From Picocystis sp. L7 (taxonomy: Eukaryota > Chlorophyta > Picocystophyceae > Picocystales > Picocystaceae): a stretch of DNA of 64,000 bases. The position numbers and the translations under genes are program-made. The notes under the pieces were generated by a model. The model saw nothing but the letters and a program-made list of their open reading frames with translations. It searched no databases and had not been told where the DNA came from. Location: contig QXJR01000015.1 of the NCBI GenBank assembly GCA_020975725.1, positions 248,001 to 312,000 of the forward strand. The letters run 5' to 3'. Below, in pieces: positions 1-64,000 of this stretch. Within the stretch, counting starts at the first letter, position 1, and each line of letters begins with the position of its first letter.

Positions 1-930
1 CTCCTGCTTCAAAAACACTAGGTCTTCGTAAGGATAGCGGATGGAATCTCCATAGGGTCCAATGAGCAACAGTGAGTCCTTGCAGTCCAGCAGAACTGCA
101 TCAAGCCCGCACCATGTCATTAGTCTTGGACTCGCAGCCACACCGGTTTCAAAAGCCGAGAGGTGTTTGGTAAAGTCTGTTGATAGGACCCGTATCCAAC
201 CACTCGTATCCAGGATTGCTATAAGTTGTCCATTGGGAGAAATTGACATATCTTCAACTGGTTGGGGTAGATTGAGGAGCTGGTCCTCTGCACCGTACTC
301 GTCAATAACTACCACAGAATTCCCCACCGCGACCAATACTTCGACTCGAACTGAATACCCATCGGTGGTTTCAAGAAGCTGCACACATGCCGGTGGTTGT
401 AAGAATTCTGTGCCTGGCAGGATTTTTGCCATGGGTTCTGTGACATCTTTGACCATCACAAAGCGGTTTTTGGAGGTGCGTGCAACCATTGCGTTCTCGC
501 CACCATAGACCTGGACTACTTTTTGCTCCTTTGCCAAGGACCCCAGGAAGAACCCCCCTTCGGCAATGTTGTCTCCGGCAATGTTGTATTTGTGGACGTA
601 TCCGTGGTCGAGTACACACAGGAGTTCCAATCCCGTGGTCCAGAAGAGCCCGGCCATTCGTTCCATTTTGGAGATGTTGATGATGCATCGCTTTTCTCCG
701 GACGAGGAGAAGATATGCACGGCTGAGAGGGGCATCGTTCCTGCACCTAGGAGCATGGGTTTGTCCATGTCTCGAAACAGCGCGAGTGGTCCACCATGGC
801 TCGCACACACAAGTTTGTAGTTGTCGAATTCGACGTAGGACCATTCTGCTTCGTACACCTGGTGTTTCCGAAAGAACACCTTCCCGTCGTCTCCCAGTTG
901 GTCCCATTCTCCTAGAACATTCCATCCATC
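1..930 (-). CDS. VPS16: VPS16 N-terminal part (HOPS/CORVET subunit), partial
   Basis: Reading the minus strand from about 924 down to base 1 gives one uninterrupted frame of about 308 codons that runs off the left edge. It begins with W-N-V-L-G-E and F-F-R-K, matching the WNPLGD...FYRK opening of VPS16. It continues with the usual landmarks: HGGPLALFRD, an ELLCVLDHG segment, LQPPACVQLL, MTWCG near the end of the beta-propeller, and YGDSIRYPYEDLVFL. VPS16 is a core subunit of the HOPS and CORVET tethering complexes, which act in endosome and vacuole fusion. Only the N-terminal beta-propeller half is present. The frame is closed by a stop near 960 and has no ATG before the conserved WNVLG, so the true start is unresolved: an unusual initiator, a tiny upstream exon, or a one-base error are all possible. 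Confidence 0.85.
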
Positions 931-2540
931 GCACGTGTTCGCACGTATCGAGGGACATCACGTGCGCATTCGATCGTCAGCTACGCTGGTGTCCTTGGTC
1001 CGTTTCGTCGAGGTGCGTTCGTGTGGGATTTCAAGGGAGAGGATCGCTGCTTTCGTGGTTTCTCCCCGTCCAATCCCACCCTCCATGATTCTGTCGTGCT
1101 CTCGTCCCACGATCCTCCAATCCATCGCCATTCACGTGCGTCGCACCTGCGGGTTGGAAACGATGGCGCGTCATCGCCTTCACGTCGACCACGGATGCAG
1201 ACACACCCCCAACATCCTTCCGAACCAGCAGACACACCCCAGGACGGGAGCTTGGAATCGGAAAGAAAACGAGCAGTTGCACCCTGGATGCCACTTGCAC
1301 CGACACCTCCCAAGGGAGACCAAGACGAAAGTGCCACCAAGGAGAACCATGCTCCTTGCTTCCAAACACGCGACAAGCAAGGTGGAAACGGACGTAATTC
1401 ATCGCGTGGTCCATCCCACGCCGTTGTCGAGGGTTCGAGAAGGACGCACCGTCGTCGATTTGCGGCCACCAAGGTGTACGTCTACTTCCACACCAACGCT
1501 GTTTAAAAAAGGACGAAACGTCGATGCCCGCCATGATGTACGAAAACAATGCACACGTTCTTGTGCAATTGAATCCACAAAAGGGCCGGCACGCGGTGCT
1601 CCTCGAAAGGAAAGGAAGTGCTTCGTGGAAAACAAAGACTCCAATGCGTACGGCAGCGAAAGGGTGTTCATCGCAGCAAATTGATCCACAAACCTATGCG
1701 ATGCACTTGCACAAGATTGTTTCCATCACAACGCGAATCTTTCGTTTCCTCACCTCAATCTACTAAACTTCGAACCGCATGTGGCATGAGCGCTTTGGCT
1801 CCCTCGATGCTTGTGCCGAAAGCAAGCAAGACCTTTCTAAATCTGTGCGAAAAGAAACGCCCGAGGAAGAGCAACACATTTTCTTACAAGAGAAGTGGAG
1901 AAGAAAGCTATTTCCCCCACGACACCTCAAACTGGTTCGTGCTCCCCGTCATACAACAATGAAGCATCCGTGCGCGGAGAATTCGAAGAAACTTCATAGC
2001 TAGTGGTTCATCGATCCCTAGAGCCTTGTGCGAATGCGTCTTTCTCCCTAAACAATAGCAAATACATGTCTTAATAGCAATCGTCAAGGACAAGTTGAAA
2101 GGAGCAAGCTTAAGGAGCCACTTATGTCCTACACATTCCCCACTTCCAAGGGTAGCTGAACACGGTGCTAGCAATTGGAAATCCGGACGCACTCTAATGA
2201 TTAGGAAAAGGTTTACATGTTCATCCATTTGAGTGGGATGCGAAAGGACAACGTTTGTCATGGTACATTCGAGAAAATGGATCCACGCACAATGCCGGCA
2301 AGCTTTTGATGGACATGGCCTTGTCGTAGGAGCAATCGAATGATGCCCAACATAAGCAAAGCACGTTTATTATCCCGGTTATGCAACGTACCCGCAACTT
2401 GTACGACAAAGACACTCGCTTGTATTTAAAAGACGTTTATCGTCATGGAATGGATGCAATGGGTCGATGAAGGTGTGTATTATTTCGGAGCCATTGAGCT
2501 TGTAGTGTACGGTACGAAGTAGATTGTTCCGGGATGTTCA
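931..2540. other. VPS16 upstream region, then AT-richer spacer without a recognised gene
   Basis: From 931 to about 1100 the minus strand is A-rich, as in other 5' leaders here, and beyond about 1110 it turns T-rich, so the VPS16 promoter probably lies near 1100. Several overlapping open frames up to 1680 have no family resemblance and look like by-products of biased composition. From 1700 to 2540 the sequence is AT-richer and I see no gene, RNA gene or repeat. Confidence 0.4.
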
Positions 2541-3797
2541 ATGTCCACCTCCATGGTAAGTGAGCTTTTTAGGAAAGGCAACTCCTGCAGCGCATCCTCT
2601 GACGCGCGCCCTGTACCCGCTCCGGTGGATCTCGAGGCCTCATCTTTCCCGGTCTCCAGCCTTCCCTTCGGTAGGATGTCTTGACAATTCGAAAGCTTGG
2701 AGTGCGTCTTCTCGTGGAGCAGTTCCCGCCGAAGCTCCGATAGGGACGTTCCTTCGGGCGTGCCTGTGCGGAGGGGGGGGGGGGGGGGAGACGGGACACC
2801 CTGCACGTCTTCTCGACCGTTGGTTGGTCGGGTTGTGTTCGATTTCGTGTTCTGCCCCGGTGCCCTCGTCGGGTTGTGCCGTTGGAACCTTTCTGGGGCT
2901 ATTTCGAGCCGTTGGTTGTCTTCGGTTGGCTCGTGGTCATCGTCACCTTCTCGTGTCTGCCCCCCCACGTGGAGGGGTTGTGTACGATTTCTGGGGCAAG
3001 GGGGGCATTCGAAGCGTCCGTACCAAACCGTAGCGTTTCGGGGTCGCGTGTCCCTTCAGATCCTCCTTTCCGACACCCCGGAGCGTTGCGTGTGGAGGGG
3101 TGGGGGGAAAAGAGCACACGTTCCTCTTCGGTCCACGCAAGGATCCCGGGGATCTTTTCCGGGGGATCCTCGTTGTCGACCTGTCCCTCGGCGTCCCATC
3201 CGGTGGGCAAGGGGCACCGTTTCCTGCAGAGGACGCCCCCACCCGAGGGGCCATGCTGCCCCGCCTTCCCTCCCCCCCGGTCGTGTCCCGGGTTCCAACT
3301 CGGACAACCCTCGATTCCGTTGGGTGGTTCCTTCCTTTCATTCGGAACCGACTGTGGATCCTCAGAGTAGGTTCTTTATTTTGGGGGAGGATTGGAAGGG
3401 GGTGCATGTCGCCTTCCATCTCCACTGGAGTAGACACCACACCATTTGGATTGCGCTGGGGGTTGCTGGGCGAACGTTTGCCGGTGGTTTTGGAAACGAT
3501 ATGGATGCTCTCGTGCCTTCCAACACCCTGGAGGACGAGCCCAAGGTAGAAGATAGGAAGGACCAGGTGAGGCGGAACACGAGGCACACGTCGGAGGGGG
3601 GATGCGAAAGGACGGTGGAAGGAAACAAAAGAAAGGGATGGGTCCGAGGCGTGGAGAGGACACAGGAGAGAGAACAAGAGGAGCACCAACGTGATGCCAC
3701 CAGGAAGACGCAACGATGAAACATGATCGAAACGGATGGAACCTCGACTGACCGTCGTTGAAATGCTTCACCCGCAACTTCTCTCCTGACCCGGGGG
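2541..3797 (+). promoter_or_regulatory. GC-rich upstream region and 5' leader of the KH gene
   Basis: The plus strand is T/G/C-rich from about 2600 to 3450, with a run of about 18 G at 2767-2785, then becomes A/G-rich from about 3500 to the ATG at 3798. This is the same switch seen before other genes. Long overlapping frames on both strands here (for example 2697-3719 plus and 2943-3713 minus) have no conserved motif and are not called as genes. An unrecognised 5' exon cannot be excluded. Confidence 0.4.
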
Positions 3798-4583
3798 ATG
3801 GCTGGCATGGATGCGAACCGGCACATGCAGCAGGAAAACATGGAACAAGACATGGAAGGCAAAAGTAGGGCGGATCAAAACCACAGTGCAGTGGAAGAAA
3901 TCAAACAACGACAGCAGTCCGCACCCATACCGCTCGACAGTCCCCATGCCAAGGTGCCAGGTCCTCACGTAACGGGGGGAAACATGGCCACAACGTACCC
4001 GTTTCCGACCGCAGTGGGACACGGACCAGGACACTTCACAGAGGGCGGAACCTACGAGATGGAATGTCCGCCGCACCTGGTGGGCAGGATCATTGGGCGC
4101 GGGGGAGAAACTATCAAAAGGATTACACACAGGTTTAGCGTGCGGTGCAACATCAAACAAGACGTGCCAGATGGAGCCCCACGCATTGTGCAAATATCCG
4201 GGGCACCCCCGGAGATACTGGAGGCGTGCGGCATGCACATCAAAGAAGTGATGGAGAATGGACCACCAGAGCATCATACCTTTCGCAACAACCGAGGGGG
4301 GCAAGCAAGTCCCTATGCTGCTCTCAGCCCAAGCCAGTGGATGCCGTCTTCGCCTTGGATGCCAGGGTACTACGCTTATCCTGGGGCATACGGTGGTAGT
4401 CCAGTGATGCAATACTACCCTCCTCCCTACAGCACGTACTACGACCCGACGTTCATGTATGGCCAAACTCCTGTCTCGCCCTACGGCTTCCAAGGAGGAC
4501 ATGCACCAGCAGCCATGCATGGATCAGGTGCACTAGGTACGGCACCAAACGGCGGTGATTTTCAACCAGCTTCCAGGTCCTGA
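3798..4583 (+). CDS. Single KH-domain RNA-binding protein with Pro/Tyr/Gly-rich tail
   Basis: This is a 261-residue protein. Residues about 84-152 form one type I KH domain: the hydrophobic CPPHLVGRIIG is followed by the GRGG loop (residues 100-103), ETIKRI, a variable loop and the RIVQISG strand with its closing helix. KH domains bind short single-stranded RNA or DNA. The first 80 residues are polar and Gln-rich; residues about 175-261 are rich in Pro, Tyr, Gly and Ser (repeated YY and PY pairs), a low-complexity tail typical of mRNA-binding proteins. The start has other ATG codons close by in frame (codon 4), but none upstream with conserved sequence. It is convergent with the RadA gene 271 bp downstream. 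The domain call is firm; a specific orthologue cannot be named, and proteins of the FUBP or PCBP kind normally carry several KH domains. Confidence 0.85.
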   Translation: MAGMDANRHMQQENMEQDMEGKSRADQNHSAVEEIKQRQQSAPIPLDSPHAKVPGPHVTGGNMATTYPFPTAVGHGPGHFTEGGTYEMECPPHLVGRIIGRGGETIKRITHRFSVRCNIKQDVPDGAPRIVQISGAPPEILEACGMHIKEVMENGPPEHHTFRNNRGGQASPYAALSPSQWMPSSPWMPGYYAYPGAYGGSPVMQYYPPPYSTYYDPTFMYGQTPVSPYGFQGGHAPAAMHGSGALGTAPNGGDFQPASRS

Positions 4584-4854
4584 TTGTGGACACGCAGTTG
4601 AGATTGCGAAGAGCGATGAATTCGGTGATTGCTCCTGTTGCTACAAGCAGTATTATACTCCACAAAGTACCACAACGGATGCTACTTAGTGAAGGGCAGA
4701 GGGACGTATTTGTCAGCTTGGAGGAGGTAGTATCATACACCTAGGATGGAGTAAAATAACGGTGCATCTACTCTCTTGTCCTTGTAACGATCCTTCTGCC
4801 AACAAAAGCGAAACACCATGTGTTTAGTAGAGGCCAAATCACATGGACGTGTTC

Positions 4855-6561
4855 TCATTCCACGGCCATGCCCATGCATGTCTGAAAGACGTCCCTCAAA
4901 TGTTCACACTTGATCACTTCGATACCTTCAAGTGATACGTCTGAAGCAGATGGAACGATCACCCGCTGAAATCCGAGCTTTGCGGCTTCTGCCACTCGCC
5001 TTCCAATTTGAGCTACTCCTCTCAATTCGCCGCCAAGCCCCACTTCGCCTGCAAAAGCAGTGCTAGGAAGCAAGGGCAAGTCAAAGTAACTGCTGGCTAT
5101 AGCAGCTGCAACGGCAAGATCACTGGCAGGTTCACTAAGCTGAACCCCACCCACAACGTTGACGAATACGTCTTGGTCGTAAGTTGGCACCTTTGCATGT
5201 TTGCTTAAGATTGCCAGTAGCAGATGCAATCTCCCGTGCGCTATACCACTGCTTGTCCGCCTAGGCCCTTGACCTTGGCCAACTTGGGAACAGAGAGCCT
5301 GGACCTCCATGAGAATAGGCCTAGATCCTTCAAGGTTTATGGTAATGGCGCCGCTGACTCCGTTCGACAAGGCAGACTCCCTCAGGAATAGCAGGGATGG
5401 GTTCTCTACCGCAACTAATCCTTTGTCCAGCATTTCGAAAACCCCAACCTCATCTGTGGGGCCGAATCTGTTTTTGATCCCTCGAAGCAGCCTGTGGCAC
5501 TGCACCTTGTCGCCCTCTACATGAAGTACAACGTCCACGATATGCTCAAGCACGCGTGGTCCAGCAATGTCTCCAGATTTTGTCACATGACCGACAAGAA
5601 AAGTTGAAGTACCTGTGTGCTTGGATGCGTGAAGCAGAGCGGTTGCACATTCCCTCACTTGGGACACGCTACCAGCGCTCCCAGTTGCCCCTTCCAAGTA
5701 CAAGGTTTGAATGGAATCCACCACAGCTGCAGAAGGCTTCAACTCCTCCATAACACGTAGGACATCATCCAGCTTGGTAGCACTAAAAATGTACAGTTGC
5801 TGACTATCGATTCCAAGCCGGGCGGCTCGTCCAGCCAGTTGCCCTGAGCTCTCCTCTCCGGAAACATACAAGACGATGCCCGGGGTAATGGTTTCGGCAC
5901 TTGCCTGGACAACCTTTGCATGGGGGGCAGGGTGAGGCATGCCTGGTAATGCTTCTGCCAACATACCCGCAACTTGGAGCATAAGGGTGCTTTTTCCCAC
6001 TCCAGGGTCTCCTGCCACAAGCACGAGCGATCCAGGCATGATGCCTCCTCCTAGAACTCTCTCCACTTCCTTCCCCATGGTTCCTTCCAGCCTGAGTCTG
6101 GACGCATGCTTCAACGCTACATAGGTGGGATCCCCGTTGATTTCCCGTTCCGTGCTGTGTTGAAGGATTTGGGTCAATGGCATGGGTGCTTCCATTCCTC
6201 TGACCCATCCTACAGCCCGTGCAGCGGCTCCCCCACCTTTTGGGTTGGTGTCGGTTTCTGGTTCCAATCGCAGGGCATGCAAGGATCCGTAGGTTTTGCA
6301 CGACGGGCACTGTCCCAGCCATTGTGCATGTCCTTCTCCACACTGTTCGCAGACATACACCGTTTTGGTCTTTTTGGTGCTGCTGTTCTTGAATTTCTTC
6401 TGTCCGTTGGGTTGGTTGGTGGCTTGGACCGACACGGTGTGTCTATGTCTCTTGAGGGCGTTCGTCCACTTGGACGTCGTTCCTTCATCCACCATCCATT
6501 TTCTCGTGGCGATCCACTTCATTTGTTTCCAGGTTTCCTTCCCACAGAACCAGCCGCGCAT
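4855..6561 (-). CDS. radA: RadA/Sms-like DNA repair ATPase, probably organellar
   Basis: The 568-residue protein has the full RadA/Sms layout. An N-terminal zinc finger has Cys71, Cys74, Cys85 and Cys88, with the typical QWLGQCPSC. A RecA-like ATPase follows, with Walker A GDPGVGKST at 184-192 and the RadA-specific KNRFG motif at 363-367. The C-terminus is a Lon-protease-like domain (GGVQLSEPASDLAVA, FAGEVGLGGELR). In bacteria RadA is a DnaB-like branch-migration helicase in recombination repair; plant homologues are organelle-targeted. The first 65 residues are basic and hydroxylated, consistent with a plastid or mitochondrial presequence. About 20 extra residues (rich in Pro and Ala) sit between Walker A and the LYVSGEES strand. 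The start is the first in-frame ATG; the frame continues upstream without an ATG. It is divergent from RanGAP. Confidence 0.93.
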   Translation of the reverse strand: MRGWFCGKETWKQMKWIATRKWMVDEGTTSKWTNALKRHRHTVSVQATNQPNGQKKFKNSSTKKTKTVYVCEQCGEGHAQWLGQCPSCKTYGSLHALRLEPETDTNPKGGGAAARAVGWVRGMEAPMPLTQILQHSTEREINGDPTYVALKHASRLRLEGTMGKEVERVLGGGIMPGSLVLVAGDPGVGKSTLMLQVAGMLAEALPGMPHPAPHAKVVQASAETITPGIVLYVSGEESSGQLAGRAARLGIDSQQLYIFSATKLDDVLRVMEELKPSAAVVDSIQTLYLEGATGSAGSVSQVRECATALLHASKHTGTSTFLVGHVTKSGDIAGPRVLEHIVDVVLHVEGDKVQCHRLLRGIKNRFGPTDEVGVFEMLDKGLVAVENPSLLFLRESALSNGVSGAITINLEGSRPILMEVQALCSQVGQGQGPRRTSSGIAHGRLHLLLAILSKHAKVPTYDQDVFVNVVGGVQLSEPASDLAVAAAIASSYFDLPLLPSTAFAGEVGLGGELRGVAQIGRRVAEAAKLGFQRVIVPSASDVSLEGIEVIKCEHLRDVFQTCMGMAVE

Positions 6562-6917
6562 CGTGGTGCAACGTCCATCCGAAGGCACCCCGTCTTCGTC
6601 CTTTCGAACCGCGTCCTTCGGTCTATCCCATCGGTTCGAAAGGGATCCCCTCGGGTTCGGATCCCAATCGTTCCCTTTTCAACCGAGGGGAAGAAGGATC
6701 GAACCCAGGGGGAAGGAGGAGGGAGTGCGTGTGTGTGCCTGCCCTCTTCGGGGACCCAGACGCACCCCTCCCCTCTCCCACACAAGGAGGGGAGAAACCC
6801 GGTCCCTTCCCCGCCCAAAGGGGGGTGTGTCTGGGATCCAGGGGGGTGTGAATCCGGAGGACAGGGTCTGGGAAGAGATCCGACGCGCATCTCGCATCTT
6901 CGCCGCGAAGCACCGCG
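6562..6917. promoter_or_regulatory. Divergent promoter region, RadA / RanGAP
   Basis: These 356 bp separate two genes read outward, so both promoters lie here. The sequence is GC-rich with GGATCC- and TCGGTT-like words that recur in other leaders. On the plus strand it turns from T-rich (about 6565-6680) to purine-rich (about 6690 onward), placing the RanGAP start of transcription near 6690. No clear TATA box is visible. Confidence 0.45.
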
Positions 6918-8513
6918 ATGGCCGAAGTGCTGAGCCGACGGGAGAGGGAATCGCTGGTGAGGAGGGCCGTGGAAGGAATGGCTGCTTTGACGTTCAGCAG
7001 AGGAGACGGACACCGTAGGATGGAAGACAAGGAGATCCAACAAGTGGTGCATACGATCGAGACCAGGTCCTACGCCGCCGCTTCTGCATCCGCCACCACC
7101 ACCACAGGTGCAAGGGAGAAGCAGGAATCCGTCGATCTGTACGTCAAAATGGCGGCAGGAATGGTGCTGACCGCCGCCAAACAAGGTGGGATCGCCGGAA
7201 CGCATCCCAGTGGTGGTCGCCAGGAACAGGCGCCAACCCACCAAGCGCAAACCGCGCTTCCTGGCGTGCTCGACCTCCATTCCGAAGACAGGTACTTCGT
7301 GGATCGAGACAGGGCCGAAGAACTGCTGGAAAGGATGCTGCGCGAAAAAGACACCTTTCACACCGTGCGACTCAGCACCAAAGGATTCGGAGAAGAATCA
7401 GCCTGGGTCGTCGCACGTGCGTTCCAAAATCACCGACGGACGCTGAAACAGGTAGACATCAGCGACATCATCTCGGGAAGGCATCAGAGAGAAGCGCTCA
7501 AAGTGCTGGAAATCGTCACCGGTTCCCTGGAAGGCGCACCCATACGGGTGCTCAACCTGAGCGACCAAGCGCTGGGTGAAACGGGTGTACGCGCTTGTGC
7601 CACCGCTCTGAACAATCCGAACATCGAAGAACTCTACCTGGAAAACATTGGATGCTCCCACGACGCATGCATTGCGCTGCGCGAACTCCTGGCCGCGCCG
7701 GAAAAGCTTAAGAAGCTGCAATTACACAACAACATGACCGGCGACGAAGGGGCAAAGGAACTGGCCGCCATCATCGCCAAAGCTCCTCATTTGGAACATC
7801 TGAAGATTACATCCTCCAGGGTCGGAGAGGAAGGAGGGTTGGAAATCGCCCAAGCGCTCAAAGACTCATGCAAATTGAAATCCTTGGACCTGCAGGATAA
7901 CCTCCTCGGAGAAGCGATCGTCCAGTTGGCAGATGCCCTGTCCTCGCACCCGGAGCTCGAGTGTCTCAACCTGTCGTACAACTGCATGGAAGATGAAGGA
8001 GCAAACGCTCTGGCCGAATGCCTCCAAACAGGAACGAAGAAGCTGAAAGAACTGCAGGTGGCGGGGAATGATATCTCGAATGACGGGATCCGAAGTCTGG
8101 CGGTGGCACTCGGAGGAATCCCAGGCCTGGAGGTGCTCAACCTCGCAGAAAACGCACTCGGAGACAGCGGCACGATTGCACTGTCTTCGCAGCTTTATGA
8201 AGAGCGATGCAAGTCTTTGACTCGCCTGGATCTCAGCCATCAAGACCCGCCAATCACCAAGTACGGCGCCGTTGCGGTCGCTAGATGTGCGGCCTCCAAG
8301 AGACATTTCCAGTTGCTTGAACTAAATGGAAACTGCATCCAAGCAGATGGCATTGAAATGACGAGGAAGGTACTCGTTCAAGGCTTGGGCAGTGACAACT
8401 GCCTGGGAAGCCTCGTAGAAAACGAAGAAAGTGATGCAGAAGAGTGGGAAGAAGGAGATGTCCAGGATGTGGAAGACATCACCGATTCATTCGTTCGGAA
8501 TTTCAGGATATGA
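6918..8513 (+). CDS. RANGAP: Ran GTPase-activating protein with WPP-like N-terminal domain
   Basis: This is a 531-residue protein. Residues about 145-470 are a run of RNI/RanGAP-type leucine-rich repeats (LRVLNLSDQALGETG, LECLNLSYNCMEDEGA, LEVLNLAENALGDSG and others). Residues about 498-525 form the acidic tail typical of RanGAPs. Residues about 7-95 match the plan of the plant WPP domain: RRAVEGMAALTF, a D-K-E-I-Q-Q-V...IE core, then a VDLYVKMAAGMVL helix. The Trp-Pro-Pro motif itself is missing. RanGAP stimulates GTP hydrolysis by Ran at the cytoplasmic face of nuclear pores; in plants the WPP domain anchors it to the nuclear envelope. It is convergent with the DnaJ-ferredoxin gene, 168 bp away. 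LRR-only proteins of other function are the alternative, but the acidic tail and the N-terminus argue for RanGAP. Confidence 0.87.
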   Translation: MAEVLSRRERESLVRRAVEGMAALTFSRGDGHRRMEDKEIQQVVHTIETRSYAAASASATTTTGAREKQESVDLYVKMAAGMVLTAAKQGGIAGTHPSGGRQEQAPTHQAQTALPGVLDLHSEDRYFVDRDRAEELLERMLREKDTFHTVRLSTKGFGEESAWVVARAFQNHRRTLKQVDISDIISGRHQREALKVLEIVTGSLEGAPIRVLNLSDQALGETGVRACATALNNPNIEELYLENIGCSHDACIALRELLAAPEKLKKLQLHNNMTGDEGAKELAAIIAKAPHLEHLKITSSRVGEEGGLEIAQALKDSCKLKSLDLQDNLLGEAIVQLADALSSHPELECLNLSYNCMEDEGANALAECLQTGTKKLKELQVAGNDISNDGIRSLAVALGGIPGLEVLNLAENALGDSGTIALSSQLYEERCKSLTRLDLSHQDPPITKYGAVAVARCAASKRHFQLLELNGNCIQADGIEMTRKVLVQGLGSDNCLGSLVENEESDAEEWEEGDVQDVEDITDSFVRNFRI

Positions 8514-8681
8514 TGTGCATGCCTGCTAGCTTCCAAAATGCTACCAGCATTGTGAAAAGCACGAGGCAGACATTGACGTTGTGCTGCACCTGATAGCTCA
8601 CAGGATGGCATGAATGGCGCGAGATGAGTTCTTCGTACTTGATTTTTATCTTACAATACTTCCCTTTACATACATTATCCA

Positions 8682-9677
8682 TCAATCAGATGCCCCCTCG
8701 TCGGTCCCATGTACAACAATGGCCCGGTGGACTGGCACAGAAGACCTCTCTCTGGCGGGCCATCTCACCCGGTCCTTGAAACTCGTGCGCATGGTTCCAA
8801 ACAACCCATCAAACCAGTCAGATGCCTTTTGAAATCTGGACATCCTTTTCCTGATCTCTTCCGCGGCTTCGGCACGAGCACGTTCCTGCGCCTTGGAATA
8901 GTACTGGGCCTTCTTTCTTTCTTTCGTAAGTTCAGCACGCTTTCTGACGAACGTCTCTGCAATCCCAAACACATCTTCAGTGCTCCCCTGCCCCGCCATC
9001 ATCACTCCGACGTTTACGCGACTGACTTTGTTTTGCATGCAGTATTCCAGCGCCGGGAGCTGGTCCTTGTCCACCCAGTGAATGCAATTGACTGGGCACG
9101 TGTCGATCGCTTCCTGGATCTTGTCCTCAGTATTTACCCACTGCGCAAACACTCTGGCTCGTCCGTGGTCCTTCTCCAGTCGAAATGTCGCAGACGCTGT
9201 GTGAACGCAGTTTGTACACCCGATACATGTTCCCTCATCCACAAACACTGCTTTTTCTTCGTTCCCAACGCCGCATTTGCTCATGGCATGTCCCGGTCCA
9301 CACCATTTGCTAAGAGGTTCACCGGTGTACCCTGCATCTTCGTCGTGTATGTAGAGTGCTCTCCTCTCGTCGTAGTCCGATTTTCGCAGTGGGTCCATGA
9401 GTGTTTCGTACGCCTCGTTGAGCATCACGCACATGTTGTGTCCGTCTTCCCCAGCAATGTCAGGATGGCAGCATTTGGCCAACCTCCGGTAGGAAGCTTT
9501 GATTTCTTCCAACGAATCTCCTTCTTCCACACCCAGTAGCTCGTAGAAGTCCACGAATGAAGGAATGGCATCCACACTGGTCGTTCGCACTCTGTAGTCA
9601 GTCCTTGGTTTGCGGTCACTTTTGGCTTTCCATGGACGAAGCGTTTTGGATCCACTAGATCTGTGCACTCCCCGCAT
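8682..9677 (-). CDS. DnaJ-ferredoxin fusion protein (plastid CDJ3-5 type)
   Basis: This is a 331-residue protein. Residues about 42-107 are a J domain with the HPD tripeptide at 71-73, which stimulates Hsp70 ATPase. Residues about 143-205 are a bacterial-type ferredoxin fold with CIGCTNC (Cys151, 154, 157) and the distal CP (Cys194), so one [4Fe-4S] cluster is expected. The C-terminal third is a charged helix ending in a conserved FQKASDWFDGLFG stretch. Proteins of this layout are chloroplast J-proteins that couple Hsp70 to redox or Fe-S state. The first 40 residues are Arg/Ser/Lys-rich and could be part of a transit peptide, although a longer one from an upstream exon is possible. The gene is head-out from a long GC-rich leader region at 9678-10720. 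Confidence 0.92.
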   Translation of the reverse strand: MRGVHRSSGSKTLRPWKAKSDRKPRTDYRVRTTSVDAIPSFVDFYELLGVEEGDSLEEIKASYRRLAKCCHPDIAGEDGHNMCVMLNEAYETLMDPLRKSDYDERRALYIHDEDAGYTGEPLSKWCGPGHAMSKCGVGNEEKAVFVDEGTCIGCTNCVHTASATFRLEKDHGRARVFAQWVNTEDKIQEAIDTCPVNCIHWVDKDQLPALEYCMQNKVSRVNVGVMMAGQGSTEDVFGIAETFVRKRAELTKERKKAQYYSKAQERARAEAAEEIRKRMSRFQKASDWFDGLFGTMRTSFKDRVRWPARERSSVPVHRAIVVHGTDEGASD

Positions 9678-10720
9678 TTTCTCGGGAGGCAGAGCTCACG
9701 TCGAGGCTTCGTTCGATGGTCCGACCTACGTTTCACTTTTCTTTTCCGTGGTCTTTCGTTGGATGGGAAGGTGTTTCGGTTCCCTTTTGATTTCAGCTCG
9801 TGGATCCTTGCGTCCCTATCCAACGGTTCTTCCCGCCTTGTATCCTTTCCAACCGTTCGTTTGCTTCTGCTGGCTTGCTTGCTTCTCACCCCCCTGGTTG
9901 GTTTCGAAGCGATTTCCTCGTGGGACGTGGACGGTTGTGCTGGCTCCGTGTGGACCTTCGTTGTGTTCCTATCCAGCCGAAGGATCTCTCCTGTTGTGTT
10001 TCTCGTCTTTCTTGTCGGTCGGTTGTGTCGTCGGTTGTGCAATCCCTACCGTTCCCTTTCCTGTCCGGTCCCCCACGCGTGGCTTCGTTCCCTCCCACGT
10101 GGGATGGATCGGCGTGCAGGCGTGGAGCAGGCACGAAGCAGCGCCTGGACGAAGAGGAAACACGAGGCGCGTGGAGAGGAACCGATGAAGCTGGATCCAA
10201 GTCGGAGGCGTCCGAAAGGTCGATGGGCGTGTGGCAGTCACGTGGGATCGGGAACCTCATCCCCCCCCGAGGAGTTTCTTCTCTGCCCTCGGGATGGGTG
10301 GTAGGGGTAGGGGTAACCATCGCACATCCGGACAAGCATCGGACGGTCCAAACACAAGGTCCGCCCAACGAAAAAAACACACGAAGGGTGCCCGTTGCGG
10401 GAAAACGATAGGAAAAGCGACGACATGCATGGTCCGAAGGAAGGGTCGACTCGAACCGCACGCGAACTTTCCCACACAAACGGACATGCAAACCCCGCCC
10501 TTCGCGATCGCGACGATGTGACAAAAAAGGCATGTCCAAGAGAGGTCAAGTCGACGGTCCATCTTGCCGTCCATGAAGCACCCTTGACGGACAAGCGGAC
10601 GCGAAGCCACGAACGCCTCTCCCATTCGCACGAAAAATGCGTCTTCGGCCTTCGCGACGCCGACCGATGCATTGCCCTTCTCATCTTCAACCCCCAACCA
10701 CCCCGGGTCATTGCATGATA
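9678..10720 (-). promoter_or_regulatory. GC-rich leader and promoter region of the DnaJ-ferredoxin gene
   Basis: Relative to the minus-strand gene, 9678-10060 is A-rich (leader-like) and 10090-10650 is T-rich (upstream-like), so transcription probably starts near 10070. Long overlapping frames on both strands have no conserved features. An upstream exon carrying a transit peptide could lie in the leader, but I cannot define one. Confidence 0.4.
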
Positions 10721-11938
10721 TGTGTGGATTGCGTTCGCTTTGGCCATCGACCCGATCTCGGCCCCGAGGAATGTCGAACGAAACGTCCTACCTCGCGGGC
10801 CTAGCCCCTCTCGCGTTCGTGCATGGAGACCCTCGTGTGGCATTCTTCAAAGCCAAATGCTCCCGCGCGATACTAAGCCGGGCTGGCGAGTGCTGCACGA
10901 TGGCTTCTTCTTTTTTCAACGACTCCAAAGAAGCACACTTTATTTCATTGCCAAACGCATGGTAATGTGTCCGTTTCATCGGATGTCAAGCATTGCGAGC
11001 AACAAACAACACCATGCAATGCACAAACATCTCATCATAGATGCTACCCGGGATTATGTTTTGATCGGACGCATAAATTCCTTGTTGGGAAAACCCCGAA
11101 AGCGCCTCGAATCCAAACTTTGTTGGTGGCGTGCACACGGCGCGTCTCGATAAAATCGCGAGGGATGCGCAGTCAACATCGTAAAAACTTTCCCCACTAA
11201 AAAACTCCTCGTATACGCAAGTTCACACGCATGACACGGACACGCAACAATTGAATGCTACCAAGAGAACAACCATCTCAAACTTACCATCGTGGATCTT
11301 GCCGCGTGCATTCAACTAATCCTCAAATTTAGCTCTTGGTATGCTTGAAAGGCCACCGTTGAACATAGAAAACAAAATGATCATATGTACATTTAGCAAC
11401 CTCTACTATCAAGAGGGTACATTTGATTTTCCCCTTGGAGTCAACCGTGGCAATTGGACCATTTGTAGAAGGTTAGGCTGGCCGATTGTGTTTCGGGTCT
11501 ACCTCTTGTGAATGTATTCGGTTCATCAACTTCGATGAGTGGAAATCGGCGTCTACGATGCTACCAAGATGGCGTAGATAACGCCCACACTCGGCTATGA
11601 ACAAATACATATCTCCCAAAGATGCTTCCGGTGTCCACCAGTCAATCGCATAAAAACAACAAAGTGAACTTAATATACCAGTAGTAGAAAACAAGCATTG
11701 GAATTGAAGCAAAAGGTAGAGGGATCCAAGACAAGGCAGCAGTTCGAACAAACACTTATATTTAGGTACAGCAACACGCTTAGCGTGAGTAGAGAAATGA
11801 TTCAACGGAAATCAAAGAAACGAGTGCACGAGCACGAGGCATTGCTTTGCTCGAGCAAGTATAGCTATACCAATCCAAGAGCATGGAACTCTTGGCAAGA
11901 TGCACAACAGATTTGCACTATCCGAAGGCAGCGCCTAC
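10721..11938. other. Intergenic, no gene recognised
   Basis: Composition falls from GC-rich to about balanced and then AT-rich. Only short unrelated open frames are present. I see no RNA gene, repeat or transposon end. Confidence 0.5.
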
Positions 11939-13645
11939 TCAACTCGATCTTTGAGACGGCAACTGGCCTGCGATGGCTAGTGTGTGGCTTTCTGTGCGCT
12001 CCTTCTCCGCTTCTGCTAATTCTTCTGAAACATGTTGAAGCTGCTGGGATTCAAGAAGCTCACGTGCACGCTGCGAAGCCGATCGCTCTTCAGACAATGA
12101 TGAGCGGCTGACCTCGCTGACAAAAATCTCAACCACCAAGTCTGTTGTTAACATTGACAACGTCTTGTCCTCCTCCACTACGTAGCATGCAGGTGATGCC
12201 GAATCTTTCAAGTGCATTTGCTGTTCAGGTAAAGGCACCTTGAACAGTCGCTCGCACATCATCTTCAGTTTTGCAACTGTTGTTGTCCCAGGCAAATTCT
12301 TCTTCACTCTGTCACAGACAGAGCGGGAGCACTCACAGTAGATTGTGGTTTGGTATAGAGAATGCTTCAGAGACTCGTTTCTAAGTGCTGGAGTAGTGCT
12401 AGAGTGGTGTTCTATGTTGTGTTGAGTTTTCAGTTCTTCCAACCGTGGGTGGTCGTTTCGCAACATGTCAATGGAGCCAGATGGACACTCTTCCAATACC
12501 TTTCTCAAGTACTTGATTTCCGAATCTTTCCTTTCTCTTTCTGTGATACAACTTCCATTAAGTAATTTCAGCTTTGAGATCCTGGAAACCATTTCAAACC
12601 TGTTGTCCTCACTGGATATCGGGTTGTTGGACGCTCGAAGCTCTGTCAATTGAGGAAACGAGTTCAGCTGATCAATCACACTCCAGTGCGAAATATTATT
12701 GTTTGCTAACAGCAACGTTTGTAGCAACAGGAAGCCACTGGTGTAGCAAACTTGTGTCAGGCCGTTGCCGTTGAGTTGCAATGCTTCTAATTTGGGCAGG
12801 GATTTCAACCAATCCACTTTCCCCCAGTCATCAATTTTGTTATCATCCAAGTTCAGCCGTTTGAGATTTGCAAACACATTGTCGATTCCAGGAAGACATT
12901 CGACATCCATCAATTCGTTCTCGCATAAGTGCAATTCTTCAAGGTACGGCATGCAGTGTGCAGCCTCGTAAGCTGTGTTCCATTCCATCTCACACTTGTT
13001 GAGGACGAGCACACGCAAGTTCTGGAAGTTGTTCGCCGATAGGCAGGCACAGTTCTGTGGCAACATGTTGTCACTGAGGTCCAGCAACGTCAGGTGTCTC
13101 AATTCTTCTCCCGCTTTGTCGACGGTTTCCCAGTCATTGATGAGGTTGGACGAGAGGTCTAATTCTCTGATGTTGGGCACTGAATCAGCCACCACTCTAC
13201 CTTCATCGACGGAGCTCACTTTTCTTCCGTTGAGGTACACGCGTTGCAGCTCCAAGGTGTTGGACTGTATTTTATGCACTTGGTTTTCGCCGACGAGTTG
13301 GACCTCCACCTTTTGCTCCGAGGCGGTGTGTACGTACATCTCTCGTACTTTTTCCGTTTCCCCTTCCACGTATTTGTTCCGTATGGCTTGCACGAGGGTG
13401 ACTCCGAAGTCCAGCGCTTCTGGTCGCAGGAAGGATCCGAACTTACCTGGCTTTCTGCATCGGAAGTACGTGTGTCCATGATAGGTACCGTTGTGTTTCC
13501 CTCGATTGGGTTGGTCCCATTCCACACCCGCCCAGGTTCCTTTCTTCCCATCCACTGGTCCGATGTACAGCACTGTTCCACGATGGGTTTCGAATCCGCG
13601 ACAGATCTCCACTCTCCTGCCCAGGTAAGGTTCCCACATGTCCAT
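11939..13645 (-). CDS. TBCE: Tubulin-folding cofactor E (TBCE)
   Basis: This is a 568-residue protein in the TBCE order. A CAP-Gly domain spans residues about 8-76 (GTVLYIG, KGTWAGVEWD and the binding signature GKHNG at 49-53). Leucine-rich repeats cover about 150-350 (IRELDLSSNLI, LTLLDLSDNML, LKRLNLDDNKIDDWG, LQTLLLANNNIS). A ubiquitin-like C-terminal domain lies at about 430-530. TBCE works with cofactors A-D in folding and dissociating alpha/beta-tubulin heterodimers; its CAP-Gly domain grips the alpha-tubulin tail. The start is the MDMWEPYLG methionine directly before the CAP-Gly domain; the frame is open for 70 more codons upstream, but that part is leader-like and unconserved. The last 50 residues form a charged coiled-coil-like tail. 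Confidence 0.93.
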   Translation of the reverse strand: MDMWEPYLGRRVEICRGFETHRGTVLYIGPVDGKKGTWAGVEWDQPNRGKHNGTYHGHTYFRCRKPGKFGSFLRPEALDFGVTLVQAIRNKYVEGETEKVREMYVHTASEQKVEVQLVGENQVHKIQSNTLELQRVYLNGRKVSSVDEGRVVADSVPNIRELDLSSNLINDWETVDKAGEELRHLTLLDLSDNMLPQNCACLSANNFQNLRVLVLNKCEMEWNTAYEAAHCMPYLEELHLCENELMDVECLPGIDNVFANLKRLNLDDNKIDDWGKVDWLKSLPKLEALQLNGNGLTQVCYTSGFLLLQTLLLANNNISHWSVIDQLNSFPQLTELRASNNPISSEDNRFEMVSRISKLKLLNGSCITERERKDSEIKYLRKVLEECPSGSIDMLRNDHPRLEELKTQHNIEHHSSTTPALRNESLKHSLYQTTIYCECSRSVCDRVKKNLPGTTTVAKLKMMCERLFKVPLPEQQMHLKDSASPACYVVEEDKTLSMLTTDLVVEIFVSEVSRSSLSEERSASQRARELLESQQLQHVSEELAEAEKERTESHTLAIAGQLPSQRSS

Positions 13646-15102
13646 CTGGTTGGGCGTGGTTGCGACGGGGTACGTCGATTCTCCCAGGGGACACCTCCCT
13701 TCGGTTCCACCCCTTTTCGATGCCGTGTCCTCCCGTGAACCCACCCTACGTCGGTCCCCTCCCCCGGGTTCCATCGAGACACATCCCCATCTACTCCCTC
13801 GATTGGAAACCGAATGGGACCGACCAGGACTGGAAGGACACGGAGGGTTCCCCATCGAAGGGATGGGAAAGGGGACATCCAGGCGTCACACAAGACGCAA
13901 CGAGACACGAGCGATGTATGCGGAGGATCGCACAATGGGTGCCGGATTCCAACGTGCTATAGGCGGCACGAGGATGCGGTCGACGGAGGTAATGTACGAC
14001 CACGCATCCAAACGGGACAAGGGGCCACCGGATCCACGCCAACCTCGGCATGCACCCGCCCCAACATGCGTGCAACAGGACAAACAAATGCAACACGTCC
14101 GACACACAAAACATCGTGCAGTGCAGAGCCAAAGGAACCGTCGATTGAGACGCACAAAACGACAGGCAAAGAATTGCCATGGAGATGCCCGAGCACAGAC
14201 CAGCCCGCACCAAGGCCATCCTGGTCGAGCCAGGAGCAACCGTGTTTACGTGCGATCAGGTCGGGCCGTCCATGCGGCCCGGAATGGGCTGCGAAGACCC
14301 GCAACGGACGACCATCGTGCGCTGCATTCCGTCTGTGCTGGCGCCAGCAGTTGTTCCCGTTCGTCGGCCCTGGACAGGAGCTTGCAAGGTCCCCTCGTGC
14401 AGGCTCTGGACGGTCCACCGGCGCAGGTTTCCATGTGCTCTTGATGCAGGGACCCGCCCATCCGGCCATCCGCCGTCCTTCACTAGCCACCACGTGCGCG
14501 AGCGTATGGGAATCGAGTTTGAGAAACCTTTCTTTTCGAGTGGGACGACCCTTGGATTAGGGTGAGGTTGGAGGTGCAGGGCGAACGAACAGGCGTTGCC
14601 CCGCTGGCCAGAAATAATGCCGTGGAGTCGACCATGATTGGCCTCTCCTACATCGCCGTGGGATCCGCACGCAGTGCAAGGCGGCCCACGTGCGCGTATG
14701 GTCCCGCCTCCTTGATCGCGGGCACCACCGGCCAGGTAAGTGCCAATCGAGACGATCGATCGCGGTATATATGGTCCATCCCCCGTTTCCACCTCTGCAG
14801 ATCGGTGGTGGGGACTGGTCTTCCCTTTCGGGGGAGGGGAGGGGTGGATCGTCTGTCGGTGAGGATCGCTGGGTTGGGTTTCCTTCTGTCCTTTTGGGGG
14901 AAGGTGGGAGACCTTCGATGAGGATCCTTCCCTTCCCTTTCGGTTGGGTTCGGATGCGATCGTGTCCTCCAGGCGATCCTTCTGTCCCTTTCCCCCCTTC
15001 CCTTCTCCCCCCCCCTTCGGGTTCCCCCTATTCTCGCACCAGGTCTTCCCTTTCGGTCGGGATCGGACCCCATCGACAGGGACGTTCCTTCCCCTTCCTC
15101 CT
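13646..15102. other. GC-rich region between TBCE and the transposon; possible unrecognised spliced gene
   Basis: The plus strand changes from T-rich to A-rich near 13795, which fits a two-way promoter for TBCE (minus) and an unknown plus-strand unit. From about 14800 to 15102 the plus strand is again T/G-rich, which resembles the upstream part of a plus-strand promoter. That promoter would be the PLAT-PP2C one, continued at 20418 on the far side of the transposon. No known protein family is recognised in any frame here. Confidence 0.4.
14179..14565 (+). CDS. Possible first exon of an unrecognised plus-strand gene
   Basis: An ATG in a strong context (gccATGGag) opens a 128-codon frame preceded by an A-rich, leader-like stretch. 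The N-terminal part (ILVEPGATVFTCDQ) faintly recalls the start of the exosome subunit CSL4, but the rest does not follow that family, so I do not name it. A good splice donor, CCAG then GTAAGT, lies at 14735/14736, and a pyrimidine-rich acceptor ending at 14800 would close a 65-bp intron. The reading frames across these sites do not yield a recognisable protein. Confidence 0.22.
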   Translation: MEMPEHRPARTKAILVEPGATVFTCDQVGPSMRPGMGCEDPQRTTIVRCIPSVLAPAVVPVRRPWTGACKVPSCRLWTVHRRRFPCALDAGTRPSGHPPSFTSHHVRERMGIEFEKPFFSSGTTLGLG

Positions 15103-15105
15103 CTT

Positions 15106-15137
15106 AGAGGAGTTTAGATTTTGGGGAAAGACGAAAT
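15106..15137 (+). repeat. Left terminal inverted repeat, 32 bp
   Basis: It begins AGAGGAGTTTAGATTTTGGG and is an exact reverse complement of 20383-20414. It contains one copy of the 13-mer ATTTTGGGGAAAG (15118-15130); a second copy follows at 15136-15148, partly inside the repeat. Confidence 0.95.
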
Positions 15138-15410
15138 TTTGGGGAAAGCCGTCCTTTCCCAAAAAATCAACCCTTCCCGGGTTTCGACGATGAGTTAAGC
15201 TTCAGGGTAAAGGGATGTGGGGAGTGACCCCGTTCCTCGACGGGGGATGTAAATTTTCTGACTTTTTTCGTTTTCGCGGGACAACCCGTTCGAAAGGGTA
15301 CAGGCGCCTCCGACCGACGCGCATCTGGTGAACGAGCGCACGCCCATCGAATAGGGAAGGTGCGCGTCGGACGAGTGCGGTGTCGAGGAGCGAAGAAGGA
15401 CCATCGACTA

Positions 15411-16415
15411 ATGCTCGTTCGTGCCATATCGGTTCGAGATAGCATGGGTGCCGGAGGAGGTGGCAATACAAGCGGAGGTCTTGTTCAAATCACTTCAAAT
15501 GAGAACGTGGTAGACATTGTGGAAGCTGCGATGGACGATGTGACGAGCGACGACGGAAACACACCGATTGCATTGCCCGATGAGAATGCCATCCAAAATA
15601 TGGCCCCCCTTCGTGGCCGTACATGGACCTCCGCGCACAACAAGGCCTTGTTGTATGTGGTGAGGGACGAAGATTGTTGTTTCCTCGAAAAGAGGACAAA
15701 CAGTGACAAAAGCAACGCTTGGAAGCTATTTGAAGAGCGGTTGAAGGGAACGTACCCAAAGCTATTTGGCTCGTGGGTGCTTGACCGGAAGCAAATCCGT
15801 AAGAGGATTTTGGCCTTGCTGAAGGCTCACCGAGCAAACGAGGAGGGAGTGCTTCGCGCCACTGGACGAGGGGGTGGTATGGTCGACGAGGAACTCGCAC
15901 AACTTTGTGACGAGGTCGCGGAACGAGTATCAGATGCCGAAACACGGAAAGGAGCGGCGCATGCAGAGAAAGCTCGCGCAAGGGAGATGAAGGAGCGGAA
16001 CGGTGAGATGCTCGTCATGAGCCAGCTTCAGACAGGAGGAAAACGCACACGTCTGGATGCACCTTCCAATAGCTCGCCGGAAGAGTCTGGACGGCGGACG
16101 AATAGTCGCCGGCGGCGAACTTCTGGTGACGAGAACCGCGGGCTCGTTCTCCCTGAATTGCAAAAGAGCTTGGTCGCCCTCCTACGCTCCCAGGAGCGAA
16201 GAGATGCCTTGGACGAGTGGAGGGTACGGTGCGAGGCACACCGCAACGACCCGTTGCGTCATGTTGACCCTGGTTCTCTGGATGACTGGATGAACGTGTA
16301 CTTGAATACGCACGGGCAAGGCACGTCTGTCCACACGCAACCATCGACTTCGCAACGCGATGAGGACGAAGTAGAATCCCCAAACAAAGATACGAGGGGT
16401 GCAAGATTCAAGTAA
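15411..16415 (+). CDS. Harbinger Myb/SANT-like DNA-binding protein
   Basis: This is a 334-residue protein. Residues about 68-145 form a Myb/SANT-like trihelix domain: RTWTSAHNKALLYVV, then KSNAWKLFEERL, then WVLDRKQIRKRILALLKAH. Downstream are a charged helical segment, a basic cluster (RRTNSRRRRTS) and a final region with conserved-looking W and D residues. In the PIF/Harbinger superfamily this second protein binds the element ends and helps carry the nuclease into the nucleus. The start chosen is the first ATG; another in-frame ATG lies at 15444. Its stop is only 25 bp from the end of the convergent repeat ORF. Confidence 0.85.
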   Translation: MLVRAISVRDSMGAGGGGNTSGGLVQITSNENVVDIVEAAMDDVTSDDGNTPIALPDENAIQNMAPLRGRTWTSAHNKALLYVVRDEDCCFLEKRTNSDKSNAWKLFEERLKGTYPKLFGSWVLDRKQIRKRILALLKAHRANEEGVLRATGRGGGMVDEELAQLCDEVAERVSDAETRKGAAHAEKARAREMKERNGEMLVMSQLQTGGKRTRLDAPSNSSPEESGRRTNSRRRRTSGDENRGLVLPELQKSLVALLRSQERRDALDEWRVRCEAHRNDPLRHVDPGSLDDWMNVYLNTHGQGTSVHTQPSTSQRDEDEVESPNKDTRGARFK

Positions 16416-16440
16416 TCAATGTAATGTATGTATTACTTCT

Positions 16441-18861
16441 TTATTGCAATACTTCGATTGCCATCTTCACGTACAAACTAATGAAGCAGTAGAAGTTCCT
16501 ACCATTCGTACATGGAAAAAATTCGCGATATTCTTGCTGCTTTCTGAATGGAACTGCTGCTGCTTTCTGAATGGAACTGCTGCTGCTTTCTGAATGGAAC
16601 TGCTGCTGCTTTCTGTATGGAAGTGCTGCTGCTTTCTGTATGGAACTGCTGCTGCTTTCTGTATGGAACTGCTGCTGCTTTCTGTATGGAACTGCTGCTG
16701 CTTTCTGTATGGAAGTGCTGCTGCTTTCTGTATGGAACTGCTGCTGCTTTCTGTATGGAACTGCTGCTGCTTTCTGTATGGAAGTGCTGCTGCTTTCTGT
16801 ATGGAACTGCTGCTGCTTTCTGTATGGAACTGCTGCTGCTTTCTGTATGGAACTGCTGCTGCTTTCTGTATGGAACTGCTGCTGCTTTCTGTATGGAACT
16901 GCTGCTGCTTTCTGAATGGAACTGCTGCTGCTTTCTGTATGGAACTGCTGCTGCTTTCTGTATGGAACTGCTGCTGCTTTCTGTATGGAACTGCTGCTGC
17001 TTTCTGTATGGAACTGCTGCTGCTTTCTGTATGGAAGTGCTGCTGCTTTCTGTATGGAACTGCTGCTGCTTTCTGTATGGAACTGCTGCTGCTTTCTGTA
17101 TGGAACTGCTGCTGCTTTCTGTATGGAAGTGCTGCTGCTTTCTGTATGGAACTGCTGCTGCTTTCTGTATGGAACTGCTGCTGCTTTCTGTATGGAACTG
17201 CTGCTGCTTTCTGTATGGAAGTGCTGCTGCTTTCTGTATGGAACTGCTGCTGCTTTCTGTATGGAACTGCTGCTGCTTTCTGTATGGAACTGCTGCTGCT
17301 TTCTGTATGGAAGTGCTGCTGCTTTCTGTATGGAACTGCTGCTGCTTTCTGTATGGAACTGCTGCTGCTTTCTGTATGGAACTGCTGCTGCTTTCTGTAT
17401 GGAAGTGCTGCTGCTTTCTGTATGGAACTGCTGCTGCTTTCTGTATGGAACTGCTGCTGCTTTCTGTATGGAAGTGCTGCTGCTTTCTGTATGGAACTGC
17501 TGCTGCTTTCTGTATGGAACTGCTGCTGCTTTCTGTATGGAACTGCTGCTGCTTTCTGAATGGAACTGCTGCTGCTTTCTGAATGGAACTGCTGCTGCTT
17601 TCTGAATGGAACTGCTGCTGCTTTCTGTATGGAACTGCTGCTGCTTTCTGTATGGAACTGCTGCTGCTTTCTGTATGGAAGTGCTGCTGCTTTCTGTATG
17701 GAACTGCTGCTGCTTTCTGTATGGAACTGCTGCTGCTTTCTGTATGGAACTGCTGCTGCTTTCTGTATGGAACTGCTGCTGCTTTCTGTATGGAACTGCT
17801 GCTGCTTTCTGTATGGAACTGCTGCTGCTTTCTGTATGGAACTGCTGCTGCTTTCTGTATGGAAGTGCTGCTGCTTTCTGTATGGAACTGCTGCTGCTTT
17901 CTGTATGGAACTGCTGCTGCTTTCTGTATGGAACTGCTGCTGCTTTCTGTATGGAAGTGCTGCTGCTTTCTGTATGGAACTGCTGCTGCTTTCTGTATGG
18001 AACTGCTGCTGCTTTCTGTATGGAACTGCTGCTGCTTTCTGTATGGAAGTGCTGCTGCTTTCTGTATGGAACTGCTGCTGCTTTCTGTATGGAAGTGCTG
18101 CTGCTTTCTGTATGGAACTGCTGCTGCTTTCTGTATGGAACTGCTGCTGCTTTCTGTATGGAACTGCTGCTGCTTTCTGTATGGAAGTGCTGCTGCTTTC
18201 TGTATGGAACTGCTGCTGCTTTCTGTATGGAAGTGCTGCTGCTTTCTGTATGGAACTGCTGCTGCTTTCTGTATGGAAGTGCTGCTGCTTTCTGTATGGA
18301 ACTGCTGCTGCTTTCTGTATGGAACTGCTGCTGCTTTCTGTATGGAACTGCTGCTGCTTTCTGAATGGAACTGCTGCTGCTTTCTGTATGGAACTGCTGC
18401 TGCTTTCTGTATGGAACTGCTGCTGCTTTCTGTATGGAACTGCTGCTGCTTTCTGTATGGAAGTGCTGCTGCTTTCTGTATGGAACTGCTGCTGCTTTCT
18501 GTATGGAACTGCTGCTGCTTTCTGAATGGAACTGCTGCTGCTTTCTGTATGGAAGTGCTGCTGCTTTCTGTATGGAACTGCTGCTGCTTTCTGTATGGAA
18601 CTGCTGCTGCTTTCTGTATGGAACTGCTGCTGCTTTCTGTATGGAAGTGCTGCTGCTTTCTGTATGGAACTGCTGCTGCTTTCTGTATGGAACTGCTGCT
18701 GCTTTCTGTATGGAACTGCTGCTGCTTTCTGAATGGAACTGCTGCTGCTTTCTGAATGGAACTGCTGCTGCTTTCTGAATGGAACTGCTGCTGCTTTCTG
18801 TATGGAACTGCTGCCGGTTAATGTGACTGTGAGAATGAAAATTGTTATGGATACACATCAT
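16441..18861 (-). CDS. 806-residue repeat ORF inside the transposon, coding status uncertain
   Basis: The 23-bp tandem array is open in this frame over its whole length, giving about 32 copies of a 23-residue unit (around KAAAVPYRKQQQFHTESSSS) with unique ends of about 25-35 residues. Because 23 is not a multiple of three, each protein repeat equals three DNA repeats. The ATG overlaps the stop of the upstream nuclease gene in an ATGA arrangement on the same strand, which could allow reinitiation. The C-terminal unique part runs to 25 bp from the SANT stop. No known domain is visible; Gln, Ser, Ala and His dominate. It may be a real low-complexity protein or only a stop-free by-product of the array. 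Confidence 0.4.
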   Translation of the reverse strand: MMCIHNNFHSHSHINRQQFHTESSSSSIQKAAAVPFRKQQQFHSESSSSSIQKAAAVPYRKQQQFHTESSSTSIQKAAAVPYRKQQQFHTESSSSSIQKAAALPYRKQQQFHSESSSSSIQKAAAVPYRKQQHFHTESSSSSIQKAAAVPYRKQQQFHTESSSSSIQKAAAVPYRKQQQFHTESSSSSIQKAAALPYRKQQQFHTESSSTSIQKAAAVPYRKQQHFHTESSSSSIQKAAAVPYRKQQQFHTESSSTSIQKAAAVPYRKQQHFHTESSSSSIQKAAAVPYRKQQQFHTESSSTSIQKAAAVPYRKQQQFHTESSSSSIQKAAALPYRKQQQFHTESSSSSIQKAAAVPYRKQQQFHTESSSSSIQKAAAVPYRKQQQFHTESSSTSIQKAAAVPYRKQQQFHTESSSSSIQKAAAVPFRKQQQFHSESSSSSIQKAAAVPYRKQQQFHTESSSTSIQKAAAVPYRKQQQFHTESSSTSIQKAAAVPYRKQQQFHTESSSSSIQKAAALPYRKQQQFHTESSSSSIQKAAAVPYRKQQHFHTESSSSSIQKAAAVPYRKQQQFHTESSSTSIQKAAAVPYRKQQQFHTESSSSSIQKAAALPYRKQQQFHTESSSSSIQKAAAVPYRKQQQFHTESSSSSIQKAAAVPYRKQQQFHTESSSSSIQKAAAVPYRKQQQFHTESSSTSIQKAAAVPYRKQQQFHTESSSTSIQKAAAVPYRKQQQFHTESSSSSIQKAAALPYRKQQQFHSESSSSSIQKAAAVPFRKQQEYREFFPCTNGRNFYCFISLYVKMAIEVLQ
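16535..18815. repeat. Tandem array, 99 units of exactly 23 bp
   Basis: The unit is CTTTCTGTATGGAACTGCTG plus CTG on the plus strand. The ATG of each unit recurs every 23 bp from 16548 to 18802 (98 steps) without one insertion or deletion. There are three main unit types: TATGGAAC (commonest), TATGGAAG (every three to four units) and AATGGAAC (12 units). AATGGAAC units stand in threes at both ends (16548-16594, 18733-18779) and near the middle (17560-17606), suggesting block duplication. Confidence 0.97.
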
Positions 18862-20255
18862 GAAGACGGTTCTCTACCCAGCGGCGGTGAGTTGTTCTGA
18901 TCACCTTCTTCTGAATAATGAAAAACACCGTCTGTTTGCCGCTGAATCAGCTCAGCATATTCTTGCAACGTAGGAGGAGCGATACCTAGGTAATCCGTCG
19001 TCACGCCACCGCACAAACAAGTATGAAAGTTGGTCAGTAACGCGGCAACCACGTCCTCCTTACCAGTTTGACGGAGCAGAACCGTCTTTCGAGTCTTATC
19101 GCCAACGAACGGCCACAACTGTTCGAGTTTTCCAAAAATCCATTCCACGGCCTGTCTGTACTTGCTCATGTCCTCGTTGAAGGTCGCTTCGTCCGCAGAA
19201 ATGTCCCCTCTGAAAGGCCGACGCAAAAGATCCGTGGACGGGTAGGCACCGTCACCGTACAAAGTCACCTCTTCGCCCAGTTCACGGACGATCGCTCCCA
19301 AGCGCTGCTGCATGTTCGACCTTCGCCAAATATTCGCATCTCCCACCGAACCAGCATATGGACCGTCGAAGTCTGCGATCATGAAGTTAGAAAGTACCAC
19401 CGCCTGGTACTTCGTTGCATGCATTCGCTTCCAACCGTTGTAGGCCGCGTCTTCTCCCTCGGTTGGTCGGCGGATCTTGAACAACGTCCCGTCAATGAAC
19501 CCACAACATGAGGGAATCCGACATCCCCTCGTTGCAAGTGCGTCTGCCAGTCGAGGCAGCTCACTTGCCCATAGTTCCAAACGCAACGCTCGCTTAGCGA
19601 AGGGGTATATGTGGTCGAGCATTGCGTTGTGAAGCTCCGACAAGGCACTGGCGGTCCGGTCAAAGGTGTGAGATAGATGATGCAAGTTCTCCAACCCTGC
19701 CAAGCGCCGCAACAACAACAACATCCCTTCCTCTCCTGTGAAGACACGTCCTGTCCCTTGGACGCGGATAGTTCGTGGGACACGGAGAATTCTCATTAGC
19801 TCGTGTATCTCTGGACCCACAAACCGGCAATGCTGCCGCAACCAATCGTCCGAAAAGCCATCGATCGTTCGCGGCACGTTCGTAACTGCGCTTTTGTACG
19901 TCCAATACCGCTTGGCATTTTCTAAATCTTCCCAACATTGCTCGATGGCGGCAAGTACGAGACGTAGAACCCCAGTCCGCACATCAGCACGGAGCCGATG
20001 TGCGGCCATGAAACCAATGAAAAGACCCACGAGCTCGTCAAACTGCTTGCGGAGCATCCTTCGCTCCAGCGCGCATCCCACTCGCGATGGCATGGCCCTT
20101 CCTCTTTCCCGCGGAATCTCGGACCTCGTTCCTGTTCGACGGCCTGGGGTGCAGCGCGCGTGGAGGAACGTGGTCCGCTTTCCCCAAAACTCCTCCACGA
20201 TACATAGCGAATGAAAAAATATTCGCTTGCGATCCCTTAATAAAAACCGCCCCAT
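18858..20255 (-). CDS. Harbinger DDE nuclease (transposase)
   Basis: This is a 465-residue protein with the DDE_Tnp_4 plan of HARBI1-like nucleases. The first catalytic Asp is in CGFIDGTLFKI (Asp255), the second in LYGDGAYP (Asp335), and the Glu is in VEWIFGKLEQLW (Glu371). Before them lie a helical region with GEEGMLLLLRRLAG and the typical HHLSHTFDRTASALS segment, where the usual helix-turn-helix is found. The enzyme cuts and rejoins the element ends. All three catalytic residues are present and the frame is unbroken. The ATG at 20255 is the first; codon 55 (20093) is a plausible alternative because the first 50 residues are poorly conserved and Arg-rich. The stop overlaps the start of the repeat ORF. 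Confidence 0.92.
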   Translation of the reverse strand: MGRFLLRDRKRIFFHSLCIVEEFWGKRTTFLHARCTPGRRTGTRSEIPRERGRAMPSRVGCALERRMLRKQFDELVGLFIGFMAAHRLRADVRTGVLRLVLAAIEQCWEDLENAKRYWTYKSAVTNVPRTIDGFSDDWLRQHCRFVGPEIHELMRILRVPRTIRVQGTGRVFTGEEGMLLLLRRLAGLENLHHLSHTFDRTASALSELHNAMLDHIYPFAKRALRLELWASELPRLADALATRGCRIPSCCGFIDGTLFKIRRPTEGEDAAYNGWKRMHATKYQAVVLSNFMIADFDGPYAGSVGDANIWRRSNMQQRLGAIVRELGEEVTLYGDGAYPSTDLLRRPFRGDISADEATFNEDMSKYRQAVEWIFGKLEQLWPFVGDKTRKTVLLRQTGKEDVVAALLTNFHTCLCGGVTTDYLGIAPPTLQEYAELIQRQTDGVFHYSEEGDQNNSPPLGREPSS

Positions 20256-20382
20256 GTTTACAGTTGGCGAAGTACCCTAAATGGAAAAGGGGAAAGCTAC
20301 GGACCCTTCACTTTCCCCAAAATCGAAAACGGGGAAACCTCAAGTCCCAAAAACCCGAGAATAAACTCCCTCTTGCCCGAAT

Positions 20383-20414
20383 ATTTCGTCTTTCCCCAAA
20401 ATCTAAACTCCTCT
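20383..20414 (-). repeat. Right terminal inverted repeat, 32 bp
   Basis: Exact reverse complement of the left end. The 13-mer CTTTCCCCAAAAT occurs within it (20390-20402) and again inward at 20311-20323, mirroring the doubled motif of the left end. Confidence 0.95.
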
Positions 20415-20417
20415 CTT

Positions 20418-20972
20418 CCTTCGATGGGGGTGGGGGGGGTGTGTCCTGGGGTGGATGGGATGGCCACACACCATTGGACGATGGTGGGTGGATGGGTTCG
20501 CGCGCGTGGCTCGTGGATCCACCTGGAAAGACGATGGAACAGCACCACCGACACCACGGGTTCCATACGCAGGTGGAAAGGATGGTGCAGGCACATGCTT
20601 TGCGAAACGAGAAAAAACGAGAGTGCGTCCAACACACACGCCGAAGGAACGAGAGACCCACCCACCACCACGTCCACGCCGACGTGCGGATCCACCACGT
20701 CGAAAGCACCGGTCCAATCGACACGAAACAGGAGGCGAGGGTGCGGTGGAGACGAAAGGATCCGATCCCCGCGCTGGAACGAACACGGCGACGGGAATCG
20801 ACGGAGGATACCACCGCGAACGGGGACGCATCCGAGAGGATTCGCAGCCATCACGACCCACAGCGCTGCCTCTAGCCCGGAACCAAACGCACGTGATCTG
20901 GAACCGAGGGACGGAGGGAAAGAAAACGCACGAGAAGAAGCCACGAAGAAAGCCGAAAGGTTGAAGATAGGG
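20418..20972 (+). promoter_or_regulatory. Promoter-proximal region and leader of the PLAT-PP2C gene
   Basis: The stretch starts T/G-rich with a G-rich run (about 20425-20460) and becomes A/C/G-rich from about 20560, so transcription probably starts near 20550. The transposon ends at 20414, inside the T/G-rich part, and the matching T/G-rich sequence resumes on its far side at 14800-15102. The original promoter region therefore seems to have been split by the insertion. Confidence 0.45.
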
Positions 20973-22557
20973 ATGTACAAACTCACCTTCGTCACGGGGG
21001 TGAGAAGGGGAGCTGGAACCAAAGCCAGAGCCAGGGTCGTGCTCTGCGGAGAAGCGGGGAAATCCGAATCCTTCCTCTTGGGTGGGAGGGACGACGATGC
21101 AGGAGGATTCATCACCGGATCCAGGAGGGTCTACTACGTCAACGCAGGAATAAACCTGGGCGAAATATTCCGAGTGGACGTGGAACTGGCCGATTACAGC
21201 ATCGCCGAAGTGGGATGCAGGTGGTTCCTGGACCAGGTGAGAGACGACGACAAACCCGTGAAGGCGGACCGGAAACGCAGGGGAGGAACGAACAAAACAG
21301 GAATTCCATCCCCAACGATGCATGCGCTTGCATGCGCCATCCGCCTGTCTGGCCACGCGCACGGCCGAACCGCGCCCCGCACCCAAGCGAAGGTTGCCCG
21401 TGGACATGCGGGTCCTCGGCTGAGGACAGGATCCGCCATGTCCCTCGTTTCGAGCGCAACCGAAAGAGTCGATGCGATCCGGTGGCCCTATCCAGGAAAT
21501 TGAGCGGGAGCGTAGGGCCCCGCTTCGATGGCATGCGCTCGTGCGCAGCTGCTGACCAGACCGCATGTCGTCCCATGCAATCGGGCAGGTGGAAGTCTCT
21601 CACGAGCTGAACGGAAACGAATGGATCTTTCCTTGCCGCGCATGGTTGGGCGAGTTGGGCCCCCCGCAGAGAAGCCTATCACCATGCCTTGCACCCCACC
21701 TCAGGGAACTTCCCAAACCGAACAAGCCCCTCCAGATCGTCACCGCAGCCCAAGCGTATCCTCATCCAGACAAGGTGCAGGCGGGGTTTCGAGCGAGTGT
21801 CAAGCGTCAAGGCGGGCACGCGGGAGAAGACGCGTACTTCGTGTTCACGAGGAGCGAAAACTGCAAAACGCACGCGATGGGTGTCGCCGACGGGGTCTAC
21901 ATGTGGCGGGAGAGCGGGATCGATGCCGGAGAGTTTTCGAGGGAGTTGGTGATGAGCGCATTCGACGCGGTTCGTGACGGAACCACGGACGTCCTTCAAA
22001 TATTCAGAAGCGCGGCCGAGCGGGTCCGATCCAGAAGCATGAAAGGGAGCAGCACCTTCATCGTCATCACCATCGATCCAGAAGAAGGCAGGCTCTCCAG
22101 TGCCAATTTAGGAGATTCGGGGTTTTTGCTCTTGGGAAACAATCCCGATTCCGGCACCATAGAAGTGAAGTTCAAAACTCCTCAACAGGAGCACGAATTC
22201 GGCTTTCCATACCAGCTTGGCCACCAAGCGAACTCCGACTCGCCGGAGGATGCCCAGCTGGCCGCAGTGCCGGTAACCACTGGCGACATCCTGGTGGTCG
22301 GATCGGACGGGCTTTTTGACAATCTTCCCGACACAGACCTCATTGGTGTGCTCGAAGAAGTCCGCGGTAATTACCCACACCGCAACCAAGCCATGGCGTC
22401 GGCTCTGGCTCGGGCTATCGCGGCAGCCGCGTTTCATAGCTCCATGAACAAGAGCAAAGCGACCCCCTACTCGAGAGCGGCCACCGAAGCTTTTGATATG
22501 GTGTACAGTGGAGGCAAACGGGATGATATAACTGTGATTGTTGCCCTGCTCAATTAG
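20973..22557 (+). CDS. PLAT/LH2 domain fused to a PPTC7-type PP2C phosphatase, one intron
   Basis: Two exons, 20973-21236 and 21589-22557, join in phase 0 to give 410 residues. Exon 1 holds most of a PLAT/LH2 beta-sandwich: YKLTFVTGVRRGAGTKARARVVLCGE, FLLGG, LGEIFRVDVELADYS and WFLDQ. Exon 2 completes it with VEVSHELNGNEWIFPCRAWLG, the expected last strands, which confirms the splice. A PP2C domain of the PPTC7 kind follows: GEDAYFVF, VADGVYMWRESGIDAGEFSREL, ANLGDSGFLLLG, GSDGLFDNLPD and RDDITVIVALL, with the metal-binding Asp residues in place. Such phosphatases act in mitochondria or plastids; PLAT domains bind lipids or membrane proteins. I infer a membrane- or lipid-associated Ser/Thr phosphatase. 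The frame is open upstream of the chosen ATG, but that part is leader-like. Confidence 0.88.
21237..21588 (+). other. Intron of the PLAT-PP2C gene (352 bp)
   Basis: The donor is CAG followed by GTGAGA and the acceptor is GGGCAG followed by GTGG. The junction falls between D-Q and V-E-V inside the PLAT domain and restores the domain exactly. The exon 1 frame stays open through part of the intron, so the intron is easily missed. Confidence 0.88.
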
Positions 22558-22599
22558 CAAGGATCGCAAGCAATAGGTCGGTCTTTCTACGTGAACTTC

Positions 22600-23400
22600 C
22601 AGGAATAAAATCTAGCCAGGAAAGGCAGTATCGATGGCATCGTTTCCCCGCACCCCTAACAGTGGAACGTTCGTACGCCGTTCAAGTTGCGAGATCTGCA
22701 CAGCAGCACTGCCTGCAGATGCTTGAATCAATGTGTTCGATTGGGGCAAGAGATGGAAGATGATGCCTCACTTGTACCGACAGGCCGCAGATTCCTTGCG
22801 ATGGTTCGGAACGAGCAGCATGTGTCTCTCTTCGTTCTCGGTGCTGCGTTTCAGAATCTCGATTGACGGTAACCTCGTCGCAGCACGTTCCATCGCCGAG
22901 CGCACATTACGAACGTCCCGAAAGCTTTGATGATCCCCTGGTGGGAGAAGCGAGGTATCCCAACGTTCAGGCGTCTTAGGCTTTCAAAGTGAAAGGCATA
23001 TGAGATAGGTGATGCAAGTCGTGCAAGGGACTGCAGGCAACGGAGCGAGACGCCCCTCTTGCCTGTCCCTCCACCTCCAAGGGACATGGGTCCCGTGTGC
23101 GGATGTGTTTCTGAACCATCGATCGGTATCCGAGGCGTGAAAGCTGACTCTACTCTGCATACAGGGTCGTATCGCCAGAGTGAAGCTGCATGTCCACAAA
23201 CTACAACGATCAAATCCATGGATGGTCTCCCTGAATCCGAGCCTCCGTCGCGAGGAAGAGGCCACAGGAATGGAAACATCTAGGTTCCTAAAACTGCAAT
23301 CCATCGCTTGTCGTGGCACCCGCTCGAGGTTTGGGTCCAAGAATCCCCACGTTTGCAAAGTCCACGATTCCGCACATGCGTTGCGATGAGCCGTACAAAT
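22600..23400 (-). mobile_element. Probable decayed Harbinger-nuclease relic
   Basis: On the minus strand near 23035-23000 a fragment reads LHDLHHLSHM, matching LENLHHLSHT of the intact nuclease at 18858-20255. At the DNA level 18 of 19 bases agree between 23001-23019 and 19669-19687. Just before it, in another frame, GTGKRGVSL resembles GTG...TGEEGML of the intact copy. The rest is interrupted by stops and frame changes and carries no clear ends. A CGIVDF segment near 23370 recalls the first catalytic motif but is in the wrong order for one copy. Confidence 0.38.
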
Positions 23401-25801
23401 GACAGGTTCGCGATGCCGCGGGCTGACGAAAGCAACCGTCGCGAAAAGGAGACTCCGGATCGCGCCAGCTCACGGAATCGATAGTCAATCAGCGGTCACT
23501 CTAGCCACTCGAAGTGCTCGCCATCGCGTAAACGAATGGCTCGAATGGGCCGAAGGCCAACCTTCTCTCGATGCTTTTGTGTGCGTGTTCCACACGAATA
23601 CGAATCAGCCACAGATGCTGGCACGGGATTCCATGCATACGGTACATCTGCGCGTTTGAGGGCGTACTGAGGTTGACTCATTCGCTTTCTCGCGTGGGAA
23701 AGTATCGCTGTACTGCGTCGTTCCTAAAAATAACGAACGGGAGATAAGAGCAACACGGAGCGAGCCTGCACAGTGATAGAAATTCCGAAAGTCTTCGACG
23801 CAACGCGAGCGCGAATGCCGTTTCCGAGACTTTGGTGTTCAAGAAAACAAACCTCGAGGCGCCCCGACATATCCCTTTCAAGACAGACCCGAAGCAGCAG
23901 TGCAAAGATTACTCGAAACCACATCTTCAACAAATGGAGCAGAGAAAAGCCATGTGATCTCTTGAAGTGTGCTTTGAAGACCCAGCGTAGCTGTTCCGTG
24001 TCCGACCGTTCCGTGTCCTACTTCCAACGCTCTTTGAAACAGTAAGCCAATTCCTGTGAACACAAACGTGCAGACGAGGTACAGACGCTTTACAGCACAG
24101 GCAAAGAGGCGAGTGCAGAAAAGAGGACTTTTAATACGGCCTTAGGAGAGCTGCTTTCCTACTCGTCAATCAAGGTTATTGAGTGGCGAGTATCCTCCAA
24201 TGTGATACAGGTGATGCGGCTCAAGCCCATGTTCCTTCATAAATGGGATTCCTCAGCGACCACGACCTGCCATCAATCGTGTCCCTTCGGGAGACATCGT
24301 GCATCAAGGTTCTCGAAGGTGGACACCAAATCGCATTGAACGGTACGGACGAAGATTCAGACCATACAAACGTAAGATCCTCTTGGGACGAGGAATCCTC
24401 CAACTCGGGTGAAACAAATGACTTGTTTTTTTACTTTTGTACGCAACTGAATTTTTGAAACGGGGTAAAGTTTCAACGAATGCCACCTTGCTCCTCACAA
24501 CAAAAGTCCGTGTTCCTCAGTGGCACACTATTTCCTTCTGTGCGTCATTCCTGAGAATCCTCGATATATGTTATTTCATGTCCGTTCCTGAATTCTGATA
24601 GGTCTTTAAGCTAGGATCTTTCTCTGAGGGATCGAAGAAAAGAAGAGCAATCACCAGTCGAATATCTGTAACAAGCTTCGAATCAACTTGCGTGATGAGA
24701 CCCAATAGCGGGAGAGAGGTTAACGGTGTGATGGTCGACCAATCGTTCGTCCATGCTCCCTCAGCTCCTCAGATTCTGAGCAGAATTCTCTGTAGAGAGG
24801 AGGCCACAAAGCACCATCATCGATGATTGAAAATCGTACGAGAAGGAGAGAACATGCAGATTTTGTGATACGAAGAAAACGTGATCATTGAATATCCACA
24901 GAGCTTAATAGATAATATGACCAAGGAGTTGGGTGTCAGACAGAATGAAAAATTGTTAACTCTGCTTATTTTATAGCTCCGTGTGGCGCACACAAATTTG
25001 TCAAGAAGCTGGTTAAAAAGAGGAATATTTTCAACTGTAAGCATTTATCAAGCCTTTTTCAACGCCAGCCAGATCCCCCACAGTGCTTGAAGGTATCTAG
25101 ACAAAATCGGTAAAGAATAAGTGCGAAAAAAAGCTCATACATTCGTTCAGGCCGTCATCAGCAGATTTGGCAATCACAAAAAGAAATTAGATTAATAAGG
25201 TATATAAAGATGGTAGAGGATGCTGATACTCCCTTCCTATTAGAAATCAATTCAAGAGCGTGCGTAAAAATAGAAAAATATCTACGTTATCATTGATAAC
25301 GATCAAGAGGCAAGTATCCTCATTAACTGTAGGCTTCTGCTCCTGTCAATGGTACATGTCAAAAGTTCTGAACACTGACCTTGGCAGTGATGTGTGCAAA
25401 ATTCTATGGCGACAAATTCTACCAAAAATAGTGTTCTCGGATCTCCTGTTGAAAAAAAAATGACAGACTTGACTAGAGATTTAAAAGTGCTGCTGCTTTT
25501 AAAACCATGATCCACAAATAGCGATGACGATACTGCACACAATGTAACGGAAACTGTTAGTAGCAGGGTGTGGTTAGTTGATTTGTTGGTTGGTTGCCAC
25601 CTTCACAATTAAAATTTACGCTTATAGAAGGACGACTGATTTTCACCAGTGAGCGGTAGCAACTTTTGTGCGAATAGTCTTTTTGGTGAGCCGAGATCTT
25701 CCAACTTCGATATCTTCGATAGCTGTTTGGGCAAAGACTTTTGAGAGCCAGAACAATCGGAAGATTCCACAAGTACAAATGATTGATTATCAGTGATCAC
25801 G
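23401..25801. other. AT-richer gene-poor stretch
   Basis: No protein family is recognised in any frame, and no tRNA or other structured RNA gene is evident. The base composition drifts from balanced to AT-rich. A short segment at about 25555-25612 resembles part of the copia LTR family found downstream (AGCAGGGTGT and GGTTGCCACCTTC in the same spacing) but is too short to call. Confidence 0.45.
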
Positions 25802-26086
25802 TGCAAGAAAGTCGTTGTTTAGCACGTTCGTGGGTCCCACATTCGTACGTGATCTATTACACTACCACCACGGGTGGCTGAGAATGCGCTGAGTAATGTC
25901 GATCAATCCCGCAGAGGACTGCCGGGATCAACTTAACACATCCTCTTCGTTTTTTCACTGCACTTTCGAGGGCATGTACCTTCGAGGAGCTTTGAAGCTC
26001 CCGCATTCCCCGAAGGATACCCGATATATCTGAGGGTTGTTCACTGGGACGCGTCCGAACTATACCAGGGACGAGCATGCTCAACA
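25802..26086 (-). mobile_element. Solo LTR of the local copia family, older copy
   Basis: The 285-bp stretch, read on the minus strand, is collinear with the 294-bp LTR of the complete element at 26558-31006, most clearly around ACGTTCGTGGGT and in the final CCAGGGA...GCTCAACA. It begins TG and ends CA and is bounded by a near-matching 5-bp target duplication. It is clearly more diverged than the other two LTR copies, so it is the oldest insertion of the three. Confidence 0.72.
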
Positions 26087-26552
26087 TCACCTAGCGGGAG
26101 TTAAGTTTTGATGATTAAGAGCCTAGGAATTCTAGACAGAGCCTGGTTAAGAAAGCTAGAAGTATCGCTAAAAAAAAAAGGAGCAAGCAACACACTCACT
26201 GCGTTGTAAATATATGTTCAATTAAATGATGTCCATGTTTAAAAGATGCACAAAAGATGGAACAGTGGTTTCTGCAAGAAAAGTCTTTGAAATGTTCCAG
26301 TACTTTCGAGATTCTGGTTTCTATACAATGGCATAATGGAGAGTAGGTCTTAACGGCATTTAATTCGGAATCATTTGTAGGTCCTTATGAGTACTTGCCG
26401 CTGGACTCTCCGATATTTATTTCGATTCCCTAGCCGAACTAGGAAATCGAAATTGCTGGAGGTCGCAGATTTGTCGCCGGAAATGTCTTCTTTACTTTCT
26501 TGAGAGGAAGTGTGCCCTTCTGGAGCAGCGGGTGCAAGCGAAGGTTTCAATG
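26087..26552. other. Spacer between solo LTR and complete copia element
   Basis: AT-rich, with short runs of A. No gene or repeat recognised. Confidence 0.5.
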
Positions 26553-26557
26553 TCATC

Positions 26558-26851
26558 TGTTGAGGCTGCTCAAGCCCTGGTCCCTGGGAGGTCGAATCCC
26601 TTAAGGACCACGACCGAGTTTCGGTCGAGTACCTTCGAGGAGTATGGGGCCCCTGTGGGTCCTCGAAGGGCGATGCCCATTCCTGCAGTGTTCGATACCG
26701 ACGAGGAGGGATCCCGGTTACTGAGAGGTCCTCTGCGGTCGATGAAGCCGCCATTGAGTGGGGATACTCACCACTCATTCTTGCATGTAATACACAACTA
26801 CGAAGGTGGCAACCCACGAACGTATCCAAAGTCAACACCCTGCTTCTTACA
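26558..26851 (+). repeat. Left LTR (294 bp)
   Basis: Same sequence as 30713-31006. It contains two hairpin-capable inverted repeats: GACCGA/TCGGTC (26612-26617, 26621-26626) and CCTTCGAGGA/TCCTCGAAGG (26632-26641, 26660-26669). Confidence 0.95.
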
Positions 26852-26863
26852 TGGTATCGGAGC
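26852..26863 (+). other. Primer-binding site
   Basis: TGGTATCGGAGC directly follows the left LTR and is close to the TGGTATCAGAGC site common in copia elements, complementary to initiator methionine tRNA. Confidence 0.8.
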
Positions 26864-26962
26864 GCGTTTGAAGCAGAAGAAAACAGAAAACAAACTGAAA
26901 AACTAAACAGAAACAAAACGCAAAAAAAAAAAAAAGAAAACAGAGAAAAACGAAAAACAAAA

Positions 26963-29900
26963 ATGGAAGGAGTGAATTTCGAAAAACTGAACTCCGAAAA
27001 CTTCCCGATATGGAAACATCGGATGAAAGCCCTGCTGATCACCAAGGGAGTTGGAGAAGCCATCTTAAACAAAGACAGTGAACACTCCGAAAAGGCATTG
27101 GCACTCATGTGCTTGTGTGTGAGCAATGAGTATGTGGATTTGGTGGCGAACTCTGAATCTGCGCAGCATGCGTGGACGATGCTCGAGGACATGCATGCGG
27201 GTCAAACCGCCGCACGCCGTCTCACCCTGCGCAAGGAGTTAACAGGACTTACCAAGAAACCGGAGGAAAGCATGATGAGCTTCATCATGCGTGGAAAGCA
27301 GATCTGCACCAACCTGCGCGCGATCGATGGGTCGGTGACCGACATCCATCTGATCGATGCGATCTTATCTGGCCTGCCGGAGGAATATGCCAACAAGGTA
27401 GAGATGCTGACTACCTTGGGAGAGACAGACATGCTCAAAATTCAGAATCAGCTTCTCCAGGCAGAAAGTGCCATCACCGTGCGAGAGACATCTAGAGGCC
27501 AGGTTGCTTTCGCTACGCAGAACCGACGCCCGAAGTTTACCTGCAGCTATTGTGGCAGAAGTGGACATGGCCGCGAAAAATGCTGGTACCTGAACGGATT
27601 GCCTCCACATCTGCAGAAACAACCCAGAAACGATAGGGAGACGGATGAAAAGGTTGCACTGGTCTCTTACGCTTTGGAATGTGGAAATGCAAACTGTTTG
27701 GAAAATATCTGGATCGTGGACAGCGGCGCCACCGCTCATGTTTGCGCTCAACAAGAGATGTTTACATCTATGACACAAGAAGCATCGCCGCAGTCCATCT
27801 TGGTTGGAAATGGAGAAGTAGTGCACGCCAAGCAATCTGGCACCGTTGCTCTTGCTGAAAACGTGGAATTGCAGAAGGTGCTGTTTTGCCCGGAACTACG
27901 GGTGAACTTAATCTCGGTTCCAAAACTGATGGAACGTGGATGCAACGTGTACTTTGAAAATGGGGAATGTGCGATTTGGAAAGGAAAGCAGAAAGTCCTC
28001 AGTGCGGTGCAGAAAAATGGTCTTTACGTGATCTGTGGAAAAATGGAAAACGTTTTCTCAGCCAAGGAGTGGCACAGAAAATTGGCTCATTTTGGCCAGA
28101 TGGAAAAGCTGCACGACACCGTGGTAGGTGTACCAGACAATCTAAAGTGGAACAAAATCAGTTGTGAAACGTGCATCCAAGCCAAACAAGCCAGATCTGC
28201 CATTCCCAAAGGAAATGAAGAAAATCAAGCAAATGTTGGAGAATTGTTGCATATGGATTTGATGGGACCCATCACGCCTGCTGGAAAGAACGGAGAAAAA
28301 TACATTGTCAGCATTCTGGACGAGAAGAGCAAACTGGGGGTTGCAAAACCTATTTGCTACAAATCACAAGCAGCAGCTGTCATCAAAACGGTGATTCGGC
28401 TGATGGAGAAGCAAACTGGAAATGCTGTGAAGTTTGTGCGTTCGGATCGTGGAACCGAATTTCTCAATGCAGAGTTACAAAACTTTCTGCAAGAAAACGG
28501 CATCCAGCAACAGACGAGTGCACCATACACTCCACAACAAAATGGAAACGCAGAACGATATAACAGGACAATTCTGGAAAAAGTGCGCGCAGTGCTCTTG
28601 GATGGTGGTCTGGACAAACGTTTTTGGAGCTTTGCCGTGGAATATTGTGCTCTTGTCAGAAACCGTTTGCCTTGCAAACCTCATGGCCGTACACCCTACG
28701 AAGCAGTTTTTGGTCAGAAACCGGATGTTTCCAATATGCACATATTTGGTGAAACGTGTTATGTGCTGAAGAATCCAACTGAGACAACTGGAAAAATGGA
28801 TGCAAAAAGTAAGCCAGGTCATTTCGTTGGATTCGAGCCTGGAACAAAAGACACGTACCGTATTTGGTGTGGTGAAAAATTGGTACTGTCCAGAAACGTC
28901 ACTTTTCTTGGTGTGACAGAGAAACCTACAGCATCGCCAGATGACACTCAGGAAGACATAACGCCTATGCCTACCGCGTCAGAAACATTGGAACCTGTTT
29001 CGTTGGGGGAGAGGCAGAACAGTACAATTGAAAATGTGGAATTACCAGAGCACGAAACAACCGAGGGAATGGGAGATGCAGAAAACATCAGCAATACGGC
29101 TGCTGAAGAAAGGCGCTACCCACTTCGTGAACGTCGTCCACCACAGCCATATTGGACTGCAAATGTTTGCTTGACCGATCCTTTGACTTTGGATGAGGCT
29201 TTAGGTAGCCCCCAGCACGATGATTGGAAACTGGCCTTGCAGGAAGAAGTATCCAGTTTGAGCGAGCAGGATGTTTTTGATGTGGTGGACCGAACGCCTC
29301 AGATGAAGACTCTGCCTTGCAAGTGGGTCTTCAAGGTAAAATACGACCAAGATGGGAACATCCAACGTTTCAAGGCTCGCCTGGTTGCCAAAGGATTCAA
29401 ACAGGTTGCAGGCATTGATTTTGGTGAAACGTTTGCACCGGTGGCAAAACAAAGCACTTTACGTTTATTGTGGACCTTGGCTGCTAAACGAGACTGGGAA
29501 GTCGAAAACATTGACATCAAAACGGCTTTCCTCAACGGTGATCTGGACGAAGAAATCTACATGGATATGCCCCCTGGTTTTCAGGTGGATGGCAAAGTTT
29601 GGAAATTGAAAAAGACCCTGTATGGTCTTAAACAAGCCCCACGTGCCTGGCACATCAAACTCACGGATGTTTTGGAAAAGCTTGGATTCAGATGCTCCAC
29701 TGCAGATCCGGGCTTATACGTGGGTGAAGACATGTTGCTGATGGTCTACGTGGATGACCTGTTGCTTTGTGGAAATGGCAGATCAAAAGTGGAAAATGTC
29801 AAGCAATCCTTGCTGACCACCTTTGAAGGCAGAGACCTTGGGCCCACGGATCACTTTCTGGGAATTAAAATGGAACGTGACCGAACTGGAAAAACGGTCT

Positions 29901-30718
29901 TTCTCAGTCAAGAGACCTACGTGAACAACGTGCTGGAAAGGTTCAGAATGGCAGATTGTTACAGTGTTTCTACGCCATTGGAACCTGGAACAAAATGGAC
30001 CTCAGATGCAACAGCCACAGAATCCAACTTTCCATATCAGGAATTGGTTGGGTGTCTCATGTACCTTGCAGTGTCCACAAGACCAGACATAGCTTATGTG
30101 ACCAATCGTCTGGCCCGCTATGTCTCTGCACCAACCAGCAATCACGTGGCCGTGGCCAAGAGGGTCCTGAAATACCTGAATGGCACAAAGGCAGTTGGTA
30201 TCTTGCTGGGTGACAGCTCCCCAAGTTTGCTGGAAGGCTATTGTGATGCCAATTACGGAGGCTGTGAAGAAACCAGACGTAGCACAACTGGCTACGTGTT
30301 CACTTTGCACGGCAGTTTGGTTTCCTGGCAGACGAAATTGCAGAAAACAGTTGCCGTGTCCACGACGGAGGCCGAGTATATGGCTGCTGCTTCTGCAGCA
30401 AAAGAAGCGTTGTACCTGAGAAAGGTGTTGAATGATATTGGATTTGGGGCCCAATGCATCACCATTCATTGTGACAATCAAGGTGCTGTGAATTTGACGA
30501 AGAACGCTCTGACGGTGTCCCGTACGAAACACGTCGACATCGCCCATCATTTTGTGCGGAACCGCGTGAGTCGGGGAGAGCTGAAATTCCAGTACATCAG
30601 CACAAATGATCAGCTGGCCGATTTCCTGACCAAGGCCCTGGGGCCCACCAAGTTGCAAGCTGCATTGAAGACATTGGGCTTGTTGGAATACCAGGCCATG
30701 AGCAGGGGAGAGTGTTGA
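26963..30718 (+). CDS. Copia gag-pol polyprotein
   Basis: The 1251-residue frame covers the whole copia polyprotein. It opens with a gag region of the UBN2 kind (NFPIWKHRMKALL...). Next come a CCHC zinc knuckle (CSYCGRSGHGREKC) and an aspartic protease (IVDSGATAH). Integrase follows, with its HHCC finger and core (GELLHMDLMGPI, VRSDRGTEF). Reverse transcriptase (WVFKVKYDQDG, LMVYVDDLLLCG) and RNase H (YCDANYGGC, TKHVDIAHHFVR) complete it. The stop lies a few bases inside the right LTR. It looks whole. Confidence 0.95.
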   Translation: MEGVNFEKLNSENFPIWKHRMKALLITKGVGEAILNKDSEHSEKALALMCLCVSNEYVDLVANSESAQHAWTMLEDMHAGQTAARRLTLRKELTGLTKKPEESMMSFIMRGKQICTNLRAIDGSVTDIHLIDAILSGLPEEYANKVEMLTTLGETDMLKIQNQLLQAESAITVRETSRGQVAFATQNRRPKFTCSYCGRSGHGREKCWYLNGLPPHLQKQPRNDRETDEKVALVSYALECGNANCLENIWIVDSGATAHVCAQQEMFTSMTQEASPQSILVGNGEVVHAKQSGTVALAENVELQKVLFCPELRVNLISVPKLMERGCNVYFENGECAIWKGKQKVLSAVQKNGLYVICGKMENVFSAKEWHRKLAHFGQMEKLHDTVVGVPDNLKWNKISCETCIQAKQARSAIPKGNEENQANVGELLHMDLMGPITPAGKNGEKYIVSILDEKSKLGVAKPICYKSQAAAVIKTVIRLMEKQTGNAVKFVRSDRGTEFLNAELQNFLQENGIQQQTSAPYTPQQNGNAERYNRTILEKVRAVLLDGGLDKRFWSFAVEYCALVRNRLPCKPHGRTPYEAVFGQKPDVSNMHIFGETCYVLKNPTETTGKMDAKSKPGHFVGFEPGTKDTYRIWCGEKLVLSRNVTFLGVTEKPTASPDDTQEDITPMPTASETLEPVSLGERQNSTIENVELPEHETTEGMGDAENISNTAAEERRYPLRERRPPQPYWTANVCLTDPLTLDEALGSPQHDDWKLALQEEVSSLSEQDVFDVVDRTPQMKTLPCKWVFKVKYDQDGNIQRFKARLVAKGFKQVAGIDFGETFAPVAKQSTLRLLWTLAAKRDWEVENIDIKTAFLNGDLDEEIYMDMPPGFQVDGKVWKLKKTLYGLKQAPRAWHIKLTDVLEKLGFRCSTADPGLYVGEDMLLMVYVDDLLLCGNGRSKVENVKQSLLTTFEGRDLGPTDHFLGIKMERDRTGKTVFLSQETYVNNVLERFRMADCYSVSTPLEPGTKWTSDATATESNFPYQELVGCLMYLAVSTRPDIAYVTNRLARYVSAPTSNHVAVAKRVLKYLNGTKAVGILLGDSSPSLLEGYCDANYGGCEETRRSTTGYVFTLHGSLVSWQTKLQKTVAVSTTEAEYMAAASAAKEALYLRKVLNDIGFGAQCITIHCDNQGAVNLTKNALTVSRTKHVDIAHHFVRNRVSRGELKFQYISTNDQLADFLTKALGPTKLQAALKTLGLLEYQAMSRGEC
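30700..30712 (+). other. Polypurine tract
   Basis: A purine-rich run ending GGGGAGAG lies directly before the right LTR, as expected for the plus-strand primer of an LTR retrotransposon. Confidence 0.65.
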
Positions 30719-31006
30719 GGCTGCTCAAGCCCTGGTCCCTGGGAGGTCGAATCCCTTAAGGACCACGACCGAGTTTCGGTCGAGTACCTTCGAGGAGTAT
30801 GGGGCCCCTGTGGGTCCTCGAAGGGCGATGCCCATTCCTGCAGTGTTCGATACCGACGAGGAGGGATCCCGGTTACTGAGAGGTCCTCTGCGGTCGATGA
30901 AGCCGCCATTGAGTGGGGATACTCACCACTCATTCTTGCATGTAATACACAACTACGAAGGTGGCAACCCACGAACGTATCCAAAGTCAACACCCTGCTT
31001 CTTACA
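30713..31006 (+). repeat. Right LTR (294 bp)
   Basis: Identical, by eye, to the left LTR at 26558-26851; followed by the TCATC duplication. Confidence 0.95.
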
Positions 31007-31165
31007 TCATCAACCGTAGTTTCAATCGATTAAGACCGTTAAATGTATATACATGCGAATATGGAAGATTCGGTGAGCCAGCATTACGCAATGATTCGTA
31101 CATCCCAATTAGAGAATAATTCCCAACATTTCATCTACAATTTTTGAATTTAGTATACTTCTTTT

Positions 31166-31459
31166 TGTAAGAAGCAGGGTGTTGACTTTGGATACGGTCG
31201 TGGGTTGCCACCTTCGTAGTTGTGTATTACATGCAAGAATGAGTGGTGAGTATCCCCATTCAACGGCTCCGTCATTGAACGCAGAGGGTCGCGTGTCCAA
31301 CCTTCATCGCTCCTCGTCGGTATCGTTCACTGCAGGAATGGGCATTGCCCTTCGAGGACCACAAGGGACCCAATACTCCTCGAAGGTACTCGACTGAAAC
31401 TCGGTCTGGTCCCTAAGGGATTCGGCCTCCCAGGGACCAGGGCTTGAGAAGCCTCAACA
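31166..31459 (-). mobile_element. Solo LTR of the same copia family, opposite orientation
   Basis: This copy is exactly 294 bp long, begins TGTAAGAAGC and ends CCTCAACA on the plus strand, and is the reverse complement of the family LTR with moderate divergence. It is flanked by CTTTT on both sides (31161-31165 and 31460-31464). A solo LTR arises by recombination between the two LTRs of a former complete element. It is older than the complete copy 160 bp away and younger than the solo LTR at 25802. Confidence 0.93.
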
Positions 31460-31464
31460 CTTTT

Positions 31465-33134
31465 CTTTACAACTTGTAAGCTGTTACCTCATTTGACCGG
31501 TCACAAACTATTCTATTCTTGCTTAGAGTTGGTGCCAGTTCTTCAGATACACTGTGAAAAGGTAGAAAATGTTCTTTCAGCCAATATGTCAATTACCACC
31601 CCAAGCAATGCAGCATACATGGACTTCAAACTTTGTGACAGAGTTGAGAAGTTTGCTTTTATCATGCATTGAGAAAACATATGTATTTTTAACAGAGTAA
31701 GCTAGAAGTTCTCATTTCTGCTTATAAACATCCGAAAGTGGTCCTGTCCAAGCCCATCGATAATGTTGTAGGTTCCAACGTGTTTCGATTTTTGTGAGCT
31801 GAGCTTTTTTTCTGTTTTTCAGGTCAGAGCTTCTATTAGTGCAGCTTCTGGTGTGTCGTTATTCTTGATGAAAGCAGGACTTAAAGACATGCCGGAGGAC
31901 GCCCATTGGTACTGAATCGCCATAATCTCTTTTCTTTTCAGAATTATGGAGCGGATACTTGTGTTCACACCCAACATACATCTTATGGAATCGTTTTGTT
32001 GATGCAATTAATGTAGTTGCGTTGATTGCGCTTAGCACTTTTGCCTTTCACCTATAGTTACAGTAATAGTACGCGGATTCGTAGTTAGTAGCATAGTATT
32101 GATTGAAGATATTTTACAAATTTCTGCATGTGTGACGGGTATAATGAACTCAATTTTGGATGTTTCAGCAACTTTGCCCTGATGCAATGCCAATGCTATA
32201 GGAATGGCAAGTATTTTCGACTTGGCCAGATCAGACGTATCACAACTCTCGGATTCTGGGCGTGTATTATCGAGGAATCTCCAGAACATGATCAAGAATT
32301 TTGCTTCTGCAGGCCGGAGGAGGTTTCTACGATAAAGTTAAAAGTCATATGGATGAATGTTGGTGAACTTTCTTGTTTTCAACTTTTTTATGCTTAAGTT
32401 ATCATGAATATGATCATTCGTCATCACCTTCAATAGTGATTTGCGATGTCTATTTACGCAGAAGATTATTAGATTGAATTGAATTTACGTATCTCATTGT
32501 CCGGTGTGAGTTCTTCAAAATCTTCGTGGAGACTTTTTCGAGGCTTACTGAGAATGTCATACGCGTTTTAGATTGGCGTGAGGCTGACAAATGACGACAT
32601 GACATCATCTACCTGCATACTTTGCAATTTTCCAATCCAAATCAATGGAATTTGTAGAAATTATCGTTCTTCACTCCGCCTTGCTATGTTTGACTCGGAA
32701 GCGTACTGGGTTTTGAAGGTGCAGGTCGTGTTTTACGACAGGTGAGTATGGGTCGGAGCTTTGCTTGGACGTTGCTTCAAGAGTCTAAACTGGGTATGCT
32801 CTTTTTGCTTCGTTCCAGATCCTTTGTTTTTCGTACGATTGGTTAAGGCACACTGTTTTTCGGAGCGGCTGCTCGAGTGGTACACAAGCAAAATTTGAAA
32901 CGCCGCTTTTCGGATTGTTTGGGCGACCAAGCCTGGAACGAGCAGGATATGCAGCTTTGCGCACTTGTCTTCTGGCCTGCGATCTTTCCTCTCGTCGACT
33001 TTTCGCGAAGGCTTCCGAAGAGGCAGCCTGGCTCGTTTTTCGCCGACTGAATGCTCCGTACTGAACACCCTCCATTTTCGACTGCCCCCGTGTTCGGTTC
33101 TGCAGTTTGACAGTCGACACGACGGACGTGCCCG
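31465..33134. other. AT-rich spacer, then GC-richer upstream region of the zinc-finger gene
   Basis: From 31465 to about 32700 the sequence is AT-rich with no gene seen. From about 32750 to 33134 it becomes GC-richer and probably holds the promoter of the gene at 33135. Minus-strand open frames here (for example 32785-33276) show no family resemblance. Confidence 0.45.
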
Positions 33135-33656
33135 ATGCCGCTGGCCGTAACACCGCACCGACGACCAATCCTCGTTGCAGCATATCAGTCAACCTTTCCA
33201 AGGCTCTGCAAACAATGCGTGCAGGTCGCAGGTAGGGCTTCCGGTCGTTCCCGACCGGGGAAACCGGCGTCAGCACAGCGGATCGACGCAGAGGTCAGGA
33301 TGGGCGGTAGAAGGCGGCGATCACGTCCACGCAAGGACAACGGTCTGCGACTTGGCAGTGCGCTGCCACTTTCGATGTTCAAACCTTGTGGCGAATTGCC
33401 ACCTGAAGGGAAGACGAGGCTGCTCAAGGACGAAACGTGTGATCCTCTCGAAGGCATCTGCCAGGAGGTGTATCATGTTTGGGAGAGTACATGCAGGACT
33501 TGCCTGGGTGTAGGGGATGTGAAAGACTTGAAAGGCCACTGGTCCACATGCCCAGCATGCAGCGGAATTGGATGCGTGAGGCAATCCTCAAGTAGGCTTT
33601 TGCCTATGCTGAATGGTGCTGCAGGCCCAGACTTTACAGTGGGTCGGAATTGGTGA
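33135..33656 (+). CDS. Small DnaJ-type zinc-finger protein, probably plastid-targeted
   Basis: This is a 173-residue protein. Near the C-terminus CRTCLGVGDV and CPACSGIGCV form a pair of CxxCxGxG-like knuckles about 19 residues apart, the spacing of a DnaJ-type cysteine-rich zinc finger. There is no J domain. The first 75 residues lack acidic clusters and are rich in Arg, Ser, Pro and Gly, like an organellar presequence. Plant proteins of this design (for example BSD2 and related thylakoid assembly factors) help fold or assemble plastid complexes; that role here is inference. Isolated in a gene-poor stretch after the copia cluster. A later in-frame ATG (codon 56) is possible, and an intron in the presequence cannot be excluded. 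Confidence 0.62.
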   Translation: MPLAVTPHRRPILVAAYQSTFPRLCKQCVQVAGRASGRSRPGKPASAQRIDAEVRMGGRRRRSRPRKDNGLRLGSALPLSMFKPCGELPPEGKTRLLKDETCDPLEGICQEVYHVWESTCRTCLGVGDVKDLKGHWSTCPACSGIGCVRQSSSRLLPMLNGAAGPDFTVGRNW

Positions 33657-36600
33657 TGGGGTAGGAAATGAACAAACCCGCTTTTGAATCAAAGGGAGAA
33701 TCGCTGTCCGGCAATTTTCGTTAAATAAAGGGACAGTCGAGCCCTTGTAGCTTGGACATCACTCCATTGGTTATCTCTTTTGAAAGGGACAGATAGGGGG
33801 CGAAACATCAGGTGCGTTCGTGTGGGTAAGAACACACACAGAATACTGCTTGAAAATCTGCAAATCTTACCAGAGGGAAAATGGGCCCCACAACCTGATC
33901 AAGGGAGAGTGATGATGCAGCTTGCAAAGGAAGGAATTGTTTTCCAAGAGTTCCCTAGCGGAGGATGTAATGTTGTTGTGTGGAAATTTTCTATTGTTGG
34001 CTTTTATCAATTATAGTGCCCTGATTTTTTCGTGGAGCGGCGATGCCTTTGTTTCGAACTGCACGATATTCTAGTGCTCATGATGAGAAGCATCGCACTT
34101 CGATTGAAACTTCTCACCTAAAAGCATCAATGATCCAAGCTACGTTTATTTAGCATCTTCCTTGTATGAGGAGGAGACCTTCTCTATGCCTAATTTGAAT
34201 GCAAATTGCGTTTTTTCTTCATGTCCCTAGTTGTCATTCCATTGCAATACTAAGTCTTATTCTCAGTGTCCATATTTGTTCAAGACCTTCGTATCTTTGA
34301 ATAAGCATTTTTCTACAAAGTTCAATAGTAACTCTCGTGCATTTCAACTTATCTGTTCAACAATAGACTTTGGCACTCCTCGATGACATGGTTCGTTTCA
34401 TTGCTTGTTGTTTGTTTTTCAACGAATTTAACTTGCGCATTTGCTATGCGTTTATCCAATGTGGTGAGACGTGATTATTTCACTTCATCTTATTTTTCTA
34501 CACCATTGTCCTTCACTTGCTCAACCCTCTAATGTTGAAGGAGCCTTGTTGAGATGGTCAACACCGCATTAAGGCCACTTGAAATATGCCGATGAATGAC
34601 GTCCTCAAATATCGCTTAGGCAAAGGGTGGATTAAGAGTAACCCCATCCAAACCTACACGTATCCTTTTGCTTGTTCAAGTGTCTCACGTTGGAATGGGG
34701 CTCTTGTTTGGCGTCTCATGGAGGGAGCCTTTTAAGCCATCTCTTTTCTTTTTGTGTGTGGTAGAAAAAGGTCCTACGCCTTGTGCAACACCTTGTTCTC
34801 CACCCCATAGGTGAGTCAAGGTACTAGTCCGTACGAAGCCCCCTTGTCCTTACCAAGGCCATCACATTAGTTTTAACGATGTGTCATCATGGTCAAGCCC
34901 CGGCTTTCGGGATGACCGGGATAGCGCGGGAGGGGAGGTACCCTTGAAGCGATTTCAATGAGCCTCTTAACCTATCTACCCTAAACTTCCCTATGCATCA
35001 TCTCATCGGTCCTTTTTGTCGAGACGTATGCCTCGTGAGATGGACTAAACAACATGTTTAGTGGACATCTGGACGTTTCCTGTCCCGTGTGTCCTTGCCA
35101 ACACTTGTCTTGGATCCTGATCTCAATCAATTGAAGCACGGACGCAACATTTGTTGATGTTGAAGACCCTGTGCTAGCGTGTTCTTCGGGGTGTGCTACT
35201 ATCCATAGAAGTCCTAATGTGCTTGTTCCCTTTGTCTCGTCGTACAAAGTATGAGTTTTTGATTTCTACTTTGGGTTTGTTCGTACCTAGTGTGAAATAG
35301 GATGCTACGGTTGAGTTTAAGTATTTAGTTTATTCTGAAACACCCGTGCTACTATAACCTGAGAGCTCAATGTGGACAATGGAAGCACGCACCTGACTTC
35401 AAAGGAGATGGAACTTGCATGGCTACGTCTACAACTCGCAAGCTAGTTCTTACTTTGTTATATGAGGAAAATATAGGAAAGATGCTACGTTTCCTTGGCC
35501 CTTCACAAGCAAAAGACGCACTTGCTCCCTCAATTACGTCGGATTTGGTGAATGTGAGCCGAACACTTCGAATATGCTCTAAATTTTGGGGCAACCAATT
35601 GCTTTCTTGCAATAGTAGTAAGTCCATCATGGTATAAGAACTTCTTCCTTGGGTTGGTTGCTCCTTATACGAGGATCTTGGAGCCTTGTGACTCGGATTT
35701 GCCAAACGGACGTATGCTCACCTTACCGTCTACCTATTCTAATGAACTCAATTGGTTCGGTGCCCAAATGATGACTCGGTGATCCCCATTAGTAACACGT
35801 GTAAAACTTGCTTTTTTTGCTTGTATACACCGTGGGTAGGTGGAGTTTGAGTCTTCGACTTTCCTTAATCACCAAAGCGAAGTTATGAAACCCGAAGTAA
35901 ACAAAGGCTTGCAACCCTTTTCTTGCACATGACATGGGAAGTACACATGTATCGTCTACAATGACGTGGAAACGCTTGGTCTACTATCAAAGACGGTGGG
36001 CACGGGTACTTGACAATTGACTACATTTGCGTCCTTGGATAACATAGGAATCTGATCCGCACGACTCCTTGAACCGCTCCGTTTTGGGTATTTAAAAGGA
36101 CTCGGAAACAATTGTATTTTGAATAGGAAAGGCGCAGCATGCGAAGCTAAGCAAGGATGTCGTTGAAAAAGATGCCCATTCACACAATGCGGAGTGGTTG
36201 GACACAGTAATAAAACAAAAAAGGGTACAAAGACTCGTTAATATCTTATCTATAGGAATCGACTCACATTATTTTCAAGGTTCGTAAATATTTCAATCCC
36301 AACTCATTGTCCTATAATGAAGACACATGGGTATTTTTACACAAGCGAGTGCGAAGCTGTTGTTAGTGTAACGAATTTTAGCATATCCCCTACAACTTTC
36401 TTGGTGGTGATGCTATGATATGAACATATATCTTCGAGTGTGTTTCGAGTAAGTTGTCTTGTCGTAAGTATCGATGAGGGCAACTAAATTTAGGCTTCGA
36501 TCCATGATTGTTAAAGGCCGCTCTCGGTGTCTTTGACGCAGGATTTTACACGCATGTTTTTGCTTCTATCGACGTTCAAAGCCTCTTTGATACCCAAGAT

Positions 36601-36930
36601 TTGTGTGAGACTGCCAGTAAGGGGTATAGTTAAGAATCGGCTGAGGTTACGATGGTACGCGGTCCCTTCGTTCGTATTGGTTCACAGCCTATCATGAATT
36701 CCATGCATTGTAGAGCACGTGCGATGGGTTCGATGCCTCGATGCCTTCCGAGACTTGGTTAGGATAACTTGTACCTCGTTCGCGTTTCTTTGGAACGGCG
36801 GGTCTTGGCGAGCAACTTCGATTGCCCGAGATCCTGGGGTGCTCGTTCGTTGCACTGGGACACGTAAAACCGGACGAGGTCATTCCTCGGCACCCCACGT
36901 CCTCATGGTTCGCTGGTTTTCGAGATCTGT
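33657..36930. other. Long AT-rich gene-poor stretch
   Basis: At 33810-34016 a plus-strand segment encodes a coding-looking stretch (THRILLENLQILPEGKWAPQP, FQEFPSGGCNVVVWK) but has no early in-frame ATG; it could be a terminal exon of an unrecognised gene. From 34020 to 36700 I see no gene, RNA gene or repeat structure. Confidence 0.4.
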
Positions 36931-37283
36931 CTGATGTTTACCTTCTTTACAACCGTTCCCTGTCGAGGATCATAGGGCCGATCGTGGCCACAGATCCCAT
37001 CTTGCGTCCCGTTGGCGGGGGGGGGGGGAGGTCGTGTGCGTGACAGGGTGAGTGGTGGTAAGAAGACGGCTCCCTGTCCCCACAGACAATCCTGGAGTCC
37101 AGTGACGTCTCTCAGCCACCACCTCACATCCAAGACGCAACAGAAGACCGACGAGGCTTGCGAGCGTCCCTCGTGCCAGGCGCAACCAAGGGTGTGGACA
37201 CTAGCTCTTGTTCCATCCAAGAAGGGTGCACTCCACCGCAAAAAAAAAACAGATCGTCGAAGAAAGACCACACCGAAGACACC
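36931..37283 (+). promoter_or_regulatory. Upstream region and leader of INO1
   Basis: It has a G run near 37017-37029 and then an A-rich leader (about 37080-37283) ending in a run of nine A, the usual composition switch of promoters in this window. Confidence 0.4.
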
Positions 37284-39049
37284 ATGCTGATAGAAGACTT
37301 CCGCGTGGAGAGCCCTCAAGTCCAATACGGGGAAGATCACATCACCTCCGAATACAAGTATGATGGCACCGAGTGTGATATTGTGGATGGCAGAATGGTC
37401 CTGAAGCCTATCCAAACCACCTACCAATTCCGCACCCAGAGGAAGGTCCCGAAGCTAGGGTGAGTGATCAACGTCGCGGTTAGAAATCGAACGCATTACC
37501 TCGAAAGAGCTTGGATGAGGCGTTCGACGAGCGTACTATGGGTTCCAACGTTCAGCAGCGCACTTCTAGGGCTTGGGCGACCAGGATCCACTACACCGCG
37601 GATTGTTGAGGAAGATGGACATGAAACACGCTTGCTCCCGCTTCGATTGGGTTGGAATTCAAAGCTGACTGCGGGCGTTGTCGTTTCTTTTGATTGGGCA
37701 GGGTGATGCTTGTAGGCTGGGGCGGAAACAATGGCACAACAGTCACCGCCGGAATCATTGCCAACCGTGAAGGGATTTCTTGGCGAACGAAAGATGGCAT
37801 CAAGCAACCAAACTATTGGGGATCGCTCACCCAGGCATCCACCTGCCGTGTGGGATCTTTCAACGGTGAAGAAGTATACGTGCCATTCAACAAACTCCTA
37901 CCCATGGTGAACCCTAACGATGTGGAGCTTGGAGGCTGGGATATCTCATCGTTGAACTTGGCTGAGTCTATGCAACGTGCTGCAGTTTTGGACTGGGATC
38001 TGCAGCGCCAAGTAGCACACTATATGAAAGATATGCAGCCCCTTCCTTCCATCTATGACCCAGATTTCATTGCTGCAAACCAAGAAACTCGTGCTGACAA
38101 TGTCATCAAGGGAACCAAACTTGAGCAGATGAACAAAATTAGAGAGGACATTCGCAACTTCCAAAAAGAAAGAGATGTGGACAAGGTCATTGTGTTGTGG
38201 ACGGCCAACACAGAACGCTTCAGCAATGTCATTACAGGTTTCAATGACACAGAAGAAAACCTGATGAAGGCAATTGAGGCAAATGAAGCAGAGGTTTCAC
38301 CTTCGACACTTTTTGCTATGGCTTGTATCTTTGAGAACGTCCCTTTCATCAACGGTTCGCCTCAGAATACATTTGTACCTGGAGTGATCGAGGCTGCAAT
38401 CAGGTGCAAGTCTCTCATTGGTGGGGATGACTTCAAGTCGGGACAGACCAAGATGAAGTCTGTCTTGGTAGACTTCCTGGTTGGAGCAGGGTTGAAGCCC
38501 ACATCCATTGTGTCTTACAACCATTTGGGGAACAATGATGGTTTTAATCTCAGTGCCCCGCAAACATTTAGATCCAAGGAAATATCAAAGTCCAATGTTG
38601 TTGATGACATGGTTGGGTCTAATGCCATTCTGTATAAGCCAGGGGAACATCCGGATCATGTGGTTGTGATCAAGTATGTGCCCTACGTTGGGGACTCCAA
38701 GCGTGCTATGGACGAATACACATCTGAAATTTTTATGGGGGGCACAAACACTATTGTGATGCACAACACTTGTGAAGACTCGCTGCTAGCTGCACCCCTG
38801 ATATTGGATTTGGTGCTTCTTGCAGAGCTCTTCACAAGGATAGAGCTGAAAAAGGACGGTGAACCAGAGTTTTATGGATTCCACCCTGTGGCTTCATTGC
38901 TCAGCTATCTTACCAAAGCTCCTCTTGTCAAACCAGGAACTCCTGTAGTGAACGCGCTTGCGAAACAGAGGGCTATGTTAGAGAATGTGATGCGTGCCTG
39001 CATTGGTTTGGCACCAGAGAACTGCATGAGCATCGAGCACAAGGTTTAG
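37284..39049 (+). CDS. INO1: Myo-inositol-1-phosphate synthase, one intron
   Basis: Exons 37284-37459 and 37702-39049 give 507 residues, the usual length for the family. Exon 1 carries the conserved N-terminus ([31 protein letters not shown]). The donor GTGAGT and an acceptor after GGGCAG splice it in phase 2 to [13 protein letters not shown], the NAD-binding loop. Further hallmarks are [46 protein letters not shown] and [11 protein letters not shown]. The enzyme converts glucose 6-phosphate to 1D-myo-inositol 3-phosphate with bound NAD+, the first step of inositol synthesis for phosphoinositides and phytate. Sequence conservation is very high throughout and nothing is missing. Confidence 0.97.
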
Positions 39050-39138
39050 TCAACTTGCATTGTTTTATTTTTCAGCGTCTTTCACCCACACAGTTACCAA
39101 GTCCAATTACTGAACGTAATACAGATTTGGGCTTTTTG

Positions 39139-39930
39139 TCACTCCGTTCGCACATTGAATGATCTACAGTTCTCCTCTTCACAGCGCAACCCATAGGCAT
39201 GAAGACGAACACCTCGGGATACCTTGAGACAATCATTGCAAAACACATTGAAGGTAAATTCTGAGAGATTCTCAGGAGAGGCATCTACCAGTGCATTGAG
39301 TTCATCCCAGTAACTCCCCATTTCGAACATAGATTTGCAGCATATTGGGCATTTCACACTCCCATGTTGCCTAAGGCCATCCAAACATTCCTCGTGAATA
39401 ACATGCCCACACTTGACCACACTGAGTGGTTTCACACTATCAAAGAGATCTTCGAAGCAAATCGGGCATCGCGAATGCATGTTGTTCTCGATGCAGTGAT
39501 GCTCCTCTTTCAGTGAGTTGGAGTAGCAACATCCACACTTGAAGCAATGAAAGAAGTTTTCCCTACCTCCTACCCGGCACAGCCCACATCCTTCGCAGTG
39601 AAACTGCCCCTTGCTTGTATCGTCGTCATAGTGTCTGCACAGTGCGCAGAAATAATTCGCAAACTTCACCCCACATTTGCCACATGATTCAGCCACGGGT
39701 TGTCTCGTCCCACACTTGATACACTCCACACTTTGGACGTTCCTCCTGTCTAACTTCGTTGGACAGCATTCTGCTTCGTCGTGGCAAAGACGACAGCCCA
39801 CCCAAGCACCGCAGCAAGGTGCAAGTAGCTTGCATCTATGTACGTAGTGCAAGCAAGCGCGGTCGCGATCGTTCCCTCCCTCGTCGTTTGATTTCGAGTT
39901 GCCTCGAGTCCGCGGGGATGTGTCCTCCAT
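39139..39930 (-). CDS. RCHY1/PIRH2-type CHY and RING zinc-finger E3 ubiquitin ligase
   Basis: The 263-residue protein has the family's three zinc modules in order. A CHY finger spans residues about 27-100 (CLHYVHRCKLLAPCCG, CRLCHDE). A CTCHY finger lies at about 102-165 (FHCEGCGLCRVGGRENFFHC, CCYSNSL). A C3H2C3 RING lies at about 168-212 (CPICFEDLF, VVKCGHVIHEECL, CPICCKSM). A C-terminal zinc ribbon follows (CNDC...C). Animal RCHY1 and the plant homologues are E3 ligases that target transcription factors; the substrate here is unknown. The frame is open for 32 more codons up to an ATG at 40026, but MEDTSP is the more natural start. Tail-to-tail with INO1, 89 bp apart. Confidence 0.92.
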   Translation of the reverse strand: MEDTSPRTRGNSKSNDEGGNDRDRACLHYVHRCKLLAPCCGAWVGCRLCHDEAECCPTKLDRRNVQSVECIKCGTRQPVAESCGKCGVKFANYFCALCRHYDDDTSKGQFHCEGCGLCRVGGRENFFHCFKCGCCYSNSLKEEHHCIENNMHSRCPICFEDLFDSVKPLSVVKCGHVIHEECLDGLRQHGSVKCPICCKSMFEMGSYWDELNALVDASPENLSEFTFNVFCNDCLKVSRGVRLHAYGLRCEEENCRSFNVRTE

Positions 39931-41374
39931 ACTGCAAATGTCGAAAACGTTCCGTCGGAGTGCCGAGACCACCTGAGTGGCTGACCCAAGTGGTTTTACC
40001 TTAATTTGTTGTTGCACAAAACGCAATGGATGGGCTCAGTCGTCCTCTACATGTACGATCCTTCTCAATCAACAGGTAACGTTGCAAATCATCTCCATAG
40101 CCGATAACAATTGTGTCTCTGTTTACTTACGAACGAGGTGCAAGTGGAATGTTCTTGACAGAATCCACGATCAACTCGAAGAAGCTTAAGACATCATTGG
40201 TAACATCATTGTTTTGCTTCAAAGCACCTAAGTTCATCTTAAAGTGGATGTTTGCAATGGTTGTCCCGTCTAGGCTTGTGTGACTCCAACAATTGACACA
40301 AGCAATGGCATTGAGCGGTAGGATTCGGACCGAACCAATTCGAAGAGATGATAGAGCAATGAATGTACAAATTATCCAAACATTTTTGGCTCGATAGCAA
40401 CAATTCTCAAGTGGTTGAGAACAAGAGGTTGAAACTTCGAAAAAAAGTGGCACCTTTTGTACAATAGCGTGCAAATATTCTTGCATAAGAAATGCGAATC
40501 AAAAGGCCCATTTATGTGTGCTTGTCGGGCGCAATTATAAGTTCGAAAATGTAGTGGTTGGTTGCGATATCTCCCCACAAAGTTCGAATTGTTTTCTTAC
40601 ATTGTACTTAGCTTGGCTTTCAGTACTTTCGCACAATGTTTTCTTTGCAAAGTGCCTATTGGCGTCCGAGGAAATGTGGGATCTATTAAGATGACTTAAG
40701 GCGCACTCACTTGTAAGCTCTTGTGTGTGAAGTCTACCGTGCATGCACGAGAGACGGATAACCTTGCTTTCAACCGATACGCAAGCATTTCATCGATTCC
40801 AATTGTGAACAATTTTGCCGGTTTGTGCATGAGGTGAAAAAGTTGATGTAAGGTGCTCTAAAACAAAACGATTGCTATGGACATAGACGACGTTGTGCGC
40901 ATCCTGCTTATCCTATGTACCATTTCGAGGAGTTCGAACATGGTGATTTGTGTGTAGTGTTGAGGTTGTTGGTAGGTACACGCACCTCACACTTTGTTTG
41001 CCTAATGTCATTCAAATGTCCTCCACAAACACACTTTCGTGACAAGGTGGTGAGAAAGAGTGGGCTGACAAGATTCAATCACGGCATGCACCTAGAATGA
41101 GAATTTTTCTTTGTGAGCATATTGCTCGAAATATCCAGGTTGCTCATGGCATCGTAAGGAATCGTATGCAAGCGACCATCGTCACTAACTTGCAACGACA
41201 ACCTCTGCTATCCACGCCTGGATCTCCACGGTCGTAGCAAGAAAGAAGTGGCAAGTGATTCTCCATCATTTGCTGCAAACACACGATTGTTAGTCTCTCC
41301 CCCCACCTGGTTAAAACTTGAAACAAGAATCGATTCAGTTTGTTTGCCGACCTCCAAGACATACCGAGTCATAA
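39931..41374. other. AT-rich intergenic stretch
   Basis: Holds the RCHY1-type leader at its left end and the RENi leader at its right end (about 41240-41374). Between them no gene, RNA gene or repeat is recognised. Confidence 0.45.
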
Positions 41375-42421
41375 ATGGTGAACAAGATGGAGGACGACGA
41401 CGACGACCTCTTCACCTATCACGTCTCCGCCAAAGCACAGGCTTTCGTTTCAGAAGAAGAAGACGAGGACGAGCACAGTGCGGGCCGGAGAGGAAGTCCG
41501 GATACCGAACGAGAGGGGATATCGCGGAGCGAAAGCCTTGGTGGAAAGCGCCGTTCGAGCGAAGTGCCGATCGAGGTACTGGACAACAGTCCCAATGCTG
41601 ATTGCAAACGAATTAAAGCAGGAAAGGACGGTGTCCAGCTCGTTCCTGAGGAAGACGCGTTCGAAGATGGTGTTGTGAGAATCGACTGTACCGAAGACGA
41701 CTTGGGAGATGCATTTGTCCGTGAGCTCTTGGGAGGCACTCCATGTGGTCAGACCGCCGAGAAAAAGACAGATATGGTGCATGGTCTGACACCGGAATAT
41801 GCTAGGCTGAGGGCAGCTGTCATGAAACGAGAATTAGCATTGAAAAGTATTTCAGATGAAGACCAAAGTGATGAGGTGGTGGAAGTTCGAGGAATTGAGT
41901 TTGGTAATCAATCCGAGGAAGTGGTGGAAAGTCCAGGATGCCGAATCTTTGTCATTTGTAACTATCCGGCTAGTGTAGATAGATTCAGCATTAGATTGAA
42001 GGATTCGGTGGGCAAGTTGCTCACAGCCATCCGGCAAGTAGGAGAGCGCAACAATTGGATACGAGGACATGAGGCGTATACCCTAGTGAAAAACAACAGG
42101 TCGCTGAATCTAGACAGTTCTATTGAAGATGCGGGTCTTGAAAACGAGGACGTTGTAGAGTTAAGGATAGATTCTGTTGAAGAAGCAAATGTCCGTTTGG
42201 TCTGCCAGTGTTCTCATGGTAGAGAAGCATTTAGGCTTCGTCTTGCTGACAAGATTCGATGCCTTTTCGATGGATTCATAAGGAAAGCAGTGCAAAATGG
42301 TTGGTGCAAGCCTGCAGCGACCTTCAAATTTACGTGGGATGGAGATGTTCTCACAGGAGAAGAAAGAGTTGACAGCCTTGATGCGAGTGAAGACGACATC
42401 ATTGAGGTTTTCATAACATAA
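41375..42421 (+). CDS. RENi-family protein with two SUMO-like domains (Rad60/Esc2/NIP45)
   Basis: This is a 348-residue protein. The N-terminal half is acidic and low-complexity (EDDDDDLF, EEEDEDE), with short acidic-hydrophobic stretches such as VVEVRGIEF that could bind SUMO. Two ubiquitin-superfamily domains follow in tandem: about 187-268 (CRIFVICNYPASVDRFSIRL ... LENEDVVELRI) and about 274-348 (VRLVCQCSHGREAFRLRLAD ... ASEDDIIEVFIT). This layout defines the RENi family, which links SUMO pathway enzymes to genome stability and recombination. The protein ends directly after the second domain, so no GlyGly tail is processed. The stop is 3 bp from that of the convergent YIP1 gene. Confidence 0.85.
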   Translation: MVNKMEDDDDDLFTYHVSAKAQAFVSEEEDEDEHSAGRRGSPDTEREGISRSESLGGKRRSSEVPIEVLDNSPNADCKRIKAGKDGVQLVPEEDAFEDGVVRIDCTEDDLGDAFVRELLGGTPCGQTAEKKTDMVHGLTPEYARLRAAVMKRELALKSISDEDQSDEVVEVRGIEFGNQSEEVVESPGCRIFVICNYPASVDRFSIRLKDSVGKLLTAIRQVGERNNWIRGHEAYTLVKNNRSLNLDSSIEDAGLENEDVVELRIDSVEEANVRLVCQCSHGREAFRLRLADKIRCLFDGFIRKAVQNGWCKPAATFKFTWDGDVLTGEERVDSLDASEDDIIEVFIT

Positions 42422-42424
42422 TTC

Positions 42425-43138
42425 TTATGCGACAGTGATAAGAGTGAAGATCGCATAGATCAATGCACAAGGATAAGCAACCAGCATTTTCTTATCTTGC
42501 AGTGTTGGGAGCACTGCTGTCATGAGCTTGGAGCATGAGCTTGTACTCCAGGCTACCGCTAGTATCCCCAGAACTGCTCGAGGGACAGGTGTGGTGACCA
42601 GGAGACAAAACAAGGCAAAAAGCACAATGGGCAATAGACTGTATCCTACTAGGCTGCAGCATTTGTGAACATCAAGCCCGCCATCCCTTGCTACAGGTCC
42701 TGCAACCATATTTGTGATCCAGCAAACCCCAAGTGATGCCAGAATACCCCAGCCCAGAATCACTCCCAGCTGGACTTTTCCCAGCAGCAAGTGGCTCCCG
42801 CCGAGTGCCAAGCAAACAATCAGCGGTCCACTTAAATCTGCCTCCCCCAGCATAGGCTCAAGATTTAGCCTGATTGGGTTGAGGATAGTCTTCAACCTTT
42901 TGAGCACAAGTGTGACATCGATCCCTAATTCCTCCAGCAAGGGTGGTTCGTCTTCAAATCCAGAGCCGTACGCTTGGCTTACTTGATTAGCTGGTGACGA
43001 GTACGCGGCAGCTAAATTTCCTACTCCTGCGGAATCAAAGTTCATAAATTGTAGATTCTGTCCTTGTTGTGTCCCCGTCCATTGGCCACTGTTGCCGCTA
43101 CTCTGACTCATGTCGAAGGCGACATATCCGCTGGACAT
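42425..43138 (-). CDS. YIP1/YIPF5-family Golgi membrane protein
   Basis: This is a 237-residue protein. A soluble Gly/Ser/Gln-rich N-terminus leads to the family signature FEDEPPLLEELGID (about residues 61-74). About five membrane segments follow, from LIVCLALGGSHLLLG to the last residues ALIYAIFTLITVA, with no luminal tail. YIP1 proteins bind Rab GTPases and YIF1 and act in ER-to-Golgi transport. The length fits the family and all helices are present. The ATG is the first in frame and the leader continues to about 43650. Confidence 0.94.
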   Translation of the reverse strand: MSSGYVAFDMSQSSGNSGQWTGTQQGQNLQFMNFDSAGVGNLAAAYSSPANQVSQAYGSGFEDEPPLLEELGIDVTLVLKRLKTILNPIRLNLEPMLGEADLSGPLIVCLALGGSHLLLGKVQLGVILGWGILASLGVCWITNMVAGPVARDGGLDVHKCCSLVGYSLLPIVLFALFCLLVTTPVPRAVLGILAVAWSTSSCSKLMTAVLPTLQDKKMLVAYPCALIYAIFTLITVA

Positions 43139-45720
43139 CTTATCGACGCGGGTGTTGCACCTTTTAGACTCGTTGCGCTTCCAGTATTCCGCAGATGATC
43201 CTTAAGCCACCACCTTCACTCGGTCAAGTTCACACGACGACTGGAAGTACTACTCGACCTAGGTTGCTTGAGCACGAGAGAACCAGCAAAGCGAGTCCGA
43301 GGTACCGGCGTCTTTTCTGGCGTCGCACCGGAGCCTTGCTTCAAGCAATCTCCTGGGTACGTTGCACCCCTAAAACAGAAAAGGACACGGTGCTTGACGA
43401 GACGCCTCGCCGATCTACCTCTTTCAGATCGTTCCTTTCTTCCACCTGCTCGGAACGCGACGAACTGTCCGCGTGGTGGTGACAGCAATTTCAACAACAA
43501 AACGCTCCGAACAATACAGTCTTTAGTCCGACCCTGTAGCAGATGGAGGGGTAGGATTCGCCCGGTTCGAAACCGAAGTCTCGAAGAGGGCGCCAAGACG
43601 CTTGCTTGTCGAAAAAAGCCTAGCACTACCACAACGCAATGGGCGCTCATATAGTATGGAAAATCGGTTCGGAACGATACTGAATGAAGAAGCTATAACA
43701 TCAGAATGATCATGTGTATGAAGATTGAACCAATGGCAACGTTTCGTATCAAACTTCAACGACACCCATGCATATTGATGAGCGCGAATAAATGCACCGC
43801 AACGCTAATAGAAGTGAACAAAGTGCAGCACAGGAAATAAGAGATTGGAGGAGGCTAAAAGATGGGAACCGGTATTGCCAAGATCAACGCTTCTAAGTGA
43901 AAGACGATTTGTATGATCTCTTCAATGCCCCTTGCCAACTCGTTGAAGTATGTTACATGACAGTCCAAAAAATAACGATTGGCGTTAATGTTGGTTGAAC
44001 GCTTTAAGATGCGTGGTATTGCCACGATGGCTCAAATGTAGTAGAGTATTCATCAGCAAAATTTTCTTCCTAGGGTGCGGAAAGGGGTCTTAAGTCAGTA
44101 ATGTTCAGAAGATTTTGCATGAATGTGCTACGACTTGGATGGCACCAAAGACTACTCTTACTTCGTTGGGGATCTTTGTCGCATGAGACGAGCTCAAACG
44201 TTCAAGGATCAATCACGGACAAGCTACCTTGCGCGGTTCTCTCCAAAATCATTGTGCCTAGTTCTCCCCCTTGCAAAGCCATGGCCTATCCAAGACATGG
44301 TATGGACGGTGAACAGGTGCGGTACAACAGTTCAAGAAACGGTAGTTGCTCGGGTGCAGTGGATGCCTCCTTCTTGCTTTCAACTTGGGATTCCACGGAT
44401 GCAGATTTGAGACTTCGAGTCCTAGTTTGCATGATGGGAGACTAGTTGGAGTGCATCTCATACAACTATGGCGTATTCCGTAGTTTGTACAACAAAACAA
44501 GAGGACGAAAACAACACTGTGGGAGATAGTTCGAGTATTTGAGATTTAGCCTAGGCAATCCCTTCGTGTTCAAGTATATTCAATTTGTGCGTAGCTTACT
44601 CAAATGTTGAAGGTATTAGAATAAACATAATTTAAGCTTCTCAAAAAGGATGGCGATTTTGAACTTGATGCATTTTTTTGAGTTGCTCTCCTACCGGTGC
44701 TACTTAAACGAGGAAAATGGACACACAAAAAGAGCATCGTTGAATGCCTCGTTCAAAGGCTTTACCTCAAACATGCACATATGGAACATGCCAACATAGT
44801 ATATGGTCAATTTTGGATAGTCACGAAGAGACATGGATGCATTGCATAAGATGTATTCATCGGCTTTGACAGTGGACAATTGTTTGTTCGCTTGTGCTAC
44901 ATTCTCTTATTGCAAACGTGGGCAAATTAGTGTAAGAATACAAAAGCGAAGCTTCATTTTTGGGATTGAAGGACGTCTCACACAATCGTTGGCTGGTCTC
45001 AACCGCATGGGCGACTAATGCAAAAACTTGTTGATATTCCTTTGTTGATGCTCGGAACGTGCTTTGGTGGCGATGTTTACGTGTGAAGTGTGGTGATTAG
45101 TTGTTTGATCTGCTATAATTAATTGTCTTGAGCTTAGCGCTTACTTGAAATAGAAACATGAGTATGTATTTCCAATCGGATGTCACTTTTTTGCTTGCAT
45201 GTTGTTCATGTGAGAGGTCGGATTCTTTCAAAGAAGACCAAGAGCTTATGGAGTTCCATTTCCCTCTAGGAACTCAAAGTCTCATGGAGTTTCATGCATG
45301 CTAAGTTTGACTTGGTCATCGTGAGCCTTGTGCTCCGGATCCATTTGACAACGGCTTGTGCGCTACACATACATGGCACATGCGTGAGGGTTTTCACAAC
45401 TTCTTTGTTTGGTCTTTGTAAGTCCGTGTGTCAACATGATTGTTTTCTACTCCATCTTCGTTTTTGTCTTATTTGAGGAGTGTTACTATGGGTTTTAAGA
45501 TTCCTTCCGGTTTGCACATCTGGGTGCCACACTCCTCTTCCTATGTTTCCAATCAAACCGAGCAAGCAAGATTGTTGGCCCATCCTCTCATCCATTTATG
45601 GACCAATCACAACCTTTTGTCGATTCCTACCCTTGCCATACCTTTCCCCTTCCGTATCGCTTGGTTTATCCCTACTTCGAATCCGGGTTTAACTTTCTCT
45701 TGGCGTCCATCTTCTTAGTC
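43139..45720. other. YIP1 leader, then long AT-rich stretch without recognised genes
   Basis: 43139-43660 is GC-richer and contains the YIP1 promoter; overlapping open frames on both strands are unconserved. From 43700 to 45700 the sequence is AT-rich and I recognise no gene or structured RNA. A plus-strand frame at 44123-44410 has a segment loosely like a gypsy-type integrase linker, but not enough to call. Confidence 0.4.
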
Positions 45721-46466
45721 TTGTTCGACGGACTCGAGGCGACCTTTCCCCCCGGGAACACCTGATCCGTCGACGAGTGTGCCCTTCGGCATTCCATGGA
45801 CGTTCCATGGAATCCCCGATCCCGCACGGTCGTTTATTCGGGGAGTTTTTGGGTTTACCCCAGGTCGGTTTCGGGCATGGCTCCATTTACCCCGTCGGAA
45901 GAAGGCCCCCCCAGTGTTGGCCCGAGGGAGGCAAGGGGGGTTCGTATCCCCGAGGTGGGATGGAGGATCGTTGTCCCTGCTCTCCTTCCTCTGCGGGGTG
46001 GACGGTCTCGGACGGTCGAATTCACCATGCACGAGGGGGATGTTGGGGGATCGAGTCCCATCCCCTGCAGAGCATCCCGGGGGCGTGCTCCCCTTGGTCC
46101 TCTCCCATCCAACGGGGGTCCAGCGAGCAGAGGATCCGAGGGGGGTCGTGCCCCTCCCATCGATGAGAGAGAAACGGGGGAGGGTGGGTGTCGGTCGGAT
46201 TTCCGACACCTTGGAATGCCCCCCCCCACACGAGGACCAGGGATACGAGGCAAGGTGATGCGTGTCTCTCGGCCACCCGTCCATCGAACCAGCAAGGATA
46301 CGAAAGAAGAAAAGGGATGGGAAGGAACAAGAAATCAAAACCAAGTGGTGCACGACTGGACAGGGCCGACCGAGGCAGAAGGCGAAACAGAACTCGTGCA
46401 CCCAAGGACAAGAAAGCAAGCCAGCACACGAAACGTAGCACAAACGAAACCGGTGCACGTGACGGC
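45721..46466 (+). promoter_or_regulatory. GC-rich upstream region and leader of the unknown basic-protein gene
   Basis: G/T-rich on the plus strand to about 46230, then A/G-rich (46270-46466). Overlapping frames on both strands reflect composition only. Confidence 0.4.
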
Positions 46467-47447
46467 ATGAGAATTGGACTGCAGGAATCGAACGACGACC
46501 CTTCAAAGAAGGTTGAGAATCACTTGCACGAGCATCATTGGGTGGAGTATAAGAGAGAGACGAAAAAAAAGCCCGTTCATGGAAGGAAGAAGACGCCATT
46601 CATCGGAACCGTGTCCGGTGCACCCACGAAGGAAACGGAGAACCAAAGCCTGATCAAACCAAAGAAAAAGAGCCAGGCTTACGCGTTCTTCAAATCCATT
46701 GGCTGCATCCTAAGGGGGAAGTCCTATGCGAAAGCTAAAGCCAAACGTACACATGAAAAGGTCGAACCAACGATACCAGTCTCCCCTGTCAACGAGATGT
46801 TTCCCCCGTCACCTAGTTCTTCCGAACATAGTGGTTTGACCAACGAATTTCACTTATTGGATTCCTCCATCACTGACGACTCTGTTTCCTCCTATCTCAA
46901 CACAAATGCCCAGACAAGGGAGGGCTCACAAGCACTTGGAGGTGGCGGTGAAGTGCTGACCAAACAACTTGTCATGGCCAAGCTTGAGAACTTTCGCAGT
47001 GCAAAGATGTCCGAGTTCTACACCTGTGGAGAAGATCCGTGTATCAGGGCTGCGTGGTTCCTGAATGTTGAGCAGCGCTCAGCAAGAACAGAAAGCAGTC
47101 CACCAGAATCAGCTTCCAACAAGGCATACCTTGAACCCTCCAAGAAAGAATGCAACAAGCCCATTGACAAGGGCACTCATATTCTCATGGTTGTCCCTGG
47201 GAAACCGTCGATTGTGATACCGAAGCTGGATTTGTCTTGGACCATTTCGCACACGGTTCCCGTGGTGAAGAAAAAGAAAGGCATCCTAGCTTCGTTCGTG
47301 TCCAAGCTGTCCCCAGAGCCTGCTTGGAGCCCCAAACCCAAAGTGAGCTTGCCAGGCCTGGTCCAATCGACGAATCAAGAATTGAATCTCCCTGCTCCTG
47401 CTGGCCTTCAGAAAAACAAGCTCCACCGCAAGAGAAGTTGGCACTGA
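46467..47447 (+). CDS. Unrecognised basic, Ser/Pro-rich protein
   Basis: This is a 326-residue protein if it starts at MRIGLQES; the frame is open to another ATG at 46317, but that added part is Arg/Lys/Thr-rich like other translated leaders here. I do not recognise a family. Visible features are a basic N-terminal third (repeated KKK, KPK), a cysteine-containing FFKSIGCIL segment, a Ser/Pro-rich middle (PPSPSSSEHS), a more ordered C-terminal part with HILMVVPGKPSIVIPKLDLSW, and a KKKKGIL cluster. No membrane segment or catalytic motif is seen. Codon use matches the neighbours, so I take it as a real host gene. It could be a lineage-specific scaffold or nuclear protein. Confidence 0.55.
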   Translation: MRIGLQESNDDPSKKVENHLHEHHWVEYKRETKKKPVHGRKKTPFIGTVSGAPTKETENQSLIKPKKKSQAYAFFKSIGCILRGKSYAKAKAKRTHEKVEPTIPVSPVNEMFPPSPSSSEHSGLTNEFHLLDSSITDDSVSSYLNTNAQTREGSQALGGGGEVLTKQLVMAKLENFRSAKMSEFYTCGEDPCIRAAWFLNVEQRSARTESSPPESASNKAYLEPSKKECNKPIDKGTHILMVVPGKPSIVIPKLDLSWTISHTVPVVKKKKGILASFVSKLSPEPAWSPKPKVSLPGLVQSTNQELNLPAPAGLQKNKLHRKRSWH

Positions 47448-48283
47448 AACTTCCTATGCTTTTGGTGTTGAAGTTTTGATTGTTGACACGCCTTGCTGTC
47501 CTGGTCTGATGTGGGCAAGACAGCACTCGTTTTTTATGACCTTGCGCTTGTCACTGCCGCACGCATGCATGGCATGCATGCGATCGACCTCCTTGAGTTC
47601 CAGAATGTCTTGGTTCTCCTCTCACGGTGAACTTGTGCTGCACTATGTTATGTCGTTCGCTCTGAGTTTCTTTTGCTTATTTCCATGCCTTGAAGATGGA
47701 TCACTATTCACAGGAGTGTTCTAGCTCACCCGCCTCTATTTCACGTGTATATTTTCTGTGTTCTTCGATTGTACTTCCATTCAGCCTTCGGGTGGGTCGT
47801 CTTCTACGGCTGCTCGAGCAGCATCTTGGTCCGGTACCACGGTTTCTCGCACCGCCACATCGCTTGTTTCGGTTCCTTCTGGCGTCTTTGTTCCGTCCTT
47901 GTCCGGATGCGTTCCTGGAGGGGGAACCGCCATTCCGTTTCTTTCCTTCGGAAGCATGGGTCCTCTCGTTTCTTTCTCCTTTCTGGACCCCTTGGTGTGG
48001 GGGGTTTCCTGTTCCTTCTTGGGTGTGGGTTGAAACGGACCGCGTCCCTTTCGTTGGGTCGGTGTCCCCCTTCCAACTCCGGTTCGATGCCGGTCCATCC
48101 ACCGGGACGAGAAGCCGAGGACCCCCCGTGTCCCATCCGTTTCACAACCGGTGCCCCCAACCGCTCGTCCTTCCTTTCCCAAGCGGGTTGGATCCGGGGT
48201 GGTGCACCAGGCTGAAAGGAGAGGTGAGGGAAGAGGTCGCGGACCACGTGGTGGTCCACCCGCGATCGCGTGTGCGTCGAGGC
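47448..48283 (+). promoter_or_regulatory. 3' spacer and GC-rich promoter/leader of the CLC gene
   Basis: After an ordinary spacer (47448-47740) the plus strand is strongly T/G-rich and A-poor to about 48190 and then purine-rich up to the ATG at 48284. The CLC frame stays open through this whole stretch, but it has no conserved residues before the ATG. Confidence 0.45.
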
Positions 48284-50761
48284 ATGAGCACGCCCACGTT
48301 GCGTGGATACGTGCCACTGCAAGTCGTGGAAGGAGGGTCCGAGTCCGAAGACGAAGACATCCGACATCCGGGTGGAATGGACCGGATCAAGCATTTCTTC
48401 ACCACCGCCAGGGACTTCGAAAGCGTACACGCCAACCACAGGTACACACGGGAAGAGAGAAGGAGATTACGACAAATCCCATCCATCGATTATCTCCCAC
48501 CCAATTCAGAAGTGTACCGAGAGTGGATCAAAACGCAACCACACAACAAAGCGTGGGACAAATGGCTCATGATGTTCGTCGTCGGGCTGGTCACAGGAGT
48601 CGTGGGTTGGGCGCTGTACAACACCATCGGAGCGATGGCGGCCTTCAAATACACGACCGTGAGGTACCTGCTGGGACACAGGCTGAGGTTCGTCGCTTGG
48701 CTCTTCAATTCCACCTTCAGCGGACTCCTGGTCCTCATCGCGGCCTTGCCAGTCGTGTTCCTGGCCCCCGCTGCCGCAGGATCGGGAGTGCCCGAAGTGA
48801 TGGCCTACCTCAACGGGTGCATGATGCCGAAGATCTTCGAAATGAAAACACTTGTGGTGAAATTCTTTTCCTGTGCGTTTGCAGTAGCATCCGGGCTGCC
48901 AGCGGGACCCGAAGGGCCAATGATCCACATGGGAGCATGTATCGGTGCTGCACTGAGCCGAGGGGAATCCTCAACCCGTGAGTGTGGAGGAGGAATGTGC
49001 CGACGGTTCGGTAATAATCAGGACAAGAGGGATTTCGTGACAGCGGGTGCAGCAGCAGGGGTCGCAGTAGCTTTCAGAGCTCCAATAGGAGGCCTGCTCT
49101 TTGCTTTTGAGGAAGTAGCCTCCTTCTGGCAGCAGCATGTTGGTTGGATGATATTCTTCGCCTGTATGGCAGGTGTCCTAGCGATAGACCTTCTCAACTC
49201 AGCTCAGAGGGCACTTGGTGAGGGGCATTTTGGCTTGTTTGAGTCCGAATGGTCGGTTGCATTTGAGGTGAAGCAGTCCATAGAGGCTCATCTTGCTGCT
49301 GTGATCCCCACCGTGATCATTGGGCTTCTGTGCGGAAGTCTTGGAATCATCTTTACCTTTGCTAACCTTCACATTGCACGTTTTCGAGATGCAAATATAA
49401 AGGTGAAGAAGTGGAAGGTATTGGAACCAATACTGCTGATACTGCTCTATGTCACGAGTACGATGATCCTCCCCATCTTCTTTCCGTGTCTACAGACCGG
49501 ATGCACTGTGGATGAAGTCACAGGAAAGCCCACATGCCCTCCTGGAGCAAAGGTTCAAAGAGTGGTTGAAAATAGTGGGGACTTGTATACATGCCAGGCA
49601 AGTGGTTTGTATAGATATCATGCTGTGCCTGCTGACAAAGGGGGTGGAGCCAACAACACGATCATCACATACAATGAAATGGCCACCCTTGTTTACCCGA
49701 CAGGAGAAGACACGATCAGGCTCCTTTTCACTCGTGGAACACATCGACAGTTTTCCTACGGATCCCTGATAGTAATGTTTATGTTCTACTTTGCAGGTGC
49801 ATGTTGGATAGCTGGTAGTGCCATATCTTCTGGGTTGTTCGTTCCCATGCTTTTGATAGGTGCTTGTGTGGGAAGAATAGTTGGGCTTGCAACTGTTGAT
49901 TTTGCTGCATCGAAAGGTTGGGGGTCGCCCGGAGCTCCGCCAGGTGTATACTTGCCCGGTTCCCCGTGGCAATGGATGGACCCTGGTGTGATGGCCCTCG
50001 TCGGGGCTGGCTCGTTTATGGGGGGTGTCACGCGATTGACAATCTCGCTGGCAGTGATCATGATGGAGATGAGTGGGGACATACATTTTCTTTTGCCTAT
50101 TTTGTTAGGCATTTTAGTGGCAAAGTGGATTGGAGATTCTGCCACACATTCACTTTACCATGGGCTTTTAGAAGTGAAATGCGTGCCCTTCCTTCCTAAT
50201 GAACCCAGTTTCCCTGTGAGCCTTGATTTGTTTGAAGTAAGACAAATCATGCAAACGCCTGTAGCGACCCTGAGGATGGTCGAAACACCTAATGCGATCA
50301 AAGAAGTGTTGATGAACTATCCTCACAGTGGATATCCCATCGTTCACAGTACGCCAGCTGGTGCCATCTTTCGAGGATTCATCCTACGTGATCATTTGAA
50401 GGTCATACTGCAGCACTACACGGATCCACAGAGTGACAGATTTGATACAAGTCTTAGCAAGCTGAGCTACAGTATGCTGACAGCCAAAGCGAAGAAGGGA
50501 GTACGTTTGAGCGCGATCTCACCCTACCCATCAGATCAAGCGAATGGCACAGATACTGAGATGCAAATAGACCTATCGCCCTACATGGATACGAGTGCCA
50601 TTACAGTGCAAGAGACTTTTTCGGTCAGACGTGCTTACATTTTGTTCAAGACTATGGCTTTACGGCACATGGTTGTGATTGACGACAGAAATCATGTTGT
50701 TGGTATCATGACCCGAAACGATCTTCTCGGTTATCGATTGGAAGACAAGCTCATTCGTTGA
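48284..50761 (+). CDS. CLC-family chloride channel/proton antiporter with CBS domains
   Basis: This is an 825-residue protein. The membrane part has the CLC signatures: GSGVPE (166-171, Ser rather than the Pro of nitrate transporters, so chloride-type), GLPAGPEGPMIH with the gating Glu210, FRAPIGGLLFAFEE with the Glu pair 276-277 that marks proton-coupled exchangers, and GLFVP (517-521). In the second signature a Pro replaces the common Lys of GKEGP. Two CBS domains form the C-terminus (about 640-825; HMVVIDDRNHVVGIMTRNDLL). By resemblance to CLC-6/7 and plant CLC-a to -d it should be an intracellular (vacuole or Golgi) anion/H+ exchanger. A long luminal insertion with several Cys lies at about 400-450. 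The start is the ATG at the end of the purine-rich leader. Confidence 0.95.
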   Translation: MSTPTLRGYVPLQVVEGGSESEDEDIRHPGGMDRIKHFFTTARDFESVHANHRYTREERRRLRQIPSIDYLPPNSEVYREWIKTQPHNKAWDKWLMMFVVGLVTGVVGWALYNTIGAMAAFKYTTVRYLLGHRLRFVAWLFNSTFSGLLVLIAALPVVFLAPAAAGSGVPEVMAYLNGCMMPKIFEMKTLVVKFFSCAFAVASGLPAGPEGPMIHMGACIGAALSRGESSTRECGGGMCRRFGNNQDKRDFVTAGAAAGVAVAFRAPIGGLLFAFEEVASFWQQHVGWMIFFACMAGVLAIDLLNSAQRALGEGHFGLFESEWSVAFEVKQSIEAHLAAVIPTVIIGLLCGSLGIIFTFANLHIARFRDANIKVKKWKVLEPILLILLYVTSTMILPIFFPCLQTGCTVDEVTGKPTCPPGAKVQRVVENSGDLYTCQASGLYRYHAVPADKGGGANNTIITYNEMATLVYPTGEDTIRLLFTRGTHRQFSYGSLIVMFMFYFAGACWIAGSAISSGLFVPMLLIGACVGRIVGLATVDFAASKGWGSPGAPPGVYLPGSPWQWMDPGVMALVGAGSFMGGVTRLTISLAVIMMEMSGDIHFLLPILLGILVAKWIGDSATHSLYHGLLEVKCVPFLPNEPSFPVSLDLFEVRQIMQTPVATLRMVETPNAIKEVLMNYPHSGYPIVHSTPAGAIFRGFILRDHLKVILQHYTDPQSDRFDTSLSKLSYSMLTAKAKKGVRLSAISPYPSDQANGTDTEMQIDLSPYMDTSAITVQETFSVRRAYILFKTMALRHMVVIDDRNHVVGIMTRNDLLGYRLEDKLIR

Positions 50762-51461
50762 GTTAGATTCACTTTTGTTCACTATTATACCCACTTGCGA
50801 AAGGTTTTTGTCCGCTTTCTTTGAAATAAATTCTATGTCACCAATTTTCTCAAGTTTTCTGCTGCTGTGATGACACTTCCTACACACGTCAAAGTTTGTT
50901 GTTTCCTTTGAGCCGGTCACTCACAATCGCTTTGGAAGAATTTGCTTCCGCCGGTGCTTCGTAGGAAGTGCCAATGTACGCACGTGCCATGCACGTGGAT
51001 GTCCCAACAAGGAATGTCTCATGCCATGAATTCAGACTTGAGTTCCAACTCTGTTCACAGCATGTTGTCGATCATTCGCTGCTTCTGCTTTCCAGGTCAA
51101 CGCGGGTGACTTTTCGATGGCATTTTACTTTCATGTTTGAGTCCATCCATTGCAAACGGATGAGATTGATGGGTTTGGCAGATGTAGGAGTCTTCTGCTT
51201 GTCTTTTCCATTCCCTTGTGGGGACCCTCCCCAAGAATTGATGCAGGAACCCTTCCCCCCAGCCCGATTCACAACTGAGCAATCCCTCAAAGGCGCACCA
51301 ACGTTCACAACTATGTTTTCCCCGTGCTTTCCTGGATGGTTTTGAGTCGCAACGTGTGCGTCGCTATTCTCTACAACGACGCGTCTGAGTTCCTGCTGGG
51401 TCCTCTCGCCTGAGGCAGGGTCGCACTGACGTTTTCTTTGGCGAAATTGCGCACTGCGACG
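50762..51461. other. Intergenic region before the MT-A70-like gene
   Basis: Short spacer followed by the leader of the gene at 51462. Open frames on the minus strand (51072-51620) are not conserved. No RNA gene or repeat recognised. Confidence 0.45.
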
Positions 51462-52802
51462 ATGTCGGAGCGGAGGAGCCGACCGCGGAGAAGGACCACT
51501 TCGCGCCGCTCCCGCAACATGCCTAGCGCGGTGCATTACGTGGGCTATGTGGAGGACGAAGAGACGCCGGAGATGATCATGAAAAAATTCGAAGCATTGG
51601 AGCGGATCCAGAAGCAACAAGAGGAAAAACAGCTGACGGAAAGGATGGACGAGATGGAGGACAACAGGGGAAACGAAGGAATAGATGTGATGGAAGATGT
51701 TTCAAGGAGAGAGACGAGGCGTTCCAAGAGGAAGGAAGCGGTTGATGTGGAGGCAACGAATGGGGAAGAGACTCCAAGCGCACAGGAAGACGAAACGAGA
51801 GTGCTCACAGAAGAACAACTCAAGCTCATCTTTCGAGAGACAAGCATGTTCAATATCGAATCGGCGATGAAACGAGGGGGATGGACGTCGGGAGAGAAGA
51901 GGAAAATTTACCTCGGGGTAGATGGTAGTGACGAAGAATGTCTGACCTTCTACGATTCGGAAGACGAAGACGAAGAGTTTTGGACTGGGAAACCAAGCCG
52001 AAAGAGAGGATCAGGGAGGGTCAAAGTGAAGCAGATGGGCCCACCGAAGACCCACAAGCTCATCACTACCCTAAATCGGGAAAATGGTGCATTTATTCGA
52101 CGAAAAGTTCAAGTGATCGACCCGAACGCGATCATCACCGTGAAAATGCCACAAGCACCGCTTCCACTGTCCTGGGGCAGAACAATCGCAGCATATCGCC
52201 CTAAACAGACGCGCCAGCGGAATCAGCAAGTGTTGAGAGATAATATACTAAGTGGAAACGTGGCAAAAAAGCTTGGTAGGTCATTCCTTGGTGTTCTCAT
52301 CAATCCAGGGTGGGAGGAAGAAGCATTGAAACTGTGTGGACGTGAAGAGGCCTCCCCACAGTTGCTTGAAAGACTTGACCTACCATCGCTTTGCCCGTCT
52401 GGTTTCGTCTTTATATGGGTAAATAAGAGGCTCATTTCTGGCGTCATGGAATTGATGTATGGGTGGAATTATTGCTACGTCGAAAACCTTGCATGGGTAC
52501 AGCTCAGGCCCAATAATCAAACGGTACAAGATTCTTATGATGGATTTCGTAGGTCGCATTTGACATTGTTTATTTTTCGTAGAGAAAACGAGGGAAAAGA
52601 CATAGATTTGCGCCACCAGCGCAGCCCCGATGTGGTGGTAGATTTTCTACGTGGGTCACTGGGAGGAAATGCACACACACCCCAGGAAACATACACAACC
52701 ATAGAAACACTGTTGCCAGACTGGAAGGACAACTTGCTCGAACTCTGGGCCTTTCCAAGCCTAGCACGAGAGGGCTGGATGCAAGTTTCCTCAAAAAAAT
52801 AA
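51462..52802 (+). CDS. MT-A70-family methyltransferase-like protein lacking the DPPW motif
   Basis: This is a 446-residue protein. The C-terminal 180 residues follow the MT-A70 fold: a strand ending in VLINPGW at the place of the catalytic (D/E)PPW (NPGW at 281-284), then SGFVFIWVNKRLISGVMELM, WNYCYVENLAWVQL, an RRSHLTLFIFRR strand where SHE-like residues normally lie, and DVVVDFLRG...ETYTTIETLLPD...LLELWA. The N-terminal half is basic, then acidic and helical (residues 30-180), with no known domain. MT-A70 enzymes (METTL3/14, METTL4, MTA1/MTA9) make N6-methyladenine in RNA or DNA; members without DPPW, such as METTL14 and MTA9, are non-catalytic partners. I infer such a partner role. The ATG at 51462 is the first in frame; convergent with the SelD fusion, 39 bp apart. 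Confidence 0.8.
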   Translation: MSERRSRPRRRTTSRRSRNMPSAVHYVGYVEDEETPEMIMKKFEALERIQKQQEEKQLTERMDEMEDNRGNEGIDVMEDVSRRETRRSKRKEAVDVEATNGEETPSAQEDETRVLTEEQLKLIFRETSMFNIESAMKRGGWTSGEKRKIYLGVDGSDEECLTFYDSEDEDEEFWTGKPSRKRGSGRVKVKQMGPPKTHKLITTLNRENGAFIRRKVQVIDPNAIITVKMPQAPLPLSWGRTIAAYRPKQTRQRNQQVLRDNILSGNVAKKLGRSFLGVLINPGWEEEALKLCGREEASPQLLERLDLPSLCPSGFVFIWVNKRLISGVMELMYGWNYCYVENLAWVQLRPNNQTVQDSYDGFRRSHLTLFIFRRENEGKDIDLRHQRSPDVVVDFLRGSLGGNAHTPQETYTTIETLLPDWKDNLLELWAFPSLAREGWMQVSSKK

Positions 52803-52841
52803 ATCAAAGTTCAACTGACGGAATTGCTGTATGATGGTCGA

Positions 52842-55118
52842 TCATGCAACTATCAGCTTCTCAAGCCTGTCACTACGCTCCTTCACGTGACCAATAACGC
52901 TCGCTTTTTCATAGCCTGCCTTGTGAAGCTCTTCTAGGGTAGACAACGCATTTTCTGGTGCCACAGATGCTAGCAATCCCCCAGACGTTTGAGGATCAAA
53001 AAAAATGGGCCAGGCAGGGTTCAATCTGGCTTCAGATAGGTTGTCCACAGATCGGCACAGCTGTAAATTACTTGGATACAGGGAAGAAAATATGCCCGCC
53101 TCTGCGCAATGTGTGGAGCCCTCGAGCATGGGGACAGAATCGGCGTGCAGCTCTGCTGTAACATTTGATGCATCCAGAATCTCGAGAAGATGACCGACCA
53201 GCCCAAATCCTGTGACGTCTGTGCAAGACGACGCCTGATACTTTCGAAGTATATCTGCTGCCTGCGCGTTTGATTGTGTCATGTAGTGGATGGACTCGTC
53301 CAGCCAACGTGCTTTTGCCTTCCCCCGCATGTCCGCTGCAAAAATCAAGCCAGTACCGATGGGTTTGGTAAGAATGATTGCGTCCCCAGGCACGGCGCCT
53401 GCCTTGCACAGGAGCTGGCCTTTCTCCCCCATTCCACTCACGCTGAACCCGAGGCTTGTTTCCTCCCCCTCACAAGTGTGACCACCAACTAGAGAACAAT
53501 TGGCCTTCCTGAACTCCTCGCAAGCTCCTGACAGAAGCTGAAAGAGCATATCCTCGCTTAGCTGCTCGCTTGCATATGGAATTGTGGCCAAGGCCATTGC
53601 TGACACAGGTTCAGCACCCATAGCAAAGAGATCGCTCAGTGCATGGAGAGCAGAAATACGACCAAATGTGTACATGTCACCCATGAATGCACGAAAAAAG
53701 TCTACAGTGCTCACCGAAACTTTACCGGGAGGGTACTCGACTACAGCGGCATCTTCGGCCGACTTGACGCCCATCAAAACCTCTGGTCGATGGACGATCG
53801 TTGGCTCAAGGCGCTGCAGTACTCGTTTCAATACAGAGGATCCAATCTTTGCTCCACAACCTGCACATCGCATGCCAGATACCTTCATGGCCTCTTTGAA
53901 TTCCAACGTTGAAGCATTCTTGGATATCGCTTTATCATTGTCAGATTCCATCATCTCGAACGGCAAATCCTTTCCATACTTGTTCATCCAAGAAATATCG
54001 AGCCAATTTTTCCACCTCCACACCCACTCCCCGCGAAGGATGAACCATTTTCCATAGAGCGCCATACCATACTTATTGCCTGTGCTCACGATGCTGAGAT
54101 AGTTTGACTGTGGCTTGAAAGGTCTCGGCAACTCTCCTGACAGGACCCGTTTCAAATTTTCTGCCAACGGAGGTCCCTGTCGTACTGCAAAGACCCCAGC
54201 TTTGGGACGCGGGTACTCCTTGCAGGACGCGCAATCGCCAACGGCAAATATGTTGTCATCTGTCAAAGTCTGCAGGGTTGGTCTTATAACAAGAAAGCCT
54301 GCTTCGTCCGTCTCCAAACCTGTGTTTTCCTTCAGCCACTTTGGTGCTCCCGCTTCTGTGCACCAAAGGCAGTGGGTGAATGGAATTTCCAGCCCGTCCT
54401 CCGTTTGGAGATGGTCTGGCTGAACGCTGACAACTTTCCTATTCTCGAAGAGTTTCACGCCGCGTCTCTTGAACTCTTCGACAAAAACGTTCCTGGCTTG
54501 GGGATGAGACTGAATGATGGACCCTTGGGTGCAGAGGACGAAGTTGGCCGGTGGAAGCGGACGTGAGGAAGCTTCTCTTTCCTGATGGAGCCTGTGCTGC
54601 ATGGCCAGGACGAGTTCCACACCTCCTGCCCCACCTCCAACGACCACCACCGTGGTGGTTTGTTCGCTGTTTTTGTACTCGTTCACCATGGTTTGCCATC
54701 TTGTCCAGAACCCGTCGATGGGTTTGACGGGTACGGCGTGACGATCCGAGCCTTTCGCTGCTTCCATCTTCGGTCGAATTCCCACGTTGATGCTGAGTAG
54801 ATCGTATCGCAGCGGTGGTCTTCCACGCAAGACCACCTGCTTGTCTTCCCTTCGGATCCCTTCCACTTCGGCATGGATCATCTGAACCTTGGCCAGCCTG
54901 GCCAGCGGTGCCAGATCCACGTGGCATTCGTCCTTGGTGTAATGTCCTGCCACGCTGCCAGGCAGCATCCCGCTGTACGGTGCATGCGTCTCTCGCGTGA
55001 CCAAGGTCAGGCGGACCCCCTCCACCGGTCGCATGGCGAAGGATTTCAGCACGGCCACGTGGGCGTGTCCGCCTCCCACGAGCACCAGGTCCTTCGTGAA
55101 GGGAACGGAAGGACGCAT
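52842..55118 (-). CDS. NDH-2-like oxidoreductase fused to selenophosphate synthetase (SelD)
   Basis: This is a 758-residue protein. Residues about 8-370 form an FAD-dependent NDH-2-like oxidoreductase, with dinucleotide folds at LVLVGGGHAHVAVL and VVVVGGGAGGVELV and an FAD-closing NIFAVGDCAS. Residues about 405-758 are SelD: RCAGCGAKIG with the catalytic Cys421 and Lys424, AEDAAVVEYPPG, STVDFFRAFM, SDLFAMGAEPVSAMA, GGHTCEGEE, DVTGFGLVGHLLE and FFDPQTSGGLL. SelD makes selenophosphate from selenide and ATP for selenocysteine or selenouridine. The second Cys of bacterial GCGC is Ala, as is usual in the fused form. Such fusions are known from cyanobacteria and some algae; the oxidoreductase may supply reduced selenium (inference). 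Divergent from CRIPT-OCRE. Confidence 0.95.
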   Translation of the reverse strand: MRPSVPFTKDLVLVGGGHAHVAVLKSFAMRPVEGVRLTLVTRETHAPYSGMLPGSVAGHYTKDECHVDLAPLARLAKVQMIHAEVEGIRREDKQVVLRGRPPLRYDLLSINVGIRPKMEAAKGSDRHAVPVKPIDGFWTRWQTMVNEYKNSEQTTTVVVVGGGAGGVELVLAMQHRLHQEREASSRPLPPANFVLCTQGSIIQSHPQARNVFVEEFKRRGVKLFENRKVVSVQPDHLQTEDGLEIPFTHCLWCTEAGAPKWLKENTGLETDEAGFLVIRPTLQTLTDDNIFAVGDCASCKEYPRPKAGVFAVRQGPPLAENLKRVLSGELPRPFKPQSNYLSIVSTGNKYGMALYGKWFILRGEWVWRWKNWLDISWMNKYGKDLPFEMMESDNDKAISKNASTLEFKEAMKVSGMRCAGCGAKIGSSVLKRVLQRLEPTIVHRPEVLMGVKSAEDAAVVEYPPGKVSVSTVDFFRAFMGDMYTFGRISALHALSDLFAMGAEPVSAMALATIPYASEQLSEDMLFQLLSGACEEFRKANCSLVGGHTCEGEETSLGFSVSGMGEKGQLLCKAGAVPGDAIILTKPIGTGLIFAADMRGKAKARWLDESIHYMTQSNAQAADILRKYQASSCTDVTGFGLVGHLLEILDASNVTAELHADSVPMLEGSTHCAEAGIFSSLYPSNLQLCRSVDNLSEARLNPAWPIFFDPQTSGGLLASVAPENALSTLEELHKAGYEKASVIGHVKERSDRLEKLIVA

Positions 55119-55658
55119 GTTCCTTCCTTCTTACCTTTCCTCCTTCCCAACTGCGCGATTCCGAAACCGAAAGTGGCCGAATGTCCACGTGTCGGTGCTG
55201 CAGGGATCCATCTTCACGATGGGGTGTACACCCCACCGACGCCCCCCCCTCCACCCGGATCTGAGCGAAGGCCGGTGGATCCCCGCTCCAAGTCACACCC
55301 CCCAAACGAGGCAGATGCACCACGAAGGGAAGGACCGGGCTGGGCGCGTCTCCGAGGGACCGTTCGGATCCACTCGTGGACGTCGCGTTCCCGTCCACGA
55401 CACCATCGCATCCACGTCACGATGGGTGCGAATGCGTGGTTGCCCAGGCCTCCCTCGTCGCATCCATCCCAGCTGTCCGAGGCGTCGCGAATGGACGTCT
55501 CGGACACCGTGTCGAATTGAAACCGGGTCTCCTTCGGTTGGGACCCCGGGTTCGAACCCGAACGATCGATGGATCCGAAAGGGAAGTGAACCGAGAACAA
55601 AGGGAGGGGAGCAAACGACCGACCGTGGTGGTGTGAAGAAGCGAATGGACCGACGCGC
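55119..55658. promoter_or_regulatory. Divergent promoter region, SelD fusion / CRIPT-OCRE
   Basis: These 540 bp of GC-rich sequence separate two outward-reading genes. The plus strand is T/C-rich next to SelD (its A-rich leader on the other strand) and A/G-rich from about 55560 next to CRIPT. Words such as GGGTTCGAACCCG, a palindrome near 55549, recur in related form in other leaders. Confidence 0.45.
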
Positions 55659-56291
55659 ATGGTGTGTCCAACGTGCGAGAAGCAGCTGGGAAAGGTGATC
55701 TGTCCGGAACCGTGGAAGGAAAGGAACCGAAGCACGGGGAAGAAAGGACCGGAAAACAAACTCCTGGCCAACCAGAAGCGATGGAAACCCTACACCGACA
55801 CCTGCAAAGTGTGCAAGCAAGTGCTCCACCAACCAGGAAAGTACTGCCTCGGATGTGCCTACGAAAGAGGGATCTGCTCCAGGTGCGGAAAACAAATCAT
55901 CGACACCTCCATGTATCGCATGTCAGACAGTGCTCCGAAGAGGAAAAAAGGGCAAGAAGACGAAAAAAAAGAACCGTGCCAAGGCGAAAACGAAAGCACC
56001 GAACAGGAAACGGAACTTGCGCTCCTGACCGATGGAAGAAGCAATGCGTCGGTGCTGGAACGACACAACGAACAAAAAGCACCGGACAGGCGAGAAGCTC
56101 ACAAAGGCGCTCAGGATGATCAGAAAGATACAGTGAAGGATTGGCGAACCAAAGAGGGAAATGATGCAAAGCCAGAATGGATCTACGATCCCAAGTCTGG
56201 GTACTATTACGATGCATCCTCTGGGTACCATTACGATCCAAGCACGCAGCTCTACTACGATTCCCGTACGCAGCGCTGGATCAAGTCATGA
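55659..56291 (+). CDS. CRIPT: CRIPT protein with a C-terminal OCRE domain
   Basis: This is a 210-residue protein. Residues 1-90 are CRIPT: MVCPTCEKQLGKVICPEPWK, then KLLANQKRWKPY, and Cys pairs at 3/6, 49/52, 63/66 and 73/76 (CKVC, CLGC, CSRC) for zinc. Ordinary CRIPT is about 100 residues and ends soon after. Here a charged linker (91-170) leads to an OCRE (octamer repeat) domain at about 171-210, with tandem units of the form YDPKSGYYYD, SGYHYDPST and LYYDSRTQRW. CRIPT was named for PDZ binding and has more recently been tied to the minor (U12) spliceosome; OCRE domains occur in splicing regulators such as RBM5 and bind proline-rich tails of Sm proteins. A splicing role is therefore the best inference. 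Confidence 0.92.
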   Translation: MVCPTCEKQLGKVICPEPWKERNRSTGKKGPENKLLANQKRWKPYTDTCKVCKQVLHQPGKYCLGCAYERGICSRCGKQIIDTSMYRMSDSAPKRKKGQEDEKKEPCQGENESTEQETELALLTDGRSNASVLERHNEQKAPDRREAHKGAQDDQKDTVKDWRTKEGNDAKPEWIYDPKSGYYYDASSGYHYDPSTQLYYDSRTQRWIKS

Positions 56292-56454
56292 AGACATTGC
56301 ACTGGAACAGCAGTAAAAGCCATTGGAACAGCTTGGTAGATCGTTGTCCGAGGACGATATCATCAATGGTTTGCGAAACGGATTGATGCGAATGGCTTCA
56401 GAAACGTTCATCCTAATGCTTTGCATCAAGGAAAGACTACGGAAAATTGCTTCC

Positions 56455-57276
56455 TCACAATAATCGGTGCAAAAAAAACGTTCGCTCCGATTCCTTCACC
56501 ACTTGGAGTGTTTGCATCCAACTGGGGTAGACCGCCAGGCCAGCATTGAAGGCCACCGTCAGATCTGGTGGTGGAAGGGAAACATACACATCGTGATAAA
56601 GCCCAGGAACAAGGTGGATGTGTACGCCTCCATCAAGCACCGCACTGTTGTGCTGTCGTATGGCAGGACCTACGAAATAAATATGCACGCTCCCCTTCTG
56701 CATGAGCGTCCCCAGGATCGAAAAAGTGCACAGCTGATCCAACTCCTTCTCGGGTCCACAAACATGTATGACGATTCTATGCTTCTGAAACGGTTGTGGG
56801 TGAATGCCGCACACCTTGATCGCCCAGAACAGTGTGGCCGCGTAATCCAGCACAAGTGGAAGAGCACCGCCCAGAGGTACACCAAGGCAGTCACACATGC
56901 CCTTCCAGCTTTCCACCTCTTCAGCGCTGACACCCGGAGCAACGTTGCATGGCGTCCAATAACCATCATTTGCCAAACTCCCGAAGGGCTGTCCATCCAA
57001 AGCACATCCACATTCTCTCCTCCACGGCCCTTTCCCATGGCAGCCTGCGGCGGTCAACCTGTCGCACAAATCACTTTCCATCCAGAGACCCGAAACTGAT
57101 TCTACGTCGTTTTTCCTGTCCATCTGCTTCGCCATTCTACTGCACTCTTCGTCATGTCCTTGAATCCAGTGACGCGTCTTGTGCTCGACGGTGCAGTACG
57201 CAAAGGCACGACACCCGTCGCAACGAAGCTCTGCATGCGCGAGGCAACCGCAAAGTTGACACTCGATCACGGGCAT
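56455..57276 (-). CDS. MYND zinc-finger protein with MSS51/ZMYND15-like C-terminal domain
   Basis: This is a 273-residue protein. Residues 6-45 are a MYND finger (CQLCG, CDGCRAFAYC, H-x8-H and CSR, with Cys6, 9, 19, 22, 28 and 45). The rest resembles the C-terminal domain shared by MSS51 and ZMYND proteins: VIHVCGPEKELDQLC, then VHIYFVGPAI and HIHLVPGLYHDVY, ending in PDLTVAFNAGLAVYPSW. MSS51 in yeast is a mitochondrial translation factor, but many members are of unknown role and there is no obvious presequence here. The ATG is the first in frame. Convergent with CRIPT-OCRE, 163 bp apart. Confidence 0.82.
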   Translation of the reverse strand: MPVIECQLCGCLAHAELRCDGCRAFAYCTVEHKTRHWIQGHDEECSRMAKQMDRKNDVESVSGLWMESDLCDRLTAAGCHGKGPWRRECGCALDGQPFGSLANDGYWTPCNVAPGVSAEEVESWKGMCDCLGVPLGGALPLVLDYAATLFWAIKVCGIHPQPFQKHRIVIHVCGPEKELDQLCTFSILGTLMQKGSVHIYFVGPAIRQHNSAVLDGGVHIHLVPGLYHDVYVSLPPPDLTVAFNAGLAVYPSWMQTLQVVKESERTFFLHRLL

Positions 57277-58103
57277 TGCCCTGTTGCACACGTTAACGAT
57301 CCTGCAAGACCAGGACGCTCATCGAGCCTTCACGGTCCTTGCGGATGGTTCGTGCTCGGAAGCCGAAAAGACAAGTGTTGTGCTGTCGTCGAAACAATGA
57401 AACACCTCCGTAGCATCATTCTGTATGTCCAGCACCCAGGTTGTACCTCGAGAATGTCTGCAGTGTTGCAAAAGACAAGTGTGATGGGCAAAACAATGTG
57501 GTAGGAGTTGTTTTTTACAATTGAAACTCAAGCTTCGGCCATGCCAAGATCCGAGCGTCCAGAAATTGCTTTCAAGTGCCTGTCTACAGCTATCGACAGG
57601 GCAGGGTGTCAGAGCTCGCACATGCCCAAGTTGAGATACTCTGACACACATCCCCGGTTCTGTATTTTCAATCGTCATACCCTGTGCATCCTAAAAGATC
57701 ACGATGCATGAGGGTCAAGCAGCAAGCCGGGTGCAAAACCGTAACTCTACCGCTTCGACGGCAAATCGACGGGGTTCCCCCTCTTTGCTCGAAGAATCAA
57801 GCCAGCAGGCTCGGGCAAATTCATTTTAGCCCTGCTCGAAGCCTGCTTGTGGTGAACCCCTCCTCTGTTCAAGGAACCTTCAAGCCAACTAGCGCTGCGC
57901 TGCGAAAAAAACATCGACGAAGAGACGGCAGCCTGTGACGAAATTGGTGCTTGGCCCGGGCTCCCTCACCGTCTGTAAGAGCCCCCAAGACAAGTGTTTC
58001 GTGATCGATCCGTCCGCACGGCGACCATCTGCTTCATATCTTGAAGCAGCTCGAACTGGTGGGCCAAGGAGGACGCTGAGCTCTCACCGGCCTCGACGAT
58101 TGC
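57277..58103. other. Intergenic, no gene recognised
   Basis: Near-balanced composition with only short unconserved open frames on both strands. No RNA gene, repeat or transposon end seen. Confidence 0.45.
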
Positions 58104-58922
58104 TCAGAGTTGTGATTTGGCTCGAGCTTTCAGGTCGTTCTTTTCGAAGCAATCAGAGTGCTGGATACTCCTGCTCGACAGGAAAGCTTTGAGTTCTCCC
58201 ACGGACATGTTGTCCACCTGTTCAGCGGTTACTTTTTCCAACGGTGTTTCGTTCTCCGGAAGGACCCTCAGGAGGAACTGCTTGAGGTCCATCAGCTCCT
58301 CCATGGATGCGGTGTGTCCCATCCCAGGGTACTGCTTGAATTCCACGTTCATTCCCTTGGCTTTCAGCATTTCATAGGAAAGCTTTCCAATTTGAAAGGG
58401 CACGACTGGATCTCCTGTTCCGTGGAAGAGTGCGATGGGCATCTTTCTCACCGGATCCGACACGTTGTTTTCCTTGGTGACATCGATGAAGGTAGAGAGT
58501 CCCATGCAACCAGCGATCCTTCCTTGCAGGGCTTCCATGGCTGCATGCACCGCGATGTTTCCACCTTGGGAGAAGCCTCCCAGCACCACCCTGGACAGTG
58601 GGATCCCTTGTTCCACTTCTTTCTGCACGATGTCTCGGACGTACGACACGCTCTCTTGGATGCCTTCGCGATCGATGGCATTCGGTTCCAAGGAGAGCGT
58701 TCCCATGCTCACGTCGAACCAAGCCGGCATCTGCGCGCCCATGTTGATGGTGACGGGTCGAGTCTTGGCGGTGGGAAACACCCACTTGATCCACGGCATG
58801 TCCAGCACGCGCGGCACGTCTGCCCATCCGTTTCCCGTGTCTCCGAGTCCGTGGAGCATGATGACCGTCGCCTTGGCCTTCGTGCTTGCGCCCACCACCA
58901 CCGGCGATGGAAAACGCGACAT
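58104..58922 (-). CDS. Acyl-protein thioesterase with a SAP-like C-terminal extension
   Basis: This is a 272-residue alpha/beta-hydrolase. TVIMLHGLGDTGNGWADV forms the oxyanion region, GGFSQGGNIAVH holds the nucleophile Ser118, HGTGDPVVPF gives Asp171 and GMGHTASMEE gives His203, so the triad is complete. Residues 1-225 match APT1/2 (lysophospholipase II) in length and order; these enzymes remove palmitate from proteins. Residues about 238-272 are an extra segment, SVGELKAFLSS...CFEKNDLKARA, of the LxxLKxxL...EKxDL type found in SAP-like modules such as that of RNF34. The start is MSRFPSP; the frame is open upstream through an Arg-rich leader without conservation. Confidence 0.92.
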   Translation of the reverse strand: MSRFPSPVVVGASTKAKATVIMLHGLGDTGNGWADVPRVLDMPWIKWVFPTAKTRPVTINMGAQMPAWFDVSMGTLSLEPNAIDREGIQESVSYVRDIVQKEVEQGIPLSRVVLGGFSQGGNIAVHAAMEALQGRIAGCMGLSTFIDVTKENNVSDPVRKMPIALFHGTGDPVVPFQIGKLSYEMLKAKGMNVEFKQYPGMGHTASMEELMDLKQFLLRVLPENETPLEKVTAEQVDNMSVGELKAFLSSRSIQHSDCFEKNDLKARAKSQL

Positions 58923-59327
58923 GTTGGACGCGTCGATCCGCGTCCTTGCGACGTCGCGAAAGGAGCAGGAAGGAAGGCGCACGCGCGCGTGCGTGCGTTC
59001 GATCCGCTTCTCTCTCTCTCTCTCTTCCCTTTCCTTCCGACCGCGTGGTCGTCCTCGCCTGGACGCGAAGCTCCGATCGACGCGATCCGACGACGTGGTT
59101 TCGCGCGGTCGCGGTGGGACGCGTCGACGTGGCGACGCACTGGTTGTGGCGGTGTTTCGCACGAGGAGTAGAACAAGTGGCCACACGTGGAGACGAAAGA
59201 GGCGCGCCTTTTCGTTCCACTTGGATCCGCATGGACGATGGATCCGCCGGCCTGGTGGATGCGTCGGAGGAGAGGCGCACGCGACGCGGTTCCATACGAC
59301 GAAGCCATCGTCGTTGCAGGGTTGGTT
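58923..59327 (-). promoter_or_regulatory. Leader and promoter region of the thioesterase gene
   Basis: GC-rich, with a CT dinucleotide run near 59011-59027 (GA on the sense strand). Relative to the minus-strand gene it is purine-rich near the ATG, as in other leaders. Confidence 0.4.
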
Positions 59328-59951
59328 TCAGAGCTGCACGCGCACCCACAGCTCGTTCTTCCTCGGCTGGAGGGAGAAGAGGGGTCCGTACTGGGCCACG
59401 TGGTATTTCTCTTGCGCGTCGTGGCACGCCAAGGCAAGGCCATCCGCTTGCAACTTGTGCGTCAGCTGGTGGTGTTCCTGTTCGACCCTTTCCTTGGTGG
59501 CGTGGCCCAGGAATGCGCTTGCAGCGACCAGGTGTCCGCCTTCGAGGTCCAGCCGCACGCCTGGACGGTTCGAGCGAGGGAGGGTGGAGACGTCCACGGC
59601 CTTGCTGGATGCGACGAAGAGCTTCATGACCTTGCGATCCACGTGGTGCGCCATGAGCAAAGGTTGGGTGGACGGATACCGTGCGCCTTGGTCGTTCTTG
59701 CCGTCCAAGTACTCGGCGAGCGCGTCGATGCCTTCTCCCCTCGTTCGATACTCGGTGCATACGCACACGAACGGATCGTACAGTCGGAGTTCGTATCCTT
59801 CTTCCGCTCGGATCACCGTGCACGTGGGTTGGGAGGATCCGTCCTTCGATCCGGCCACGCCGCGCGCCTGGATCGGGTCTCTCTTCCGCCTTCCCCTTGC
59901 ACGTCTCTGGTACGTTCCCTTCCCTTTCCAAGCCCTGTTCGTTTCGTGCAT
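59328..59951 (-). CDS. SOUL-family heme-binding protein
   Basis: This is a 207-residue protein. From about residue 48 it follows the SOUL/HBP fold: EEGYELRLYDPFVCVCTEY, GIDALAEYLDGKND at the position of the F-xx-L-xx-YI-x-G-x-N motif, PLLMAH for the I-x-MT-x-PV motif, then MKLFVAS, RLDLEGGHLVAASAFLGHAT and a C-terminal YGPLFSLQPRKNELWV. SOUL proteins bind heme or other tetrapyrroles and occur in algae in the cytosol, plastid and eyespot. The N-terminus is very basic and may be a presequence. Tandem with, and 405 bp upstream of, the thioesterase gene. Confidence 0.8.
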   Translation of the reverse strand: MHETNRAWKGKGTYQRRARGRRKRDPIQARGVAGSKDGSSQPTCTVIRAEEGYELRLYDPFVCVCTEYRTRGEGIDALAEYLDGKNDQGARYPSTQPLLMAHHVDRKVMKLFVASSKAVDVSTLPRSNRPGVRLDLEGGHLVAASAFLGHATKERVEQEHHQLTHKLQADGLALACHDAQEKYHVAQYGPLFSLQPRKNELWVRVQL

Positions 59952-60270
59952 CGTCTCGTCCCGCGCCTACGTCTTGGCCTGGTGTGCGGTGTGACCAGCC
60001 ACAACACGTGCCTCTCTGGTGCGATTCCATCCCACTGGACCCGAGGGGAACCCATCCTCGGTTGGGGTCGAACCCACCCTTGAACCGAAGGACCCTCCCG
60101 TCTCTTTCCTTCCTTTCAGAAAGGTAAGGAGAGACCGGAGGTGTTCCCCATCCCCACACGAGTTGCGAAAGGGAAGCAAGGGATCGATCCAGGGGTGAGG
60201 ATCCAGACACACACGCGTCCCAGGGTCGGGCCACCGCGTGGTGGTCGAGGAAGTCGACCAGGCGCCAACC
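59952..60270. promoter_or_regulatory. Divergent promoter region, SOUL / TVP38-type gene
   Basis: The plus strand is T-rich up to TTTCCTTCCTTTCAG near 60119 and then turns A/G-rich (AAAGGTAAGGAGAG), placing the TVP38-type transcription start close to 60115. Confidence 0.45.
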
Positions 60271-61080
60271 ATGGCCACGCCAGAGGAAAGGAGAAGGCTC
60301 ACGAAGAGCCTGGTGAGACTCACCCTGCTGCTGGTCCTCGTAGGAACCGCGATTGCACTCACCGGGCTGTTGCACGGACTCCAACATCCAGACGACTGGT
60401 TGCAGTGGTTCGAAGACAACCCAAGGGAAGGTGCAGGCGTCTTCATACTAGGATACACCGTCAGCACGGTGTTGCTTGTGCCAGGCGTCATCTTCAACCT
60501 GTTCGCGGGCATGGCCTTCTCGCTGTGGTGGGGGTCCTTCTGCACGTGGGTAGGAACCGTGCTTGGACAAACAATGGCGTTCCTGACCGCAAGGTACCTG
60601 CTGAGAGATTTGGTCGTCTCCCTGACTTCGGAAAGGTACAGGGCTTGGAATGCAGTAGACGAAGCCATTTCGAGAGAAAGCTGGAAAGTTGTGAGCCTGC
60701 TGCGCTTGTCCATAGTCATGCCTTATAATTTCTTGAATTATGTGCTGGGAGCCTCCTCGGTCGGATTCGTCCCGTATACGGTGGCCTCGGCACTGGGCGT
60801 GATCCCATCCACCATTTTGTTTGTGTACATAGGTTCAATCACGAGGGATATAAGTAGGGTCCTAAGCGGCGAAGTCTCCGTCGCTGGGCCTTTGGGACTT
60901 TTCTTGGCCATATTGGGTGTGGTCGTTCTACTTGGGTCTGCGTGGTACATTGCCCAAATCGCAAAAAAACGCCATCAACGAAGTGATGGGCAAAGACCTA
61001 GAACATGCCTTGGAAGAGGCAGGGGAAAACGAGGGGGAAGAAGAGGAGGGAGTTGCGCTTATACCCATGTCCTAGACTAA
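60271..61080 (+). CDS. TVP38/TMEM64-type (VTT domain) membrane protein
   Basis: This is a 269-residue protein with about six hydrophobic segments. The VTT/DedA-like core is clear: STVLLVPGVIFNLFAGMAFSLWWG, then GQTMAFLTARYLLRD, then LLRLSIVMPYNFLNYVLGASSVGF with the membrane-re-entrant pattern, and FVYIGSITRDIS. Members of this family act in ER-Golgi membrane homeostasis and lipid scrambling. The last 35 residues are Arg/Gly-rich and unlike the family; in the next frame the DNA reads NAINEVMGKDLEHALEEAGE, the usual acidic tail, ending at a TAG near 61071. The switch point is a run of seven A at about 60962. The start is the first ATG. Confidence 0.85.
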   Translation: MATPEERRRLTKSLVRLTLLLVLVGTAIALTGLLHGLQHPDDWLQWFEDNPREGAGVFILGYTVSTVLLVPGVIFNLFAGMAFSLWWGSFCTWVGTVLGQTMAFLTARYLLRDLVVSLTSERYRAWNAVDEAISRESWKVVSLLRLSIVMPYNFLNYVLGASSVGFVPYTVASALGVIPSTILFVYIGSITRDISRVLSGEVSVAGPLGLFLAILGVVVLLGSAWYIAQIAKKRHQRSDGQRPRTCLGRGRGKRGGRRGGSCAYTHVLD

Positions 61081-61135
61081 CATAAGAAAACCACCAAACG
61101 AGACCACTGTAAATAAGAAAGCGGCACCATTTTGA

Positions 61136-62659
61136 TCAAGTGGGTGCCCTGATCTCACGCGTAACAGTTCTCATTGTCACAAATTCTTCTGCAGATGTAG
61201 GGTGGATCCCCACACATTGGTCAAATTCCTGTTTGGTTGCACCCATCTTCACAGCCACACCCACACCTTGCATCATCTCAGCAACATCTGCTCCGGCCAT
61301 GTGCACACCAACCACTTTTTGGGAAGCAGCATCAACAATCAGCTTCATGAACGTCTTTTCAGTTCTTCCGGTCAAGGTATGCTTCATGGGCTTGAACGTA
61401 GAGGAGTAAATGTCTACATCACCATACTTCTCGATCGCTTTTTCCTCCGTTAAACCTACAGTGGCTAAAGGAGGCTGAGAGAAAACTGCTGATGGAACAC
61501 AGTCGTAATCAGGTTTGGTGGGCGTGTTGTCGAAGACAGTCTTGACGAAAGCCATTCCTTCCATCAGCGCCACTGGGGTAAGATTCAGGCGATTCGTCAC
61601 GTCCCCGATTGCCCACACATTGTCCACATTCGTCTTTGAAAACTCATCCACCAACACCGCTCCAGTTTTTTCGTCGGTCTTGATCCCAACCGTCTCGAGA
61701 CCAATGTTACGGGTGTTGGGCCTCCTTCCTGTGGCAAACATGATTTTATCTGCCACTTCCTCCCCTTCATTGGTGTGCAGCGCAAACCGCCCATCTTCCA
61801 GCTTCTCAATTTTCTCTATACTGGCCTTGCCATGGTAATTGATGCCTTTTTCAACGGCCTGTTCCAAGATAAAATGACGGATCTCTTCGTCGAATCCTCG
61901 AAGAGGGTACTCTTGCCTGCAGAAGAGATGGACTTCTGACCCAAAACTGTTGAAGATACAGGCAAATTCAAGCCCAATGTATCCTCCTCCAATGATGCAA
62001 ATTTTCTTCGGGAGCTCCTCCAACTCAAGGGCATCATCGGAAACAATGCCGTGTTCACTACCCGGAATGGGCGGTACAAATGCTCTACCGCCGGTAGAGA
62101 CAAGGATGTTTTTCGTGGTGTACACTTTTCCATCAACATCCACGGAGTTGGGTCCGGCAATTTTGCCCCTCCCCTCCAGCAGCTTGACATCGGAACCATC
62201 CAGCAGGCGATGGTACACTCCATTCAGTCGATCAAGCTCTTTTCTCTTTGCAGTCATGAGGGTTTTCCAGTTGTGCTTGGGGGTCCCTTCGAGTTCCCAG
62301 CCGAAACCCTTGGCGTCTTCGAAATCTTCGCGGAAGTGGGACCCAAACACGAGCAGCTTCTTCGGCACGCATCCACGTATCACGCAGGTACCACCCACGC
62401 CTCCGTCCACATCGGATGCTTTGGCTGCGAAAGGCATCTCGCATATTGCCACGCGTGCTCCTTTTGCTGCGGCCATACGTGCAGCACGGACGCCTCCACT
62501 GCCCGCTCCGATGGTGATGAGATCGTAGTCGAACTCCTGGGTTCCCGAGGCCCCGACGTTGGCTTTGGCACTTGCATACGTCGTATTCAACGCTCTCGGA
62601 CGCCACTTGCGCAGCGGACGCGGTGCGACGGGCGTTCCGATGCAGGTGGCGCGCATCAT
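61136..62659 (-). CDS. GR: Glutathione reductase, plastid type
   Basis: This is a 507-residue protein. FDYDLITIGAGSGGVRAARM binds FAD, and GGTCVIRGCVPKK holds the redox-active Cys pair in the plant/cyanobacterial form. CIIGGGYIGLEFA binds NADPH and WAIGDVTNRLNLTPVALMEG closes the FAD site. The C-terminal interface ends with the HPTSAEEF motif, whose His is the catalytic base. It reduces GSSG to GSH with NADPH. The first 45 residues after MMRATCIG are basic and Ala/Ser/Thr-rich, as in a transit peptide; the upstream ATG at 62743 is in frame but would add acidic residues. Convergent with the TVP38-type gene, 55 bp apart. Confidence 0.96.
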   Translation of the reverse strand: MMRATCIGTPVAPRPLRKWRPRALNTTYASAKANVGASGTQEFDYDLITIGAGSGGVRAARMAAAKGARVAICEMPFAAKASDVDGGVGGTCVIRGCVPKKLLVFGSHFREDFEDAKGFGWELEGTPKHNWKTLMTAKRKELDRLNGVYHRLLDGSDVKLLEGRGKIAGPNSVDVDGKVYTTKNILVSTGGRAFVPPIPGSEHGIVSDDALELEELPKKICIIGGGYIGLEFACIFNSFGSEVHLFCRQEYPLRGFDEEIRHFILEQAVEKGINYHGKASIEKIEKLEDGRFALHTNEGEEVADKIMFATGRRPNTRNIGLETVGIKTDEKTGAVLVDEFSKTNVDNVWAIGDVTNRLNLTPVALMEGMAFVKTVFDNTPTKPDYDCVPSAVFSQPPLATVGLTEEKAIEKYGDVDIYSSTFKPMKHTLTGRTEKTFMKLIVDAASQKVVGVHMAGADVAEMMQGVGVAVKMGATKQEFDQCVGIHPTSAEEFVTMRTVTREIRAPT

Positions 62660-64000
62660 CGTGTGCTCGTCCTCGTTGTCTCTTTGTCTCCAACTGCCGT
62701 GTACAAATGTTCGTAAGGGGACATCCTTCGTTCCCTGGTTCATCCACTCCCTTTCAACCCAAACGGATGGGTTCGAGGGAATCCAACTCTCCCGGTCGGG
62801 TCCCCGCCCCTGCGCCAGTTTGTCTGGTGGGCGATCTCGCTTGGACCGGTTTTCCCTCCGTCATGCCCAAAGACGGACGATCCAAGCCCTAGCGGTTGGG
62901 TGAACGGGGTTGTGCCTGAGGTGATGCGTGTTCTTCATCCACAAGACTGGTTCTGAAACGATATTCCCTACATGCCACGGAAAATTGCTGCTCGGACAGG
63001 CCCGTGGGTCTGCAAGGTTCCACGTTGTGCAATCCGGTGAGCCGGATGTTGGAAGTCCATATCTGTGTCATCACGATCAATAATGCTTTGCAAGATTTTC
63101 TAGACCAAACCAGGTAGCCATCTCAATTAGGGTCCACCAAACCCGCTCGGGAGGCAAACTTCGCTACGCATCTCCCCAACCATGGATAGGAATGGGACAA
63201 AAACCATTTCAAAGAAAGATCGCAAGCGGTTGCACACATGAGATAAAATGCATGCACATGCTCGGCTTGACGGCGTTCCACTGCGCCTCTCCATTTCGGT
63301 CTCCGATCAAGCAAAAATCACTTGGTCTTCAAAAGTCACAACATGTACCCCGCAAGGGGTCAACACGGGGGACGCGGCTCTAGCATGTGAGAACCATATC
63401 ATCGGAAAGAGTATCAAAAATCATGTTGTACGGGGCCAAGCGCGTGCATAAGGGACCACGTGGTAGCGCGGGGGTATTTGAGACCCATCTACCCAACAGC
63501 GGCAAAGGGGTGCACCCCAACATGCCGGTAAACGATTCCCACCATCGAAGCAACATACATGGAGAGTGTGGTAAGACAAAAGACTCGCTAGACACCAAGG
63601 GGTCCCAAGACAAAATGTTGTGTTGGGTCCCTTAAGACGCAAGGGATCGTGGTGATTGTCACATGCGGATGGATGAAGGTGCCATTGAACGAATACGACA
63701 AATGCCCAAAAGCAAGCATGGCGGGCAAGGAAGCACTCCATAGAAGTCTGGAAAAGTAATCCGAAATCGGGCTTTGCCAAATGTATCCACTCGATCTTGT
63801 GAACAACTTACTCGAAATTTTGAAGAGGCAAATGTTCATGTTGCGCAATCAATGTATGACCCATGACCATCCACATCACAACAAAGAAACCATTTTCAAA
63901 GATCTTTGGTACAAACCGGATATGTAATGCGTAGCTCAAGAGTGTTGCTATATTGGTCGCATCAAGAGTAATGAATTACGCATGCAAACAAGGGAGGCGT
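62660..64000. other. Glutathione reductase leader, then no recognised gene to the window edge
   Basis: 62744-62900 has the GC-rich leader composition. From about 62950 to 64000 only short unconserved frames are present, with no RNA gene, repeat or mobile-element end that I can identify. Confidence 0.45.

Follow-up and report, generated by a model that had tools for sequence, protein, structure and literature searches.

The window, by which we mean the whole stretch of 64,000 nucleotides analysed here, contains a gene whose product joins a CRIPT zinc module, through a charged linker, to a short C-terminal OCRE domain. This is a new domain architecture built from known parts. Our search of 5.39 million open-access papers gave no publication naming CRIPT and OCRE together, and the architecture may already be listed in sources of other kinds. 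According to the explanation that we favor, to which we give about an even chance of being correct, the fusion is genuine and conserved and is tethered in the major spliceosome to a proline-rich tail, SmB being its likeliest source.

Domain composition of the fused protein

The reading frame of the CRIPT-OCRE gene is uninterrupted from its ATG to its TGA, with neither a stop codon nor an intron inside (Table 1). As the original prediction held, one frame carries both domains, and both Pfam matches lie far above their gathering cut-offs: Cript (PF10235) scores 81.5 bits (E 7.2e-23, cut-off 25.5), and OCRE (PF17780) scores 58.4 bits (E 7.3e-16, cut-off 24.7), the latter spanning profile positions 4-40 of 52 only. 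Seven other Pfam families are listed up to E 1, and every one of them is under its cut-off. In a search of the sequences of solved structures, the N-terminus matches the human CRIPT chain 7dvq_0 (E 1.7e-23), and the C-terminal tail matches the OCRE domains of RBM5 (5mf9, E 2.2e-5) and RBM10 (2mxw, E 5.7e-4). The human chain has 101 residues, in agreement with the length of about 100 that had been given as normal for CRIPT; 121 residues of the algal protein lie beyond the Pfam Cript match, this norm being a convention of length and not a criterion of fold. The linker, estimated beforehand at about 80 residues, measures 77.

Table 1 Positions in the window of the CRIPT-OCRE gene, its parts and other features mentioned in the text
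Feature	Position	Strand	Remarks
CRIPT-OCRE gene	55659..56291	+	Single-exon ORF, 210 aa and TGA stop
CRIPT domain, residues 1-93	55659..55937	+	Pfam match at residues 12-89
CRIPT-OCRE linker, residues 94-170	55938..56168	+	77 residues, 47% K/R/D/E
OCRE domain, residues 171-210	56169..56288	+	Pfam match at residues 173-209; genome match at 56175-56285
Oxidoreductase/SelD-like ORF	52842..55118	-	758 aa
Tandem array	16535..18814		23-bp unit, 99 copies, 97% matches
DDE transposase ORF	18858..20255	-	
Copia-type polyprotein ORF	26963..30718	+	1251 aa, uninterrupted

The zinc ligands of human CRIPT are C3, C6, C58, C61, C73, C76, C83 and C86 (PMC10676203). In the alignment to 7dvq_0, all eight are present in the algal protein (C3, C6, C49, C52, C63, C66, C73 and C76), and the two four-cysteine zinc sites of the family are complete. 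The algal protein resembles human CRIPT in this whole zinc module, in its MVCxxCEK start and in its HQPG and CAYxxGIC motifs; it differs by two four-residue and two one-residue gaps in the alignment, and by its C-terminus, where the linker and the OCRE domain stand instead of the usual end.

A chance resemblance of a tyrosine-rich tail to OCRE was ruled out with an HMM built from five OCRE segments, none of them from a CRIPT protein, against which the tail scores 55.7 bits and the best shuffled tail 12.1 (2000 shuffles made, 1991 scored). The anticipated alignment of the tail with OCRE profiles was thus obtained both with this five-sequence profile and with PF17780. We also considered whether a second, ordinary CRIPT could render the fused copy dispensable, and this was ruled out: the 20.5-Mb genome (30 contigs) gives one CRIPT match, the CRIPT-OCRE gene itself.

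Predicted fold and ligand surface of the OCRE domain

An AlphaFold2 model was built from an alignment of two sequences, with a mean pLDDT of 44.9 over the whole model. The tail is the only part modelled confidently, with a pLDDT of about 80-86 across the C-terminal 40 residues, and the CRIPT part is not reliable. The linker has a pLDDT of about 31-45, which is no separate evidence of disorder because the CRIPT part is equally low; judged by its composition and its divergence between relatives, the linker is probably flexible. Structure prediction of residues 171-210, which had been proposed as a check, gave strands at 175-177, 182-185, 190-193, 198-201 and 206-209. With the numbering shifted by 288, these coincide with β1-β5 of RBM5 (462-465, 470-473, 478-481, 486-489 and 494-498; PMC5127646), and β6 (504-506) is without a counterpart in the algal tail, where the domain ends earlier. 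Of the six antiparallel strands that form the twisted OCRE sheet, five are therefore predicted, in a model made from two sequences. Foldseek ranks the RBM10 OCRE domain first (E 0.03) and the RBM5 OCRE–SmN structure 5mf9 second (E 0.08, probability 1.00), the latter superposing at 1.2 Å over 37 columns with 49% identity; no match falls below E 0.001, a level scarcely within reach of a part of this size. Moreover, the octad spacing of the RBM5 and RBM10 domains is preserved, and each of the four tyrosines on the core face of RBM5 (464, 471, 480 and 487) has a tyrosine counterpart (Y176, Y183, Y192 and Y199). The profile match, the sequence and the predicted fold, short of one strand, all identify the tail as a true OCRE domain. 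Unlike those of RBM5 and RBM10, it sits on CRIPT and not on an RRM/zinc-finger protein.

The surface that would face a ligand is less uniformly preserved. According to PMC5127646, nine positions of RBM5 contact SmN (470, 472, 479, 481, 484, 486, 488, 490 and 495); Tyr482, which is named in the Discussion of that paper, was excluded, being a proline in the 5mf9 sequence. Their algal equivalents are Y182, Y184, H191, D193, T196, L198, Y200, S202 and W207, of which five are identical (Y182, Y184, D193, Y200 and S202), two are conservative (T196 for S484 and W207 for Y495) and two are changed (H191 for Y479 and L198 for Y486). In measurements reported for RBM5, Y495W binds as well as the wild type (35 vs 41 µM), and by ITC Y479A (111 µM) and Y486A (145 µM) are 2.7 and 3.5 times weaker than the wild type at 41 µM; in pull-down, Y479A is clearly weaker and Y486A is not significantly impaired (PMC5127646). 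In the same source, Y497 and E501 are dispensable for SmN binding in pull-down, and Y497 is required for FAS splicing (PMC5127646); the former corresponds to K209 in the algal tail, and the latter is without a counterpart. Because H191 and L198 depart from the RBM5 contacts and K209 replaces Y497, we consider the binding of a proline-rich tail by the algal OCRE domain to be plausible but not assured.

Conservation of the fusion

The database copy of the window protein, P0001, represents a 90%-identity cluster with three member sequences on six contigs, the longest of these measuring 9323 bases and the window's own contig 677,519. A relative, P0002, has 208 aa, is 64% identical to P0001 over the whole length, contains both domains and shares the same C-terminal end point. 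This cluster and this relative make an assembly accident unlikely. The identity between P0001 and P0002 is 85/93 in CRIPT, 18/75 in the linker (two further columns gapped) and 31/40 in OCRE; the 18 linker identities compare with a shuffle mean of 6, as relatives would show. Among the contact positions, P0002 carries F where RBM5 has Y488. Since CRIPT and OCRE are conserved and the linker diverges, both ends look constrained, like two modules on a loose tether, a pattern that comes from two sequences only.

Protein searches that need shared exact words returned P0001, P0002 and an OCRE protein, P0003, in which OCRE is the sole Pfam domain, and beyond the two fusions they gave no CRIPT in another architecture. 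The suggested search of CRIPT homologues for OCRE tails has therefore borne fruit in so far as P0002 has the same architecture. In viral contigs, five pattern matches were obtained, and none is a relative.

SmB and the other OCRE proteins of the genome

SmB, named from its sequence, is one of 18 LSM matches in the genome (L027). Its tail, read across a GT-AG intron, is 129 residues long; 44 of these are prolines, PPP occurs in five runs, and the RPPP(P)G-phi-R motif has no exact occurrence. Three OCRE matches were found in the genome, namely CRIPT-OCRE, an RRM+OCRE protein (L002, 970-1947, +) and a WBP4/ZOP1-like zf-U1+OCRE protein (L003, 1108-2274, -), which has a match to WBP4 in its finger region (E 1.1e-11) and an OCRE match that is likewise short (profile positions 3-40 of 52). 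In this genome, then, OCRE is found repeatedly on proteins of splicing type. ZOP1 and WBP4, the latter presumably the same protein as FBP21, are comparable to CRIPT-OCRE in that a small zinc module is combined with a module that binds proline motifs; the difference is that their finger is zf-U1 and not CRIPT. Plant ZOP1 is described as a splicing factor with a zinc finger and OCRE (PMC12406697), and human FBP21 is reported to engage the SmB tail through WW domains (PMC5127646). Because the fusion is real, its tail is a true OCRE domain and the SmB tail is rich in proline, the physical link to Sm proteins that was originally claimed is plausible; its binding step, a grip of CRIPT-OCRE on the SmB tail, is one that we infer.

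Major and minor spliceosome components

Two U6 genes (L005 and L006) and one U4 gene (L067) were identified in the genome with Rfam, and GT-AG introns occur in the SmB and DIM1 genes. Therefore, the major spliceosome is present. Our search for the minor spliceosome covered U12, U6atac and TXNL4B. With the Rfam models, U12 had no match among the 42 of 395 candidates that were scored, and the U2 control likewise had none among 46 of 156. Because the U2 control failed, the negatives obtained with RNA models are weak, and the absence of these snRNAs is suggestive only. The U12 core pattern gave no match at 0-2 mismatches and eight matches at three (seven for the reversed control), and none of these eight loci is U12 by cmscan at E 0.1.

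The best U6atac match, L034, scores 20.9 bits, under the gathering score of 33. An upstream element, GTCCCACCACCGGTTC, which we take to resemble the plant USE, lies 66-72 bases upstream of the two U6 genes, the U4 gene and a tRNA-Sec gene (L046), with 0, 0, 2 and 1 mismatches, respectively; in the 200 bases before L034, its best fit has 8 mismatches of 16. On account of this score and the lack of the element, L034 was ruled out as a U6atac gene. Genome-wide, with up to three mismatches, the element is matched 401 times, less often than its reversed control (544), and its 30 best loci comprise two U6, one U4, one tRNA-Sec and 26 without an Rfam family.

In the DIM1 family, one gene was found, two matches 77 bases apart being its exons, and by sequence it is TXNL4A (188 bits vs 61 for TXNL4B). 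TXNL4B had no match in the genome, where a diverged or split copy could escape. Of these two paralogues, TXNL4A is the DIM1 protein of the major spliceosome, and TXNL4B binds CENATAC, a factor of the minor spliceosome (PMC8280824, PMC9887622); the main texts of these two papers do not mention CRIPT. Furthermore, a published report states that red and green algae lack U12 components, and that U12 introns are missing from Chlamydomonas, the sole green alga named in its intron table, and from C. elegans (PMC2846911). From the negatives with their failed U2 control, one protein family and the literature on other green algae, we conclude that the minor spliceosome is probably missing from this alga. 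The original prediction had also expected the fusion to support a place for CRIPT in the minor spliceosome, and this expectation was not supported, as the U12 core, U6atac and TXNL4B were not found, in searches whose RNA-model part is weakened by the failed U2 control.

Discussion

We propose that the CRIPT zinc module would dock on the core of an snRNP, in the way that human CRIPT engages the U12 snRNP, and that the OCRE domain, on its tether of about 77 residues, could hold a tail rich in proline, for which SmB is the likeliest candidate, a hold that would raise local affinity. Given that a minor spliceosome was not apparent in this green alga, the particle served would most likely be the major (U2-type) one. 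If CRIPT does serve the major spliceosome, its role in splicing is not confined to U12 introns. Literature on human CRIPT describes it as confined to the minor B-act complex (PMC11039992) and reports that it stabilises the U12 snRNP (PMC10676203), and our literature search gave no publication that assigns CRIPT to the major spliceosome. We put forward only tentatively, as falling somewhat short of an even chance, the broader proposition that CRIPT is not minor-specific and belongs to the major spliceosome, sitting on the SmB tail via a captured OCRE domain in an alga without U12 splicing. If true, it would expose a general snRNP-stabilising function of CRIPT, of which the human structure shows just the U12 guise. 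CRIPT is a human disease gene to which both synaptic and splicing roles have been ascribed (PMC10676203). Its natural fusion with a domain that binds snRNP tails supports the splicing role independently, from the side of evolution, and the presence of this fusion in an organism that seems to lack the minor spliceosome raises the question of whether CRIPT acts in the major one as well.

Human CRIPT ends in a QTSV-type PDZ ligand, and in the alga the linker and OCRE stand in its place. The replacement argues against a reading in which the OCRE domain is real but binds a proline-rich protein other than SmB, with CRIPT acting outside the spliceosome in a nuclear or cytoskeletal role, as do the RRM or U1-type zinc finger on the genome's other two OCRE proteins and the description of OCRE as a spliceosomal module (PMC5127646). 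The same reading would be consistent with H191 and L198 on the binding face, with the SmB tail lacking the exact motif and with the microtubule and PDZ roles described for CRIPT (PMC5718245, PMC10676203), and we regard it as a serious candidate, albeit an unlikely one. We consider it improbable that the alga retains a minor spliceosome and that, through the fusion, CRIPT is joined to the U12 snRNP by way of its Sm proteins. The human literature cited above and the weakness of snRNA searches in which U2 itself was missed speak for such a retention; the report on green algae (PMC2846911), the outcome of the U12 core and U6atac searches and the single DIM1 gene being TXNL4A speak against it. Moreover, C. 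elegans has a CRIPT orthologue (PMC5718245), though it is reported to be without U12 splicing (PMC2846911).

The truncation of the domain and its two altered contacts could also suggest that the tail is a passive relic of gene fusion without function. However, the tail has diverged far less than the linker between P0001 and P0002, the two sequences compared, and ends at the same point in both, and we think a relic very improbable. That two genes were joined by an artefact of assembly or gene modelling is scarcely credible: the fusion, as read from DNA sequence, lies in one frame without stop or intron, and it recurs in the six-contig cluster and in a 64% identical relative with both domains.

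Other features of the genome and window

The upstream, divergently transcribed neighbor of the CRIPT-OCRE gene encodes a fusion of a pyridine-nucleotide oxidoreductase with a SelD-like (AIRS/AIRS_C) domain and is without an evident link to splicing. Because this SelD-like fusion is accompanied by the selenocysteine tRNA L046, selenoproteins are likely. Elsewhere in the window, the tandem array has an open frame readable on the minus strand and adjoins the DDE transposase ORF, and the copia-type retrotransposon polyprotein includes gag, integrase and RVT_2. The genome has 18 chlorophyll-binding matches, and the two that were compared with solved structures are both green-type antenna proteins: L012 matches LHCII chains at up to 394 bits and L015 matches Lhca2-type chains at up to 277 bits, which presumably come from plants and green algae, and the top row for both is 9vfj, with long multi-domain 'LHCI' chains. 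Since L012 and L015 are of the LHCII and Lhca types, an initial assignment to the red algae was rejected, and we take the organism, with its 20.5-Mb genome, to be a green alga, a group reported to be without U12 splicing (PMC2846911).
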